From Acidobacteriota bacterium (GTDB lineage: Bacteria; Acidobacteriota; Thermoanaerobaculia; UBA5066), in NCBI GenBank assembly GCA_029781975.1, contig JAKOVQ010000046.1, positions 62,001 through 126,000 of the forward strand: DNA of 64,000 bases, read 5' to 3'. The first letter of the stretch is position 1. Each line of letters opens with the position of its first letter. The translations under genes and the position numbers were made by a program. Of this stretch, positions 1-64,000 are shown piece after piece. The notes under the pieces were generated by a model. That model was not told the origin of the DNA. It saw only the letters and a program-made list of their open reading frames with translations, and made no database searches.

Positions 1-70
1 CCTCGAGCTCCTCGGGGCGTGCGAGCAGCCGGGCGAGGTGCGGGGTCCGGAGGGAAAGCATGCAGGCCAT
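1..70 (-). CDS. Possible N-terminus of an unidentified divergent gene (partial)
   Basis: An ATG on the minus strand at 70 opens a frame of 23 codons that runs off the window edge without a stop. Its residues begin MACMLSLRTP and then look like an ordinary Leu/Arg/Glu-rich helix. It would be divergent from the sugar kinase, separated by about 140 bp of non-coding DNA (71-213) in which I see no clear promoter. Too little is visible to name a product, and chance opening is easy at this GC content. Confidence 0.25.
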   Translation of the reverse strand, partial: MACMLSLRTPHLARLLARPEELE

Positions 71-213
71 GGCACCCCCTCGGAGCGCGGTTTCGCGCCG
101 ATCGTTCCCGAAAGACGCGCGGAGTGTACGGAATCGGCCCGCGGGGGGGAGAATCGCGCCGTCGCCCGGGGCGCCCGGCCGGGATCCCGCACCGGGCGGC
201 GTGGGGGGAGCTG

Positions 214-1134
214 ATGGCGAAGATCGTCGTATCCGGCCTGATCAACGTGGAGACGACCGTGAAGGTGGACGGCTTCCCCGTCCCCTACTTCCCGGTCCGT
301 TACCCGTTCTTCGGCGTGAACGTCTCCGTCTCGGGCGTCGGGTACAACGTGGCCAAGGCGTTGAAGGCGCTGGGGGACGACGTCTCGCTCCACGCCCTCG
401 TCGCCCCCGACTTCACGGGGCGGCAGGTCCGGGCGGCCCTCGCGGCGGAAGGGCTCCCGGCCGACGGGATCGCCGAGGGGGCGACGGAGACGCCGCAGTC
501 GGTGATCCTCTACGACGCCACCGGCCGCCGCCAGGTCCACGTCGACCTGAAGGACGTCCAGGAGCGCCCCTACCCCGCCGACGTCCTCGAGCGCGCCCTC
601 TCCGAGGCGGACGCCGCGGCCCTGTGCAACATCAACTTCTCGCGTCCGTTCCTCAAGAGCGCGCGCGACAAGGGGGTCCTCGTCGCGACCGACGTCCACG
701 TCCTCTCCGACCCGGAGGACCCGTACAACAAGGACTTCCTCGAGGCCGCCGACGTCCTCTTCCTCTCCGACGAGGGGCTCCCCGGGACCCCGGAGGAGTT
801 CGCGAAGGAGCTCGTCGCGCGCTACGACCCGGAGGTCCTCGTCATCGGCCTCGGGCCGCGGGGAGCGCTCCTGTCGGTCCCGATCGACGACTTCGTCGGC
901 CGGTTCCCGGCCGTCCGGACGCGGAAGGTGGTCAGCACGGTCGGGGCCGGGGACGCCCTCTTCTCCTCCTTCCTCCACGGCTACGCCAACACGAAGAACC
1001 CCTACGAATCGCTCCGGCAGGCGATGGTCTTCGCCTCGTGGAAGCTCGGGGCGGCGTCCGCCGCGGCGGGCTTCCTCGACGCCGTCGGGCTCGAGGACCT
1101 CGTCGGCTCTCCGCACGAGACGGTCCCGGGCTGA
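214..1134 (+). CDS. PfkB-family carbohydrate kinase
   Basis: A 306-residue ribokinase-like kinase that should phosphorylate a sugar, nucleoside or related alcohol with ATP in the cytoplasm. The N-terminal part carries the substrate-side SGVGYNVAKALKALG stretch (about residues 40-55), and the C-terminal signature STVGAGDALFSSF (about 239-251) supplies the anion hole and catalytic Asp. Length is normal for the family. The open frame extends upstream to position 19, but the ATG at 214 is preceded by a GGGGGAG ribosome-binding site and starts the conserved first strand (MAKIVVSGL). The substrate cannot be read from the sequence. The next gene starts 70 bp downstream on the same strand, so co-transcription is possible. 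Confidence 0.85.
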   Translation: MAKIVVSGLINVETTVKVDGFPVPYFPVRYPFFGVNVSVSGVGYNVAKALKALGDDVSLHALVAPDFTGRQVRAALAAEGLPADGIAEGATETPQSVILYDATGRRQVHVDLKDVQERPYPADVLERALSEADAAALCNINFSRPFLKSARDKGVLVATDVHVLSDPEDPYNKDFLEAADVLFLSDEGLPGTPEEFAKELVARYDPEVLVIGLGPRGALLSVPIDDFVGRFPAVRTRKVVSTVGAGDALFSSFLHGYANTKNPYESLRQAMVFASWKLGAASAAAGFLDAVGLEDLVGSPHETVPG

Positions 1135-1204
1135 TGGCGCGCCGCGATCACGCGGCCGGGAGAGCCACGCGGACGCTCGGCGGCGCTCGGCTATCCTCCG
1201 TCCG

Positions 1205-4200
1205 ATGACCACCGCGACCACGGTTCCCTTCACGCCCGCGCTCGCGGGATATGCGTACCGCGACCTCTTCCTCCCGGCCCGCCTCGCCGACCTCGACCGC
1301 GCGTTCCGCGACGGGCTCGCGAAGGGGGCGCCCGACCTCGCGGAGCGCTTCGAGCGCTACCGGGGCGGCGCCCGGCTCGGGGCGGTCGAGGAGTCCGCCC
1401 TCCTCGTCGAGGCGTCCCGCGCCCTCTCGGCGTTCGTCGCGCGCCTCTTCGGCGTCGAGCGCGAGCGGGAGGAGCTGAAGCGGAGGATCGAGGCCGAGGC
1501 GAGCCTCTTCCGCTTCCGGTGGTCCGTCGTCCAGAAGCGGGTGGCGAAGGCGTATCCCGACGCCGCGTCGCTCCGCGCGCTCGACGCCGCGTCGGCCGAC
1601 GGGGCGGGGCGCGCCGTCGTGGCGCTCCTCGCCGGGGCGGAGGCGAACGAGGAGGCGGCCGTCGCCCGCGCGGGCGTCGAGCTCCTCGAGCTCGCGGCCT
1701 CCCTCGCCGTCCCGCGGGGGAAGGACGCTTCCCTCTCGGTGGAGGCCGCCGCCGCGCGGGTGGCCGAGCTCTCCGGGGCGGCGAGCCGCGCGGGCCTTCC
1801 CGCCGGGGGCGACTCGGCGACGCGGGTCGCCGAGTGGACCGCGGCCTTCGACGCCTACGTCGCCCGGCTCCGCCTCGCCCCCGAGCACCATGGCCGGACC
1901 CGGCACTGGCCCTCCCTTCGCGTCCCCGCGCCGTTCCGGCTCGACGCGCTCGTGCCGACGTTCCGGACCGACCCGGCCCTCCCCGAGGAACGGACGGGCG
2001 ACCCGGCGCACGGCCGCGCCCGCGACGGCTTCGACCTGACCGACCCGCGCAAGACGGCCCGCGAGGTGACGGGGGAGACCCACTACTGCCTCCTCTGCCA
2101 CGAGCGGGAGAAGGACTCCTGCGCGAAGGGGTTCGTCCAGAAGGACGGGAGCGTCCGGAAGAACCCGCTCGGCGTCCCGCTCTCCGGATGCCCGCTCGAG
2201 GAGCGGATCTCGGAGATGCACCTCCTCCGCCGCGAGGGGGACTCGCTCGGCGCGCTCGCCCTCGTCTGCGTCGACAACCCGATGCTCCCCGGAACGGGCC
2301 ACCGGATCTGCAACGACTGCATGAAGGCGTGCATCTTCCAGGCGCAGGACCCGGTCGACATCCCGCAGGTGGAGACCGGCGTCCTCACCGACGTCCTCTC
2401 GATGCCGTGGGGCTTCGAGATCTGGTCCCTCCTCACCCGGTGGAACCCGCTCAACCGGAAGCGGCCGTACCCGCTCCCGTACAACGGGAGGAACGTCCTG
2501 GTGGTCGGCCTCGGCCCCGCGGGCTACACGCTCGCGCACCACCTCCTGAACGAGGGGTTCGGCGTCGCGGCGGTCGACGGCCTGAAGATCGAGCCGCTCC
2601 CCGAGGAGGTGACGGGGACCGACGACGTCCCGCCGGTCCCCGTGAAGGACGCGCGGTCGCTCTTCCGGCGGCTCTCCGAGCGGGTCCAGTCGGGCTTCGG
2701 CGGCGTCGCCGAGTACGGCATCACGGTCCGGTGGGAGAAGAGCTTCCTCGACATGCTCCACGTCAACATCGCGCGGCGGCGGACGCTCCGGATCTACCCG
2801 GGGACCCGCTTCGGCGGGACGGTGACGGTGGAGCAGGCGGCGGCGCTCGGCTTCGACCACGTGGCGATCGCCGCCGGGGCGGGGAAGCCGACCCTCGTCG
2901 ACCTGAAGAACAACCTCCTGAAGGGGATCCGCCAGGCCTCGGACTTCCTGATGGGGCTCCAGCTGACGGGCGCCTTCCGGAAGGACACCCTCGCCAACCT
3001 CCACGTCGACCTCCCGGTCCTGGTGATCGGCGGCGGGCTGACGGCGATCGACACCGCCACCGAGGCGCAGGCGTACTACCCCGTCCAGGTCGAGAAGACG
3101 CTGGAGCGCTGGGAGGCGCTCGCCGCGGAGGGACGGGACGCGGAGGCGCTGGCCTCCCTTCGCCCGGACGAGCGCGAGACGCTGGAACGGCACCTCGCTC
3201 ACGCCCGCGCCCTCCGCGCCGAGCGCGAGGCCGCGCGGCGCGAGGGGCGGACGCCCGACTTCCGCCCGCTCCTGGCGCAGTGGGGCGGCTCGCGGATCGT
3301 CTACCGGCGGAAGATGGAGGAGTCGCCCGCCTACCGGCTCAACCACGAGGAGATCGCCAAGGCGCTCGAGGAAGGGGTCTCCTTCGTCGAGGAGCTCGAT
3401 CCGGTGGAAGCGGTCCCCGACGCGCACGGCGTCCTCGCCGCCGTCGTCTTCCGGCGGAAGGATGGCTCCTCGCTGACCCTCCCGTGCCGGACCCTCCTCG
3501 TGGCGGCCGGGACGGCTCCCAACACCATCTACGCCCGCGAGCACGCGGGGAGCGTCCCGCTCGACCCGAAGGGCAAGTTCTTCCTCCCCCACGTCGCTGT
3601 TTGGGGGGACCCGGCGGCCGGCCCCCCCCCTTCCCCCTCCGCGCATGGAGGATCGAGGGAGGGAGCGCCGGAGGGCGCTCGGGAGGGCGGCTGGATGCTC
3701 GTCCCGAAGGAGGACGGCGTCGGCGCCTTCTTCACCGGCGCCCGAGCGGGCGACGTCCTCGTCAGCTACTTCGGCGACAACCACCCCGTCTACGCCGGCT
3801 CGGTCGTCAAGGCGATGGCCTCGGCGCGCGACGGCGCCCCGCGCCTGCGCGCCCTCTTCGCCCGCGAGCTCGACGCCCTCGAGGCGGAGGGGTTCCCGCG
3901 GCAGGAGGAGCGCGACGCGTCGTGGCGCGCCTTCGCGGCACGGCTCGACGACCTCTGGATCGCCCGCGTCGTCCGCGTGGAGCGGCTGACGCCGACGATC
4001 GTCGAGGTGGTGGTGAAGGCCCCCGCGGCCGCCCGGAACTTCCGGCCGGGGCAGTTCTTCCGCTTCCAGAACTTCGAGGCGTTCGCCCCGCGGGCGCGGG
4101 ACGCCTCGGGACGCGAGGTGCCCCTCCTCATCGAGCCGTGCGCCCTCACCGGCGCCTGGGTCGACCCCCGGGCGGGGCTCCTCTCGATGATCGCCCTCGA

Positions 4201-4945
4201 GCTCGGGACCTCCACCCGGCTCTGCGCGGCGCTGAAGCCGGGCGAGCGGGTGGTCGTCATGGGGCCGACGGGGTCTCCGACCGAGCTCCCCGAGGGCGAG
4301 ACCGTCGTCCTCTGCGGCGGCGGCCTCGGGAACGCCGTCCTCTTCTCCATCGGGAAGGCGGCGCGCGAGCGCGGCAGCCGGGTGATCTACTTCGCCGGCT
4401 ACAAGAAGGCCGCGGACTTCTACAAGCGCGAGGAGATCGAAGCCGGGGCCGACGTCGTCGTCTGGTCCGTCGACGGACCGCCCGCCATCCCCGCCCGGAG
4501 GCCGCAGGACCTCAGCTTCGTCGGCAACATCGTCCAGGCGATGGCCGCCTACGCCGAAGGGGCGCTCGGGCCGGTCGCCCTCCCCCTCGCGGCGGCCACG
4601 CGGGTCATCGCCATCGGCTCGGACCGGATGATGGCCGCCGTCGCGGCGGCCCGGAGGACCGTCCTCGCCCCGTACCTGAGCCCCGGGCACGTCGGCATCG
4701 GGTCGATCAACTCGCCGATGCAGTGCATGATGAAGGAGGTCTGCGCGCAGTGCCTCCAGCGCCACGTCGACCCGGTCAGCGGCAAGGAGAGGTACGTCTT
4801 CTCCTGCTACAACCAGGACCAGCCGCTCGACGAGATGGACTGGGGGCACCTCGCGGCGCGCCTCTCGCAGAACGCGCTGGAGGAGAAGCTCGGGAACCTC
4901 GTCCTCGACTCGCTCCTCGCCCGGAGCGACCCGCGGCGGGTGTAG
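1205..4945 (+). CDS. Very large Nfn/glutamate-synthase-like FAD/FeS pyridine-nucleotide oxidoreductase
   Basis: A 1246-residue flavoprotein that looks like two redox modules in one chain. Residues 1-290 are helical and not recognised. Cys clusters YCLLCHEREKDSC (about 294-306) and CNDCMKAC (about 369-376) resemble the FeS-binding entry of the GltD/NfnB family. Dinucleotide-binding motifs follow at VVGLGPAG (about 430) and VIGGGLTAID (about 605). From about 920 there is a ferredoxin-reductase-type FAD/NAD module (RPGQFFRFQ, then a GGGLGN nucleotide loop), closing with a Cys-rich tail (CMMKEVCAQC and a later Cys, about 1176-1205) like the [2Fe-2S] end of NfnA/PyrK. A Pro/Gly/Ser-rich low-complexity insert lies near 3610-3690. 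The likely role is electron transfer between NAD(P)H and another carrier; actual bifurcation is inference. Confidence 0.8.
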   Translation: MTTATTVPFTPALAGYAYRDLFLPARLADLDRAFRDGLAKGAPDLAERFERYRGGARLGAVEESALLVEASRALSAFVARLFGVEREREELKRRIEAEASLFRFRWSVVQKRVAKAYPDAASLRALDAASADGAGRAVVALLAGAEANEEAAVARAGVELLELAASLAVPRGKDASLSVEAAAARVAELSGAASRAGLPAGGDSATRVAEWTAAFDAYVARLRLAPEHHGRTRHWPSLRVPAPFRLDALVPTFRTDPALPEERTGDPAHGRARDGFDLTDPRKTAREVTGETHYCLLCHEREKDSCAKGFVQKDGSVRKNPLGVPLSGCPLEERISEMHLLRREGDSLGALALVCVDNPMLPGTGHRICNDCMKACIFQAQDPVDIPQVETGVLTDVLSMPWGFEIWSLLTRWNPLNRKRPYPLPYNGRNVLVVGLGPAGYTLAHHLLNEGFGVAAVDGLKIEPLPEEVTGTDDVPPVPVKDARSLFRRLSERVQSGFGGVAEYGITVRWEKSFLDMLHVNIARRRTLRIYPGTRFGGTVTVEQAAALGFDHVAIAAGAGKPTLVDLKNNLLKGIRQASDFLMGLQLTGAFRKDTLANLHVDLPVLVIGGGLTAIDTATEAQAYYPVQVEKTLERWEALAAEGRDAEALASLRPDERETLERHLAHARALRAEREAARREGRTPDFRPLLAQWGGSRIVYRRKMEESPAYRLNHEEIAKALEEGVSFVEELDPVEAVPDAHGVLAAVVFRRKDGSSLTLPCRTLLVAAGTAPNTIYAREHAGSVPLDPKGKFFLPHVAVWGDPAAGPPPSPSAHGGSREGAPEGAREGGWMLVPKEDGVGAFFTGARAGDVLVSYFGDNHPVYAGSVVKAMASARDGAPRLRALFARELDALEAEGFPRQEERDASWRAFAARLDDLWIARVVRVERLTPTIVEVVVKAPAAARNFRPGQFFRFQNFEAFAPRARDASGREVPLLIEPCALTGAWVDPRAGLLSMIALELGTSTRLCAALKPGERVVVMGPTGSPTELPEGETVVLCGGGLGNAVLFSIGKAARERGSRVIYFAGYKKAADFYKREEIEAGADVVVWSVDGPPAIPARRPQDLSFVGNIVQAMAAYAEGALGPVALPLAAATRVIAIGSDRMMAAVAAARRTVLAPYLSPGHVGIGSINSPMQCMMKEVCAQCLQRHVDPVSGKERYVFSCYNQDQPLDEMDWGHLAARLSQNALEEKLGNLVLDSLLARSDPRRV

Positions 4946-4983
4946 GCGAACGTCCCTCCCCGCGCGCCCGTGCCCGGTCCCGA

Positions 4984-5017
4984 AGGGCCCGACGGACGAG
5001 GCGCAGGAGCGGGCCCT
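4984..5017. terminator. GC-rich hairpin between convergent genes
   Basis: The arms AGGGCCCG and CGGGCCCT are exactly complementary, with an 18-nt loop. They lie in the 124-bp gap between the end of the flavoprotein gene and the end of the convergent amn gene. No T-tract follows, so this is only a possible bidirectional terminator. Confidence 0.35.
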
Positions 5018-5069
5018 GCGGATCGACCCGGCGCGGCGCGCCCGAGGGGCGGGACCGCCTCCCGCGCCG

Positions 5070-6248
5070 TCACGCCTCCCCGGTGCCGAGCAGCGGCTCG
5101 TCCGCGGAGCGGATGTCGGCGCTGGGGAGCCCCTCGGGGTGCGCGTCGCGGGCGCGCTCCAGCGCGTCGACCGCGATGGCGACGTGCCGGTCCTTGCTCT
5201 CCTGGTAGAAGCGCTGCGCCGCGGCCGAGAGCTTCGGCAGGCCGTGGAGGGGCTTGTCGCTGACGCAGAGGAGCGTGGCGGTGGGGATCCGGTAGCGGAA
5301 CCCGTTGGCCGCGACCGTCCCCGACTCCATGTCCACCGCGATGCTCCGGCTGGCGCGGATCTGGGACAGCGCCCCCTCGCCGTCGAACTCCCAGTTGCGG
5401 TTGGCCGTCGTGAAGACGGTCCCCATCCGGTAGCGGGCCTCGTGCGCCCCGAGCGCCGCGAGGAGGAACCCGTTCAGGGCGTGGTTCGAGGTGATCGGCA
5501 CCGTCGTCGGGAGCGCGCGGTCGAGGAGGCCGTCCGCCCTCATGTACGCGGTCGCCAGGACGAGGTCGCCGATCTCCTGGTGGTTCCGCAGGCCGCCGCA
5601 GTGCCCCACCACGAGCATGGCGTCGGGCCGCAGGACGGCCACGTGGTCGGTGATCGTCTTCGCGTTCGACGGGCCGATCCCCATGTTCACCAGCGTGATG
5701 CCGGCGTGGCCGGGGAGGAGGTGGTGCCACGCGGGCATCTGGACCCCGGGGCGCAGGGGTCCCACGGCGTCGGGGAAGAGCGCCCGGAACGCCTCCACGT
5801 GCATCTCGTAGTTCGTGAAGAGGACGTAGCGCTGGAAGCTCTCGGGGGGCGTTCCCGTGTAGTGCTCGAGCCGGTTCAGCGAGAGGTCCGTCCGCTCGGG
5901 GCGGAAGAGGAAGAGCTTCTTCTGGCGGAGGTCCCAGCTCGCCTCGTCGAGCGCCTCGACGAGGGCGGGGTCCTCGAGCGCGACCCGCGGCCGCGAGGCG
6001 GCGACGCGGATCCGCGCTCCGCCGGCGGCGAGCTTGCCGAGCTCGCGCTCGAGGTACCAGCGGATCGCGGAGGGGCGCGCGAACTCGCCGCTGATGACCG
6101 GGTTGTGCTGGGACCAGGGCCGGTCGACCGAGACCTCCGGGTAGCTCCCGCAGGCCCAGGTCTCCTCGATCGCGTCGCAGAGCCGGCGGACCTCGCCGGC
6201 GCGGCGGGCGGGGTCGTCGAGGGAGGCGAAGTCGACGGAGAGCTCCAT
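5070..6248 (-). CDS. amn: AMP nucleosidase
   Basis: A 392-residue enzyme expected to hydrolyse AMP to adenine and ribose-5-phosphate, lowering AMP and feeding purine salvage. The N-terminal regulatory domain ends near residue 165. The C-terminal nucleoside-phosphorylase fold contains GITLVNMGIGPSNAKTITDH, the glycine-rich VVGHCGGLRNHQEIGDLV, the substrate-contacting AVDMESGTVAANGFRYR and VSDKPLHG, all typical of Amn. I chose the ATG at 6248 because it begins the family-like N-terminus MELSVDFASLDD; the frame stays open upstream but reads into the divergent promoter region. It is divergent from the methylmalonyl-CoA decarboxylase operon, with 134 bp between start codons. Confidence 0.92.
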   Translation of the reverse strand: MELSVDFASLDDPARRAGEVRRLCDAIEETWACGSYPEVSVDRPWSQHNPVISGEFARPSAIRWYLERELGKLAAGGARIRVAASRPRVALEDPALVEALDEASWDLRQKKLFLFRPERTDLSLNRLEHYTGTPPESFQRYVLFTNYEMHVEAFRALFPDAVGPLRPGVQMPAWHHLLPGHAGITLVNMGIGPSNAKTITDHVAVLRPDAMLVVGHCGGLRNHQEIGDLVLATAYMRADGLLDRALPTTVPITSNHALNGFLLAALGAHEARYRMGTVFTTANRNWEFDGEGALSQIRASRSIAVDMESGTVAANGFRYRIPTATLLCVSDKPLHGLPKLSAAAQRFYQESKDRHVAIAVDALERARDAHPEGLPSADIRSADEPLLGTGEA

Positions 6249-6335
6249 CGCCTCCGAGGGTACCGGACGCGGAAACGCGCCGCGAGGGGGGGCGCGACCG
6301 GGGCCCTCGGGCCGGCCGCGGTGACGTTCCCTGGC

Positions 6336-6364
6336 TTGCCGCAGCGCAGCGCCGGGAGTACGAT
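6336..6364 (+). promoter_or_regulatory. Sigma-70-like promoter of the methylmalonyl-CoA decarboxylase operon
   Basis: TTGCCG and TACGAT are separated by exactly 17 bp, and the -10 box lies 18 bp before the start codon. A GGAGG ribosome-binding site (about 6373-6378) follows. Position and spacing are those expected of a housekeeping promoter. Confidence 0.6.
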
Positions 6365-6382
6365 GCCCGGTCGGAGGGTCGT

Positions 6383-7918
6383 ATGAGCCGGCGATTCGCC
6401 GATCTCGACCAGCGCCGATCCGAGCTTCTCCAGGGCGGCGGCGCCGCCCGCGCCGCAAGGCAGCACGAGCAGGGAAAGCTCACCGCCCGGGAGCGCCTCG
6501 CGCTCCTGTTCGACCCCGACAGCTTCGTGGAGTTCGGCCTCTTCGCCCGGGGGCCGGCCTCGGAGAGGGAAGGCCGGCCGTACCCCGCGGAAGGGATCGT
6601 CACGGGGAAGGGGTGGATGCGGGGGCGGCAGCTCTTCGCCTACTCCCAGGACTTCACCGTGGCGGGCGGCTCCGTCGGCCGCCTCCACGCCGACAAGGTG
6701 GTGGAGTGCCTGCGGACCGCGCTGAAGTGCGGCCTCCCCGTCGTCGGGTTCAACGACTCGGGAGGGGCCCGGATCCAGGAGGGGGTCGAGGCCCTCTCCG
6801 GGTACGGGCAGATCTTCTACATGAACACGCTCCTCTCCGGCGTCGTTCCCCAGATCTCGGTCGTCGCGGGGCCCTGCGCGGGAGGGGCCGCCTACTCGCC
6901 GGCCCTGACCGACTTCATCGTCATGGTGGACCGGACGTCGCACATGTTCATCGCGGGACCCGAGGTGATCCGCGCGGCCACGGGGGAGGAGATCACCGAC
7001 GAGGCGCTCGGGGGCGCCGCCGTCCACGCGGGGGTCGCCGGGAACGCGCACTTCGTCGCCGCCGACGAGGCGCACGCGGTCGAGATCGTCAAGGACCTCC
7101 TCTCCTACCTGCCGTCGAACAACCTCGAGTCGCCGCCCGACCTCCCGTTCGAGGAGCGGATGGTCGACGACGAGTCCCTCGACGAGGTCGTCCCCGAGGA
7201 CCCGCGCCAGGCGTACGACGTGAACGACGTCATCCGCCGCCTCGTCGACGGCGGGCGGTTCCTCGAGGTCCAGCCCGCCTTCGGGCCGAGCGTCCTCACC
7301 GGCTTCGGGCGCCTGGCGGGGATGGTGGTCGGCGTCGTGGCGAACCAGCCGATGGTGCTGGCGGGCGCGCTCGACATCGACGCCTCCGACAAGGCCGCCC
7401 GGTTCGTGAGGACGTGCAACGTCTTCAACATCCCGCTCGTCAGCCTCGTCGACGTCCCCGGCTTCCTCCCGGGGGTCGCGCAGGAGCACGGGGGGATCAT
7501 CCGGCACGGCGCGAAGCTGCTCTTCGCCTGGTCGGCCGCGACGGTCCCCAAGATGACCGTCATCCTCCGCAAGGCCTACGGCGGCGCCTACCTCGCGATG
7601 TGCTCCCAGGACCTCGGCGCCGACTCCGTCCTCGCCTGGCCCACCGCCGAGATCGCCGTGATGGGGCCCGAGGGGGCGGCCGGGATCCTCTACCGCAAGG
7701 AGCTGGACCAGGCCGAGGACCGCGGCGCGCTCCTGAGGGAGAAGGTCGCCGAGTACCGCCGGCTCCACGCGAACCCGTACCGGGCCGCGGCTCTCCTCGC
7801 CATCGACGACGTCATCCGCCCCTCGTGGACGCGCCGGCTCCTGATCGAGCGCCTCGCGACGCTGCGCGCCAAGCGCGACCTGAGGCCGCAGAAGAAGCAC
7901 GGCAACATCCCGATGTGA
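6383..7918 (+). CDS. mmdA: Methylmalonyl-CoA decarboxylase, carboxyltransferase (alpha) subunit
   Basis: A 511-residue acyl-CoA carboxyltransferase that would move the carboxyl group from (S)-methylmalonyl-CoA onto the biotin of the carrier subunit. It has the two crotonase-like halves: the first with the oxyanion loops FNDSGGARIQEGVEAL and GPCAGGAAYSPALTDF, the second with LVDVPGFLPGVAQEHGGIIRHGAKLL and LRKAYGGAYLAM. Sequence alone would also fit propionyl-CoA carboxylase beta, but the following genes encode a small OadG-like protein, a biotin carrier and an OadB-type membrane pump and no biotin carboxylase, which points to the Na+-translocating decarboxylase. The start ATG has a GGAGG site 5 nt upstream. 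Confidence 0.88.
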   Translation: MSRRFADLDQRRSELLQGGGAARAARQHEQGKLTARERLALLFDPDSFVEFGLFARGPASEREGRPYPAEGIVTGKGWMRGRQLFAYSQDFTVAGGSVGRLHADKVVECLRTALKCGLPVVGFNDSGGARIQEGVEALSGYGQIFYMNTLLSGVVPQISVVAGPCAGGAAYSPALTDFIVMVDRTSHMFIAGPEVIRAATGEEITDEALGGAAVHAGVAGNAHFVAADEAHAVEIVKDLLSYLPSNNLESPPDLPFEERMVDDESLDEVVPEDPRQAYDVNDVIRRLVDGGRFLEVQPAFGPSVLTGFGRLAGMVVGVVANQPMVLAGALDIDASDKAARFVRTCNVFNIPLVSLVDVPGFLPGVAQEHGGIIRHGAKLLFAWSAATVPKMTVILRKAYGGAYLAMCSQDLGADSVLAWPTAEIAVMGPEGAAGILYRKELDQAEDRGALLREKVAEYRRLHANPYRAAALLAIDDVIRPSWTRRLLIERLATLRAKRDLRPQKKHGNIPM

Positions 7919-7936
7919 GGCGGAAGGAAGGCCCGC

Positions 7937-8236
7937 GTGAGCTCGCCCATCGCCGTCGCCGCCGTCTGCTTCGGGGCCGTCATGGTCTCCATGACGCTCC
8001 TGACGGCGATCCTCTTCCTCCTGAGGTCGCTCCGCCGGCCGGCCCCCGGCGCGCTCGATCCGGCGGGCGTCGACCCGGAGCTCCTGGCCGTCCTGGCCGC
8101 CGCGGCGACCGCCGCGCTCGGCAGGCCGGTCTCCATCCACCGCGTCCACGTCCGCCCGCTCCCCTCCCAGGAGGCCTGGTCGCGCGCGGGACGGATGGAC
8201 ATCATGGTCTCCCACCGCGTGGAGCCCAAGAGATGA
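7937..8236 (+). CDS. Small OadG-like subunit of the decarboxylase Na+ pump
   Basis: A 99-residue protein starting at GTG, with one N-terminal membrane helix (about residues 5-30, AVAAVCFGAVMVSMTLLTAILFLL in shortened form) followed by a soluble tail. This is the layout of OadG/MmdD subunits, which hold the decarboxylase complex at the membrane. It is identified mainly by shape and by its place between the carboxyltransferase and the biotin carrier; the sequence is too short and divergent for certainty. Its stop sits 13 bp before the next start, inside a 12-bp direct repeat. Confidence 0.7.
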   Translation: MSSPIAVAAVCFGAVMVSMTLLTAILFLLRSLRRPAPGALDPAGVDPELLAVLAAAATAALGRPVSIHRVHVRPLPSQEAWSRAGRMDIMVSHRVEPKR

Positions 8237-8249
8237 AGAAGCCCGAGAG

Positions 8250-8663
8250 ATGAAGAAGCTGCGCATCACCGTGAACGGGAAGGTCTACGACGTGGAGGTC
8301 CAGGTCCTCGAGGACGACGACGTCCTCCCGGCGCCGCCCACCCTCCCGCTCCTCTCCCAGACCCCGGCCGCCCCGCGCCCGGGCGTCCCCGGCCCGGCGG
8401 CGGCGCCTTCCGCTCCCGCGGGCGCGCCGGCGGCGTCGGACCCGAACGTCATCCTCGCCCCCATCGCCGGGACGGTCCAGAAGGTCTTCGTCAAGAAGGG
8501 GACGCCGGTCGAGGCGAAGACGCCCGTCGTCCTCCTCGACGCGATGAAGATGGACACCTACATCTACGCCTCCCGCTCGGGGACGATCGCCGAGGTCTGC
8601 GTCGAGATCGGGGCGGCGGTGCAGGTGCGCGAGCCGCTCGTCCGCTACGAGCCGGAGGGGTAG
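8250..8663 (+). CDS. mmdC: Biotin carboxyl carrier subunit of methylmalonyl-CoA decarboxylase
   Basis: A 137-residue biotinyl protein. Residues 1-30 form a short beta-rich start, 30-70 are an Ala/Pro-rich flexible linker, and 70-137 are the biotinyl domain with the attachment motif DAMKMDTYIYA, whose Lys (about residue 98) is biotinylated. The domain also has the usual paired sequence ILAPIAGTVQKVFVKKG. It carries CO2 from the carboxyltransferase to the membrane beta subunit. It is only 2 bp from the next gene, consistent with a fixed subunit ratio. Confidence 0.9.
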   Translation: MKKLRITVNGKVYDVEVQVLEDDDVLPAPPTLPLLSQTPAAPRPGVPGPAAAPSAPAGAPAASDPNVILAPIAGTVQKVFVKKGTPVEAKTPVVLLDAMKMDTYIYASRSGTIAEVCVEIGAAVQVREPLVRYEPEG

Positions 8664-8665
8664 CC

Positions 8666-10138
8666 GTGGGCGAGCTCCTCGCCCGGACCGGCGTCGCGGC
8701 GCTGACGTGGCGCGAGGGCGTCATGATCGGCGTCGCGCTCCTCCTCCTGTGGCTGGCCATCGGCAAGAAGTTCGAGCCGCTCCTCCTCGTCCCGATCGGC
8801 TTCGGGGCCCTCATCACCAACCTGCCGCTGAACGGCCTGATGCTCCCGCCTCACGGCGAGGAGATCGGCGGGCTCTTCCACTACCTCTCGCAGGGGGTGA
8901 AGCTCGAGATCTTCCCGCCGCTCGTCTTCCTCGGGCTCGGGGCCCTCACCGACTTCGGGCCCCTCCTCGCCAACCCGAAGACGTTCCTCCTCGGGGGCGC
9001 GGCGCAGCTCGGCGTCTTCGGGACCTTCCTCGCCGCCGGGTGGCTCGGCTTCACGCCGCGCGAGGCCGCCTCCATCGGGATCATCGGCGGCGCGGACGGC
9101 CCGACCTCGATCTACCTCACGATCAAGCTCGCCCCGCACCTCCTCGGCGCCGTGGCCGTCTCCGCGTACTCGTACATGGCGCTCGTGCCCCTCATCCAGC
9201 CGCCGATCATGCGGGCCCTGACGACGCGGGAGGAGCGGCGGATCCGGATGGCGGCGGACTTCGACGTCCCCCGCTGGCTCCGGATCTCCTTCCCGATCGT
9301 CACCACCGTCGTCTGCGCGCTCCTCGTCCCGGCGGCCACGGCGCTCGTCGGCCTCCTGATGTTCGGGAACCTCCTGCGCGAGTGCGGCGTGACGGAGCGG
9401 CTCAACCGGTCGGCGCAGAACGAGCTGATCAACCTCGTCACGATCGTCCTCGGCCTCTCGGTCGGCGTGACGATGGACGGCGACACCTTCCTCCACGTCG
9501 CCACGCTGAAGATCCTCCTCCTCGGCTGCGTCGCCTTCGCCATCGCGACGGCGGGGGGAGTCCTCCTCGGGAAGGTGATGGCACGACTCCCCGGCTCGCC
9601 GATCAACCCGCTGATCGGTGCGGCGGGCGTCTCGGCGGTCCCGATGGCCGCGCGCGTCGCCCACCAGGTGGGGCAGGAGGAGGACCCGGACAACTACCTC
9701 CTGATGCACGCCATGGGGCCGAACGTGGCCGGCGTCATCGGGACGGCGGTGGCCGCGGGGAGCCTCCTCGCCCTCCTGAGGTTGCGGCGTCGGCGGGCGA
9801 GGCGGGGACGGACGCTCCGTCCTCGCCTCGCCGCCCGGTCCCGGGTCACCGCCAGCGGCCGCCGACCCAGGTCCAGCCGTGGCGGGTGTGGCTCCAGCGG
9901 CCCTCGACCCAGACCGCGTGCGGACGCGGGGGGACCCGCCAGCCGCCCGCGACCCAGACGTGCGCGTGGCCGTTCCAGTGCCAGTAGCCGCCGACCCAGA
10001 CGTGGCGCGGGGACGGGGGGGCGCCGCGCACCTCCACCCGGACGGCTGGGGGGGGCACCTTCACGTAGACGCGGGCGGCCGCGGCTGGCGGGGCGGCGAG
10101 GGCCAGGGAGAAGAGCGCTCCGGCGAGCGCGAGCCTGA
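8666..10138 (+). CDS. mmdB: Na+-pumping beta subunit of methylmalonyl-CoA decarboxylase (OadB family), with suspect 3' extension
   Basis: The membrane pump of the complex: it decarboxylates carboxybiotin and exports Na+. Residues 1-371 are the whole OadB family protein, including GIIGGADGPTSIYL (about 135-148), which holds the conserved Asp, and the terminal HAMGPNVAGVIGTAVAAG. The start is GTG at 8666. The frame stays open for 119 more Arg/Pro/Gly-rich residues unlike any OadB, and this tail runs antisense to the next gene. A TGA in the +1 frame sits at 9777-9779, exactly where the family normally ends, and a strong hairpin follows at 9796-9832. The true end is therefore probably near 9779, with a base-level frame error or a recent frameshift at the very end. 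Confidence 0.85.
   Translation: MGELLARTGVAALTWREGVMIGVALLLLWLAIGKKFEPLLLVPIGFGALITNLPLNGLMLPPHGEEIGGLFHYLSQGVKLEIFPPLVFLGLGALTDFGPLLANPKTFLLGGAAQLGVFGTFLAAGWLGFTPREAASIGIIGGADGPTSIYLTIKLAPHLLGAVAVSAYSYMALVPLIQPPIMRALTTREERRIRMAADFDVPRWLRISFPIVTTVVCALLVPAATALVGLLMFGNLLRECGVTERLNRSAQNELINLVTIVLGLSVGVTMDGDTFLHVATLKILLLGCVAFAIATAGGVLLGKVMARLPGSPINPLIGAAGVSAVPMAARVAHQVGQEEDPDNYLLMHAMGPNVAGVIGTAVAAGSLLALLRLRRRRARRGRTLRPRLAARSRVTASGRRPRSSRGGCGSSGPRPRPRADAGGPASRPRPRRARGRSSASSRRPRRGAGTGGRRAPPPGRLGGAPSRRRGRPRLAGRRGPGRRALRRARA
9796..9832. terminator. Strong hairpin terminator between convergent genes
   Basis: GGCGAGGCG-G-GGACGG pairs with CCGTCC-T-CGCCTCGCC around an ACGCT loop, a 16-bp stem with a single G-T wobble. 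It lies between the expected end of the OadB-type gene and the stop of the convergent small secreted protein, so it can serve both. No long T-tract is present on either side. Confidence 0.65.
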
Positions 10139-10154
10139 CGGAGTTCCAGTTCAT
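9846..10154 (-). CDS. Small secreted YXWGXW-repeat protein
   Basis: A 102-residue protein with an N-terminal signal peptide (about residues 1-22, ending in an Ala-rich cleavage region) and then a Val/Pro-rich strand followed by three or more Trp repeats of the type HVWVGGYWHWNG, VWVAGGWRVPP and WTWVGGRWR. Such repeats are seen in small cell-envelope proteins of unknown function. I chose the ATG at 10154 because an AGGAGG site lies just upstream and it starts the signal peptide. Between its start and the next gene's end (10155-10400) I see no further gene. Confidence 0.75.
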   Translation of the reverse strand: MNWNSVRLALAGALFSLALAAPPAAAARVYVKVPPPAVRVEVRGAPPSPRHVWVGGYWHWNGHAHVWVAGGWRVPPRPHAVWVEGRWSHTRHGWTWVGGRWR

Positions 10155-10400
10155 CGTCGTCCTCCTCGGACCGTTCCCGGTCCGCCGGGATGGACGGGGG
10201 CCGGGCGCGAGGCGTTGACGGGGGACCGGCGCGGCGGTGAGCCCCGTCACCTCGTGCCGAGGACCATCGCGACGGCCGCCCGGAACGCCGGACGGACCCT
10301 CTTCGCGCCGGCCCGGGGCGCCTCCGGCCCCTCTCCTTCCCCTCCGCGACGACGCTCGTCGACGGCGTCGTGGCGGGGGCGACGCGCGGGGTCCGAGCCG

Positions 10401-12268
10401 TCAGCGGGCCGCCGGGGCGGAGGAGGCTCCCGGGCGCGGCGGACGTCCCCCGACCTCTCTCGGCGGATCGATGCCGAGCGCGCGGGCGACCCGGGGCGCG
10501 ACGTCGAGGAGCGAGACGGTCGCGGGCCTGCTCGGCCCGATCCCCGGGCCCAGCGCGAGGAAGGCCGCGTCCAGGGCGGGGAAAGCGTTCCGGAAGCCGT
10601 GGGCGCCGCGCGCGCGGGGCGGGAAGAGGACCGTCGAGCCGCCGGGGCCGTGCTCGAAGACGAATCCCGGGCGGAGGAGAACGACCAGGTCGCCCGAGCT
10701 CGGGTGATCGAGCCCGATCCGACCGAGCTCCCCTCTCTCGAGGATCGCGTCGACGGGCACGGCGTACTCCGTCGCGAGGCCGGCGAGGTCGGCGCGGAGG
10801 GCCGCGAGAGCCTCGGCCGGAGCGCGCCCGTCGAGGCCGTGGCGGAGGTAGAGGTGCGCGATTCCGCTGGAGGCGCAGACCTGGACGACACGCGGCCCGT
10901 CGCCGCCGGGCGCCTCGCCTCCCCGGGCGATTCGCCAGCCGCGCGCCGCCAGGAACCGATCCAGGTCGACGGCCCGCTCGACGGGGGCCATGCCGTGGTC
11001 GCTCTGGACGAAGAGGAAGTCGGAGGGGCGGAGGGCCTGCCGGACCTGCGCGAGCTCGCGGTCGACCCCCTGGAAGGCGCGGACGATCTGCTCGGGGGCA
11101 GGGGAGGGCAGGGACCCGGCGGCCGCTGCCGGCTGGAGCGCCGGCTCGAAGGCGTGCTCCATCTCGTCGACCGCGGGCTGGTAGTGGATCAGGAGGTCCC
11201 ACCGCTCGACCCGGATCGTCGTCAGCAGGACCCGCGTCAGGTAGTCGGAGAGCCGGGCCGACTGCTCCTCGTAGGCCGCCTCGCTCCGGACGCTCGAGTC
11301 TCCGCGGAGGAAGACCGGGTCGGCCTGGCCGGGCCACGGTCCGACGGCCGCCGAGAGCCGCCTCCGGTAGTCCTCCGGGTAAGCCTTCATGCCGTAGAAC
11401 GCGCCGACGTAGAGGACCAGGCGGTCGAGGCGGGGGTCGAGCGTCGCGACGCGGCACCAGGCCGCGGTCTCTCCGGAGGAGGCGTCGCCGGGGGCATCGA
11501 GGCGGAACCACTCCCCCGCCCGGACCGACGCGACCGGCGGGCCCTCCGGGCCGCCTCCGAGGACCCGGACGACGTCGAACTCGACGGCCCCGTCGTCGGT
11601 GGAGTCGAGGGCCTGGAGCCGGAGAGAGAGCGGGCCGCCGGGGGCGTCGACGCGGAGCCGCGTCTCGCGGGAGGGCGTGTAGGAGCCCGTCACGGGGACC
11701 GAAGGCCCCCAGGCGTCGGCGGAGACGGTCACGACCGTCGAAGGGCGGAGCGGGCTCTCCGGCCACACCATCCCGAACGAGCCTCGTCCGCGGGGGGACG
11801 TCGCGTCGGCTCCCGGGTAGACGAGGACCCCCACGCGCTTGCCCTGCCGGATCGCCGCCTCCCAGAGGGTCTCCGCGCCGATCTCGGTCGTGAAGCCGGT
11901 GACCGTCGTCCCGAACGGGTCGCCGGCCCGATGGAAGACGTTCGAGACGATGCCGGTCCGCGACGGAAGCGCCCCGGTGATCGCCGAGACGTGGGCGACG
12001 GAGGTCAGCGACGGCGTCACGGTGACGGCGCGTCCCGCGACGACCCCGCGCTCGAGGAACTCGTCGAACCCGCCTGCGCGGAGCCTTCCGGCCTCGAGGA
12101 GCTGGCCGAGCCGGACGCCGCCGAGGCCGTCGAACGAGACGAGGACGGCCCTCGGCCCCCCGGGCGGCAGGAGCGCGGGTCCCGTGACGCAGGAGGCGAG
12201 GACGGCGGCAGCCACGAAGCCCAGCGCGCGGCGGCCGGCGCCGGCCGCCGCGCGGGGGTCCGACCGCC

Positions 12269-12272
<4 letters not shown>
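10401..12272 (-). CDS. Alkaline-phosphatase-superfamily phosphodiesterase, predicted lipoprotein
   Basis: A 623-residue metal-dependent phosphatase/phosphodiesterase of the nucleotide pyrophosphatase type. The GTG start at 12272 overlaps the previous stop (GTGA) and gives a short basic N-terminus, hydrophobic stretch and LASC lipobox (about residue 22). Metal and nucleophile motifs are visible: VSFDGLGG, the nucleophile region TPSLTSVAHVSAITG, YQPAVDEMEH, QSDHGM and GAHGFRNAFPALDAAF. The middle part (about 190-310) is an inserted beta-rich domain. It is the last of five tightly overlapping genes behind riboswitch A. Its substrate is unknown; a role in fluoride stress is inferred only from the operon. 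Confidence 0.8.
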
Positions 12273-17730
<5,458 letters not shown>

Positions 17731-17734
<4 letters not shown>

Positions 17735-17820
17735 GGGGGGCCTTCCGGCCGCTGGCCGCGCACGTCCGAGGAGGGAGAAAGCGGATCCGGGCTCGTCGTC
17801 GTCCTTGAGCAGCGGGCCAA
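17731..17820 (-). CDS. Leader ORF of 29 codons between riboswitch A and the GTPase gene
   Basis: A TTG start at 17820 lies 5 nt after the AGGAGG sequence of riboswitch A. The frame (starting MARCSRTTTS and rich in Ser, Pro and Arg) stops at a TGA that overlaps the GTPase GTG. The same TTGGCCCG start follows riboswitch D, where it opens a full GTPase gene. So this is either a coupling peptide that transmits the riboswitch decision to the GTPase, or the true GTPase N-terminus separated by a one-base frame error. No function is assigned to the peptide itself. Confidence 0.45.
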
Positions 17821-17887
17821 GGGAACCTCCTAGCTCGGTCTAGGAGTCATCAGCCCCGAGGGCGGTTCCGGCGAACTCCATCGCCAC
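17821..17887 (-). promoter_or_regulatory. Fluoride riboswitch A (crcB motif)
   Basis: The minus strand shows the aptamer hairpin GGCGATGGAGTTCGCC, the joiner GGAACCGCC, and the 3' strand GGCTGATGACTCCT. The loop GGAGT can pair with ACTCC as the pseudoknot. Directly after it CTCCTAG can instead pair with CTAGGAG, which is the ribosome-binding site of the following TTG. The two pairings share CTCC and exclude each other, so ligand binding should free the ribosome site. No T-tract follows, so control looks translational. It heads the five-gene enolase operon. Confidence 0.93.
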
Positions 17888-17899
17888 GTGCCGCTGGAG

Positions 17900-17905
17900 A
17901 TCCTA
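17900..17905 (-). promoter_or_regulatory. Probable -10 box of fluoride unit A
   Basis: TAGGAT on the minus strand lies about 13 bp before the aptamer's first pair, a natural position for transcription to start at the riboswitch. A CTGACG 19 bp upstream could be a weak -35 box, with longer than ideal spacing. Confidence 0.4.
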
Positions 17906-17985
17906 CCTCACCGCCGGACGGCATCGTCAGCAGCCGCGTGAGGCTCGCAGGGAGCAGGCGGTCCCGGCGACCTCGGGGGATCCCG

Positions 17986-18015
17986 TTGACACCTTCGCGC
18001 GCCGGGAGCCACACT
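17986..18015 (+). promoter_or_regulatory. Promoter of fluoride unit B
   Basis: A perfect -35 box TTGACA (17986-17991) is followed after 18 bp by CACACT, a weak -10. The predicted transcript begins within a few bases of the aptamer of riboswitch B. It is back to back with the unit A promoter. Confidence 0.55.
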
Positions 18016-18023
18016 CCCCGTCG

Positions 18024-18090
18024 AGCGATGGAGTTCGCTCTGACCGCCGGCCGCCGGCTGATGACTCCTACCCGCCCGGACGAAGAGGAG
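18024..18090 (+). promoter_or_regulatory. Fluoride riboswitch B (crcB motif)
   Basis: AGCGATGGAGTTCGCT forms the first hairpin, followed by GACCGCC, a GCCGGC stem, and GCTGATGACTCCTAC. GGAGT in the loop pairs with ACTCC. The ribosome site AGAGGAG, 5 nt before the ATG at 18096, is complementary to CTCCT of the 3' strand, giving the same exclusive choice as in the other four copies. It controls the MutS-like pair. Confidence 0.92.
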
Positions 18091-18095
18091 CCGTC

Positions 18096-19712
18096 ATGCA
18101 CCGAGGCGTCGCCGAGATCCCCGAAGCGCCGTGCGGGGCGTCGCCCGCCGGCGAGGAGCGGGCGGAGGCCCGGGGCGACGCCCGCCTGGTGAGCGTCCTC
18201 TTCCCCGCGGGCCCCGGCCCTCTCCCCGAGGAGGTGCGCCAGGCGCCGGACTCCTTCCGGGACCTGGGCCTCGACCAGGTCGTGGCGGCCGTCACCGCCG
18301 GACGCGACGAGTACGACCTCGCGCCGTTCTTCTTCGCGCCGCTTCCGAGCCTCGACGCCGTGACCTGGCGCCAGGAGGTGATGCAGGAGCTCGACGAGCC
18401 GGCCGCGAGGCGGGCGGTCGGGACGTTCGCCGAGCGGATGCGGACGGTCCGGGGCCACCTCGAGACGGCCCGGAAGAGCTCCTACGACCTCGAGAGGCAG
18501 CGCTGGCACCTGGCGGCCGCCGAGCTCTACGCCGACGCGGCGGAGGGGCTCGAGCGGGAGCTCTCGGCCCTCGACCTCTCCTCCCGCGGCCTCCTGGCCT
18601 TCAGGACGGAGCTCGCGAGCCTCGTCCGCGGCGAGCCGTTCGCGACGCTCGCGGCCGAGTGCCGATCGACGGCGGCCGCGCTCGCCGCCGTCCGCTTCTG
18701 CGTCCTGATCCGCGACGGGACGGTCACCGTGAGCCCCTACGAGGGCCAGGGCGACTTCAGCGTCGCGGTCGCCGAGACGTTCGGCAAGTTCCGCAAGGCG
18801 GACGGGAAGAGCTACCTCCACACGTTCCGGGACGGCTGGGGGATGAACCACGTGGAGGCGCAGATCATGGAGCGGGCGGCCCTCCTCCACCCCGATGCCT
18901 TCGGCGCGCTGGCGCGGTTCTCCTCCGAGCACGCCGCCTTCGTCGACCCGCTCCTCGCCCGGTTCGACCGCGAGGTCCAGTTCTACGCCGCCTGGCTCGA
19001 CTACGCCGACCGCTTCCGCCGGGCGGGGCTTTCCTTCTGCATCCCGCGGGTCTCGTGCGAGAAGGAGGTCTCGGCCCGGGAGGCCTTCGACCTGGCGCTC
19101 GCCGGCCGCCTCGTCCGCGAGGGCCGCCCCGTCGTCTGCAACGACTTCTTCCTGCGCGGCGCCGAGCGGGTGCTCGTCGTCACCGGCCCGAACCAGGGCG
19201 GGAAGACGACCTTCGCCCGGACGTTCGGGCAGCTCCACCACCTCGCGAGCCTCGGCTGTCCCGTCCCGGGCCGCGAGGCGCGGCTGTTCCTGCCGGACGG
19301 GGTCTTCGCCCACTTCGGGCGTGAGGACGACCTCGCGACGCTGCGGGGGACGCTGGAGGACGACCTGACGCGGATCCACGAGATCCTCCGGCGGGCGACC
19401 TCCCGCAGCGTCTTCGTCGTCAACGAGATCTTCTCGTCGACCACGGCCGAGGACGCCCTCTTCCTCGGCCGGGAGGTGCTCGAGCGGATCCTGCGGCTCG
19501 ACGCCCTCGGGGTCTGCGTGACCTTCCTCGACGAGCTGGCGTCGCTGGGCGAGGGGACGGTGAGCATGGTCGCGGGCGTCGACCCGAACGACCCCGCGGC
19601 CCGGACGTTCCGGGTCGAGCGGCGGCCGCCCGACGGGCTCGCCTACGCCCTCGCGATCGCCGAGAAGCACCGGGTCACCCGGCGCTGGCTCGAGGAGAGG
19701 ATCCGGCCGTGA
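18096..19712 (+). CDS. MutS-like ATPase, first of a pair, in fluoride unit B
   Basis: A 538-residue protein with the MutS core and ATPase domains but without the N-terminal mismatch-reading domain. The helical lever region covers about 60-340. The P-loop TGPNQGGKTT (about 363-372) resembles the MutS TGPNMGGKST. The Walker B region reads FVVNEIFSSTT (about 438-448): Asn replaces the usual metal-binding Asp while the Glu is kept. MutS-related genes are known members of fluoride-riboswitch regulons. It overlaps the next gene by 4 bp; the pair may form a heterodimer. A role in DNA repair under fluoride is possible but unproven. Confidence 0.85.
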   Translation: MHRGVAEIPEAPCGASPAGEERAEARGDARLVSVLFPAGPGPLPEEVRQAPDSFRDLGLDQVVAAVTAGRDEYDLAPFFFAPLPSLDAVTWRQEVMQELDEPAARRAVGTFAERMRTVRGHLETARKSSYDLERQRWHLAAAELYADAAEGLERELSALDLSSRGLLAFRTELASLVRGEPFATLAAECRSTAAALAAVRFCVLIRDGTVTVSPYEGQGDFSVAVAETFGKFRKADGKSYLHTFRDGWGMNHVEAQIMERAALLHPDAFGALARFSSEHAAFVDPLLARFDREVQFYAAWLDYADRFRRAGLSFCIPRVSCEKEVSAREAFDLALAGRLVREGRPVVCNDFFLRGAERVLVVTGPNQGGKTTFARTFGQLHHLASLGCPVPGREARLFLPDGVFAHFGREDDLATLRGTLEDDLTRIHEILRRATSRSVFVVNEIFSSTTAEDALFLGREVLERILRLDALGVCVTFLDELASLGEGTVSMVAGVDPNDPAARTFRVERRPPDGLAYALAIAEKHRVTRRWLEERIRP

Positions 19713-21211
19713 GGGCGCTCCTGATGTTCCGCGACCGCGACTTCGACCCGGGCTCGCTCCCGTGGAACGCGGAGGCCCTCGAGCGCGACCTGGCGCTGGC
19801 GCCGCTCCTCGAGGCGATGGCGCGGGGCGACGAGCTCGTCCACGAGGTGGCCCGGACGGCGCTCCTCGACGGCTGCGCGAACGACCGGGAGACGGTCCTC
19901 CACCGGCAGGCGATCGCGCGGGACGCGCTCGCGAGCCCGGAGCTCGTCCGCGGGCTCTACGCGCTGACCGCGGAGGCGCTCGAGAGCAAGCGCGAGCACT
20001 CGTTCGGGGTCTTCGGGAACTTCCCGGCCTCGGTGCTCTACGGGGCGGGCGGGCTGATGAGGGCCTTCGTCGGCTTCCTGCGCCGGCTGCGCGACGCGAC
20101 GCGCGGTCCCGAGGCGGCCGGCGTCGCCTCCCCGGGGCTGAGGACCCTCTTCGCGATGCTCCAGCGCGAGCTGGACGACGCTTACCTCGAGGAGATCGAG
20201 GCGCGCCTCGCCAGCCTGAGGTTCCCCGACGGCACGCTGCTCAGCGCGGTCCCCGGGCCGGGCAACCTCGTGAGGGGCCACGTCCTCCACGACCGGCCGC
20301 GAGACGAGAGGGGCTGGCTGGCGCGGCTCCTCTCCCGGACGCCCCCGGGCCTCTCGTTCCGCCTGGCCGACCGGGACGAGGCGGGGGCGCGGGCCCTCGG
20401 GGAGATCCGGGACCGTGGCATCCACGTCGCCGCCGACACGCTCGCCCGCTCGGCCGACCACGTCGAGGGCTTCTTCCGGGCGCTCCGCACCGAGCTGGCC
20501 TTCTACGTCGGCTGCCTGAACCTCCACGAGGCGCTCTCCGGGCTGGGGCTCCCCACGGCCTTCCCCGACCCCTCCCCGGCGGGCGAGCGCCGGCTCCGCT
20601 TCCGCGTGCTCTTCGACCCCTGCCTCGCCCTCCAGAAGGGGGAACGGATCGTCGCGAACTCGGTGGACGCGGACGGGAGGAGCCTCGTCGTCGTCACGGG
20701 GGCCAACCAGGGGGGGAAGTCCGTCTTCCTGCGAAGCGTCGGCGTGGCCCAGCTGATGATGCAGGCGGGTACGTTCGTCGTCGCGGAGTCCTACGAAGGG
20801 GAGCTCGCCCCGGCCCTCGCCACCCACTACCGGCGCGAGGAGGACGCCGGGCTGAGGAGCGGCAAGCTCGACGAGGAGCTGGCCCGGATGAGCGAGGTCG
20901 CCGACCACCTCGCCCCGGACGCTCTGGTCCTCTTCAGCGAGTCGTTCGCGGCCACCAACGAGCGGGAGGGGTCCGAGATCGCCCGCCAGGTCGTCGCGGC
21001 CCTCCTCGCCCGGCGGGTGAAGGTCTTCTTCGTGACCCACCTCCACGACTTCGCGCGCGGTCTCCACTCGCGGGGCTCCGCCGACGCGCTCTTCCTGCGC
21101 GCCGAGCGGGAGGGGGACGGGACGAGGACGTTCCGGCTGGCCGAGGGGGCGCCGCTGGCGACGAGCCACGGCCGCGACCTCTTCGAGAGGATCTTCGGCG
21201 CGACCGCCTGA
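19709..21211 (+). CDS. MutS-like ATPase, second of a pair, in fluoride unit B
   Basis: A 500-residue relative of the preceding gene, also lacking the mismatch-recognition domain. The P-loop is TGANQGGKSVFL (about 330-341). The Walker B region reads LVLFSESFAATNEREG (about 404-419), with Ser in place of the canonical Asp and the catalytic Glu kept. Helical core about 20-320. It starts with ATG overlapping the previous TGA, so the two proteins are probably made in equal amounts. Both partners depart from the Asp of Walker B, which argues for a shared special mechanism and not decay. Its gene ends unit B; about 64 bp follow before the next promoter. Confidence 0.85.
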   Translation: MRALLMFRDRDFDPGSLPWNAEALERDLALAPLLEAMARGDELVHEVARTALLDGCANDRETVLHRQAIARDALASPELVRGLYALTAEALESKREHSFGVFGNFPASVLYGAGGLMRAFVGFLRRLRDATRGPEAAGVASPGLRTLFAMLQRELDDAYLEEIEARLASLRFPDGTLLSAVPGPGNLVRGHVLHDRPRDERGWLARLLSRTPPGLSFRLADRDEAGARALGEIRDRGIHVAADTLARSADHVEGFFRALRTELAFYVGCLNLHEALSGLGLPTAFPDPSPAGERRLRFRVLFDPCLALQKGERIVANSVDADGRSLVVVTGANQGGKSVFLRSVGVAQLMMQAGTFVVAESYEGELAPALATHYRREEDAGLRSGKLDEELARMSEVADHLAPDALVLFSESFAATNEREGSEIARQVVAALLARRVKVFFVTHLHDFARGLHSRGSADALFLRAEREGDGTRTFRLAEGAPLATSHGRDLFERIFGATA

Positions 21212-21275
21212 ACCCCCGCGGCGCCAGGCGGGAGGGCCACCCGCGTCGGCGCGGCCCCCATGTCTCCCCGCCGGC

Positions 21276-21304
21276 TTGACAGGCGCGCGGGCCCGATCCA
21301 GATT
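21276..21304 (+). promoter_or_regulatory. Promoter of fluoride unit C
   Basis: A perfect -35 box TTGACA is followed after 17 bp by CAGATT, a modest -10. Transcription would begin at about 21311, the first base of the aptamer. Confidence 0.55.
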
Positions 21305-21310
21305 GGAAAA

Positions 21311-21384
21311 GGGCGATGGAGTTCGCCGAAAGCGCTCCAGCCGGAGCTGATGACTCCTACGCGGGATGGAAGTCCCGAAAGGAG
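21311..21384 (+). promoter_or_regulatory. Fluoride riboswitch C (crcB motif)
   Basis: GGGCGATGGAGTTCGCC makes the first hairpin. GAAAGCG, a GCTCC/GGAGC stem and GCTGATGACTCCTAC follow. GGAGT pairs with ACTCC as pseudoknot. The competing stem is CTCCT with AGGAG, helped by an inner CGGGA/TCCCG stem. AAAGGAG is the ribosome site of the ATG at 21391. It controls the cfa-like gene and the HEAT-repeat gene. Confidence 0.93.
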
Positions 21385-21390
21385 CCGCTC

Positions 21391-22605
21391 ATGAGCGCAG
21401 GCGCACTTCACTCGTCGGCTGGTCCCGTGTCCGAAGCCGAAGCCGCCCCGTCCCTCCGCGAGGCTCCCCGCCCGAGCCCGTCCCGCGCGGGACGTCTCGA
21501 GACGTGGGTCGCCACGACCCTCGCCATCGCCGGGGTCGAGCTGGACGGCTCCGCCCCGCACGACATCCGCGTCCGCGACCCGCGCTTCTTCGCGGCGGTC
21601 GCCGGGCGCGGGTCGCTCGGGCTCGGGGAGAGCTACATGGCGGGCTGGTGGGAGTGCCCGCGGATCGACGAGCTGGTCTTCCGGCTCCTGCGCGCGGGCC
21701 TCCACCGGGAAGCGCGGCGCGGCTGGCGCGAGGCGGCCCGGACCTTCGCCGCCTTCGTCCTCGCGCCGGGGCGCAGGAGCCGCGCCTTCGAGATCGGGGA
21801 GCGGCACTACGACCTCGGCAACGACCTCTTCGAGCGGATGCTCGACCGGCGGATGGTCTACAGCTGCGCCTCCTGGCGCGCCGCGAAGACGCTGGACGCC
21901 GCCCAGGAGGCCAAGCTGGACCTCGTCTGCCGCAAGGTCGGGCTCCGGCCGGGGATGAGGGTCCTCGACATCGGGTGCGGCTGGGGCGGCTTCGTGAGGT
22001 TCGCGGCCGAGCGGTACGGCGTCCGCGCGCACGGGATCACGGTCTCCCGGCAGCAGCTGGAGGTCGCGCGCCGCCGCGCCGCCGGCTTCCCCGTGGAGGT
22101 CGAGCTCCTCGACTATCGCGCGCTCGGCGCGGCCACCTACGACGCGATCGTCTCGATCGGGATGTTCGAGCACGTCGGGCCGCGCAACCACGCCACCTTC
22201 CTCGAGGTCGTGAGGCGCTGCCTCGCGCCCGACGGCCTCTTCCTCCTCCACACGATCGGGGGCAGCGAGTCGACGACCACCGCGGATCCCTGGATCGAGC
22301 GCTACGTCTTCCCGAACAGCGTCATCCCCTCGCTCGCGCAGATCACCCGGGCCGCCGAGGGCCGGTTCGTCGTCGAGGACCTCCACTCCTTCGGCGCCGA
22401 CTACGACCGGACGCTCCTGGCGTGGAACGAGAACGTCGAGCGGCGGCGCTCCGAGCTGAAGGACCGCTACGACGAGCGGTTCTTCCGGATGTGGCGGTAC
22501 TACCTCCTCTCGTGCGCCGGCTCCTTCCGCGCCCGCCACAACCACCTCTGGCAGCTCGTCCTCTCGCCGCGCGGCCTCGTCGGCGGCTACGACGCCCCGA
22601 GGTGA
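21391..22605 (+). CDS. cfa: Cyclopropane-fatty-acyl-phospholipid synthase family methyltransferase
   Basis: A 404-residue SAM-dependent enzyme that would methylenate unsaturated membrane lipid chains, giving tighter and less proton-permeable membranes. The N-terminal lipid-contact domain covers about 30-140 (LGESYMAGWWE), then IGERHYDLGNDLFERML, the SAM site VLDIGCGWGGFVRFAAERYG (about 190-209), ITVSRQQLEVA, SIGMFEHVG and the C-terminal FRMWRYYLLSCAGSFRAR. Full family length. The ATG at 21391 is used by riboswitch C; the longer open frame reads through the aptamer. Membrane hardening against HF or acid is the likely sense of fluoride control, which is inference. Confidence 0.9.
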   Translation: MSAGALHSSAGPVSEAEAAPSLREAPRPSPSRAGRLETWVATTLAIAGVELDGSAPHDIRVRDPRFFAAVAGRGSLGLGESYMAGWWECPRIDELVFRLLRAGLHREARRGWREAARTFAAFVLAPGRRSRAFEIGERHYDLGNDLFERMLDRRMVYSCASWRAAKTLDAAQEAKLDLVCRKVGLRPGMRVLDIGCGWGGFVRFAAERYGVRAHGITVSRQQLEVARRRAAGFPVEVELLDYRALGAATYDAIVSIGMFEHVGPRNHATFLEVVRRCLAPDGLFLLHTIGGSESTTTADPWIERYVFPNSVIPSLAQITRAAEGRFVVEDLHSFGADYDRTLLAWNENVERRRSELKDRYDERFFRMWRYYLLSCAGSFRARHNHLWQLVLSPRGLVGGYDAPR

Positions 22606-23741
22606 CCGGGAGTCCCGCGACGGCGGAGGAGGCCGTCGAGCGGCTGCGGAGCCTCCGGGAGGGGGAACGTGCCTTCGGGGACGTCTGCCGGCACGGGGCG
22701 GACGCGGTCCCGCCCCTGGCGGCGCTCCTCGCGGGGCCGACGGAGGCCGTCGGCCAGCCGCGCGAGCTCGCGGCGGAGGCCCTGGCCGTCATCGGCGGCC
22801 CCGCGGCCGCCGATGCCCTCCTCGCGGCGCTCGAGGACTCCGCGGCGCGTGACGGCCGGCTCCCCCCCGTCCTGAGGGAGGCCGAGTCGGGCGTCCTCTC
22901 GTCCCTCGCCCGGGCCCTGGCCGAGCTGAAGGACCCGAGGGCCCCGGACGCCCTCTCCAGGATCCTCTGGAAGCGCTGTCATGCCGGCTGCCTGGCGGCG
23001 CTCGCGTCGTTCGAGGATCCGCGCCTCGTCGGCTTCGCCGTCCGGTGCCTGAGGGACGGGGCGACGTCCGGGCCCGCGGCGGAGGCGCTGCGCCTCTACG
23101 GTGCCGCCTCCGTCGCCCCGCTGGCCGAGACTCTCGGACGCCCCCGGCTTGTCCGCGGCGCCGAGCCCCCGACCAGCGCCGCCGGGCGGGCGCTCGCAGC
23201 GACGCTCCTCGGCGAGCTGGGGGGCGTCGGGGCCGGACCGGCCCTCGCCGCCGCCCTCGACGACCCCGCGCCCGAGGTGCGGCTCGCGGCCGCCGTGGCC
23301 CTCGCGCGCCTCGGACCCGACGAGGCGTCCCGGGCCGCGCCCGAGCTCGCCCGGGCCCTCGGAGACTCCGACACCCGGCGGGCGAGCGAGGCCGAGGAAG
23401 CCCTCGCGACCCTGGTCCCCGGAGCGGCCCGGGCGCTCGTCCCGCTCCTCGGGACGGAGGCGGCTGACGAGGTGGCCGTAAGGGCGCGCCTTCGGGCCCT
23501 GTCCCTCCTCGGACGGCTCCCTTCGACCGAGGCGGTGCCGGTCCTCGCCACGGTCGTGGGGCACCCGGATCGCCGGGTCCGGTTCGCGGCGGCGACCGCG
23601 CTGGGACGCAGCGGCTCGCGGGCCGCTGCCGCCTCGCTCGAGGCGCTCGCCCGCGACGCCGACGGCGAGGTCCGGTCGAGGGCACGGGCCGCCCTCGCAA
23701 TCATTGCCGAGCGGGCGGCGCGCCCGCCGGCCCTTCCCTAG
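22602..23741 (+). CDS. HEAT-repeat protein in fluoride unit C
   Basis: A 379-residue protein made of about eight helical repeats of the HEAT/PBS-lyase type, for example DDPAPEVRLAAAVALARLGPD (split here at about 240-260) and HPDRRVRFAAATALGRSG (about 330-347). No catalytic motif or membrane helix is seen. The GTG start overlaps the cfa stop (GTGA). Such proteins act as scaffolds or adaptors. A partner cannot be named; co-translation with the lipid enzyme suggests they work together. Homologous HEAT-like repeats also occur in a small protein of unit E. Confidence 0.75.
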   Translation: MTGSPATAEEAVERLRSLREGERAFGDVCRHGADAVPPLAALLAGPTEAVGQPRELAAEALAVIGGPAAADALLAALEDSAARDGRLPPVLREAESGVLSSLARALAELKDPRAPDALSRILWKRCHAGCLAALASFEDPRLVGFAVRCLRDGATSGPAAEALRLYGAASVAPLAETLGRPRLVRGAEPPTSAAGRALAATLLGELGGVGAGPALAAALDDPAPEVRLAAAVALARLGPDEASRAAPELARALGDSDTRRASEAEEALATLVPGAARALVPLLGTEAADEVAVRARLRALSLLGRLPSTEAVPVLATVVGHPDRRVRFAAATALGRSGSRAAAASLEALARDADGEVRSRARAALAIIAERAARPPALP

Positions 23742-23768
23742 ACCTCGAACGCTCCCGGCGTCGAGGTC
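23741..23768. terminator. Hairpin terminator between convergent fluoride units C and D
   Basis: GACCTCGA and TCGAGGTC are perfectly complementary, and an inner CGC/GCG extends the stem around a TCCCG loop. The hairpin begins at the last base of the HEAT-repeat gene's stop codon and lies about 100 bp from the end of the convergent GTPase gene. No T-tract. Confidence 0.6.
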
Positions 23769-23868
23769 CTCTCGGAGTCCGTCGGCCAGGCGGGGAGGCT
23801 GCCGCCCCGGTGCGCGCCGGGCGATCGTCCGGGCCGGGGAGACGACCCCGGCGGGGGCTCGGACGACG

Positions 23869-25623
23869 TCACGCCTGGGCGAAGACCGCTGGCCGGAGGC
23901 TCCCTTCGCCGTCCCCAATCCCGCCGAGGGACGAGAGCGCCGTCTCGAGCCGCCCCCGCTGGACCGCGAGCCGGGCGAGCGCCTCCTCGATCGCGCGGAG
24001 CCCCTCCTCCCGCGTCCGGAGCCCCTCGGCGACCGCGGCCAGGACCTCCTCCCTGAGGGCCTCGAGCCGCGTCCGGACCTCGGCGTCGACGTGACGGGAG
24101 AGGGCGTCGAGCCAGTCCGTCAGGTGGCGGTCGACCTCGTAGAGGTTCAGGCGGAACCACTCGGAGGCGGTCCGGCGGGCCCGGCTGGCCGCGCGCGCCG
24201 CGACGGCCCGCCTGGGGAGGAGGGCGTCGACGAGCGGGACGACCCAGACCGAGGCGTCGAGGGCGAGCGTGGACTCCACGAACTCGAAGACCCCCGCGCC
24301 GAGCTCGACCCGGACCGGCTCCGGCTCGAGCTCCTTGATCTCGGTCCCGAACGCCGCGGCCGCCTCCGAGGCGACCCGCGCGACCAGCCGGTTCGCCTCG
24401 CTCGTCGCCCGGGCGACCATGGCGGTGCGGTGCCGCTCGAACTCCGCCACCGCCTCCCGCCGCCACGCCTCGACCCCGTCCGCCACGAGCCTCCGGGTGA
24501 TCTCCGACGCCTCCCTGCGCATCGCCTCCCGCGAGCGCCGGGGCGGCCGGTCGAGGCTCGTCCGGACGGCTTCCACCACCTGCTCCGTTCGGCGTCCCTC
24601 CAGCTCACGGCGCCGCTCCTGCCACGCGTCCCAGTCGACCGACGTGTCGGCGCGGAGCCGGGTCAGCACCGCGAGCGCGAGGTCCTCGACGTCGCGCATG
24701 GCGTTCCGGAAGCGCTCGACCCGTCCCTCCAGCTCGGCGATCGGCTGCGTGAGCGCGGCCCGCTCGATGTCGATCCCCTGGAGCAGGCGCGACGAGAGGT
24801 GGCGAACGGCCCGGCGCGCCGAGGCGCGCGCGAGGTCGCCCGCCGAGTCGCGGGCGAGGCCCCGGATCCACTCCCGCAGCGCGTCGACGCCGGGCTCGCT
24901 CCCGGTCTCGAGCGCGATCCTGGCGGAGGCGTGCGCCAGCGGCCCCGGGTCGCGGCCCAGAGCGCCGAGCAGCACCTCGCGGGTGAACGCCGCGGCCTTC
25001 TCGCGGGTCTGCTCGCGGACCCGGTCCGACTTGTTGAGGACGAAGCGGAGGCAGCCCGCGAGGGGAGCCACCTCGGTCACCAGGGCCAGCTCCTCGCCGG
25101 AGATCGGCGGGTCCGAGCCGAGCACGACGATCGCCACGTCGATCCGCGGCAGGAAGCGGCGGGTGGCCGCCGAGTTCGGGGCGAAGACGCTGCCGATGCC
25201 CGGGGTGTCGACCAGCCGCAGGCCGGGCGCGAGGAGCGGAGACGGCAGCTCGACGACGACGGCCTGCACGCCCTTGACGTTGCTGGGATTGCCCTCCTCG
25301 GAGACCCAGTCGGCGAGGCGCTCGACGCCGCCCGACTCCTCGCTGCCGTCGGCGTAGCAGACGCGCGCCGCCGGTCTCGGACCGTACTCGACGATCGTGA
25401 CCGTGCTGGTCAGCGGCACGACGTCGGCGGGGAGGAGCTCCGTCCCGAGGAGCGCGTTGACGAGCGTGCTCTTGCCCCGCTTGAACTGGCCGAGGACGGC
25501 GACGTTGAAGCGCCCGCTCGCGAGCGCGCGAGAGGCTTCGCGGGCCTCGGCGGCGATCGCCCCGTCGCCACGCGCGTTCGCGACGTCCGAGACGGCCCCG
25601 AGCGCCTCATCCTCTCGATACAC
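23869..25623 (-). CDS. Dynamin-like GTPase, last gene of fluoride unit D
   Basis: A 584-residue GTPase, clearly a paralogue of the first gene of this operon. G1 is GQFKRGKST (45-53), a Thr-rich switch follows (PLTSTVTIVEYG), G3 is VDTPGIGSVF (138-147), and G4 is LNKSD (196-200). Shared phrases are VSEEGNP, LPSPLLAPG and LGSDPPISGEELALV. The C-terminal two-thirds is long helix with a hydrophobic patch near ALDASVWVVPLVDALL (about 457-472), possibly a membrane paddle. The start is GTG at 25623, 29 bp after the stress-protein stop. Two related GTPases in one operon suggest a hetero-oligomer on the membrane. Confidence 0.82.
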   Translation of the reverse strand: MYREDEALGAVSDVANARGDGAIAAEAREASRALASGRFNVAVLGQFKRGKSTLVNALLGTELLPADVVPLTSTVTIVEYGPRPAARVCYADGSEESGGVERLADWVSEEGNPSNVKGVQAVVVELPSPLLAPGLRLVDTPGIGSVFAPNSAATRRFLPRIDVAIVVLGSDPPISGEELALVTEVAPLAGCLRFVLNKSDRVREQTREKAAAFTREVLLGALGRDPGPLAHASARIALETGSEPGVDALREWIRGLARDSAGDLARASARRAVRHLSSRLLQGIDIERAALTQPIAELEGRVERFRNAMRDVEDLALAVLTRLRADTSVDWDAWQERRRELEGRRTEQVVEAVRTSLDRPPRRSREAMRREASEITRRLVADGVEAWRREAVAEFERHRTAMVARATSEANRLVARVASEAAAAFGTEIKELEPEPVRVELGAGVFEFVESTLALDASVWVVPLVDALLPRRAVAARAASRARRTASEWFRLNLYEVDRHLTDWLDALSRHVDAEVRTRLEALREEVLAAVAEGLRTREEGLRAIEEALARLAVQRGRLETALSSLGGIGDGEGSLRPAVFAQA

Positions 25624-25652
25624 GGCTCACGCTCCGCGCACCGGCGGCAGCC

Positions 25653-26069
25653 CTACTTCACGATCGTGACGGCGCAGTGCGCGTAGCGCAGGACTCGCTC
25701 CGACGTGGAGCCGAGGACGAAGCGGCCGACCGCCGTCCGGCCCCGACGGCCCATGACGACGAGGTCGCATCCTTCCCGCTCGGCCATCGCCACGATGTGC
25801 TCGGCCGGGTGGCCGACCTCCACGCTGGTCGTGAAATCGATGCCGCGCGGGTTCGTCCGGTCCCTCAGCTCCTGGAACGCCGCGGTGTAGTGCTCCCGGG
25901 CGTCGTCCAGGACCGCCCCGAGCTCGAGGCTCGTCGCGGGCTCGGGGAGGCGGACCACCGCCAGGAGGAGGAGCTTCGCCTTGAAGTGGTACGCGAGCTC
26001 GTTCGCCAGGTCGAAGGCGTGGCGGGAGGCGTCGGAGCCGTCGAACGCGACCAGGATCTTCTTGATCAT
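25653..26069 (-). CDS. Universal stress protein (UspA family)
   Basis: A 138-residue single-domain Usp. It begins IKKILVAFDGSDASRHAF and ends with the ATP-binding type signature GRRGRTAVGRFVLGSTSERVL followed by CAVTIVK. Such proteins bind ATP and modulate stress survival in the cytoplasm. UspA genes are reported downstream of fluoride riboswitches, so the placement fits. It is 11 bp after the antiporter stop, with a GGAGGGAAAG ribosome site before the ATG. Confidence 0.92.
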   Translation of the reverse strand: MIKKILVAFDGSDASRHAFDLANELAYHFKAKLLLLAVVRLPEPATSLELGAVLDDAREHYTAAFQELRDRTNPRGIDFTTSVEVGHPAEHIVAMAEREGCDLVVMGRRGRTAVGRFVLGSTSERVLRYAHCAVTIVK

Positions 26070-26080
26070 CTTTCCCTCCG

Positions 26081-27286
26081 TCAGCGCGCCGCGGCGGCGG
26101 GCTCGCCGTCCGGGGCCCCCTCCTCCGGCTCGGGCTGGGCCGGGAGGAGGTGTCGAGGCAGGAAGAACGCGTTGCCGACCACGGTCGGGATCACGGCGCT
26201 GCCGATGACCGTCGCCACGATGTAGGAATACTGCGCCTGGTCGATGATGCCGTGGGAGAGGCCGAAGAGGGCGGAGATCGTCCCGAAGGTGAGGCCGGTC
26301 GACATCATCATCGTCGTGTAGAGGCTCTCCCGTCGGGCGTAGCCGAGCGCCCGGGCGGTGGGGAGCACGGCGGCGATCTTCGTCACCATCTTTCCAGCGA
26401 GGAGGGCGAGCCCGACGAGCGGCGCCGCGATCAGCGACGGGATCGAGACGAACGAGCCGGCCCGGATGAAGTAGAAGGGGGTGAGGAGGCCGAAGGTCAT
26501 CGTCCGGAGGCGCCGGATCAGGACGTGGTCCTTGCCGACGGTGCTCGCGAGGACCATGCCGATGAGGTAGGCGGGGAGGACCGCCTCGCTGTCCGCCCAG
26601 GCGGCGAGGGCCCCGAAGCCGAAGAGGAGGAAGAGGAGGTACTTCGCCTCGAGCTCCGAGACGCGACCCCCGTACTTCTTGAAGAAGCGCGGGGTGAGCC
26701 AGGGGAGGAGGGTGAAGAGGACGACGGACGTGACGGCGAAGACGAGGGTCCGGACGCTGAAGGGGGCGAAGATGAAACCGAGCGCCAGGACCGTGCCGAG
26801 GTCGTTGATGAAGCAGGCCGCGAGGATCGTCTTGCCGAACTCGGTCCGGTTCAGCCCGAACTCGAGCATGACGGCGTAGACGACCGCCACCGACGTCGTG
26901 GAGAGCGCGATCCCGACGAGCCAGGAGGCCCGCACGTTCCAGTGCAGGACGTAGTACGCGAGGGCCGTGCAGCCGAGGAACGGGGCGAAGAACGCGACGA
27001 GGCCGAGGCCCGAGGCCTCCCTCCACTTGGCGCGGAAGACGATGGGGTCGAGCTCGGCGCCCGCGAGGAAGGTCAGGACGATGGCGCCGGTCCCCGAGAG
27101 GAAGGTGACCCAGGGCGCCTTGGCGCCGAGCGCCTCGATCCCGAGGAAGGCTCCGATGACGAGCTGCGCGACGGTGCCGACGACGATCTCGGAGAGGGCC
27201 GTCGAGATCCGGAGCCAGATCGCGAGCAGCGTCGCGACGAGGGCCAGGCCGAGCCAGAGCGCCGCGAGCGCCCAGACCGAGGTCAC
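26081..27286 (-). CDS. Cation/proton antiporter (CPA2-like)
   Basis: A 401-residue membrane protein with about 11-12 helices, related to monovalent cation/H+ antiporters of the Na+/H+ exchanger type. Helix 5 carries the conserved acidic pair region FINDLGTVLALG (about 165-176), with Asn-Asp as in many CPA2 members, and the half-helix region ALSTTSVAVVYAVMLEFG. The GTG start overlaps the DUF190 stop (GTGA). Na+/H+ antiporters are known in fluoride regulons; HF entry acidifies the cell and Na+ is needed by the Fluc channel structure. The exchanged ion is not readable from sequence. Confidence 0.87.
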   Translation of the reverse strand: MTSVWALAALWLGLALVATLLAIWLRISTALSEIVVGTVAQLVIGAFLGIEALGAKAPWVTFLSGTGAIVLTFLAGAELDPIVFRAKWREASGLGLVAFFAPFLGCTALAYYVLHWNVRASWLVGIALSTTSVAVVYAVMLEFGLNRTEFGKTILAACFINDLGTVLALGFIFAPFSVRTLVFAVTSVVLFTLLPWLTPRFFKKYGGRVSELEAKYLLFLLFGFGALAAWADSEAVLPAYLIGMVLASTVGKDHVLIRRLRTMTFGLLTPFYFIRAGSFVSIPSLIAAPLVGLALLAGKMVTKIAAVLPTARALGYARRESLYTTMMMSTGLTFGTISALFGLSHGIIDQAQYSYIVATVIGSAVIPTVVGNAFFLPRHLLPAQPEPEEGAPDGEPAAAAR

Positions 27287-28038
27287 GGCATCGCCCCGGC
27301 GCCGGGCGCCGGCTCCGCCGCCGCCCCGGCGGCGTCGTGACCGACGTACTTGATCACGGTGACGTCGGAGATCGCGATGAGGCAGCCGCCGGTGACGATC
27401 GAGTCGAGGGCCGAGAGAAGCCTGTTGATCTTCTCCTCCTCGTCGATGATGCTGATCAGGATCGGGTCGTCGCTCGAGAGCGTGACCGCGTGGTGCTTGT
27501 GGATCCTCTTGTGGGCTCCGTAGCCGAGGATCCCCCGGTACACCGTCGCCCCGGCGATGTCGAGCTGGCGGGCGCGCTTGACGATCGTCTCGAAGAGCGG
27601 CTCGCCCTCCCACTTGTCGTTCTCGCCGATGTGGACGCGGAGCATCTTGGCCTTCCCGACGAGCCTCACGAGCGTCTCCTTCCCGGGCGCCGGCGTCCCG
27701 GCGTCCTTTCCGGCCGTGAACTTCACGATCTGGGTCTCCTGGATCTCCACGAGGCCGCGTTCGACGATGTCGTAGACGTCCGGCAGGACGCGGTCGATCG
27801 CCTCGGCGGTGTCGACCACCTCGATCCGCACCGGCAGGGGCATCGCGCCGTCGATCAGGTCGATGGACCGGATGGTGCCGCGCCCCGTGAATCCCGCGAT
27901 GGCGCGCGAGACGGTGGCTCCGGCGAGGCCGCGGTGGCGGAAGACCTCGAGGAGGGCGTTGTAGACGCTCCGGCCGTGCCACCGGTCGGCCTCGTTCACG
28001 GTGACGATGAGCTTCCGGGCGGGTCCGGCCTTCAGCAT
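27283..28038 (-). CDS. Tandem DUF190 protein
   Basis: A 251-residue protein with two DUF190 units, about 1-110 and 123-232. The units share the pattern RKLIVTVNEADRWHGRSVYNALLEVFRHRGLAG / MLRVHIGENDKWEGEPLFETIVKRARQLDIAG shown here only in outline: a basic strand, an E-x-D-x-W loop and a helix. DUF190 proteins are PII-like in fold and are repeatedly found next to crcB; their role is unknown. The double form is less common than single-domain DUF190. It lies 22 bp after crcB. A sensor or modulator of the channel or antiporter is plausible inference. Confidence 0.88.
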   Translation of the reverse strand: MLKAGPARKLIVTVNEADRWHGRSVYNALLEVFRHRGLAGATVSRAIAGFTGRGTIRSIDLIDGAMPLPVRIEVVDTAEAIDRVLPDVYDIVERGLVEIQETQIVKFTAGKDAGTPAPGKETLVRLVGKAKMLRVHIGENDKWEGEPLFETIVKRARQLDIAGATVYRGILGYGAHKRIHKHHAVTLSSDDPILISIIDEEEKINRLLSALDSIVTGGCLIAISDVTVIKYVGHDAAGAAAEPAPGAGAMP

Positions 28039-28060
28039 GCGGCCCTCCGATTCTCGTCGA

Positions 28061-28429
28061 TCATCGCGCCACCCTCACGCCGAGGCGGACCGCGAGGAAC
28101 CCGGCGGTCACCGAGCCCACGACGTTGGCGAGCGCCCAGCCGCCGGCGCCCGATTCCGTGAGGCGCTCGGTCTCGTACTCGAAGGTCGAGAAGGTCGTGT
28201 AGGCGCCGACGAAGCCGGTGCCGACGAGGAGCCGGATCGCCGGGTCGAGCGTCGTCCGGTCGGCCGCCCAGGTGGAGAAGAAGCCGAGGACGAAGGAGCC
28301 GGTCACGTTGATGAGGAACGTCGCCAGGGGGAGGTCCCGGGTCCAGAAGCGTGAGACGGCGAGGGTGACGCCGTAGCGGGTCATCGCGCCGACGAAGCCC
28401 CCGCAGCCGACCGCGAAGAGCCTCCTCAT
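28061..28429 (-). CDS. crcB: Fluoride channel CrcB/Fluc
   Basis: A 122-residue protein with four membrane helices, the full length of a Fluc subunit, which works as an antiparallel dimer that exports fluoride. Diagnostic residues are visible: GCGGFVGAMTRYGV (8-21) with the conserved Arg, the pore Asn at 41 in INVTGSFVLGF, and the helix-break region GFVGAYTTFSTF (72-83) whose two Phe line the pore. The ATG overlaps the GTPase stop by 4 bp. It anchors the reading of this region as a fluoride regulon. Confidence 0.96.
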   Translation of the reverse strand: MRRLFAVGCGGFVGAMTRYGVTLAVSRFWTRDLPLATFLINVTGSFVLGFFSTWAADRTTLDPAIRLLVGTGFVGAYTTFSTFEYETERLTESGAGGWALANVVGSVTAGFLAVRLGVRVAR

Positions 28430-30165
28430 CGGGCCTGCTTCCTGAGCGCCGCGGCCGAGCGGCGGAGGGCCTCGAGGCGGGCGAGCTCGGCGCGGACGCT
28501 CTCCTCGCCCGCAGCCTTGCGGGAGCGGGCTCGCTCGAGCGCCCCCTTGGCCGATTCGAGGGCCTCGGAGAGCCGGCGGCGGATCTCGCCCTCGAGCTTC
28601 CTCCGGCTGTCGGAGACGCGGTGGGCGAGGTCGTCGAGGAGCCGCGAGCTGTTGGCGGCGAGGAGCCCTTCCAGGATCCCCACGGCGGCCTCCTCGACCG
28701 ATCGCCGGACCCTCTCGGCCGAGAGGACGCGGCTCGTCAGCCAGGCGAGCGGGTCGGGCGCGGACGCCAGGAGCTGGTCCGACACGTAGAACCGCGAGCG
28801 CTCGCGGAAGCCCGACTCCCCCTCGAGGGCCGGGGGGAGGGAGGCGAGCCCGGGATCGCCGGCCCGGAGGAAGCGCGCCAGGAAGTCGTTCGCGAGGTCG
28901 AGGAAGCGGTCGGCGACCGCGCGGTAGAGGCGCTCGGCCGCGGGCAGCTCCTTCTGGAGCCACTCCTCCGTTCGCGCCCGGGCGATTCCCCGGGCCGCGT
29001 CGATCGCCGCCTCCCGCGAGGGCTTGCCCGGAGCCGCGCGGACGACGGCGAGGAGCCGCTCGCGCGCGGGCGGGAAGACCTCGGCGAGGAAGCGGTCGCG
29101 GTCCGCCTCGAGCGCCCGCGAGAGCCGATCGACCTCCGCCTGGAGGAGGTAGCCGAGGTCGCCCAGGGCCCGCTCGGCCTCCGCGAGGCTGGCCGAGAGG
29201 TCCTCGATCCGCCGCTCCGACTCCTCGACGGGGCGGACCAGGGCGCCCCGCTGCTCCTCGATCTCGGCCAGGAGGCGATCGGCCAGCCGGCGGACCTCGC
29301 GCTGCTCGGACGCCCGGAGGAGGTCGGCCCCCGCCTCGTGCGCGAGGCGCTCGAGGGCGCGCTCGAGCGCGGGCCAGGCGCGCTCCGGGCCGCCTCCGGC
29401 GAGCCGCTCCGCCGCGCTGACCTCGAGGAGGGGGGGGATCGGGCGCCCGATCCGCTCCGCGAGGATCCGCTGGGCGAAGCGCGACGCCTCCTCCCGGTCG
29501 GCCTGCGAGAGGCGGTCGGACTTGTTGAGGACGAAGACCAGCTCGGGGACCTGGCGCGCCACGTCCGCCACGAGCGCGAGCTCGTCCCCAGAGATCGGCG
29601 GGTCGGCCCCGAGGACCACCAGCGCGGCGTCCACGTGGGGGACGAAGTCGCGCGTCGCCCGGCTGTTCCCCTCGAAGACCGAGCCGATGCCGGGGGTGTC
29701 GACGAGGCACATCCCGGAGGCGAGGAGCGGGCTGGGGACGAAGACCTCCGCGCCGACGACGCCGAGCCGGTTCTCCGGGTTCCGCTCCTCCGAAACGTAG
29801 TCGGTGAGCCGCTCCGGGGGAACCTCCCGCCAGCCCTCGGCCGCGAGGCGGACCCGGGCGGCCACCGCCTCCCCGTGGCGCAGGACCGTCACCACCGAGG
29901 TCACCGGGGTCACGCCGGAGGGGAGGAGCGGCCGGCCGACGAGGGCGTTGAGCAGCGTCGACTTGCCCCGCTTGAACTGGCCGACGCAGGCGACGAAGAA
30001 GCGTCCCCCCTCGATCCTTTCCTGCGCGGCCTCGGCCTCCGAGGCGATCTCCGGCGCCGAGAGCGCCTCGGCCAGCGTGGCGACGCCGGACAGGGGCGAT
30101 CCTCCCCCTTCCGCGCAGGGCGCGGCATCCCGTGGCTCGATCTCTCTCGCGGAGCTCCGGGCCAA
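28426..30165 (-). CDS. Dynamin-like GTPase, first gene of fluoride unit D
   Basis: A 579-residue GTPase. G1 is GQFKRGKSTL (62-71), G3 DTPGIG (156-161), G4 LNKSD (213-217); a region LGADPPISGDELALV is shared with the operon's last gene. C-terminal helices are charged and coiled-coil-like (about 280-340 and 500-575). The start is TTG at 30165, chosen because it lies 4 nt after the GTAGGAGGG site of riboswitch D and no ATG is placed better. It overlaps crcB by 4 bp, so channel and GTPase are translated together. Bacterial dynamin-like proteins repair or tether membranes; the fluoride link is new inference. Confidence 0.85.
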   Translation of the reverse strand: MARSSAREIEPRDAAPCAEGGGSPLSGVATLAEALSAPEIASEAEAAQERIEGGRFFVACVGQFKRGKSTLLNALVGRPLLPSGVTPVTSVVTVLRHGEAVAARVRLAAEGWREVPPERLTDYVSEERNPENRLGVVGAEVFVPSPLLASGMCLVDTPGIGSVFEGNSRATRDFVPHVDAALVVLGADPPISGDELALVADVARQVPELVFVLNKSDRLSQADREEASRFAQRILAERIGRPIPPLLEVSAAERLAGGGPERAWPALERALERLAHEAGADLLRASEQREVRRLADRLLAEIEEQRGALVRPVEESERRIEDLSASLAEAERALGDLGYLLQAEVDRLSRALEADRDRFLAEVFPPARERLLAVVRAAPGKPSREAAIDAARGIARARTEEWLQKELPAAERLYRAVADRFLDLANDFLARFLRAGDPGLASLPPALEGESGFRERSRFYVSDQLLASAPDPLAWLTSRVLSAERVRRSVEEAAVGILEGLLAANSSRLLDDLAHRVSDSRRKLEGEIRRRLSEALESAKGALERARSRKAAGEESVRAELARLEALRRSAAALRKQAR

Positions 30166-30169
30166 GTAA

Positions 30170-30229
30170 CCCTCCTACCGAAGTAGGAGTCATCAGCCCC
30201 GGGGGCGGTTCAGGCGGACTCCATCGCCC
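30170..30229 (-). promoter_or_regulatory. Fluoride riboswitch D (crcB motif), ahead of crcB operon
   Basis: The minus strand reads GGGCGATGGAGTCCGCC, then TGAACCGCC, a CCC/GGG stem and GGCTGATGACTCCTAC. The loop GGAGT pairs with ACTCC. The competing hairpin is CTCCTAC-TTCG-GTAGGAG, a perfect 7-bp stem with a UUCG tetraloop whose 3' arm is the ribosome site of the TTG at 30165. This is the cleanest example of the on/off choice among the five copies. Confidence 0.95.
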
Positions 30230-30240
30230 TCGCTCCGAAA

Positions 30241-30249
30241 AGTCTATCA
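30241..30249 (-). promoter_or_regulatory. Extended -10 promoter of fluoride unit D
   Basis: TGATAGACT on the minus strand has the TG of an extended -10 box and a four-of-six match in TAGACT. It lies 11 bp before the aptamer. No good -35 box is visible. Confidence 0.4.
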
Positions 30250-30286
30250 CCAACCGCCGGGAAGGTGCGCTCCGCGGCGTCCGGGC

Positions 30287-30937
30287 CTACGGGACCTGCG
30301 GGAACGCCGCGGCGTAGTCCGCCTCCGCGCGGCGGACGACCTCCAGCGCCTCCTCGCGGTCGAAGACCTCCGCCACCGAGATGCGCCGCGTCATCGCGTC
30401 CGGCGGCTCCTTGTAGGTGAGGAAGTAGTGCCGGAGCCGCTCCAGGAGCCCGGCCGGCACGCCGTCCACGTCCGCGACGCCTCCGTACGCCGGGTCCGAT
30501 TCGAGGACGGCGATGATCTTGTCGTCCGCCGTCCCCCCGTCGATCGTCCGGATGCCGCCCACGGGCCGCACCCGGGCCAGGAAGGCCCCGCGGCGGATCC
30601 TCCTCTCGAAGAGGACGCAGACGTCGAGCGGATCGCCGTCCCCCACGAGCTCCGCGTGCCCCGTCCGCTCCGCGCTCCGGGAGGAGACGGACGGACCGCC
30701 GAGCGTCCGGGGGACGAGCCCGTAGAGCGTGGGGCAGCTGTTCGAGAAACGCTGCGGACGGTCGAGCCGAAGGTGCCCGGTCCGGGAGTCGAGCTCGTAC
30801 TTGACGGTGTCGCGCGGGACGAGCTCGATGAACGCGTTGAGCACCGTTCCGGGCTCGGCCCACGCCGGGATCCCGTGCCACGGGTGGACCTGGAGCAGCT
30901 GCCGGGCCTGCTGGACGAAGCTCCGAGCGTCGGTCAT
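30287..30937 (-). CDS. ppa: Inorganic pyrophosphatase (family I)
   Basis: A 216-residue soluble pyrophosphatase that hydrolyses PPi to phosphate in the cytoplasm. Active-site residues are present: Glu and Lys-x-Glu in FIELVPRDTVKYELD (36-50), the metal cluster DGDPLDV (100-106), ADDK (137-140) and TYK (174-176). Family I enzymes are among the most fluoride-sensitive known and appear behind fluoride riboswitches. It is the last gene of unit E, overlapping the metallophosphoesterase by 4 bp, and ends 57 bp before the aptamer of unit D on the same strand. Confidence 0.95.
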   Translation of the reverse strand: MTDARSFVQQARQLLQVHPWHGIPAWAEPGTVLNAFIELVPRDTVKYELDSRTGHLRLDRPQRFSNSCPTLYGLVPRTLGGPSVSSRSAERTGHAELVGDGDPLDVCVLFERRIRRGAFLARVRPVGGIRTIDGGTADDKIIAVLESDPAYGGVADVDGVPAGLLERLRHYFLTYKEPPDAMTRRISVAEVFDREEALEVVRRAEADYAAAFPQVP

Positions 30938-31668
30938 GCGGCTCCCCCCGAAGGCGAACCGGCGCCGGCCCCGCCGGACCGCAGGATGCCCGCCAGGCCC
31001 TGCACGATATCAGGGGCCAGCGTCTGCGCCCCGAGGGAGCGCACGGTCGCCTCCACGTCGTAGGAGGCGCGGCGAAGGACCGGTCTGCCGTCCTCGACCA
31101 CCGCGTAGGCCGCGCGCGGGTCGCCGTCGCGGGGCTGCCCGACGCTCCCCGGGTTCACGACGAGCAGCGTCCCGATCTTCAGAGCCATCGGGAGGTGGGT
31201 GTGGCCGACGAGGACGACGTCGGCGTCGACGCCCTCGACGGCGCGCTCCCAGGCGGGGCGCTCGTCGGGCCGGAGGTAGGTGAAGAGGGGGTCCTGCGGG
31301 GTGGCGTGGACGAGGAGGAATCGGACGCCGCCGATCGTCACCCGCGCCTCGAGCGGGAGCGTGCCCAGCCAGGCGACGTCTTCCGGCCCGAGCGCGCGCC
31401 GCGCGAGGTCCTGGGTCGCGTCCGAGAGGGGCTGGACGCTCGCGGCGCAGCGGCAGCGGATCCCGCGCGCCAGCGCGTCGTCGTGGTTGCCCCGGACCGT
31501 CGCGGCCGCGTTCGCCCGCGCCCAGGCGACGCAGGGGACGGGGTCCGGCCCGTAGTCGACGAGGTCGCCGAGGCAGAGGACGGCGTCCGGCTCCTCGGTC
31601 TCGGCCTCGGTCACGGCGCGAAGCGCCTCGTGGTTCGCGTGGACGTCGGAGACGACGAGGACTCGCAT
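30934..31668 (-). CDS. Metallophosphoesterase (YfcE/calcineurin-like)
   Basis: A 244-residue dinuclear-metal phosphoesterase. Metal ligands lie in SDVHANHEAL, LGDLVDYG, RGNHDDAL, LVHATP and VGHTHLP, followed by VNPGSVGQPRD. This matches the small YfcE-like phosphodiesterases. The natural substrate is unknown. It begins 1 bp after the stop of the previous gene and overlaps the pyrophosphatase by 4 bp, so it belongs to riboswitch unit E. Fluoride mimics the attacking water in this class, so it may be a fluoride target being replaced. Confidence 0.9.
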   Translation of the reverse strand: MRVLVVSDVHANHEALRAVTEAETEEPDAVLCLGDLVDYGPDPVPCVAWARANAAATVRGNHDDALARGIRCRCAASVQPLSDATQDLARRALGPEDVAWLGTLPLEARVTIGGVRFLLVHATPQDPLFTYLRPDERPAWERAVEGVDADVVLVGHTHLPMALKIGTLLVVNPGSVGQPRDGDPRAAYAVVEDGRPVLRRASYDVEATVRSLGAQTLAPDIVQGLAGILRSGGAGAGSPSGGAA

Positions 31669-31669
31669 C

Positions 31670-32125
31670 TCACACCTCCGTCTCGGAAGCGAGGATCTCC
31701 TCGGCGGCGAACCGGACGAGGAGGGGGACGTCGGACGAGTCGAACGCGCGCCAGTCGACCCGGGGGAGGGACGGGTGGCGGCGGAGGAGAGCGGCGAGCC
31801 CCCGGAGCGCCGCCGCGGCGAGGAACGGGTCCCGCGTCGCGCGGGCCCTCGAGAGGAGGGGTTCGTAGGCCTCCGGGCCGGCGACGGCTCCGAGGAGGAG
31901 GGCCGATCGCTCCCGCACCTCGGTGACGGGGTGGTCCAGCGCGGCGAGGAGCTTCTCCTCGTATCCGCGGACCGACAGCGACGCCAGCTCCGCGCCGCAC
32001 CGCGGGCAGACGGGGTCCGCGAGCCAGATCACCGCCCAGCAGCTCGGGCAGAACGCCTTGATCCCGGGGTCGTGGACCCTCTCGCCGTCCGGGCGGCGGG
32101 GCGCGTCCCCGTCGTAGCGCTTCAT
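31670..32125 (-). CDS. Small zinc-ribbon plus HEAT-repeat protein
   Basis: A 151-residue protein. A CPSC...CPRC zinc ribbon occupies about 26-43 (FCPSCWAVIWLADPVCPRCG), and the rest is two or three HEAT-like helical pairs, for example HPVTEVRERSALLLGAVAG. No catalytic site is seen. The ATG at 32125 overlaps the upstream stop. I do not recognise a named family. In unit E it sits between a Cys-containing protein and a phosphoesterase, so it could be an adaptor. Confidence 0.7.
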   Translation of the reverse strand: MKRYDGDAPRRPDGERVHDPGIKAFCPSCWAVIWLADPVCPRCGAELASLSVRGYEEKLLAALDHPVTEVRERSALLLGAVAGPEAYEPLLSRARATRDPFLAAAALRGLAALLRRHPSLPRVDWRAFDSSDVPLLVRFAAEEILASETEV

Positions 32126-32628
32126 TCGATCCTCAGGACGTAGGCCCGCGTCCCGCGGACCGAGGCGTACCTCACGAGGGCGGCGCGCAGGGCGAGCCGC
32201 TCCTCGCGAAGCGGGAGCCGCTCGCCCGACGCGACGCGTGCGAGGGCTCGGACGAGGTCCTCGACGGGATCCGCCCCCGCTCCCGGGTGCGCCGGGCAGG
32301 CGAGCCCGTGCTGCCAGCGCCGCGAGAGGGCCTCCTCCTCGGCCTCCCTCTCGGCGCGGCAGAGGAGACAGTCGGGCGACGGGGAGGCCGGGGCCCGGCT
32401 GCCTGACGGGATCGCCTCCCCGAGCCAGAGCGCCAGCTCGCGCGGCGCCGTGGCGTCCACCACCAGCGGCAGGTGCGCCCAGCAGACGACGGCGTCCCGC
32501 GCCGTGCCGTTCCCGTCCGAGACGAGCTGCCCGAACGACGCCACCGCCTCCACCAGCCGGCGGGCGACGTGCTGGCACGCCGGGCAGGCGTCCGGGACGG
32601 TCGCGGGATCGGGGGCGGGGCCGCTCAC
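32122..32628 (-). CDS. Unrecognised Cys-motif protein of fluoride unit E
   Basis: A 168-residue soluble protein with CPAC near the N-terminus (about 15-18), a single Cys in VVCWAHLPLV (about 48-57), CLLCRAEREAEEEAL (about 87-101) and a later CPAH (about 110-113). The spacing CxxC...C...H twice suggests metal binding, and the shape recalls DUF6062-like proteins, but I cannot confirm membership. The GTG start overlaps the ATPase stop and the stop overlaps the zinc-ribbon gene, so all are translated together. Confidence 0.65.
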   Translation of the reverse strand: MSGPAPDPATVPDACPACQHVARRLVEAVASFGQLVSDGNGTARDAVVCWAHLPLVVDATAPRELALWLGEAIPSGSRAPASPSPDCLLCRAEREAEEEALSRRWQHGLACPAHPGAGADPVEDLVRALARVASGERLPLREERLALRAALVRYASVRGTRAYVLRIE

Positions 32629-33296
32629 GGCCGCTCCTCCGCCGCGGCGGAGGTCCGGCGCGCGAGCGACCTGCGGGCCCTGGCGACCGCCTCGACCATC
32701 TCGAGCGGGTAGCCGCCCCGGCTCGTCGCCAGCATCCGGACGTGCTCGTCGGACCACCCGAGCCCGTGCCGCTCCGAGGCCTCGGTGAAGTACCGGACCG
32801 ACGCGTCGAGCGAGAGATGCCCCAGCTCGACCCAGACCGACGGGTAGAGCACGGCGCGCAGCCGCGTCACGTCCGGACCGGGGAGGAACGACTCCGCGAT
32901 CGCCACGACGCGCAGGGCCGGCACGGCGGCCAGGAACCGGAGGAGCTCCCACTTCGCCGTGGTGAGCCGGCCGATGTCGTCGAGGACGAGGACGGACGTG
33001 CCGGACGCGAGCCGTCCCTGGGAGATCCGGCGCCGCACCTCGCGGTAGCCGCCGGGCGCCGCCGCGCGTCCGCGCCGCGGCGCCACGAGCCCTTCGAGGA
33101 CGCGGAGGCAGACCGCCTTCGGCGTCTCGCCGAGGCTGACGAAGAGGAACCGCCACCCCGGCCCCGCCTCGGCGGCGAGCGCGCGCAGGAGAGACGTCCG
33201 GCCGATGCCGAAGGGTCCCCGGACGACGACGCTCCGCCCCTCGGCGAGCGCGCGCCGGACGGTGGCGAGCTCGTGCTCGCGTCCCGTCAGGGACAT
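32625..33296 (-). CDS. Small AAA/STAND-type ATPase, first gene of fluoride unit E
   Basis: A 223-residue P-loop protein like the ATPase core of ORC/STAND regulators: LTGREHELATVRRAL entry helix, P-loop GPFGIGRTS (27-35), Walker B VLVLDDIGR (102-110), and a helical lid in the last 80 residues. The P-loop has Arg where ATPases have the essential Lys, so it may bind nucleotide without fast hydrolysis. The ATG at 33296 has no ribosome site of its own; it lies inside a 20-codon leader ORF that starts right after riboswitch E. A partner might be the two Cys-containing proteins downstream. Confidence 0.72.
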   Translation of the reverse strand: MSLTGREHELATVRRALAEGRSVVVRGPFGIGRTSLLRALAAEAGPGWRFLFVSLGETPKAVCLRVLEGLVAPRRGRAAAPGGYREVRRRISQGRLASGTSVLVLDDIGRLTTAKWELLRFLAAVPALRVVAIAESFLPGPDVTRLRAVLYPSVWVELGHLSLDASVRYFTEASERHGLGWSDEHVRMLATSRGGYPLEMVEAVARARRSLARRTSAAAEERP

Positions 33297-33349
33297 GGCG
33301 AGCCCGTCACGAGGGGAGAGCGGGATGTGCTCGGGTCGGCTCCTGCCAC
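33287..33349 (-). CDS. Leader ORF of 20 codons after riboswitch E
   Basis: A GTG at 33349 sits 7 nt after the TAGGAG of riboswitch E. The frame (starting MAGADPSTSR, rich in Ser and Pro) stops at a TGA 8 bp inside the ATPase gene. Because the ATPase ATG has no Shine-Dalgarno sequence, ribosomes delivered by this leader probably start it by coupling. Unit A has the same arrangement. The peptide itself has no recognised function. Confidence 0.45.
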   Translation of the reverse strand: MAGADPSTSRSPLVTGSPCP

Positions 33350-33355
33350 CGTTCG

Positions 33356-33421
33356 GCTCCTACGAAACGTTTCGCAGGAGTCATCAGCCGTCATCGGCGG
33401 TTCGGGCGGACTCCATCGCCC
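33356..33421 (-). promoter_or_regulatory. Fluoride riboswitch E (crcB motif)
   Basis: The minus strand reads GGGCGATGGAGTCCGCC, then CGAACCGCC, a short GCC/GGC stem, and GGCTGATGACTCCT. GGAGT pairs with ACTCC. The alternative hairpin is ACTCCTGCGAAAC with GTTTCGTAGGAG, a long stem with one wobble, which buries the GTAGGAG ribosome site. It heads the ATPase-to-pyrophosphatase operon. Confidence 0.93.
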
Positions 33422-33433
33422 AGGACGGCCGCG

Positions 33434-33442
33434 AGCTTAGCA
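33434..33442 (-). promoter_or_regulatory. Extended -10 promoter of fluoride unit E
   Basis: TGCTAAGCT on the minus strand gives TG plus a TAAGCT -10 box about 12 bp before the aptamer. No convincing -35 box is visible. The unit D promoter has the same extended type. Confidence 0.35.
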
Positions 33443-33489
33443 CCCCTGGCTCCGCGAGCGTCTGGCGAAGGAGGACGGGAGCCCGCAGA

Positions 33490-34203
33490 ATGTCGCGAGG
33501 AAGGTCGAGAGCGTTGAACGCCTCGGAACGCGCGCGGCTTCTGCAGCGGACGCCGTTCGGCGAGCTCGGGGATGCCGCCTCGAGGCTCTCCCGCCTCTTC
33601 GTCGAGAGGCGCCTGCCGGCGGGGGCGATCGTGTTCTCGGAAGGGGAGCCGGGGGGCCCCTTCTTCCTCCTCGCCAGCGGCCGCCTGCGGGCCTACAGGA
33701 CTCTGGCGGGCGGCCGCGACATCACGGTCTTCGTCCTCCAGCCCGGCTCGTCCTTCGGCTTCCTCCCGCTCCTGGACGGCGGCCCGTTCCCCGTCTCCGT
33801 GGCGGCGATGGAGGCGTCGGTCGCGCTCGTCCTCGAGCGAGGGACCTTCCAGAGGTTCCTCCGGAGCGAGCCGGAGCTCGGCCCGCGCCTCCTCGAGTAC
33901 GTGGCGTCCCGCCTGCGCGCCTGCCTCGACCAGATCGGGTTGCTCGGTCAGCCGGGAGCCCACGCGCGCGCCGCGCACGGGCTCCTCGGCTTCGTCGCGC
34001 CCGGGGCCGCAGGAGGGGCCGGAGCCACCGTGACGCTCCCCTTCAGCCAGCAGGAGCTGGCGCGGACGCTTCACGTGACCCCCGAGAACCTCTCGCGGGC
34101 CCTGTCGAAGCTCCGGCGGGAGGGGCTCGTCGAGAGGCTCGGCCCCCGCCGGTTCCGCATCCCCTCCCTCGACGCGCTGCGCCGCGCCGCCGACGGCGAC
34201 TGA
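33490..34203 (+). CDS. Crp/Fnr-family transcription regulator
   Basis: A 237-residue regulator with an N-terminal cyclic-nucleotide-type beta barrel (VFSEGEPGGPFFLLASGRLRAY, outline only; about 45-66), a long dimer helix near 135-155 and a C-terminal winged helix FSQQELARTLHVTPENLSRALSKL (about 185-208, shortened). There are no clustered Cys residues, so it is not an FNR-type FeS sensor. Two starts are possible: ATG at 33490 with a GGGAG site, or TTG at 33514. It is divergent from fluoride unit E with about 70 bp between it and the aptamer; whether it controls any neighbour cannot be seen. Confidence 0.85.
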   Translation: MSRGRSRALNASERARLLQRTPFGELGDAASRLSRLFVERRLPAGAIVFSEGEPGGPFFLLASGRLRAYRTLAGGRDITVFVLQPGSSFGFLPLLDGGPFPVSVAAMEASVALVLERGTFQRFLRSEPELGPRLLEYVASRLRACLDQIGLLGQPGAHARAAHGLLGFVAPGAAGGAGATVTLPFSQQELARTLHVTPENLSRALSKLRREGLVERLGPRRFRIPSLDALRRAADGD

Positions 34204-34231
34204 TTTCCCGGATTCTTGTCGCCCGTCAAGG

Positions 34232-34283
34232 CGCGCCTTCGGGCGCGGCCCTACCTTGCTCTGCGACGGCGGCTCCGGCCGCC
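34232..34283 (+). terminator. Two stable hairpins in the leader before the ArsR-type gene
   Basis: CGCGCC-TTCG-GGCGCG (34232-34247) and GGCGGC-TCCG-GCCGCC (34268-34283) are perfect short stems with stable tetraloops. The first probably ends the Crp/Fnr transcript. The second is close to the next start and might be part of its leader. There is no T-tract. Confidence 0.45.
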
Positions 34284-34308
34284 TTCTCATGCAGCGAGGT
34301 ATCGAGAC

Positions 34309-34632
34309 ATGCGCATAGATCCAGAGGTGCTCACGAGCGACGCGCTGGCACGGTCGCTGCGGCTCGCGGCCCACCCGCTGCGCCTGAAGATCCTCGCGGA
34401 GCTGGCGCGGCACCCCGGGCGCTGCGTCTGCGACCTGGCCGCAGACCTGGCCGTCGAGCAGCCCGCGGTCTCCCACCACCTCGGCGCGCTCCGGACGGCG
34501 GGGCTGGTCCTTCCGCGGCGGGAGGGCGCTCGCGTGGAGTACGAGATCGAGAGGGGGGCGGCCTCCGCCCTGCTCGGGTCCCTCGGCGCCGTCCTGGGCG
34601 GCAGCTCGAGGGCGCAGGGGGTGCGCCGATGA
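34309..34632 (+). CDS. ArsR/SmtB-type metal-responsive repressor of the efflux operon
   Basis: A 107-residue winged-helix repressor. The recognition region is AVEQPAVSHHLGALRTAGLV (about 49-68), and the preceding helix has RCVCDLAADL, the Cys-x-Cys metal site seen in arsenic/cadmium sensors. It begins with ATG at 34309 and its stop overlaps the TolC-like gene by 4 bp, so it is the first gene of the TolC-adaptor-RND-CDF operon and should control it in response to a metal. The metal is not certain; the CDF gene suggests Zn, Cd or Co. Confidence 0.88.
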   Translation: MRIDPEVLTSDALARSLRLAAHPLRLKILAELARHPGRCVCDLAADLAVEQPAVSHHLGALRTAGLVLPRREGARVEYEIERGAASALLGSLGAVLGGSSRAQGVRR

Positions 34633-35969
34633 GGCTCGCGCTCTCCGTCGGGCTGCTCCTGGCGATCCCGTTCGCGGCGCCGCCCGCCCGGGCCGCCACG
34701 CCCCTCACCCTGGCCGAGGCCGAGGGCCGCGCCGAGTCCGCGAACCCCCGCCTCGCCTCGTCCAGGCTGGAAGCCGAGGCGGCGGCTCGCCGCCAGTCCC
34801 AGGCGCGCGCCCGGCACTTCGGGCAGGTCGACGGCATCGCGTCGTACGACAACTACGAGTCCCCGCGCCTCGTCCGGCCGATCTCCATCGAGCTCTTCAA
34901 GGACCCGGCGCTCGGGATGGCGCAGCTCCCCTGGGACCGGAACCAGACCCACTACGGGCTCGCGTTCCAGCTTCCCCTCCTCGCCGGCGGCGCTCTGCAC
35001 GAGGGGGACAGGAGCGCGGCGCTGGCCCGGAGCGCCGCCGAGAAGACGGCGCTCTTCGCTCGCGACGAGGTGAAGACGAGCGTCCGCAAGGCCTACCGAA
35101 ACGCCCTCCTCGCCCGGCACGCCCTCGCCGCCGCCCGGCAGTACGAGGCGGCCCTGGCGAAGGACGAGGGGGACGCCCGGCTGAGGGTGAAGGTCGGCGC
35201 TGCGGCCCCCGTCGACGCCTCGAAGCTGACCTACGCCCTCCGGGGCGCGGAGGCGCAGGTCGCCGAGCTCGCGTCGCAGGAGCGGACGGCGCAGGCGTAC
35301 CTGGCCGCCCTGATGGGCGAGGAGCCCCCGGCGGACGGTTGGGACCTCGCCGACGTCCCCGACGAGCCGCAGGCCGGTCCGCCCGCGGAGGCCGCCGCGC
35401 AGGTCACCGCGCAGGCCCTCGCGGGGCGCGCCGACCTCGCCGCCGTCCGGGACGCGACGCTGATCGCCGAGAGCCGCAAGCGTCTGGCGATCGACGCCTT
35501 CGGGCCGCGCCTTGCGGTCGAAGGGAACGTCTTCTGGCACCGGGCCACCTCGGTGAGCGGCTCGCTGGAGACGCACGAGATCGCCGTGACCCTTCGGCTG
35601 CCGCTCTTCAACGGGCTCGGCCGCATCCACGCGGTGCACGAGGCCGAGGCGAGCCTGGCGGCCGCCCGCGAGCGCGAGCGGGGGAAAGAGCTCGAGGTCG
35701 CGGCGCAGGTCGTGGAGGCCCGGGGCCGCATCGAGGCGGCGCGTGCCCAGCTGGTTGCCGGGCGCGCCCAGCGGGAGCTGGGGCACGAGGTCGCCCGCGT
35801 CGAGCGCCTGAGGCTCGACCAGGGGACCGGCAAGGTGGAGGACTACCTGTCGGCCCGGTCCCAGGAGCTTCAGGGCGAGACCGCTTACTGGCGCGCCCTC
35901 TACGCGCTGCAGGGAGCCGAGGACGACATGGACCTGGTGACCGCGAACAGAACAGGAGAAGCGCGATGA
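34629..35969 (+). CDS. TolC-family outer-membrane efflux protein
   Basis: A 446-residue outer-membrane channel. A signal peptide covers about residues 1-23 (ending ARA-AT). Two outer-membrane-efflux repeats follow with the usual LTLAEAEGRAESANPRL start and long helical barrels. It would join the adaptor and RND pump encoded next. The start overlaps the repressor stop and its stop overlaps the adaptor start, both by 4 bp. Confidence 0.9.
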   Translation: MRLALSVGLLLAIPFAAPPARAATPLTLAEAEGRAESANPRLASSRLEAEAAARRQSQARARHFGQVDGIASYDNYESPRLVRPISIELFKDPALGMAQLPWDRNQTHYGLAFQLPLLAGGALHEGDRSAALARSAAEKTALFARDEVKTSVRKAYRNALLARHALAAARQYEAALAKDEGDARLRVKVGAAAPVDASKLTYALRGAEAQVAELASQERTAQAYLAALMGEEPPADGWDLADVPDEPQAGPPAEAAAQVTAQALAGRADLAAVRDATLIAESRKRLAIDAFGPRLAVEGNVFWHRATSVSGSLETHEIAVTLRLPLFNGLGRIHAVHEAEASLAAARERERGKELEVAAQVVEARGRIEAARAQLVAGRAQRELGHEVARVERLRLDQGTGKVEDYLSARSQELQGETAYWRALYALQGAEDDMDLVTANRTGEAR

Positions 35970-37054
35970 AGAGGATCCTGGGTCTCGTCCTGGTGATCGT
36001 GATCGTCCTGGCCGGGGTCCTGGCCATCCGCCACAGGAAGCAGAGTCTCGCCCGCCTTGCGCCCCCGGGGGTCCCCGCCGTGCCGGTGGACGTCGTCCCC
36101 GTTCGGACCGGGACGGTCGCGGCCTCGGTGAAGACGGTCGCGCTCGTCCAGTCCGGCACCTCGGCGACGGTCTCGGCGCAGGTCGCCGGAGCGCTCCTCG
36201 AGGTCCGGTTCCGCGAAGGAGACACGGTCAGGAAGGGCGAGGTGATGGCCCGCGTCGATTCGCGGGTCCTGGACGACACCGTCGCGTCGGCCGAGGCACG
36301 CGTCGCCGCCGCCCGGCAGGAGCGGATCCGCCAGGAGGCGGTCGTCTCGCGGGACACGGTCCTCGTCGAGAACGCCGCCCTGTCGCGCCAGGCGTTCGAG
36401 GCGAGCCAGGCCCAGCTCGAGGCGGCGAAGGCGGCGCAGGTCGCCGCGGAGAGAGCCCTCGCGAGCGCCCGGACGCTCCGGTCGTTCGCGGACGTCCCCG
36501 CCCCGTGGTCCGGCGTCGTGAGCGCCCGGCTGGCGGAGCCCGGCGACCTCGTCGCGCCCGGCAGGCCGGTCTACACCGTCCAGGTCGCGGGGCCGGTGAA
36601 GGTCGTCTCGAAGCTCTCGCAGGAGAGCCTCGGGCTCCTCTCGGCCGGGGGCCGCGTCGTCTTCGCGAGCGGCAAAGAGACGCGCGAAGGGAAGATCTCG
36701 AGGATCTACCCCGCCCTCGACGCCGCGCACCTGGGGACCGTCGAGACGGACCTCCCCTCCGCGCCGTTCGGGCTCTCGCCGGGAGCGACGGTCGCGGCGA
36801 CCTATGCCGCCGCCTCGTCCCCGCAGGGATTCGTCGTCCCCGGCGCGGCGCTCCTCGAGGGGACCGCCGGGACGCTCGTCGTCCGCGTGAAAGACGGGAG
36901 GGCACAACCGATCCGCGTCGTCGTCGCCGGCGGGGACGGCCGGAGCAGCACCGTGAAGGGCGACCTCGCCGACGGGGACCTCCTCGTCACCGGCCTTCCG
37001 AGCGAGCTGATGGCGTTGACGGCGGGCACCCCGGTGGCGCCGCGGCGGAGGTGA
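35966..37054 (+). CDS. RND efflux periplasmic adaptor
   Basis: A 362-residue membrane-fusion protein with one N-terminal membrane anchor (about 3-21). A barrel-sandwich domain follows (VSAQVAGALLEVRFREGDTVRKGEVMARVD in outline, about 70-100), a coiled-coil hairpin (about 100-165) and beta-barrel plus membrane-proximal domains. It links the RND pump and the TolC-like channel. The start ATG overlaps the TolC-like stop; an AGGAG site lies just upstream. Confidence 0.92.
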   Translation: MKRILGLVLVIVIVLAGVLAIRHRKQSLARLAPPGVPAVPVDVVPVRTGTVAASVKTVALVQSGTSATVSAQVAGALLEVRFREGDTVRKGEVMARVDSRVLDDTVASAEARVAAARQERIRQEAVVSRDTVLVENAALSRQAFEASQAQLEAAKAAQVAAERALASARTLRSFADVPAPWSGVVSARLAEPGDLVAPGRPVYTVQVAGPVKVVSKLSQESLGLLSAGGRVVFASGKETREGKISRIYPALDAAHLGTVETDLPSAPFGLSPGATVAATYAAASSPQGFVVPGAALLEGTAGTLVVRVKDGRAQPIRVVVAGGDGRSSTVKGDLADGDLLVTGLPSELMALTAGTPVAPRRR

Positions 37055-37057
37055 CCC

Positions 37058-40000
37058 GTGAGCCTCGTCCAGGGCTACATCCGGAAGCCCCACCTCCTCC
37101 TCTCCGTCGTCCTCCTCCTCGCGGTCGTCGGGATCGTGGGGTTCTTCGAGCTCCCCGTGAACCTCTTCCCCGACAGCGAGCGGCCCCAGATCTCGGTCGT
37201 CACCGTCTGGCCGGGCGCCTCGGCCGACGACGTGAGCGGCGACGTCAGCCGCGTCATCGAGAAGGAGGTCAAGACGATCGAGCTCGTCCGGCGCGTGACC
37301 TCGACGTCCAACGACGAGGTCTCGGTCGTCACGGCGGAGTTCGAGTACCAGAAGGGGCTCGACTCGGCGGCGACGGACGTCTCGAACGCCCTGAACAAGA
37401 TCCGGCCGCTCCTCCCTCCGGACATCCGCCCCTTCCAGGTCTACAAGGTGTCGTCGGCCACGCCGGCGGTCCTCGTCCTGTCGCTGTCGCCGAAGGAGGG
37501 GTCGGGCCTCGACCTCTCGATGGTCCGCCAGCTCGCGCAGAACCCCATCAAGGAGGCGCTCCTCCGCCTTCCGGACGTCGCCAACGTCGAGGTCTTCGGC
37601 GGGTACCAGCCCGTCGTCTCGGTCGTCCTCGACCCCGACAAGCTGCAGGCGCACGGGCTGAGCCCGGGCCAGGTGGTCGCCGCGCTCTCGGCCTGGAACC
37701 GGAACACGCCGGAGGGGCTCCTGATCACCGGCGGAACCCACATCCTCCTCAAGAGCCAGGGGGAGCTCGTCCGTCCCGAGGAGGCCGGCGCCGTCGTCGT
37801 CAGCGCCGCGCCCGGAGCGCCCGTCTACCTGCGCGACGTGGCGACGGTGAGCCGCGGCGTCCAGGAGCGGATGTCGGCGTACCACGGCAACGGCAAGCCG
37901 GCGATCGGCGTCTCGATCCAGCGCGCCCTCTCGGGCTTCGCCCTCCCGACGATCGACGCCGTGACGGCGAAGCTGCCGGCGCTCGAGCGGCAGTTCCCGG
38001 GGATCTCCTTCGAGGTCTCGGACACACAGGGAGAGCTGATCGGCAAGAGCGTCTCCAACATGGTCGACGCCCTGCGCGACGCGATCATCATGACCGTCCT
38101 CATCATCTTCCTGTTCCTCGCGGACACGCGCGGGATGATCCTGGCCGGCATCTCGATCCCGTTCACCTACCTGATCACCTTCGCCTTCATGTGGCTGTTC
38201 GGCTTCCAGTTCGACATGGTCACCCTGACGGGCGTCATCCTCGGGGTGGGGATGCTCCTCGACGACGCGATCGTCGTCCTGGAGAACATCGAGCGGCACT
38301 ACCACAAGCTCGGCAAGGACCTCTCGACGGCCACCATCGGGGGCACCGAGGAGGTGATGCTGGCGATCCTCTCCGGGACCTACGCCACCGTCGTCGTCCT
38401 CCTCCCCATCGTTTACATCGGCGGCTTCGTCCAGACCGTCCTTCGCCCGCTCAGCCTGACGCTCTCGATCGCGCTCCTCGCCTCGTACCTCGTCTCCGTG
38501 ACGATCCTGCCCATCCTGGCGCCGTTCATCCTCCGGCTCGGGGGCCGCATGGAGAAGTGGGGCTGGGAGAAGAAGCTCGACCACGTCGTGAACGGCACGG
38601 TGCTCCACCGGGTCCAGGAGTTCTTCGTCCGGGCGGTCGAGGTCGCGCTGCGCCGCAAGCCGCTCTTCATCCTCCCCGCGGTCATGCTCCTGGTGATGGC
38701 GGGGCGGGTCGTCATGCCCCTCGTCGGACGCGACCTGATGCCCCCCATGGACACCGGGATCTTCCGCGTCACGTTCGAGGCGTACCCGAACACCTCGCTC
38801 GTCCAGGCCGAGACGCTCCTCACCCGGGCGGAGAAGGCGATCCGCGAGGAGCCCGGCGTCGTCCGCACCTCGGCCACGCTCGGGTCCGAGCCCGGCGTCC
38901 TCACGTTCGGGTCGGGGCGCAACCCGCAGCAGGCGTTCGTGACGGTTCACCTCGTCGACCGCTTCCACAGGAAGGAGACCCTGTGGGACGTGGAGCGCTC
39001 GGTCCTCGAGAAGCTCCGGACGATCCCCGGAATCCGGTTTCCGGCGGCGTTCGACTACGGGGCCACGCCCCTCTCCACCATCCGGTCGACCGTGGACCTC
39101 ATGATCTCCGGCCCCGACCCCAAGGTCCTCGCCTCCGTCTCGGAGGACGTGGCGAATCGGCTCCGGACCGTCGGCGGCCTGACGTCCGTGGTGCCGACCT
39201 GGACGCTCGACCGCGCGGAGGTCCGCTTCCTCCCCGACGCCGAGCAGCTCTCCTTCTTTGGGCTCGACGCGGCCGCGGTGGCGGCCCAGGTGAGCGCCCA
39301 GGTCAAGGGGGTCCCGGCCACGCCCTTCCGCGTTCCGCAGCAGGACTCGTTCCCCATCTGGGTCCAGTCGCAGGCGGGCCGCCGCGCCGTGCCGGAGGAC
39401 CTCGCCACGCTCCCGATCCTCACGCCGCGCGGCAGCGTCCCGCTCTCGTCCCTCGGCCGGCTCGAGCGGGCCTTCGTCCCGACGCTCCACACCCGGCAGA
39501 ACCTCCAGGAGACCGTCGACGTCCTCGGCTACCGCTCGACGGCCGCGGTCACCCACATCAACGACCGCGTCACCGCGGCGCTTCAAGGCCTGAAGCTCCC
39601 GCCGGGCTACACCCTCTCGGAGGAAGGGGAGAGGAAGACGATGGACGAGGCGTTCTCGGCGCTGATGAAGGCGCTCGCCCTCGGGCTGATCCTCCTCTAC
39701 TTCTCCCTGGTCCCGGCCTTCCGCTCGTTCCTCCACCCGCTGACGATCATGGTGGCCATCCCGCTCGGGGTCATTGGAGCCATCTGGGCCCTGCTCCTGA
39801 CCGGGAAGCACCAGTGCATGCCGTCGTTCATGGGGATGATCCTGCTGGCGGGGATCGTCGTGAAGAACAGCATCCTCCTCATCGACTTCATCGAGGAGGC
39901 GCGCGGGCGGGGCGAGAGCCTGCACGACGCCCTGACGGGGTCCGTCCGCGTCAGGACGCGGCCGATCCTGATGACGGCCGCGGGGACGGCGGTGGGGATG

Positions 40001-40204
40001 CTCCCGATCGCCCTCGAGTGGGCGATCGGCCTCGAGCGCCTCAGCCCGCTGGCCGTCGTGGCCATCGGAGGGCTCGCGGTCTCGACGTTCCTCACGCTGA
40101 TCTACGTCCCCGTGTTCTACGATCTGCTCGAATCGGCGCGGCAGCGGCTCCGCCGGTCATTCGGGCAGAGGGCGCCCGCGGCCGCGGCCGCGCCGGTGGC
40201 CTGA
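37058..40204 (+). CDS. RND-family inner-membrane efflux transporter
   Basis: A 1048-residue proton-driven pump, normal RND length, with 12 helices and two large periplasmic loops. Helix 4 reads GVGMLLDDAIVVLENIERH with the double Asp used for proton relay, the pattern of the HAE (hydrophobic compound) branch and not the DFG-type pattern of heavy-metal CzcA pumps. So despite the ArsR-type regulator and CDF neighbour, export of organic compounds is likely. The start is GTG 4 bp after the adaptor gene. Confidence 0.93.
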   Translation: MSLVQGYIRKPHLLLSVVLLLAVVGIVGFFELPVNLFPDSERPQISVVTVWPGASADDVSGDVSRVIEKEVKTIELVRRVTSTSNDEVSVVTAEFEYQKGLDSAATDVSNALNKIRPLLPPDIRPFQVYKVSSATPAVLVLSLSPKEGSGLDLSMVRQLAQNPIKEALLRLPDVANVEVFGGYQPVVSVVLDPDKLQAHGLSPGQVVAALSAWNRNTPEGLLITGGTHILLKSQGELVRPEEAGAVVVSAAPGAPVYLRDVATVSRGVQERMSAYHGNGKPAIGVSIQRALSGFALPTIDAVTAKLPALERQFPGISFEVSDTQGELIGKSVSNMVDALRDAIIMTVLIIFLFLADTRGMILAGISIPFTYLITFAFMWLFGFQFDMVTLTGVILGVGMLLDDAIVVLENIERHYHKLGKDLSTATIGGTEEVMLAILSGTYATVVVLLPIVYIGGFVQTVLRPLSLTLSIALLASYLVSVTILPILAPFILRLGGRMEKWGWEKKLDHVVNGTVLHRVQEFFVRAVEVALRRKPLFILPAVMLLVMAGRVVMPLVGRDLMPPMDTGIFRVTFEAYPNTSLVQAETLLTRAEKAIREEPGVVRTSATLGSEPGVLTFGSGRNPQQAFVTVHLVDRFHRKETLWDVERSVLEKLRTIPGIRFPAAFDYGATPLSTIRSTVDLMISGPDPKVLASVSEDVANRLRTVGGLTSVVPTWTLDRAEVRFLPDAEQLSFFGLDAAAVAAQVSAQVKGVPATPFRVPQQDSFPIWVQSQAGRRAVPEDLATLPILTPRGSVPLSSLGRLERAFVPTLHTRQNLQETVDVLGYRSTAAVTHINDRVTAALQGLKLPPGYTLSEEGERKTMDEAFSALMKALALGLILLYFSLVPAFRSFLHPLTIMVAIPLGVIGAIWALLLTGKHQCMPSFMGMILLAGIVVKNSILLIDFIEEARGRGESLHDALTGSVRVRTRPILMTAAGTAVGMLPIALEWAIGLERLSPLAVVAIGGLAVSTFLTLIYVPVFYDLLESARQRLRRSFGQRAPAAAAAPVA

Positions 40205-40223
40205 GGTTCGAAAGGAGGCCCCC

Positions 40224-41369
40224 GTGGCGGTGGACCCGATGGACGGCGCCGGGCCAGGCCGCGAAGGAGGATGGGCCGCTTCGTCTCGCGGTGCCGGAGG
40301 TCACGGACACGGACCCGGACACGGACCCGGACACGGACCCGGACTCGGACCCGGACCCGGACACGGACTCGGACTCGGACACGGACACGGACACGGACTC
40401 GGACACGACCACGGCCTCGGGGACCGGGCGATGGACGCCCGGCTCTGGGCGAGCGCGGGGCTCAACGCGGCGATCACGGCCGCGGAGGTCGCGGGAGGCC
40501 TCGCGTCGGGGAGCGTGTCCCTCCTCTCCGACGCCGCGCACAACGCCGGCGACGTCATGGCCGTCGTCCTGGCGCTCTGGGCGCGGCGGCTCGGCCGCCG
40601 TCCCCCGACCGCCCGGCACACGTACGGGTTCCGGAGGGCGGAGGTGATGGCGGCGCTCGCCAACGCGGTCACGCTCATCGTGGTGTCCGCGCTGATCGCC
40701 CGCGAGGCCGTGCAGCGGCTCGTCCACCCCGAGCCTGTGGCCCGCGGCGTGATGCTCGCCGTCGCCCTCGTCGCGTTCGCCGCCAACGTCGCCTCCGTCC
40801 TTCTCCTCCGGCGGCACGACGAGAGCGACGTGAACGTGAAGAGCGCGTTCCTCCACATGGCCCAGGACGCCCTCGCCTCGCTCGCGGTGGTCGGGGCGGC
40901 CCTCCTGGCCGGGACCGCCGTGGGCCCGTGGGTGGACCCCGCCGCCGCCATCCTGGTCGGCGTCCTGGTCCTGAGGAGCGCGGTCTCGCTCGTCTGGGAG
41001 ACGGTCTCCACGCTGCTCGAGGGAGCTCCCGCCGGAGTCGACGTCGAGGAGCTGGCGGAGAGCGTGGCGCGGGCGTTCGGCGAGGGACGGTTGCACCACG
41101 TCCACCTCTGGCAGGCCGGCCCGGGTCAGCTCCTCCTCACCGGGCACGTCACGGTGGGAGCCGAGGAGAGCGCGAAGGGCGTCCAGGGGCTCCTCGGCGA
41201 GATCAAGGCGTTCCTTCACGAGCGGTGGGGTGTGAGCCACGCGACCCTCGAGCCCGAGGTCACCGCGTGCGACGAGAACGGCCTCCTCGGCCGCTGGGAG
41301 GGGCCCGCTCCCCGGGCGAGGCGTCCCGGGGGCCCGGCGCGCCCTCCGAGCGATCCTCCGCGAGCATGA
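40224..41369 (+). CDS. CDF-family metal cation transporter with His/Gly-rich N-terminus
   Basis: A 381-residue cation diffusion facilitator that exports Zn, Cd, Co or similar ions. Residues about 25-65 are a His-Gly-Pro repeat tail (GHGHGPGHGPGH and so on) encoded by a tandem DNA repeat and able to bind metal. Six helices follow with the metal sites SLLSDAAHNAGDVMA and HMAQDALASL, and a C-terminal ferredoxin-like domain (HHVHLW). The start is GTG at 40224 with an AAAGGAGG site. It follows the RND gene by 20 bp in the same operon. Confidence 0.92.
   Translation: MAVDPMDGAGPGREGGWAASSRGAGGHGHGPGHGPGHGPGLGPGPGHGLGLGHGHGHGLGHDHGLGDRAMDARLWASAGLNAAITAAEVAGGLASGSVSLLSDAAHNAGDVMAVVLALWARRLGRRPPTARHTYGFRRAEVMAALANAVTLIVVSALIAREAVQRLVHPEPVARGVMLAVALVAFAANVASVLLLRRHDESDVNVKSAFLHMAQDALASLAVVGAALLAGTAVGPWVDPAAAILVGVLVLRSAVSLVWETVSTLLEGAPAGVDVEELAESVARAFGEGRLHHVHLWQAGPGQLLLTGHVTVGAEESAKGVQGLLGEIKAFLHERWGVSHATLEPEVTACDENGLLGRWEGPAPRARRPGGPARPPSDPPRA
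40302..40408 (+). repeat. Imperfect hexanucleotide tandem repeat inside the CDF gene
   Basis: About 18 copies of a hexamer of the form (A/C/T)CGGAC, for example ACGGAC-CCGGAC-ACGGAC. It stays in frame and encodes alternating Gly with His, Pro or Leu. Because the unit is 6 bp, copy-number change would lengthen or shorten the metal-binding tail without frameshift. Confidence 0.85.
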
Positions 41370-41501
41370 GGCGCGTCTCCGGGCGTCGGGCCGGGGCCGT
41401 GCCAGACTGGGGCCTGCGAGCGGGGCGACCTCGCGCGCGGAGCCCTGCAGGAAGGGCGCGGGGGCGCGCACCCGCTCCCGGGCACGAAAGGGGGACTGGT
41501 C

Positions 41502-42335
41502 ATGGCGATCGTCACACTCTCCCGTGGCTTCCCGGCCGGCTGTCACGCGGTGGCTCAAGCCGCCGCGGCGTCCCTGCGGTACCCGAGCGTGGGTCGCGAG
41601 ATCCTGGTGGAGGCGGCAGCGAAGCTCGGCGTGTCCGCGGATCTCCTGGGCAGCAGGATCGACCAGGCTCCGAACCTCTGGAGCCGGCTGACGGCCCAGC
41701 GGCACGGGTACGTCACCGCGATCCAGGCTGCCCTGGCCGAGCACGCTCTGGCGGGCGACCTCGTGTACGACAGCTACGCGGGTCACCTCCTGCTCCAGGA
41801 CCTCCCCTTCGTCCTGCGGGTGAGGATCGTCGCGCCGCTGGAGATGCGGATCCGCGAGGCGATGGAGGCCGAGAAGCTGACGCGCGACCAGGCGGAGGCT
41901 TCGGTCCGGCGCTACGACGAGGTCCGAGGCCGCTGGACCAAGACCATCTACGGGGTCGACTGGTCCGACGCGTCGCTCTACGACGCCGTCCTGAACCTCG
42001 AGCAGCTCTCGGTGGACGAGGCGGCGGACTGTATCGTCCGGATGGCCCGTCATCCGAGGTTCGCCATCGGCGAGGAGTCCCGCAGGCGCCTTCAGGACTT
42101 CGCGCTCGTGACGAGGACCCGGCTCGCGCTCGAGAGGAGCCCCGCCACCCGGGGCCTCGCGATGGACGTCACCGCGCGGTGCGGGGTGGTGGTCGCGAGG
42201 GTCGGCGCCCTCGACGCCTCGATGACCGGCCCGCTCCTGGAGGTCTTTCGTGGGGAGGTGATGTCCGTGCTCACGGCGGTCGAGGGCGTGCAGCGGGCCG
42301 AGCTGCACGTCGAGCCGCGGGTGCCGTTCCCATGA
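41502..42335 (+). CDS. Cytidylate-kinase-like protein with extra C-terminal domain
   Basis: A 277-residue protein of the cytidylate-kinase-like family: it begins VTLSRGFPAGCHAVAQ, where the P-loop is degenerate (the usual GSGG and Lys/Arg pattern is not clear), and continues with the lid-like VRRYDEVRGRWTKTIYG and WSDASLYDAVLNLEQLS. From about 190 a second domain of about 85 residues has BON-like alternation of strand and helix (VTARCGVVVARVGAL). Function unknown. About 132 bp upstream and 292 bp downstream hold no gene I can support. Confidence 0.7.
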   Translation: MAIVTLSRGFPAGCHAVAQAAAASLRYPSVGREILVEAAAKLGVSADLLGSRIDQAPNLWSRLTAQRHGYVTAIQAALAEHALAGDLVYDSYAGHLLLQDLPFVLRVRIVAPLEMRIREAMEAEKLTRDQAEASVRRYDEVRGRWTKTIYGVDWSDASLYDAVLNLEQLSVDEAADCIVRMARHPRFAIGEESRRRLQDFALVTRTRLALERSPATRGLAMDVTARCGVVVARVGALDASMTGPLLEVFRGEVMSVLTAVEGVQRAELHVEPRVPFP

Positions 42336-42627
42336 GCGGACGCCCGGACCGGTAGAGAGCCGGCCGGGCGGCGCGCTCCCCTCCCGCTCGTCCGCGAACG
42401 CTCTCCGGACGCGGCGCACGGCCCGAGGCGCCTCCGGGAGGCTCCCGGGCGGTCGACCCCCCCTCAGCCTCCCCCGGTACTGAAACCGTGTCGCAGGGGT
42501 CGTCGTACCTCCCTCGGGTCCGGTGCTTGCCGTCGGTCTGCCCGGGGCGCCCGTAGGCAGCTCTCGTCCGCGGGCGAGGGTCCCGGAGTGGGGACGATCG
42601 CCCGGCGGACTCGAAGGGAAGTCATTC

Positions 42628-43761
42628 ATGCGAAAGCGGATGGCGTTGATGTTGTCGCTGGTGGCCGCCTTCGTCACGGCCATCGCTGCCCTCAAGTTCG
42701 GCCAGGTCCGGGCCGCCATCGCGCAGGGCGCCTCGTTCCAGCCGCCTCCGGAGGCGGTCACGACGGCTGTCGCCCGCGAGGAGCTCTGGCCTTCGAGCCT
42801 GAAGGCCATCGGGACCGTCGTGGCGGTCCACGGCGTGTCGGTGAGCGCCGACCTCCCGGGCGTCGTCGACAGGATCGCGTTCGAGTCCGGCCGGACGGTC
42901 GCGCAGGGGGCCGTCCTCGCCGAGCTCGACACGCGGCAGGAGCGCGCGCAGCTCGCCGCCGCCGAGGCCCAGCTCGAGCTGACGCGCCTCAACCTCGAAC
43001 GCTCGCGCGGCCTCCGCGACGGCGGAGTCCTGGCGCAGGCCGACTACGACCGGGCGGTCGCCGAGCACACCCAGGCGGCCGCCAGCGTCGGCGAGATCCG
43101 GGCGACCATCGCGCGCAAGACGATCCGCGCGCCGTTCACCGGGACCCTCGGCATCCGTCAGGCGAACCTGGGCCAGTACCTGGCGGCGGGAGACAAGATC
43201 GTCTCCCTCGAGTCGATCGACCCGATCTACGTCGACTTCTCGGTTCCGCAGCAGGACGTCGGCCGGGTTCCCGTCGGGGCGGAGGTCCGCGTGAGGTTGC
43301 AGGGAGGGTCCGGTTCGCCGACCGAGATCGCGGGCAGGGTCACCGCGATCGACTCGAGCGTCGACGCGGCCACGCGCAACGTGAGGCTGCAGGCGACGGT
43401 CCCGAACCGCGAGGGGAAGCTCCGCCCCGGCATGTTCGTGGAGGCCGAGGCCATCCTCGGCACCAGCACCCGGGTCATCGCCCTTCCGGCCTCGTCCATC
43501 GCCTATGCCCCCTACGGCGACTCGGTCTTCATCGTCCGCCAGATGACGAGCCCGAAGGGCGTCTCGTTCCGCGGCGTCCAGCAGCAGTTCGTGAAGCTGG
43601 GCCCCGGACGCGGCGACCAGGTGGCGGTCCTCTCGGGCCTGGCGCCGGGCCAGGAGGTCGTCACGTCGGGCGTCTTCAAGCTCCGGACGGGGACCGCCGT
43701 CCAGGTGAACAACGAGGTGCGGCCGGCCGACGACCCGGCCCCGAAGCCCCGGGACTCCTGA
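42628..43761 (+). CDS. RND efflux periplasmic adaptor (second system)
   Basis: A 377-residue membrane-fusion protein. An N-terminal membrane anchor or signal covers about 5-25. Then come the lipoyl-like domain (VHGVSVSADLPGVVDRI), coiled coil (about 100-150), and RAPFTGTLGIRQANLGQYL, typical of MexF/AcrA-like adaptors. The ATG at 42628 has a GAAGGGAAG site. The preceding 292 bp (42336-42627) include a GC-rich dyad near 42422-42449 but no promoter I can defend. The stop overlaps the pump start by one base (TGATG). Confidence 0.92.
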   Translation: MRKRMALMLSLVAAFVTAIAALKFGQVRAAIAQGASFQPPPEAVTTAVAREELWPSSLKAIGTVVAVHGVSVSADLPGVVDRIAFESGRTVAQGAVLAELDTRQERAQLAAAEAQLELTRLNLERSRGLRDGGVLAQADYDRAVAEHTQAAASVGEIRATIARKTIRAPFTGTLGIRQANLGQYLAAGDKIVSLESIDPIYVDFSVPQQDVGRVPVGAEVRVRLQGGSGSPTEIAGRVTAIDSSVDAATRNVRLQATVPNREGKLRPGMFVEAEAILGTSTRVIALPASSIAYAPYGDSVFIVRQMTSPKGVSFRGVQQQFVKLGPGRGDQVAVLSGLAPGQEVVTSGVFKLRTGTAVQVNNEVRPADDPAPKPRDS

Positions 43762-46700
43762 TGAAGCTGACCGACGTCTTCGTCAGGCGGCCGGTCCTCG
43801 CGGTCGTGGTGAGCCTGGTCGTCACGATCGCGGGACTGCAGTCGATCCGCTCGCTCTCCGTCCGCCAGTTCCCGCGCAGCGACGTCGCCGTCGTGCAGGT
43901 GACGACCGTCTACGTCGGCGCGAACGCGGACCTCGTCCGCGGCTTCATCACGACGCCGCTCGAGCGCGTCATCGCGAGCGCCGACGGCATCGACTACCTC
44001 GAGTCGTCGAGCGCCCAGGGCGTCAGCACCATCACCGTCCACCTGAAGCTCAACTACGACACGAACGCCGCGCTCACGCAGGTGCAGGCCAAGGTCGCCC
44101 AGGTGCGCAACGACCTCCCGCCCGAGGCGCAGGCGCCCGTGATCGACCTCCAGACCGCGGACTCGCAGTTCGCGGCGATGTACATCGGCTTCTCCTCCGC
44201 GGACCTCGACCAGAACCAGATCACGGACTACCTCACGCGGGTCGTCCAGCCGAAGCTCTCGGCGATCAGCGGGGTGCAGCGCGCCGACATCCTCGGGAGC
44301 CGGACCTTCGCGATGAGGATCTGGCTGAAGCCCGACCGGATGGCGGCGCTCGGGCTCTCCGCGTCCCAGGTGCGCGACGCGCTGGCGAACAACAACACCC
44401 TCTCCGCGCTCGGCCGGACGAAGGGCTCGATGGTCTCCGTGAACCTGGTGGCGAACACGAGCCTGAAGACCGCGGAGGAGTTCAAGCGGCTCGTCGTCAA
44501 GCAGGACGGGGGAACGATCGTCCACCTCGGCGAGATCGCCGACGTCGTCCTCGGCGCCGAGGACTACGACTCGGACGTCCGCTTCGACGGGCAGGACGCC
44601 ACGTTCATGGGGATCTGGGTCCTCCCGACGGCGAACACCCTCGAGGTCGTCCGGCAGGTGCGGGACGCCATCCCCGAGATCCGCGCGCAGCTCCCGGCCG
44701 GCATGAAGGTGGGGATCCCCTACGACTCCACGGCCTACATCCAGGACGCCATCGACGAGGTCCTGAAGACCCTCACCGAGACGCTCCTCATCGTCGTCCT
44801 CGTCATCTTCCTGTTCCTCGGCTCGTACCGCTCTGTGGTCATCCCGGTCGTCGCGATCCCGGTCTCGCTCGTCGGCGCGGCGTTCCTCATGTTCCTCGCC
44901 GGGTTCACCATCAACCTCCTGACGCTCCTGGCGATCGTCCTGTCCGTCGGGCTCGTCGTGGACGACGCGATCGTCATGGTGGAGAACGTCGAGCGGCACA
45001 TCCACCTCGGGCAGAAGCCGCTGACGGCCGCGCTGCAGGCGGGCCGCGAGCTCGTCGGGCCGATCATCGCGATGACGATCACCCTGGCCGCCGTCTACGC
45101 CCCGATCGGCATCCAGGGGGGGCTCACCGGCGCGCTCTTCCGCGAGTTCGCGTTCACCCTGGCGGGGGCCGTCGTCGTCTCCGGGGTGGTGGCGCTCACC
45201 CTCTCGCCGATGATGGGGTCGAGGCTCCTCCGGTCCGGGGACTCCGAGCGGGGGTTCGCGGGCTGGGTCAACCGGCGCTTCGACTTCGTCCGGACGACGT
45301 ACGCGCGCCAGCTCGCGGCGACCCTGAGGTACCGGCCCGTCGTCCTGATGCTCTGGGTCCTCGTCTCGCTCCTGATCGTCCCGTTCTACCTCTTCTCCCA
45401 GAAGGAGCTCGCTCCGAAGGAGGACCAGAGCGTCGTCTTCGGCATCGTCCAGGCGGCCCCGAACGCCACGCTCGACCAGACGAAGCTCTTCGCCTCGCAG
45501 GTGTACGACGTCTACCGGTCGTTCCCCGAGAGCGAGAGCATCTTCCAGATCACCAACCCCGGCGGCGGCTTCGCCGGCATGGTCACGAAGCCCTGGAGCG
45601 AGAGGACGCGGTCGACCCAGGAGATCCAGGTGGCGGCGGCCGCCCGGCTCTCGAAGATCGCGGGCATCCGCGTCATCACCCTGACCCCGCCGCCGCTCCC
45701 GGGGGGAGGCAGCTTCCCGGTCGACTTCGTCATCTCCTCCACGGCCGAGCCCGAGCAGCTGGCGGCCCTCGCGGGCCCGCTCGTCGCCAAGGCGTTCCAG
45801 AGCGGCCTCTTCATGTTCGCCGACTCGGACCTGAAGTTCGACCAGCCGCAGACCGAGGTCGTCTTCGACCGGGACAAGCTGCGCGCGCAGGGGGTGAGCC
45901 TCGCCGAGGCCGGGAAGGACCTCTCCACGATGCTCAGCGGCAACTTCGTGAACCGCTTCAGCATCCAGGGGCGGAGCTACAAGGTGATCCCGCAGGTCCG
46001 GAGGGCCGACCGCCTGACGCCGGACCAGCTCGAGGGGATCTACGTCACCGGCGCCGGCGGAAAGCTCGTGCCGCTCTCCACCTTCGCCTCGCTGAAGACG
46101 ACGACCGAGCCGCGCGAGCTGAAGCGGTTCCAGCAGCTCAACGCGGTCCGGATCCAGGGCGTCATCCCGCCGGGCGTCTCGCTCGACAAGGCGCTGACGT
46201 TCCTCGAGGACGAGGCGGGGAAGGTCCTTCCGAAGGGCTACTCCATCGACTACGCCGGCGAGTCGCGGCAGCTCCGGACCGAGGGGAGCAAGTTCCTCGG
46301 CACGTTCCTCCTCTCGGCGATCCTCATCTACCTCGTCCTCGCCGCGCAGTTCAACAGCTTCCGAGACCCGTTCATCATCCTCGCCGGCTCGGTCCCGCTC
46401 GCCCTCGCGGGCTCGCTCCTCTTCTCCTTCCTCGGGCTCACGTCGATCAACATCTACAGCCAGGTGGGGCTCATCACGCTCGTCGGCCTCGTCGCCAAGA
46501 ACGGCATCCTGATCGTGGAGTTCGCGAACAAGCTTCAGGAGACGGGGCTCGGCAAGGTGCAGGCCGTCGTCGAGGCGGCCAGCACCCGCCTGAGGCCGAT
46601 CCTGATGACCACGGCGGCGACCGTCATGGGCCACCTCCCGCTCGTCTTCGCGCGCGGCCCGGGCGCCGGCGCGCGGAACTCCATCGGCATCATGCTCGTC

Positions 46701-46844
46701 ACCGGGATGATCGTCGGCACCGCCTTCACCCTCCTCGTCGTGCCGTCGATCTACGTCCTCCTGGCGCGCACGCACGGCGCTGCGGAAACGGCGGCGGAGG
46801 AGAGCCCGGAGGACGACGGAGCCGAGCTGGCGCCGGTGATGTGA
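43761..46844 (+). CDS. RND-family multidrug efflux transporter (second system)
   Basis: A 1027-residue RND pump of the HAE-1 group. Helix 4 reads LSVGLVVDDAIVMVENVERHI with the proton-relay Asp pair, and the second half contains the matching GLTSINIYSQVGLITLVGLVAKNGILIVEF (outline). No outer-membrane channel gene follows, so it probably borrows a TolC-like protein, perhaps the one at 34629. Substrate unknown. It ends at a hairpin terminator. Confidence 0.94.
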   Translation: MKLTDVFVRRPVLAVVVSLVVTIAGLQSIRSLSVRQFPRSDVAVVQVTTVYVGANADLVRGFITTPLERVIASADGIDYLESSSAQGVSTITVHLKLNYDTNAALTQVQAKVAQVRNDLPPEAQAPVIDLQTADSQFAAMYIGFSSADLDQNQITDYLTRVVQPKLSAISGVQRADILGSRTFAMRIWLKPDRMAALGLSASQVRDALANNNTLSALGRTKGSMVSVNLVANTSLKTAEEFKRLVVKQDGGTIVHLGEIADVVLGAEDYDSDVRFDGQDATFMGIWVLPTANTLEVVRQVRDAIPEIRAQLPAGMKVGIPYDSTAYIQDAIDEVLKTLTETLLIVVLVIFLFLGSYRSVVIPVVAIPVSLVGAAFLMFLAGFTINLLTLLAIVLSVGLVVDDAIVMVENVERHIHLGQKPLTAALQAGRELVGPIIAMTITLAAVYAPIGIQGGLTGALFREFAFTLAGAVVVSGVVALTLSPMMGSRLLRSGDSERGFAGWVNRRFDFVRTTYARQLAATLRYRPVVLMLWVLVSLLIVPFYLFSQKELAPKEDQSVVFGIVQAAPNATLDQTKLFASQVYDVYRSFPESESIFQITNPGGGFAGMVTKPWSERTRSTQEIQVAAAARLSKIAGIRVITLTPPPLPGGGSFPVDFVISSTAEPEQLAALAGPLVAKAFQSGLFMFADSDLKFDQPQTEVVFDRDKLRAQGVSLAEAGKDLSTMLSGNFVNRFSIQGRSYKVIPQVRRADRLTPDQLEGIYVTGAGGKLVPLSTFASLKTTTEPRELKRFQQLNAVRIQGVIPPGVSLDKALTFLEDEAGKVLPKGYSIDYAGESRQLRTEGSKFLGTFLLSAILIYLVLAAQFNSFRDPFIILAGSVPLALAGSLLFSFLGLTSINIYSQVGLITLVGLVAKNGILIVEFANKLQETGLGKVQAVVEAASTRLRPILMTTAATVMGHLPLVFARGPGAGARNSIGIMLVTGMIVGTAFTLLVVPSIYVLLARTHGAAETAAEESPEDDGAELAPVM

Positions 46845-46879
46845 GGGAGGGGAGCGCACGGGAGACATCGCTCGCGCCC

Positions 46880-46914
46880 GGGCTTCACCTCGCGCGGAAC
46901 CGCGAAAGAAGCCC
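46880..46914. terminator. Hairpin terminator between convergent RND and ars operons
   Basis: GGGCTTC pairs with GAAGCCC, enclosing a second stem TCGCG/CGCGA with a CGGAAC loop. It lies in the 79-bp gap between the RND stop and the stop of the convergent permease gene. Confidence 0.6.
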
Positions 46915-46923
46915 TCGGTCGAA

Positions 46924-48048
46924 TCACAGCACGGCGTTGAAGAGGAACCCGACGACGAGGATTCCCGTTCCCACGACGCCGACGAAGACGGCGATGAGCC
47001 GCGGCGTGAGGACCTTCCGGAGGATCACCATCTCCGGGAGGGAGAGGGCGATCACGGACATCATGAACGCGAGGACCGTCCCGAGCGCGGCCCCCTTTCC
47101 CAGGAGCGCCTGAACGACCGGGAGGATCCCCGCGGCGTTCGAGTACATGGGGATGCCGACGAGGACCGCGAGCGGCACGGACCACCAGGCGCCGTTCCCC
47201 AGGATCGACGCCATGAAATTCTCGGGGACCCAGCCGTGGATCCCGGCGCCGACGGCGATCCCCGCGAGGACGTAAGGCCAGACCTTTCCGACGATCTCGC
47301 GGACCTCGCCCCGTCCGATCTCGAGGCGGCGCGTCCATCCGACCCTCTCCTCGACGGCGGCTCCGGCGGGGCCCCGCATCCGGTAGACCCACGGCTCGAC
47401 CCACCCCTCCAGCTTCAGGCGGCCGATGGCCCAGCCCGAGACGAACGCGACGAGGAGGCCGGTGCCGAGGTAGAGCGCGGCGACCTTCCAGCCGAAGAGG
47501 CCGAAGAGGAGCGCCAGCGCCACCTCGTTGACCATCGGCGCCGAGACGAGGAACGAGAACGTCACGCCGAGCGGGACCCCCGCGGTGACGAAGCCGATGA
47601 ACATCGGGACCGCCGAGCAGGAGCAGAACGGCGTCACGATCCCGAGGAGCGCCGCCAGGCCGTTCCCGGCGGCCTCGCGCCGGCCCGCCAGGAGCGCTCG
47701 CGTTCGTTCGGGCGTGAAGAAGCTCCTCAGGATGCCGATCACGAAGACGACGAGCGTCAGGAGGAGGAGGACCTTCGGGACCTCGTAGAGGAAGAACTCG
47801 ACCGCGGAGCCGAGATGGGAGGACGCGGAGAGGCCGAGGAAGCGCCTGGCGACGAGGCGCGAGAGCGGCGCCGCCGAGAGGTAGGCGGCGACCCACGCGG
47901 CGAGCGCGAGGAAGTGGAGGCCCGCGGTCCTGGCGGCCGGCGGGGCGGGGGAGCCGGAGACCGCGGACGAGCGCCGGGTCGGAGCCGGGGCGAGGACCGG
48001 GAGGGAGGGAAGGCTCTCCGGAGGGCCCGGGACCGGTCCGGTGCTCAC
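46924..48048 (-). CDS. ArsP-like permease (DUF318 family)
   Basis: A 374-residue membrane permease with about 8 helices in two halves. The first half carries VTPFCSCSAVPMFIGF and FSFLVSAPMVNEVAL, the second GIPMYSNAAGILPVVQALLGKG and LAFMMSVIALSLPEMVIL, the paired signature of this family. ArsP members export trivalent organoarsenicals; with arsM in the same operon, that role fits well. The GTG start overlaps the arsC stop by 4 bp. The first 40 residues are a Pro/Ser-rich cytoplasmic tail. Confidence 0.85.
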   Translation of the reverse strand: MSTGPVPGPPESLPSLPVLAPAPTRRSSAVSGSPAPPAARTAGLHFLALAAWVAAYLSAAPLSRLVARRFLGLSASSHLGSAVEFFLYEVPKVLLLLTLVVFVIGILRSFFTPERTRALLAGRREAAGNGLAALLGIVTPFCSCSAVPMFIGFVTAGVPLGVTFSFLVSAPMVNEVALALLFGLFGWKVAALYLGTGLLVAFVSGWAIGRLKLEGWVEPWVYRMRGPAGAAVEERVGWTRRLEIGRGEVREIVGKVWPYVLAGIAVGAGIHGWVPENFMASILGNGAWWSVPLAVLVGIPMYSNAAGILPVVQALLGKGAALGTVLAFMMSVIALSLPEMVILRKVLTPRLIAVFVGVVGTGILVVGFLFNAVL

Positions 48049-48500
48049 GGGCGGCGCCCCGGCGCCGAAAGGCCCAGCTCGCGGGCGACGAGCGGGACGA
48101 GGACGGCGCGGATCTCGTCGCGGACGCGGCGAAAGGCGGGGAGGGCGTCCTCGCCCATCCCCGCGTAGACCGGGTCCTCGAAGGCGTGGTGGACGACCTT
48201 CCTCGCGCCGGGGAAGACGGGGCACGTTTCCCGGGCCGAGTCGCAGACCGTGACGACGAGGTCGAACGGGACGGCCTTCACGTCCTCGACCGACGTGCTG
48301 GTGTGCGAGGAGATGTCGACTCCCGCCTCGGCCATCACCTCGATCGCCCTGGGGTGGACGAGGGTGGGGTGGGTCCCGGCGGAGCGGACCTCGATCCTCT
48401 CGCCGAGGTCGTGCCGCAGCCACCCCTCGCCCATCTGCGAGCGGCAGGAGTTCCCGGTGCACAGGACGAGGACCCGGGGCTTGGGCACCTGGTCCGTCAT
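48045..48500 (-). CDS. arsC: Arsenate reductase, low-molecular-weight phosphatase type
   Basis: A 151-residue enzyme reducing arsenate to arsenite. The phosphatase-like P-loop LCTGNSCRSQMGEGW holds the nucleophilic Cys (residue 14), and a redox pair lies in CDSARETCP (about 86-94), the triple-Cys pattern of thioredoxin-coupled ArsC enzymes. Start ATG overlaps the Acr3 stop by 4 bp. Confidence 0.93.
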   Translation of the reverse strand: MTDQVPKPRVLVLCTGNSCRSQMGEGWLRHDLGERIEVRSAGTHPTLVHPRAIEVMAEAGVDISSHTSTSVEDVKAVPFDLVVTVCDSARETCPVFPGARKVVHHAFEDPVYAGMGEDALPAFRRVRDEIRAVLVPLVARELGLSAPGRRP

Positions 48501-49585
48501 GCCACGGCTCCGGCGGCGGACGCGGGCTCTGGGAAGAAGGAGCGCGTCCGGTTGCAGAACGCGCAGACGGAGAGCATGACGGGGACCTCCACGAGGACGC
48601 CGACGACCGTAGCGAGCGCGGCGCCCGAGCCGGGGCCGTAGAGAGCGATCGCCGTCGCGACCGCCAGCTCGAAGAAGTTGCTCGCGCCGATGAGCGCCCC
48701 CGGCGCCGCGACGGAGTGGGGCACCTTCAGGAGCTTCATCAGGCCGTAGGCGAGGCCGGAGTTGAAGTAGACCTGGACGAGGAGCGGGATCGCGATCAGG
48801 ACGACGTGGAACCAGCTCGTCAGGAGGTTGTCGGCCTGGAACGCGAAGATGAGGACGAGGGTGGCGAGGAGCGCGACGACGGTGACCGGGTGGAAGGCGG
48901 TGAGGAAGCGCGTCTCGAACCACTCTTTCCCCTTGGCCCGGATCAGGAGCGTCCGGCTGAGGCTCCCGAGCGCCAGCGGGATCACGATGAAGACGAGGAC
49001 GGAGAGGAGGAGGACCCGGAAGGGGACCGTCAGGTTGCTCGCGCCGCTCACGAGGAAGGTGACGATCGGCGCGAAGGCGACCAGCATGATCAGGTCGTTC
49101 ACCGAGACCTGGACGAGGGTGTAGGCCGGGTCGCCTTCCGTCAGGTAGGACCAGACGAAGACCATGGCCGTGCAAGGCGCCGCGGCGAGGATGATGGCGC
49201 CCGCGATGTACTGGTCGGCGAGATCCGGAGCGATGAGCCCGGCGAAGACGTGCTTGAAGAAGAGCCACGCCAGGAACGCCATCGAGAACGGCTTGACGAG
49301 CCAGTTCACGAAGAGGGTGACGAGGAGCCCCTTGGGCTTTCTGCGGACGCCGAGGATGCTCGTGAAGTCGATCTTGAGCATCATCGGGTAGACCATCAGC
49401 CAGATCAGGACGGCGATGGCGACGTTGATCCGGCTCCCCTGGCCGAACTCGAGCCCGCGGACCGCGTCGGTCGCCCCCGGGAGGAGCTTCCCGAGGGCGA
49501 CGCCCGCGACCATGCAGAGGGCGACCCAGAGGGTGAGGTACCGCTCGAAGACGTTGAGGCGCTTCGGGGCGGACGCTTCGCTCAC
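48497..49585 (-). CDS. acr3: Arsenite efflux transporter ACR3
   Basis: A 362-residue protein with 10 membrane helices that exports arsenite. The family's essential Cys in helix 4 is present in LAAAPCTAMVFVWSYLT, and VNDLIMLVAFAPIV and FNSGLAYGLMK match the ACR3 core. The start is GTG at 49585, 10 bp after the arsM stop. Confidence 0.95.
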   Translation of the reverse strand: MSEASAPKRLNVFERYLTLWVALCMVAGVALGKLLPGATDAVRGLEFGQGSRINVAIAVLIWLMVYPMMLKIDFTSILGVRRKPKGLLVTLFVNWLVKPFSMAFLAWLFFKHVFAGLIAPDLADQYIAGAIILAAAPCTAMVFVWSYLTEGDPAYTLVQVSVNDLIMLVAFAPIVTFLVSGASNLTVPFRVLLLSVLVFIVIPLALGSLSRTLLIRAKGKEWFETRFLTAFHPVTVVALLATLVLIFAFQADNLLTSWFHVVLIAIPLLVQVYFNSGLAYGLMKLLKVPHSVAAPGALIGASNFFELAVATAIALYGPGSGAALATVVGVLVEVPVMLSVCAFCNRTRSFFPEPASAAGAVA

Positions 49586-49595
49586 GGGTCGTCCC

Positions 49596-50420
49596 CTAGG
49601 CGGCCGGCTTCACCGCGCGGACGAACGCGCTCCGGAACTTCCCGTCGACCTCCGAGGCGATGGTCGCCACGTCGATCCCCGCGCTCCCGAGGAAATCGCG
49701 GGCCTCCTCGACGCGGTAGATCCGCGTCGGCTCGACGGTGACGTCGACGAACCCGGCGGCGCGGAGCTTCGCCGCGTAATCGTCCTCGTCGAGGGCGCCG
49801 GCGATGCAGCCGATCCAGAGCTCGACGCTCTTCCTGACGGGGGCCGGGATCTCGCCCTTCGTCACGACGTCCGAGACGGCGAGCCTCCCACCCGGCTTGA
49901 GGACGCGGAACGCCTCGCGCAGGACGCGGTCCTTGTCGGCCGATAGGTTGATGACGCAGTTGGAGATGACGACGTCGACCGTGTCGTCGGGGAGGGGGAT
50001 CTCCTCAATCGTCCCCTTCAGGAACTCGACGTTCGTGGCGCCCGCCTTCCGCTGGTTCTCGCGCGCCAGGTCGAGCATCTCGTCCGTCATGTCGAGGCCG
50101 TAGGCCTTGCCGGTCGGACCGACGCGCCGGGCCGAGAGGAGGACGTCGATCCCGCCGCCGGAGCCGAGGTCGAGGACCACCTGGCCCGGCTCGAGCTTCG
50201 CGAGGGCGGTCGGGTTGCCGCATCCGAGCGAGGCGAGGACGGCCGTCTCGGGGAGGGCGCTCGTCTCGTGGTCGGCATAGAGGTTCGAGGTGATGGGGTC
50301 GCAGGAGAGGCCGGAGGCCGACGGGGCGGTCCCGCAGCAGGACGCTCTGCCGTCCTTCACCTGAAGGGCCGCCAGGCCGTACTTCTCTCTCACGACGTCG
50401 CGGATCTCGTTCTCGCTCAT
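49596..50420 (-). CDS. arsM: Arsenite S-adenosylmethionine methyltransferase
   Basis: A 274-residue methyltransferase that methylates As(III). SAM-binding motif [21 protein letters not shown] (outline; about 78-98). As(III)-binding Cys residues are at SCCG and LSCDP (about 28-40), SNCVINLS (about 150-157) and GCIAGAL (about 199-205). The ATG at 50420 has a GAAAGGAG site, and the operator dyad lies 14 bp upstream. It is the first gene of arsM-acr3-arsC-permease. Confidence 0.94.
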
Positions 50421-50433
50421 CGGGTCTCCTTTC

Positions 50434-50453
50434 GTATCAACAATTCTCGATAC
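50434..50453 (-). promoter_or_regulatory. ArsR operator ahead of arsM
   Basis: On the minus strand a 20-bp dyad GTATC-N10-GATAC lies between arsR and arsM. It matches the dyad upstream of arsR at 15 of 20 positions, including the centre AG-A-TTGT. ArsR would bind here and repress the resistance genes separately from its own. Confidence 0.7.
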
Positions 50454-50473
50454 GTGCGAGAAAAAAAGAGGCT

Positions 50474-50827
50474 TCAGCGCCGGCAGCAGGCCGCCGCGGA
50501 GGACTTCGCCGCCCGGGTCAGGTCGTCGAGGGCGCTCCGGACCTCTTCCAGGGCGTCCGGGTCGAGGGAGTAGTGGATCCAGCGCCCCTCGCGGCGGTCG
50601 TTGACGAGGCCGGCGTCCTTGAGGGTCTTGAGGTGGAACGAGAGGCGGGACTGCTGGGCCTCGAGGATCCCGGTGAGGTTGCAGACGCACTGCTCGCCCC
50701 CCCGGAGCGCCTCGAAGATGAGGAGGCGCGTCGGGTCGGAGAGGGCGTGGAAGATCTCCGCCATCCTGGCGGCCCGGGCCGCGGAGGCCGTGGGGAGAGT
50801 CCGGGGGCGGGAGGCGGCGGCGGGCAT
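50474..50827 (-). CDS. arsR: Arsenic-responsive ArsR repressor
   Basis: A 117-residue ArsR-family repressor. HTH region AQQSRLSFHLKTLKDAGLV (about 56-74) with the metal-binding Cys pair QCVCNLTG (about 46-53) and a Cys-Cys near the C-terminus (AAACCRR). A GTG at 50833 would add two residues, but the promoter seen at 50835-50862 puts the transcript start at about 50828, so ATG at 50827 is preferred and the mRNA would be nearly leaderless. A still shorter start at 50764 (MAEIFHAL) is possible. It precedes arsM in the same direction with 53 bp between. Confidence 0.9.
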   Translation of the reverse strand: MPAAASRPRTLPTASAARAARMAEIFHALSDPTRLLIFEALRGGEQCVCNLTGILEAQQSRLSFHLKTLKDAGLVNDRREGRWIHYSLDPDALEEVRSALDDLTRAAKSSAAACCRR

Positions 50828-50834
50828 CCCCACG

Positions 50835-50862
50835 AATATATCTACAAATCTTGATATGTCAA
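50835..50862 (-). promoter_or_regulatory. arsR promoter
   Basis: A perfect -35 box TTGACA and a near-perfect -10 TATATT are separated by 16 bp on the minus strand. The spacer is filled by the ArsR operator dyad, so binding would block RNA polymerase. Confidence 0.75.
50838..50857 (-). promoter_or_regulatory. ArsR operator ahead of arsR
   Basis: A 20-bp dyad ATATC-N10-GATAT (minus strand ATATCAAGATTTGTAGATAT) sits in the arsR promoter spacer, indicating autoregulation. It shares size and sequence with the arsM operator. Confidence 0.75.
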
Positions 50863-50894
50863 GGGGCCGCTCCGATAGGGAGCCGGAGACGAGA

Positions 50895-50924
50895 GAGCCC
50901 CCGGCGCGTGCGCGCCGGGGGCTC
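50895..50924. terminator. Perfect 14-bp hairpin behind the porin gene
   Basis: GAGCCCCCGGCGCG and CGCGCCGGGGGCTC are exactly complementary with a minimal central loop. It lies about 28 bp after the porin stop (minus strand) and shields the arsR promoter from porin transcripts. Confidence 0.75.
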
Positions 50925-50951
50925 GGCCGGGAACGGGGGAGGAGGAGGGGC

Positions 50952-52274
50952 CTAGAACGCGACCTGGAACGCCAGGGCGAACTGGCCGTAGGTCTCGTCG
51001 AGGGAGCCGTTCACCTTGCGGCCTTCCTGCTTGATGCTGAAGTAGTCGAGCTTGATGTTCATGTTCCGGCCCTTGATCAGGTAGGCGAGGCCGCCGGAGA
51101 AGGTCTTCGTCTTGTTGCCGTCGACGTCCTTGTTCGCGTCGAGCTCGTCGTACCTCGCGGCGAGCTGGAACTGCCGGGCGAACGTGTAGAGGACCGTCGC
51201 GTACCAGCCGTCCCTCTTGAGGTCGGGCTTGCCGGCCACCTCGTCGGTCGCCGTCATGTACTCGGCGCGGAACCCGAGCGGCAGCTCCTCGGTCCCCTCG
51301 AAGCGCACGTGGGCGCCGATCCGCGACCGGCCGAGGTGCGCCGCCCCGCCGTTCACCGCGCCGGTGCCGCCGGAGGCGCCGACGAGGAGCCCCCTGACCG
51401 GCTTGACGTCGACCCGGCCGGCGAAGAAGAGCGTGTCGTTCGTGTCGCTGTTGACGTTGGAGGACGTCCCCTGCGTGAGGGAGGCCATCGCGTCCACGTA
51501 CGTACCGAAGCTCCCCTTGTAGAAGAGTCCGGTCTCGCGCCGGTCGGAGAAGGTCTTCGTGACGAGGGCGCGCTCGACGAAGTCGAGGTCGGAGGAGGAG
51601 TGGATCCCTTCCTCGGTCAGGATGATCTTCCGCTGGCCGATGGCGAGCTCGTGCCCCTTGAGCCCGAGGAAGCTGATCCAGAAGTCCTGGAGGACCTTCC
51701 CGTCGGATCCCGTCGTCTGCGGGCTGATCCCCTTGGCGGGGTCGAACATGACGCCGAAGCCCCAGCTCGGCGTGATGGTGCCGGACATCGTGATCTCGGC
51801 GCGGCGAAGCCGGAAGATGTTGTAGCCGGTGGTGTTGCCGAGGTAGCTGGAGCCCGTCGAGGCCGAGGAGTCGTCCGTGACGTACCAGGCCTGGGCGAGG
51901 AGCCCGAGCTTGACCTCCCCGTCACCGATCCTGAGGCTGGTCGGCAGCGACGGCTTGGGAGCGGCGGGGGCCTTGGTGTCCCTCGGCTCGGCCTCCTTGC
52001 CGTGCTTGAAGTCGTACATGTCGAGGGCGGTCTCGTTCTCGAAGACGACCGTCTCGCCGTCGGGGCCGTAGTTGATCCGCGTGAGCGAGACGCCCATCTC
52101 GCCCGAGGCCTCGAACGCCTTGAACTTGTTCGGGTCGTTGAAGACGTAGATCCTGCCGTCTTTCCGGACCTCCTTGTACCAGAGGAGGTTCACCTGGGCG
52201 GACGCCGCTCCTGCCCAGGCGAGGGCCACGAAGAGGGCGATCGCGACGAAGCGTCGGGTGGTCGAAGGCGTCAT
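50952..52274 (-). CDS. Phosphate-selective porin (OprO/OprP family)
   Basis: A 440-residue outer-membrane beta-barrel with a signal peptide (about 1-26, AAS-AQ), a linker rich in Lys/Pro/Ala near 92-110, and a barrel that ends with the terminal Phe (QVAF) needed for outer-membrane insertion. Phrases such as LRRAEITMSGTI, GWYATVLYTF and LAARYDELDANKD match the porin O/P family. It is divergent from pstS and has its own Pho-box array, supporting phosphate uptake as its job. Confidence 0.88.
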   Translation of the reverse strand: MTPSTTRRFVAIALFVALAWAGAASAQVNLLWYKEVRKDGRIYVFNDPNKFKAFEASGEMGVSLTRINYGPDGETVVFENETALDMYDFKHGKEAEPRDTKAPAAPKPSLPTSLRIGDGEVKLGLLAQAWYVTDDSSASTGSSYLGNTTGYNIFRLRRAEITMSGTITPSWGFGVMFDPAKGISPQTTGSDGKVLQDFWISFLGLKGHELAIGQRKIILTEEGIHSSSDLDFVERALVTKTFSDRRETGLFYKGSFGTYVDAMASLTQGTSSNVNSDTNDTLFFAGRVDVKPVRGLLVGASGGTGAVNGGAAHLGRSRIGAHVRFEGTEELPLGFRAEYMTATDEVAGKPDLKRDGWYATVLYTFARQFQLAARYDELDANKDVDGNKTKTFSGGLAYLIKGRNMNIKLDYFSIKQEGRKVNGSLDETYGQFALAFQVAF

Positions 52275-52334
52275 TCCGTCTCTCCTTTACATCGAACCGG
52301 GACGGCGGGAGTCTCGGGGACGGCTCCTCAGAGG

Positions 52335-52363
52335 CGGTTGAGAGGGAGTGAAGGCCGTGTAAA
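52335..52363 (-). promoter_or_regulatory. Pho box of the porin gene
   Basis: On the minus strand three 7-mers TTTACAC, TTCACTC and TCAACCG occur at an exact 11-bp period (4-bp spacers). This is the layout of PhoB-binding direct repeats. It mirrors the array facing pstS. Confidence 0.6.
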
Positions 52364-52388
52364 GAGTCGTCCCGCCGGCCCCGGTCGC

Positions 52389-52417
52389 TTCACACGGAAT
52401 TAACACCAGTCTCACAG
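52389..52417 (+). promoter_or_regulatory. Pho box of the pst-pho operon
   Basis: Three 7-mers TTCACAC, TTAACAC and CTCACAG occur at an exact 11-bp period with spacers GGAA and CAGT, as expected for tandem PhoB dimers. It lies 56 bp before pstS. The encoded PhoB-like regulator in this operon is the likely binder. Confidence 0.7.
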
Positions 52418-52472
52418 AGTCTCGCCCCGGGCCGGGGAGACTCCGCCCGTCCCAGAGACGAAGGAGGAGAAG

Positions 52473-53453
52473 ATGAACCGCAAGTCCCAGAGCCTCGCCC
52501 GCGCCGCCGCGCTCGCCGTGCTCGCCGGCCCCGCAGGCGCCGCGTGGGCCCAGCCCGTGACGGTCGACCCGGCGATCCCGGCCTACAAGACCGTCGCCGG
52601 GGTCTCCGGCAGCATCAGCTCGGTCGGGTCCGACACCCTGAACAACGTCATGACCTTCTGGGCGGAGAGGTTCAACAAGCTCTACCCGAACGTGAAGGTC
52701 CAGATCGAGGGGAAGGGCTCGTCCACCGCCCCCCCGGCCCTCATCGCGGGAGCCTCCCAGCTCGGGCCGATGTCGCGGGAGATGAAGGGGTCGGAGGTCG
52801 ACCAGTTCGAGAAGAAGTTCGGCTACAAGCCGACGAGGATCCGCGTCGCCGTGGACGCCCTCGCCGTCTTCGCGAACAAGGACAACCCGATCGGCTGCCT
52901 CGACATGACCCAGGTCGACGGGATCTTCTCGAAGACCCGCCGGAGCGGCTACAAGGAGAACGTCAGGACCTGGGGCCAGCTCGGCCTGACCGGCGACTGG
53001 GCCGCCCGCCCGATCAGCATCTTCGGACGCAACTCCGCGTCGGGGACCTACGGCTTCTTCAAGGAGCACGTCCTGAAGAACGGCGACTACAAGGACGAGG
53101 TGAAGGAGCAGCCGGGATCGGCGTCGGTCGTCCAGGGCGTCACGGTCGACCGCTACGCCGTCGGCTACTCCGGCATCGGCTACACGACCGCCGGGGTCAA
53201 GGCGGTCCCGATCGCCGCGAAGCCGGGAGACAAGTGCCACCCGGCCACCGCGGCCGAGGCCTACGCCGGCACCTATCCCCTCGCCCGGTTCCTCTACGTC
53301 TACGTCAACAAGGCGCCCGGGAAGGCCCTCGACCCGATCGTCCGGGAGTTCATGCACTTCGTCCTCTCGAAGGAAGGGCAGGAGGTCGTCGTGAAGGACG
53401 GCTACTTCCCGATCCCTCACAAGATCGTCGAGGAAGAGCGCGGGAAGCTCTGA
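52473..53453 (+). CDS. pstS: Phosphate ABC transporter substrate-binding protein
   Basis: A 326-residue periplasmic protein with a signal peptide (about 1-26, AWA-QP). Phosphate-contacting loops are visible: [11 protein letters not shown] near residue 50, [23 protein letters not shown] (outline) and [17 protein letters not shown] near 190. It captures phosphate for the PstCAB transporter. The ATG has a GGAGGAG site. It is the first gene of a tightly packed pst-pho operon behind the Pho box. Confidence 0.93.
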
Positions 53454-53469
53454 GACCGGAGGGACCGGC

Positions 53470-55728
53470 GTGTCCAGCTCGGCCGCATCGACCCCTGGAG
53501 GGGCCGGGCTGTCCCCCGCCGCCCGTGCGGGGACCCGTCAGAACCGCGTCCGCACGCTGACGGACCGGTTCGCGACGCGGTTCGTCACCGCGAGCGGCAT
53601 CTCGATCATCGCGGCGATCCTGGCGATCCTCTTCGTGATCGCCGGGGTCGCCTGGCCGCTCGTCCTCCCCGCCCGCGCCCGGGCCCTCCCCGCCGTCGTC
53701 CTTCCCGCGGGGACGCAGCCGCTGGCGGTCCGGGTCGACGAGTACCGGGAGGAGGCGTTCGTCGCCACGTCGGCGGGGCTCCTCCTCGTCCCGTTGAAGG
53801 GGGGCGCGCCCTCCGCCGCCGACCTCCCCGCGCTCGACGGCGCGACCGTCACGAGCGCGCGGAGCGTCACCGGAGGGCTCGCCCTCGGCCTCTCGGACGG
53901 TCGCGTCCTCCCCGTGACGACGGCGGTCGACGTCACCTACCCCGGCGGCAAGCGCCTCCTGGTGCCGCGCGTGACGGCGGCCGACCCGCTGGTCGCGGAC
54001 CCGGCCGGGCGGCCGGTGAAGACCTTCGCCCTCGCCGAGACCCCCGACGGGCCGCTCCTCGCGGCTGCCGTCGGGCCCCGCGAGGTCTCCCTCGACACGG
54101 TGACGGAGACGACCAGCCTGATCGGCGGAACGACGCGCGAGGAGAGCCGGCAGTCGCTCGCCCTCGGCTCCGAAGGGGACGCCTCCGCCCTGGCCGTCGA
54201 CGACCGCGGACAGGACGTCTTCGCCGGGACGACGGCGGGAAAGGTCGTCCGGTTCGACCGGACCGACGCCTCCGCGCCCGGCCTCGCGGAGTCGGTCCCC
54301 GTGAACGGGGACGGGGCCGCCGTGACGCTCCTCGGCTTCCTGAACGGGGACCGGACCCTGGTGGTCGGGGACGCTGCGGGCCGCGTCTCCACGTGGCAGG
54401 TCGTCAAGGACGACTCGGGAAGGCGGCACCTGGCGCGGATGCACGACTTCGCCCCCCACGGCGCCGCGGTGACAGGCTTCTCCCCGTCACGCCGGGACAA
54501 GGGCTTCGTGACGACGGACGCCTCGGGCCGGACGATGGTGAGGTACGGCACGACGGGGAAGACCCTCCTCGACCTGCCCGGAGCGGGGGCCGCGATCACC
54601 GGCGTCACCTTCGCGCCGAAGGCCGACGGCATCGCCGCCGTCGACGCCGGAGGGAAGCTCCTCCAGTGGGACGTGAGGAACCCGCACCCGGAGGTCTCGT
54701 GGCGGACGCTCTTCGGGAAGGTCTGGTACGAGGGGTACCAGAAGCCGGAGTACGTCTGGCAGTCCACGGGCGCCACGGACGACTTCGAGGCCAAGCTCAG
54801 CCTGACGCCGCTGATCTACGGCACGCTCAAGGGGACCTTCTACTCGCTCCTCGTGGCCGTCCCGCTCGCGCTGATGGGCGCCCTCTACACGGCCCAGTTC
54901 ATGCACCCCGACCTGAAGGCGCTCCTGAAGCCGACGATCGAGATCATGGCGGCCCTCCCGAGCGTCGTCCTCGGCTTCATCGGCGGCCTCTGGCTCGCCC
55001 CGACGCTCGAGAGGACGGCGCCGGGCGTCCTCCTCATGCCGCTCGTCATCCCGTTCCTGACGTTCGCCGCCATCGCCGCGTGGACCGCGCTCCCGGCCTC
55101 CTGGCGCCGGGTCATCCCCCACGGCTACGAGCTGGTGCTGCTCGTCCCCGTGGTCCTCGCCGGCGGGGCGCTCGCCATCTGGATCGGGTCCGGCGTCGAG
55201 TCGGCGGCGCTGGGCGGCGACTACCGGACGTGGCTCGTCTCGGCCCTCGGCCTGAGCTACGACCAGCGGAACTCCCTCGTCGTCGGCATCGCGATGGGGT
55301 TCGCGGTCATCCCCATCATCTTCACCGTCGCCGAGGACTCCCTGGCGAGCGTCCCCCAGGGGCTCTCCGCCGGCTCCCTCGCCCTCGGGGCGACGCGCTG
55401 GCAGACGGCCCTCCGCGTCGTCCTCCCGACCGCCAGCCCCGGGATCTTCTCGGCCGTCATGATCGGGTTCGGGCGCGCCGTGGGCGAGACGATGATCGTC
55501 CTGATGGCGACGGGGAACACGCCGATCATGAACTCGTCGCTCTTCAGCGGGTTCCGGGCGATGTCGGCCAACATCGCCGTGGAGCTCCCGGAGGCTCCGG
55601 AAGGGGGGACCCTCTTCCGGGTCCTCTTCCTCGCGGCCCTCCTCCTCTTCGGCATGACCTTCGTCGTCAACACCGCCGCCGAGCTCGTCCGCCTGCGGCT
55701 CCGGTCGAAGTACAGGACGTTCGAATGA
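53470..55728 (+). CDS. pstC: Phosphate ABC transporter permease PstC with large periplasmic beta domain
   Basis: A 752-residue permease, more than twice the E. coli length. One helix at about 41-66 is followed by a region of about 340 residues with repeated short strands (VATSAGLLLVP, GTTAGKVVRFD, GDAAGRVSTWQ, TTDASGRTMVRYG), reading like a WD40/beta-propeller in the periplasm. The membrane core from about 450 has LALGATRWQTALRVVLPTASPGI, the ABC-permease EAA-type loop. The start is GTG at 53470. Large PstC forms exist in other bacteria; the propeller may contact PstS. Confidence 0.9.
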   Translation: MSSSAASTPGGAGLSPAARAGTRQNRVRTLTDRFATRFVTASGISIIAAILAILFVIAGVAWPLVLPARARALPAVVLPAGTQPLAVRVDEYREEAFVATSAGLLLVPLKGGAPSAADLPALDGATVTSARSVTGGLALGLSDGRVLPVTTAVDVTYPGGKRLLVPRVTAADPLVADPAGRPVKTFALAETPDGPLLAAAVGPREVSLDTVTETTSLIGGTTREESRQSLALGSEGDASALAVDDRGQDVFAGTTAGKVVRFDRTDASAPGLAESVPVNGDGAAVTLLGFLNGDRTLVVGDAAGRVSTWQVVKDDSGRRHLARMHDFAPHGAAVTGFSPSRRDKGFVTTDASGRTMVRYGTTGKTLLDLPGAGAAITGVTFAPKADGIAAVDAGGKLLQWDVRNPHPEVSWRTLFGKVWYEGYQKPEYVWQSTGATDDFEAKLSLTPLIYGTLKGTFYSLLVAVPLALMGALYTAQFMHPDLKALLKPTIEIMAALPSVVLGFIGGLWLAPTLERTAPGVLLMPLVIPFLTFAAIAAWTALPASWRRVIPHGYELVLLVPVVLAGGALAIWIGSGVESAALGGDYRTWLVSALGLSYDQRNSLVVGIAMGFAVIPIIFTVAEDSLASVPQGLSAGSLALGATRWQTALRVVLPTASPGIFSAVMIGFGRAVGETMIVLMATGNTPIMNSSLFSGFRAMSANIAVELPEAPEGGTLFRVLFLAALLLFGMTFVVNTAAELVRLRLRSKYRTFE

Positions 55729-57353
55729 GAAGGCTCGGCAGGCTCCTGAAGGGGGGCGAGCCCTTCATCTGGCTCACCGGCTCGGCGCTCGCCTTCTCCC
55801 TCCTGATGGTGGCCGGGCTCCTCTTCCTCATCCTGAGGAACGGCCTCGGCTTCTTCTGGCCGGCGGACGTCTGGGTCTTCACGCTGGACGACGGGAGCCG
55901 CATCGGCGGCCGGATCGCCGCCCGCGAGGCGATCCCGGAGCCGGGAGCGAAGGGGCCCGTCCACCTGAAGTACCGGCTGAAGGTCAAGGAGGGGAACCGC
56001 GACGTCACCGGCGCCGACTTCGTCTGGGTGGACGAGGCGAAGATCGTCAAGCGGGAGCGGCCGGCCGACATGGTCGCCTTCGAGCGGCGCGAGTGGGGCG
56101 ACTTCTACGGCTGGGCCAAGGCGGTGAAGGACGGGGAGAAGGTCGTGGCCGAGGGGCACGGGCCGGCGTACCGCGCGCTCCTTTCGGACCTGCCGAAGGC
56201 CCGGGAGGTCCGCGACGAGGCGCGGCGGATCGAGAAGGACGAGATCGGCTCCGTCAACTACGCGAAGGAGAAGCTTCGGCTCGAGCTCAAGAGGCTGGAG
56301 CTTCACGGCGTGACGTCCGGCCCGGCGGTTGCGAAGCTGAAGGCCCGCGAGGACGCGCTGACGGCGACGTACGACGAGCTGGTGAAGAAGCTGGACGAGG
56401 TCCGGAGCCGCCTCGCGACGACGGTCGTCCTGGAGACCGTCGACGGGAAGGAGAAGGAGGTCCCCGTCACCCAGGTCCTCCGTGCCGACCGGCCGAACGA
56501 GATGGGGCTCCTCGCGAAGGCGGGGCGCTACCTGGTCGGCGTCTGGTCGTTCGTCTCCGAGGACCCGCGCGAGTCGAACACCGAGGGGGGCGTCTTCCCG
56601 GCCATCTTCGGGACGGTCCTGATGGTGATGATCATGAGCCTCGTCGTGACGCCGCTCGGCGTCCTGACGGCGTTCTACCTCCGCGAGTACGCGGTGCAGG
56701 GGCCGGTCGTCAGCGCGGTGAGGATCGCCGTGAACAACCTCGCCGGCGTCCCGTCGATCGTCTTCGGCGTCTTCGGCCTCGGGTTCTTCGTCTACTTCAT
56801 CGGGGGGTCGCTCGACCGGCTCTTCTTCGCCGAGTCGCTCCCGACGCCGACCTGGGGGACGGGCGGGATCCTCTGGGCCTCGCTCACCCTCTCGCTCCTG
56901 ACGGTCCCGGTCGTCATCGTGGCCGCCGAGGAGGGGCTGGCCGCCATCCCCCGCGGGATGCGCGAGGCCTCCCTCGCGCTCGGCGCCACGAAGTTCGAGA
57001 CGATGTGGCGGGTGGTCCTCCCGGCGGTGATGCCGTCGATCCTGACCGGCCTCATCCTGGCGATGGCCCGGGCCGCGGGCGAGGTGGCGCCCCTCATGAT
57101 CACCGGGGTCGTCAAGCTGGCGCCGGCGCTCCCCGTGGACGGCTACCCCCCCTTCCTCCACTTCGACCGCAAGTTCATGCACCTCGGCTTCCACATCTTC
57201 GACGTCGGCTTCCAGTCCCCGAACGTGGACGCCGCCCGGCCGATGGTCTACAACACGACGGTCCTCCTCCTCGTGATCGTCGTGGCGCTGAACCTGACCG
57301 CCATCGTCATCCGCAACAGGCTCCGCAAGAAGCTCAGGACGTCCGGGATCTGA
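55725..57353 (+). CDS. pstA: Phosphate ABC transporter permease PstA with periplasmic insert
   Basis: A 542-residue permease. The first helix (about 17-38) is followed by a soluble insert of about 210 residues, first beta-rich then a charged coiled coil (about 150-225), and then the permease core with [23 protein letters not shown] near 425. It overlaps pstC by 4 bp. Both permeases thus have extra periplasmic parts, probably packed together. Confidence 0.92.
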
Positions 57354-57363
57354 GGGCCCGAGA

Positions 57364-58215
57364 ATGGAAACCGCCACGATGACACCGTCCCCGACGACCC
57401 CGACCCACGCCGTCTCGATGGACGCCCGCTCGGCTCCCGCGTCGGCCCCCGCCGCCGACGCGCCCCCGCTGATCGAGATCGGCGGCTTCAGCTTCTGGTA
57501 CGGGCCGAAGCAGGCGCTCTTCGACATCGACCTCCGGATCCGCGAGCGGGCCGTGACCGCGTTCATCGGCCCCTCGGGCTGCGGGAAGTCGACGCTGCTC
57601 CGGTGCCTGAACCGGATGAACGACCTGATCGACGGCGTCCGGGTGGAGGGGAGCGTCCGGGTGCAGGGCCAGGACCTCTACGGCCCGGACGTCGACGTCG
57701 TCGACGTCCGGAAGCGGCTCGGGATGGTCTTCCAGAAGTCGAACCCCTTCCCGAAGTCGATCTTCGAGAACGTCGTCTACGGGCTCCGCCTGCAGGGGGT
57801 GAAGAACAAGGGGGTCCTGAGGGACGCCTGCGAGAAGGCCCTGCGCGGCTCGGCCCTCTGGGACGAGGTGAAGGACCGGATCGAGGAGAGCGCCCTGTCG
57901 CTCTCGGGGGGGCAGATGCAGCGGCTCTGCATCGCCCGGGCCCTGGCCGTCGAGCCCGAGGTCGTCCTGATGGACGAGCCCTGCTCGGCGCTCGACCCCA
58001 TCGCCACCGCGAAGATCGAGGAGCTGATCTTCCAGCTCAAGGAGCGGTTCACGATCGTCATCGTGACGCACAACATGCAGCAGGCCGCGCGCGTCTCGGA
58101 CGAGACCGGGTTCTTCATGCTCGGCAAGCTGATCGAGTTCGACAAGACCGACGTGATCTTCACCCGCCCGAAGCAGAAGATGACGGAGGACTACATCACG
58201 GGGCGGTTCGGCTGA
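57364..58215 (+). CDS. pstB: Phosphate ABC transporter ATP-binding protein
   Basis: A 283-residue ATPase with Walker [10 protein letters not shown] (69-77), signature [15 protein letters not shown], Walker [13 protein letters not shown] and the switch His ([13 protein letters not shown]). PstB-specific phrases are [11 protein letters not shown] and [12 protein letters not shown]. It has an extra N-terminal tail of about 35 residues rich in Ala/Pro/Thr. Its stop overlaps the response-regulator start by one base. Confidence 0.95.
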
Positions 58216-58949
58216 TGACGACGCGCGGGGCGGCGGCGCGGGGTCCGGAGGGCGGGGCGGCGGGCGCCCCGCAGCGCTGGCGCGTCGCGGTCGTCGAGGA
58301 CGACGACGACCTCGCCTACACCCTCGTCTACAACCTGAAGAAGGACGGCCGGTTCGAGCCGGAGCGGTACGCCGGGGGCCTCATCGCCCTCGACGAGATG
58401 ACGCTCCGCCCTCCCGACCTCGTCGTCCTCGACCTGAACCTCCCGGACGTGGACGGCCTGACGATCTGCCGCGAGCTGCGCAAGGGGGAGGCGACCCGGC
58501 GGATCCCCATCGTCATGCTGACGGCGCGGGCCGAGGAGCGCGACAAGCTCCTCGGCTTCGACCTGGGGGCGGACGACTACGTGACGAAGCCGTTCTCGAT
58601 GAAGGAGCTCCTCGCCCGCCTCGCCGCGCAGCTCCGGCGGAGCGGGTCGCCCGACGCCTCGGAGGACGTCTACGACGACGGCCGGCTCCGGGTCGACCGC
58701 GCCCGGCACCTCGTCGAGAAGGAGGGCCGGGCCGTCCACCTGACGAAGAAGGAGTTCGACCTCCTCTGGCTCCTGATCCGGAGCGGGGGGCGCGTCGTCA
58801 GCCGGGAGACGATCCTCTCGAGGCTCTGGGACTACGCGGCCGACGTCGAGACGCGGACGGTGGACGTCCACGTCCGCTCGCTCCGGAAGAAGCTGGGCGA
58901 GGGGGCCGTCGAGACGGTCGTCGGCGTGGGGTACAGGTTCCCGGCATGA
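58215..58949 (+). CDS. phoB: Phosphate regulon response regulator (PhoB-like, OmpR family)
   Basis: A 244-residue regulator: receiver domain (about 22-140) with acidic pocket VVEDDDD, phospho-acceptor Asp 73 in VLDLNLP and Lys in VTKPFS; C-terminal winged helix (about 150-244) with ETRTVDVHVRSLRKKLG. It should bind the two Pho-box arrays near the porin/pstS gap. N-terminal 20 residues are a Gly/Ala-rich tail. Confidence 0.92.
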   Translation: MTTRGAAARGPEGGAAGAPQRWRVAVVEDDDDLAYTLVYNLKKDGRFEPERYAGGLIALDEMTLRPPDLVVLDLNLPDVDGLTICRELRKGEATRRIPIVMLTARAEERDKLLGFDLGADDYVTKPFSMKELLARLAAQLRRSGSPDASEDVYDDGRLRVDRARHLVEKEGRAVHLTKKEFDLLWLLIRSGGRVVSRETILSRLWDYAADVETRTVDVHVRSLRKKLGEGAVETVVGVGYRFPA

Positions 58950-60343
58950 CGCGGTCCGCCTCCCGGCGGCTCCGGCCGGCCCTCGAGGCCGCGGGGCTGG
59001 CGCTCCTCGTCGTCGCAGGCGTGGCCCTCGAACGGACCGGCGTCCTGGCAGGCCTCCTCGCCGCCGCGACCGTCTTCTGGTTCCGCAGGCGGCGGACGCG
59101 GGAGCTCGACCTCGTCCGGGCCGGCGTGGCGGAGGCGGCGCAGGGGGTCCGCCCGGAGGCGGTGCCGGGGCTCTCGGAGGAGACGGAGGACGTCTTCGCC
59201 GACCTGGGGCGGTTCGCCTCCCTCGTCGCCTCCGAGCGCGAAGGGAACGAGAAGGCGCGGCTCCTGGCCCGGACTCTCTTCGACGAGCTCCCCGTCGGCC
59301 TCGTCGTCGTCGACCGGGCGCAGCGGGTCCTCGACGTCAACCCGGCCGCGCGGCACATCCTCGGCATCCCGGACGGGACGCGCGTCGGCGCCCTCGTCGA
59401 CCTCGCGCGGGAGCCCGAGGTGCAGCGCCTTTTCCGCTCCGTCCTCGACGCGCCGGGGGACGGGGGCGCCGGCCAGGCGGTCGTCCGGCGGGACGACGGC
59501 GGCGAGGGGCGGCACCTCGAGCTGACGGTCCGCGCGGTGCCGGGCGAGCCCTCGTCGGGCGAGGCGGCCGCCGTGGGGGTCCTCCGGGACGTGACCGAGC
59601 GCGAGCGGACCGAGCTGATGAGGCGCCGCTTCGTGGCCGACGTCTCGCACGAGCTCCGGACGCCCGTCGCCACCGTCCGCGCGGCCGCGGAGACCCTCGC
59701 CGGCGAGGACGGCCTCGCGCCCGACCTGCGGCGGCTCGTCGAGATCCTCCAGCGGCAGTCGTCCGAGATGCAGGAGCTCGTCTCCGACCTGACGGACCTC
59801 TCGCAGATCGAGGCGGGCGCGGTGGCGCTGGCGCTCGACAGGCTCCCGGTCCGGAGCCTCCTCTGCGGCGTCCTGAGGGACCTGGCGCCCGCCGCGCAGG
59901 CCAAGGGGATCGAGCTGGCGCTCGAGGCGCCGCCGGACGCGACGGTCCTGGGGGACCACCGGAGGCTGACCCAGGTCTTCCGCAACCTGGTCGACAACGC
60001 CATCAAGTTCTCGCCGCGCGGCTCGCGGGTCGACGTCCTCGCCGAGGGGGGGGCGTCCGGGGCCGACGGCGCGCCGTGCCCGGTCCAGGTCCACGTGGTC
60101 GACCGGGGGATCGGGATCGCGAAGGCCGACCAGGCCAAGGTCTTCCAGCGGTTCTACCGGGTCGACCCCTCGAGGGCGAAGAGCGTGCCGGGGACCGGCC
60201 TGGGCCTCGCCATCGTCAAGCACCTCCTCATCCTCCACGGCGGCTCGATCCGCGTGGAGTCGGAGCCCGGCCGCGGGAGCCGGTTCAGCGTCACGCTCCC
60301 CGCCGCCCCCGCGGCGGAGAAGGTCCTCCAGGAGGCGTCATGA
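58946..60343 (+). CDS. phoR: Phosphate regulon sensor histidine kinase (PhoR-like)
   Basis: A 465-residue kinase. Hydrophobic N-terminus (about 12-40), PAS-like domain (about 100-220, DELPVGLVVVDRAQRVLDVN in outline), HisKA with FVADVSHELRTPVATVRA (His 235), then the ATPase domain with VDNAIKFSPRGS, DRGIGIAKADQAKVFQRFYR and GTGLGLAIVKHLL. The layout and neighbour fit PhoR, which senses phosphate via the Pst transporter and PhoU. It overlaps phoB and phoU by 4 bp each. Confidence 0.93.
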   Translation: MTRSASRRLRPALEAAGLALLVVAGVALERTGVLAGLLAAATVFWFRRRRTRELDLVRAGVAEAAQGVRPEAVPGLSEETEDVFADLGRFASLVASEREGNEKARLLARTLFDELPVGLVVVDRAQRVLDVNPAARHILGIPDGTRVGALVDLAREPEVQRLFRSVLDAPGDGGAGQAVVRRDDGGEGRHLELTVRAVPGEPSSGEAAAVGVLRDVTERERTELMRRRFVADVSHELRTPVATVRAAAETLAGEDGLAPDLRRLVEILQRQSSEMQELVSDLTDLSQIEAGAVALALDRLPVRSLLCGVLRDLAPAAQAKGIELALEAPPDATVLGDHRRLTQVFRNLVDNAIKFSPRGSRVDVLAEGGASGADGAPCPVQVHVVDRGIGIAKADQAKVFQRFYRVDPSRAKSVPGTGLGLAIVKHLLILHGGSIRVESEPGRGSRFSVTLPAAPAAEKVLQEAS

Positions 60344-61023
60344 AAGAGCACTTCTCCGAGCTCCTCGAGCGGCTGCGCCGCGACCTCATCACGATGGGGG
60401 CGGAGGTCGAGGCGCAGATCGCCCACGCCGTCGAGGCCCTCGTGGAGGGCGACGCGGAGAAGGCGCAGGTCGTCATCGCGCGCGACTCGGTGATCAACGA
60501 GATGGAGAACCGGATCGAGGAGCAGGCGATCCACCTCCTGGCGACCCAGCAGCCTGTGGCGGTGGACCTCCGTCTCCTCGTCGCGGCCCTCAAGATCAAC
60601 TCCGACCTCGAGCGGATCGGCGACCACGCGGTCAACATCGCGCAGTCGGCCGAGCGCCTCAGCCGCTCGAGGATGTTCAAGCCGTGGGTCGACATCCCGC
60701 ACATGGCCGACGTCGCCCGCGGCATGCTCAAGGACGCGCTCGACTCCTTCGTGAGGCGCGACGTCCAGCTCGCCCAGGAGGTCTGCGAGCGCGACGACGT
60801 CCTCGACATGAAGAACCGCTCGCTGATCCGCGAGCTCCTGACCTACATGGCCGAGAACCCCGCGGTCATCACCCGCTCCATCGAGATCATGACGCTCTCG
60901 AAGAACCTCGAGCGGGTGGGCGACCTGGCGACGAACATCGCCGAGGAGGCGATCTTCATCGTCGAGGGTCGGAACATCAAGCACTCGCCGCGGCCCCCGG
61001 GCGAGCACCACGAGCAGGCCTGA
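60340..61023 (+). CDS. phoU: Phosphate signalling protein PhoU
   Basis: A 227-residue all-helical protein with two PhoU repeats. Metal-binding type motifs are INSDLERIGDHAVNIAQ (about 86-102) and SKNLERVGDLATNIAEEAIF (about 187-206). It damps PhoR signalling and restrains Pst when phosphate is plentiful. Last gene of the operon; the next gene is convergent with 30 bp between stops and only weak hairpin potential. Confidence 0.95.
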   Translation: MKEHFSELLERLRRDLITMGAEVEAQIAHAVEALVEGDAEKAQVVIARDSVINEMENRIEEQAIHLLATQQPVAVDLRLLVAALKINSDLERIGDHAVNIAQSAERLSRSRMFKPWVDIPHMADVARGMLKDALDSFVRRDVQLAQEVCERDDVLDMKNRSLIRELLTYMAENPAVITRSIEIMTLSKNLERVGDLATNIAEEAIFIVEGRNIKHSPRPPGEHHEQA

Positions 61024-61053
61024 TCCCCGTCCCGTCCGGGCGGCGCCCCGCCG

Positions 61054-64000
61054 TCAGCCGGGAGAGTCGGGCTCGCGCGCGAAGACCAGGAGCGCTTCGG
61101 CGACCCGGGCGCCGGGCCCGAGGATCACCGCCAGCGCGCGGGCGTAGCTCTCGAGCTGGGGGCGGTAGAGCTCCTCGCGGGCGGCCCGCGCCTCGGACGA
61201 GGAGACCCGGTCGGTTTTCCAGTCGACGATCACCCAGCCCGCCGGCTCCTCGAAGAGGAGGTCGATCTTCCCCTCGACGAGGGGCGCGCCCGGGAGGGCG
61301 TCGTCGCGGAAGAGGACGGGGAGCTCGACGAAGCGGCGAACGGACGCCCGGGCGCGGGCGACGACGGGATGGGCCAGGAGGCGCGCGACGAGGGCGATCG
61401 CCTCGTCGCGCTCGGAGGGGACCGCCAGGTCGGAGCACGACTCAACCGCGGCGCGCGCGAGGTCCCGCGCGTCTCCGCGGTCCCGGCCGTCCCGGCCGTC
61501 TCGGCCGTCCGGGCCCCCGGGCGCAAGGAGCCGCTCCATCGCCGCGTGGACGGCGACCCCGATCCGGATCGCCCGCCCCTGCGCCTCGTCCTCGCGATCG
61601 GACGGCGGGAGGTCCTCGGGCGAGGCGGGCGAGGCAGATGTGGCGGATGCGGTGGATGTGGACGACGTCGCGGCCGAGGTGAAGGCCCGGTCCTTCTCGC
61701 CGGAGCGCCGGAGGGGACGGGCGGCCGTAGCGCGGGCGTGCGCGAGGCGCGCCTCGGCAGCGGCGATCTCCTCCGGGAGGGCGGTCGAGAGCTCCGCGGC
61801 AGGCGCCGCCGCGGCTTCGGGCGCCGGAGCCGTCCCGTCCTCCGCCTCCTCTCCGGCAGGCGCGCCGCCCCGGGCGGGAGCGGGGCGCGAGACGTCGGCC
61901 TCGACCTTCTCGACGAGGGGCGCGAGGGCGGGGGGAGGCCCCTCGGCGAAGGCGATCGCGGCGAGGGCCTTCCGCCCGATCGGGTCGGAGACGCTCCCGT
62001 CCTTCTTCCGGGTCCGCTTCCGGAACCACGAGAGGACGAGCTCGTGGCGGGCGCGCGTCGTCGCGACGTAGAGGAGGCGCTTCTCCTCGGCCAGCTCCCG
62101 GAGTCGGTCGCCCGCCTCGACGAGCCTCCATCCCGGGGTCGCGCACCGCTCGCCCCCGAACGGGGCGCGGAATCCCAGCCTTCCCCCCTCGTGGTCCGAG
62201 ACGAAGGTGCGGATCGACCGCCGCCTCTCGGGGTCGGAGAAGCCGAGGTCCGCCACGACGACCACGTCGTACTCGAGCCCCTTGGCCTTGTGGATGGTCA
62301 GGAGGCGGACGGCGTCCTCGGTCTCCTCGAACGCGCGGGGCTCGGCGACGGACTCCTGAAGCCGCTTCACGAGCCGTTCCACGGCCGCCCGGAACCCGAC
62401 TCCCTCGGCGTCGAGCTCCCGCGCCTGGACGAGGAGCCGCTCGAGGTTCGCCTCCGCCTGCTGCGCGTTCACGATCGCTCCCGCCGTCAGGGCCGCACGG
62501 GCCGTCCTGGCGCCGAGGAGCGCCTCGACGGTCTCGGCCAGCGGCCTCTCGTGCCGGCGCGCCCGGAGCGAGGCGAGGAGGGCCGTCGCCCGCCCGGTCG
62601 CCGACTCCGGCGGGATCGAGGCGGGGTCGTCGAACCGGGCGCCGGCCTCCGCGGCCTCGAGGAGGTCGAGGTCGGACAGCCCGAAGAGGAACGACTTGAG
62701 GGCGGCGACGGTGGAGACCGAGTCGGTCGGGTCGTCGAGCGCGCGGAGGGCCGCCACCACCGCCGCGGTCTCCTCGCGTCGGAAGAAGCTCGTCCCCCCT
62801 TCGAGGACGGCCGGAATCCCCGACTCGCGGAAGACCTCCTGGAAGAGGTCGACGGCGTCGTTCCGGGCGACGAGGACCCCGATCCGTCCCCACCCTCCCG
62901 CCCGGCCCGCGTAGCGCGAGAGGAGGAGGTTCGCGACGGCGCGCGCCTCCTGCCTCCGGGCGCCTTCGTCCTCGGCGCCGCCCGCTCCGCCGTCGGGGCC
63001 CGCGTCCCCGGTCCCCTCTCCTCGCGCGCTCCCCTCGTCCGCGCCGGCATCCTCGTCCTCGTCGTCCTCGGGGACCGGGGGCGGCACGAGGTAGACCACG
63101 TGCGGGCGGCCGTCGTCGACGGCGTCCGGCGTCGCGACGAGCGGCGCGTAGGCGACGTCGTAGGCCCCGTCCGGAGAGGCGAAGACCTCGGAGAAGACGG
63201 CGTTCACGAACGAGACGAGCCCGGGGGCCGATCGGAAGCTCGTCGTCAGCGAGAGCCGGTCCCCGGCGTCGAACCGGGCGGCCACGGCCCGGTACGTCTC
63301 CACGTCGCCGCGACGGAAGCGGTAGATCGACTGCTTCGGGTCGCCGACGACGAAGAGGGCTCCCGGCGCCGGCTCCAGGTCGTCCCAGACGTCGCGGGAC
63401 TGCTCGACGTCGCCCGAGGCCAGGCGGAGGACGATCTCCGCCTGGACGGGGTCGGTGTCCTGGAACTCGTCGACGATGAAGGTCCGGTAGCGCTCCTGGA
63501 AGTGCCGCCGCGCGGCGGGGTAGTCGCAGAGGAGCTTGCGCGTGGCCAGGAGGAGGTCGTCGAAGTCGAGGAGCCCCTGCCGGCGCTTCTCCTCCTCGAC
63601 GAGGGGGAGGAAGGCCTCCCGCAGCCGGAGGAGGACTCCGGCCAGGAGGCGCTCCCGGGGGACGAGGGCGAGCCGGTCGGGGAGGTCGCGGACCTCGGCC
63701 CGGAACGCCTTCGCCCGGTCGCGCAGGCCCGCGCCGAAGACGCTCCTCCTGCCCCGGCTCGCCTCGAGCGGGGTCTGCGGCCGGGCCAGGGCGAGCTCCT
63801 CCTCGGAGAGGGTCAGGAACCCGCGGACCTCGGCCGCGGCCTGTGCGATCGACCGGACCTTCGGATCGCCGCGCTCGTCCGCGGGAACGTCCTCCACGAT
63901 CGCCTCCCCCTCCGCGGCGAGGAGCTCGAGCTCCTGGCGGACGAAGGGGAGGGGGTCGGTGGGGATCGACGCGGAGAGCGCGAGCGCGCGCTTCTCGTAG
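61054..64000 (-). CDS. addA: AddA/RecB-like helicase-nuclease (partial, 5' end beyond the window)
   Basis: At least 981 residues of a UvrD-type helicase fused to a nuclease, used for double-strand break repair. Motif II is FIVDEFQDTDPVQAE, III VVGDPKQSIYRFR, IV TSFRSAPGLVSFVN, V TIHKAKGLEYDVVVV and VI LLYVATTRARHEL. The C-terminal PD-(D/E)xK nuclease has LVEGKIDLLFEE, VIVDWKTDR and YRPQLESYARAL. The P-loop is missing because the frame continues past 64000 without a stop; a GTG at 63897 is not the true start. Low-complexity inserts (Ser/Ala/Thr and Gly-Arg-Asp runs) lie near 61490-61520 and 61640-61870. Confidence 0.9.
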   Translation of the reverse strand, partial: YEKRALALSASIPTDPLPFVRQELELLAAEGEAIVEDVPADERGDPKVRSIAQAAAEVRGFLTLSEEELALARPQTPLEASRGRRSVFGAGLRDRAKAFRAEVRDLPDRLALVPRERLLAGVLLRLREAFLPLVEEEKRRQGLLDFDDLLLATRKLLCDYPAARRHFQERYRTFIVDEFQDTDPVQAEIVLRLASGDVEQSRDVWDDLEPAPGALFVVGDPKQSIYRFRRGDVETYRAVAARFDAGDRLSLTTSFRSAPGLVSFVNAVFSEVFASPDGAYDVAYAPLVATPDAVDDGRPHVVYLVPPPVPEDDEDEDAGADEGSARGEGTGDAGPDGGAGGAEDEGARRQEARAVANLLLSRYAGRAGGWGRIGVLVARNDAVDLFQEVFRESGIPAVLEGGTSFFRREETAAVVAALRALDDPTDSVSTVAALKSFLFGLSDLDLLEAAEAGARFDDPASIPPESATGRATALLASLRARRHERPLAETVEALLGARTARAALTAGAIVNAQQAEANLERLLVQARELDAEGVGFRAAVERLVKRLQESVAEPRAFEETEDAVRLLTIHKAKGLEYDVVVVADLGFSDPERRRSIRTFVSDHEGGRLGFRAPFGGERCATPGWRLVEAGDRLRELAEEKRLLYVATTRARHELVLSWFRKRTRKKDGSVSDPIGRKALAAIAFAEGPPPALAPLVEKVEADVSRPAPARGGAPAGEEAEDGTAPAPEAAAAPAAELSTALPEEIAAAEARLAHARATAARPLRRSGEKDRAFTSAATSSTSTASATSASPASPEDLPPSDREDEAQGRAIRIGVAVHAAMERLLAPGGPDGRDGRDGRDRGDARDLARAAVESCSDLAVPSERDEAIALVARLLAHPVVARARASVRRFVELPVLFRDDALPGAPLVEGKIDLLFEEPAGWVIVDWKTDRVSSSEARAAREELYRPQLESYARALAVILGPGARVAEALLVFAREPDSPG

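Follow-up and report, generated by a model that had tools for sequence, protein, structure and literature searches.

Accounts of fluoride resistance usually centre on export and on additional copies of the enzymes that fluoride inhibits. The regulon of the fluoride riboswitch (RF01734, the crcB RNA) includes, in published excerpts, CrcB/Fluc channels, CLC-F, Na+/H+ antiporters, pyrophosphatase, enolase, HAD phosphatases, mutS and formate hydrogen lyase (PMC11139923, PMC2864571). In the fluoride operon of Enterobacter cloacae FRM, ppaC-uspA-eno-gpmA-crcB-orf5249, knockout and complementation tie the genes to tolerance, as the excerpt of that report states (PMC5533749). Bacterial dynamin-like proteins such as DynA and LeoA/LeoBC have been linked, again in excerpts, to membrane fusion and surveillance (PMC8844932, PMC6104087). 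The locus analyzed here lies in a stretch of 64,000 nucleotides (the window) and uses the same RNA as the known regulon, with a pyrophosphatase in the unit of interest (the P1 unit) and CrcB, probable antiporter and MutS-like genes in the surrounding island. Like the E. cloacae operon, as far as its excerpt goes, this island is riboswitch-controlled and combines a pyrophosphatase with crcB. For the E. cloacae operon, in contrast, a single riboswitch is described, and the genes named there include none for an AAA+, zinc/HEAT or dynamin protein (PMC5533749); similarly, the regulon excerpts do not mention P1, P2, P3, the g15N domain or dynamin-like GTPases (PMC11139923, PMC2864571). Thus the fluoride regulon is known, and P1, P3, g15N and dynamin-like GTPases as its members go unmentioned in the excerpts of these three papers. 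We found no paper joining a fluoride riboswitch with a dynamin in a literature search that covered few subscription papers, so a prior mention may exist.

The P1 unit runs on the minus strand in the order riboswitch, P1, P2, P3, phosphoesterase, pyrophosphatase, all co-oriented:

33368-33429, minus strand: fluoride riboswitch aptamer RF01734 at the head of the unit (55.8 bits, gathering score 34, E 8.8e-13)
33357-33380, minus strand: hairpin CTCCTGCGAAACGTTTCGTAGGAG, a probable expression platform that by folding takes in the 3' strand of the aptamer pseudoknot
32625-33296, minus strand: P1, small AAA+ ATPase gene (223 aa, ATG start)
32122-32628, minus strand: P2 gene (168 aa, GTG start)
31670-32125, minus strand: P3, zinc ribbon and HEAT gene (151 aa, ATG start)
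30934-31668, minus strand: YfcE-type calcineurin-like phosphoesterase (Metallophos_2 97.8 bits; yfcE 74.3 bits, cut-off 56.25)
30287-30937, minus strand: inorganic pyrophosphatase, last gene of the unit (PF00719 128 bits; NF001886 266 bits, cut-off 247)

The original prediction, which had placed three open reading frames at 31670-33296 ahead of the phosphoesterase and pyrophosphatase, was borne out in both respects. Its finding did not include the riboswitch directly upstream, from which the P1 start codon lies ~71-72 bases downstream on the same strand. The 4-base overlaps that it gave to the three genes hold for P1/P2 and P2/P3, and one is seen also between phosphoesterase and pyrophosphatase; P3 and the phosphoesterase are separated by a 1-base gap. 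We take P1-P3, the phosphoesterase and the pyrophosphatase to be coding because of a GC content at codon position 3 of 0.94-0.96 (P1 0.96, P2 0.94, P3 0.95, with 0.57, 0.59 and 0.54 at position 2); the flanking genes are alike. Large plus-strand open reading frames across P1-P3 were judged to be antisense artefacts caused by the high GC. A gene read from its sequence as a Crp/Fnr-like regulator (33491-34203, plus strand) diverges from the P1 unit; behind it come an ArsR-like gene and then an RND efflux operon, named in the same way, and these genes likely stand outside the fluoride unit.

An Rfam covariance-model search found five fluoride riboswitches in the whole 5.37 Mb genome, all of them in the window and contained in an island of 18 kb. 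Besides the P1 unit, the island holds:

30177-30237, minus strand: second fluoride riboswitch, heading the next unit (55.6 bits)
28426-30165, minus strand: dynamin-like GTPase Dyn1 (Dynamin_N 85.4 bits)
28061-28432, minus strand: CrcB/Fluc fluoride channel (TIGR00494 101.3 bits, cut-off 80.45)
27283-28038, minus strand: double DUF190 protein (PF02641 195.6 bits, 2 stretches)
26081-27286, minus strand: probable cation/proton antiporter, named by sequence reading, with homologues behind riboswitches in relatives
23869-25623, minus strand: dynamin-like GTPase Dyn2 (Dynamin_N 81 bits)
21303-21366, plus strand: fluoride riboswitch before a cyclopropane fatty acid synthase-like gene (55.2 bits)
21391-22605: cyclopropane fatty acid synthase-like gene (CMAS 276.9 bits)
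18015-18077, plus strand: fluoride riboswitch before two MutS-like ATPases (44.6 bits)
18096-21211: two consecutive MutS-domain-V ATPases (MutS_V)
17834-17894, minus strand: fluoride riboswitch before g15 (49.9 bits)
15662-17734, minus strand: g15, a dynamin-like GTPase with an extra N-terminal domain, g15N (Dynamin_N 86.2 bits; g15N profile E 9e-15)

Dyn1, CrcB, the double DUF190 protein and the probable antiporter form the unit headed by the riboswitch at 30177-30237, and Dyn2 lies further down. In the window no dynamin gene adjoins P1-P3: Dyn1 belongs to the following unit and g15 is 15 kb off. Folding placed a hairpin behind every one of the five aptamers, in each case on an ACTCC strand, the strand that in this RNA family forms the pseudoknot of the aptamer. 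Since the hairpin uses this strand, the ligand-bound aptamer and the hairpin should be mutually exclusive. No U-tract was seen at the hairpins after the window aptamers; terminators overlapping crcB RNAs have been reported in the excerpted account, with which these hairpins agree, and a link of mutS with the fluoride riboswitch was reported there in 2010 (PMC2864571). Furthermore, the position of the CMAS-like gene directly behind a riboswitch suggests a change in membrane lipids as a response to fluoride.

P1 has an AAA+ core (AAA_16, 43 bits, cut-off 32.6), and its predicted structure (pLDDT 86) resembles Cdc6/Orc1 (2qby_A, Z 16.0, rmsd 4.1, 211 aligned), TnsC (7plh_A, Z 14.5, rmsd 3.4, 209 aligned) and MuB (8xvc_A, Z 14.2, rmsd 3.1, 200 aligned), so that P1 has its predicted fold in common with AAA+ initiator-type ATPases. 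It differs from them in the replacement of the Walker A lysine by arginine and in the C-terminal winged helix of Orc1/Cdc6, which is missing: the P1 model has no strand past residue 157 and ends at residue 223 after a helical part. As modelled, P1 is a minimal AAA+ protein with an Orc1/Cdc6-TnsC-like fold and no winged helix. The P-loop GPFGIGRT(S), with arginine for lysine as first noted, proved to be a property of the family: all seven members read GxxGxGRT, six of them GxFGxGRT and the seventh (L078) GHVGVGRT, and none has the consensus GxxxxGK[ST]. An arginine in place of the Walker A lysine usually leaves nucleotide binding intact and severely impairs hydrolysis; the RuvB K64R structure 1in6 is among the structural matches of the P1 model. 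One could imagine P1 as a nucleotide-bound switch of the ORC/TnsC/STAND type that senses ADP with MgFx or AlFx and acts by protein contact, the arginine being its adaptation. The nearness of the fold to Cdc6/Orc1 and TnsC would suit such a sensor, as would the second Walker B position, which in the family is D or N and not E, and the arginine itself, constant in the seven members where second-tier AAA/STAND matches have lysine wherever the P-loop is readable. We consider it improbable, however, as the argument is purely chemical and lost hydrolysis explains the arginine more simply. PADLOC gave a weak mad8/PDC-S01 match for P1.

We found P1 in seven genomes (the window genome, G119, G142, G377, G081, G083 and G093). 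In 396 genomes of the phylum, the P1 profile recovered G119 (2e-59), G142 (1e-44) and G377 (1e-22), followed by a gap to 1e-7; in 148 genomes of the class it recovered G081, G083 and G093, with the next match at 5.5e-10. Weaker matches (E 5e-10 to 1e-5) were kept out of the counts; they are mostly large frames, with lysine P-loops where checked and readable (G043 was not checked). A scan of a genome collection with two short peptide patterns returned three P1 loci, which by their coordinates are G081, G083 and G093, and missed the P1 genes of L090-L092. Three of the P1 carriers bear the name Acidobacteria in public records. Plasmids gave no match to P1 or P3. The gene lies inside a riboswitch unit in six of the seven genomes, including all four of the 148 class genomes with a family-level match, at a distance behind the aptamer of +72 bases in the window, +1097 in G081, +1003 in G083, +1097 in G093, +2184 in G119 and +1464 in G142. 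RF01734 is present in all seven P1 genomes versus 25 of 100 relatives; in the remaining genome, G377, there is no riboswitch at the gene and RF01734 occurs elsewhere. We estimate that, given genomes of ~3-5 Mb that hold 1-5 aptamers each, chance would put a gene on the same strand within 2.5 kb behind an aptamer in <1% of cases, and the association of P1 with the riboswitch is therefore not due to chance. The immediate neighbor is also recurrent: a dynamin-like GTPase gene adjoins P1 in five of the six other genomes (L037, L040, L042, L090, L092), G377 being among those with such a neighbor, and homologues of g15 are found adjoining P1. At L091 (G142), enolase precedes P1, and the dynamin belongs to a divergent unit.

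P3 contains CPSC...CPRC followed by HEAT repeats, as the original prediction of a zinc-ribbon/HEAT protein had it. The four cysteines (C26, C29, C40, C43) are invariant in all seven family sequences. Pfam scores for P3 itself are below cut-off (DZR_2 26.1 bits, cut-off 27; HEAT_2 25.8 bits, just below 27.7), that of the homologue at L120 is above (HEAT_2, 39.6 bits), and profile A7 matches alphaRep chains (7e-48). Read from its sequence, P3 is a predicted zinc ribbon of two CxxC knuckles with HEAT repeats. It occurs in eight genomes (window, G104, G132, G390, G397, G026 (396-genome search), G081, G083), omitting weaker matches of E 3e-6 to 8e-5 and one in G167 (8e-9) that covers the HEAT part only. 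In seven of the eight, the window included, P3 is inside a riboswitch unit, and in G081, G083, G390 and G397 the match starts 19-35 bases after the aptamer; in G026 there is no riboswitch at P3, and riboswitches are on other contigs. The gene after P3 in G390 and G397 encodes a ~140-residue protein, and ~140-residue proteins precede P3 in G104 and G132, where CrcB, DUF190 and a dynamin-like gene follow. These arrangements read as aptamer, P3 (27-35 bases on), g15N at L122 and L123, and as g15N-P3-CrcB-DUF190-dynamin at L120 and L121, so that P3 adjoins the ~140-residue g15N domain in four genomes.

This domain of ~140 residues occurs in fluoride units either free-standing or fused as the N-terminus of dynamin-like GTPases:

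g15N: L122:7429-7848; L123:9146-9574; L120:4883-5918; L121:4741-5205; L091:7155-7595; and the N-terminus of window 15662-17734

A profile built only from free-standing g15N proteins (including one from L091) matched the N-termini of the P1-adjacent dynamin-like GTPases and of window g15 with E 4e-10 to 2e-18; no covering Pfam family (4 proteins) or NCBIfam family (2 proteins) was found. Our main argument follows from this match: P1 is found beside fused g15N and P3 beside free g15N, and P1 and P3 would therefore both belong to a dynamin branch. The partner GTPases resemble the bacterial dynamin-like proteins DynA and LeoA/LeoBC, as partially described (PMC8844932, PMC6104087), in having Dynamin_N and weak LeoA/LeoBC similarity, the latter found by PADLOC; they differ from those descriptions in being under fluoride riboswitches and, for the g15 type, in the extra N-terminal domain with no Pfam family. 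We examined 53 aptamers, consisting of 42 of 43 from relatives (G018 and G023 among them being just below the Rfam cut-off) and 11 from the P1/P3 genomes; the set omits G049 (23.9 bits, below cut-off) and a second G104 aptamer that lies outside the fetched stretch. By our own count, the first gene behind the 42 riboswitches of the relatives' set is most commonly a dynamin-like GTPase (14; 12 of 37 when the window is left out), compared with 6 for CrcB and 6 for antiporters, and a dynamin-like GTPase is a later gene behind 4 more. An MFS transporter gene is first behind a fluoride riboswitch at L039:9679-10932, L041:3533-4765 and L120:5887-7131.

P2 had been described as a CxxC/CxxC protein. 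The cysteine pairs CPAC and CLLC are indeed there, but they alternate with CWAH and CPAH, giving the order CPAC, CWAH, CLLC, CPAH (CPxC / CxxH / CxxCRxER / CxxH). P2 has no Pfam or NCBIfam match of note and a poor predicted structure (pLDDT 49). A search of 100 relatives returned only P2 itself and two weak matches with in-frame stops, and a three-row profile run against the 396 phylum genomes returned only P2 and a weak match in G003, which is a DUF6062 protein; the G003 genome has no fluoride riboswitch. A unit of riboswitch and MFS transporter in G081 and G083 encodes a P2-like protein (L039, L041) whose motif order is that of P2; a regular expression for CxxC-CxxH-CxxC-CxxH, made post hoc, hit 3 of 3,906 open reading frames, namely P2 and these two. 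The same order is found in DUF6062 (PF19538, gathering score 27), against which L039 scores 24.3 and L041 19.3, both below the cut-off, and which leaves P2 itself unmatched at E up to 10. Aligning the P2-like pair with P2 by hhalign gave a probability of 10% over 19 columns, and a profile of P2-like and DUF6062 proteins did not recover P2 at E up to 10. As these statistics lend homology no support, we regard the L039 and L041 proteins as unproven analogues; with no established homologue, P2 takes its place in any shared mechanism from the operon alone. The same literature search, with its small share of subscription papers, found no paper on DUF6062.

The three genes do not travel together. 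Among the loci read, the window genome alone has P1, P2 and P3 in one unit. Of the 12 genomes carrying P1 or P3, 3 carry both (G000, G081, G083), and away from the window the two genes belong to separate transcription units. An obligate P1-P2-P3 complex thus failed this test. The original prediction named scattering of the genes in relatives as the outcome that would speak against it; they do separate, but P1 (6 of 7 genomes) and P3 (7 of 8) remain under fluoride riboswitches. What links them is then a shared regulon and a shared neighbor, the dynamin-like GTPase or its N-terminal domain, and not an obligate trio. This weakens the proposal that the three act together as a regulatory or chaperone complex, and a shared fluoride regulon is supported; the statement that none of the three is a known fluoride gene stands, as P1-P3 are unnamed, and they belong with fluoride genes. 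A more specific form of the complex, in which P1-P2-P3 would serve as chaperone or metal-delivery machinery for a fluoride-inhibited phosphoesterase and pyrophosphatase, draws on the tight operon that has precisely these two enzymes behind it, on a plausible chaperone make-up of AAA+, zinc-binding and HEAT parts, and on L091, where the enolase ahead of P1 is also fluoride-inhibited. The restriction of the trio to the window argues against it, as does the finding that a match to the window pyrophosphatase lies behind only 1 of the 53 riboswitches, the window's own, and we judge it unlikely.

Membership of P1-P3 in the fluoride regulon is, as a prediction from genomic context, close to certain. 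They could still be passengers, general stress genes that came together behind a fluoride riboswitch and serve no particular purpose there. Their sparse and uneven occurrence (for P1, 4 of the 148 class genomes) and the orphan status of P2 would agree with this. Passengers would not, however, be expected to keep the riboswitch context across separate families, as the P1 and P3 homologues do at 29-42% identity, and we give this explanation little credence. The recurrence of relatives of P1 and P3 behind the riboswitch beside membrane-shaping GTPases suggests a branch of fluoride defence that has not been described. We give an even chance to the reading in which P1, P2 and P3 serve as accessory proteins in a dynamin or membrane-protection branch induced by fluoride. 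Fluoride would enter through the membrane as HF, which is known to cross it (PMC11139923, excerpt), and the riboswitch would switch the unit on. The pyrophosphatase would restore a fluoride-inhibited step; P1, with its arginine Walker A, may bind ATP and hydrolyse it poorly; P1, P3 (as HEAT scaffold with zinc knuckle) and perhaps P2 might regulate or assemble the dynamin-like GTPases and g15N, which in turn may remodel or repair the cell membrane. Membrane protection appears to be the simplest common purpose because of the membrane roles of dynamins, the passage of HF across the membrane and the presence of a lipid enzyme under the same switch. More tentatively, and with the balance against it, we propose an acidobacterial riboswitch-induced membrane machine in which g15N dynamins, P1, P3, perhaps P2, and cyclopropane lipids limit HF entry or mend membranes.

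Riboswitches report their own ligand, and here they mark unnamed proteins together with dynamin-like GTPases as belonging to the fluoride response. Riboswitch control also offers a direct handle, in which fluoride would bring about induction, on the roles of bacterial dynamins and their companions, which are otherwise hard to test. In addition, at L040:1864-2955 and L037:2188-3279 (genus g20) we observed a gene for a 363-residue protein without a Pfam match that is first behind the riboswitch and directly before P1.
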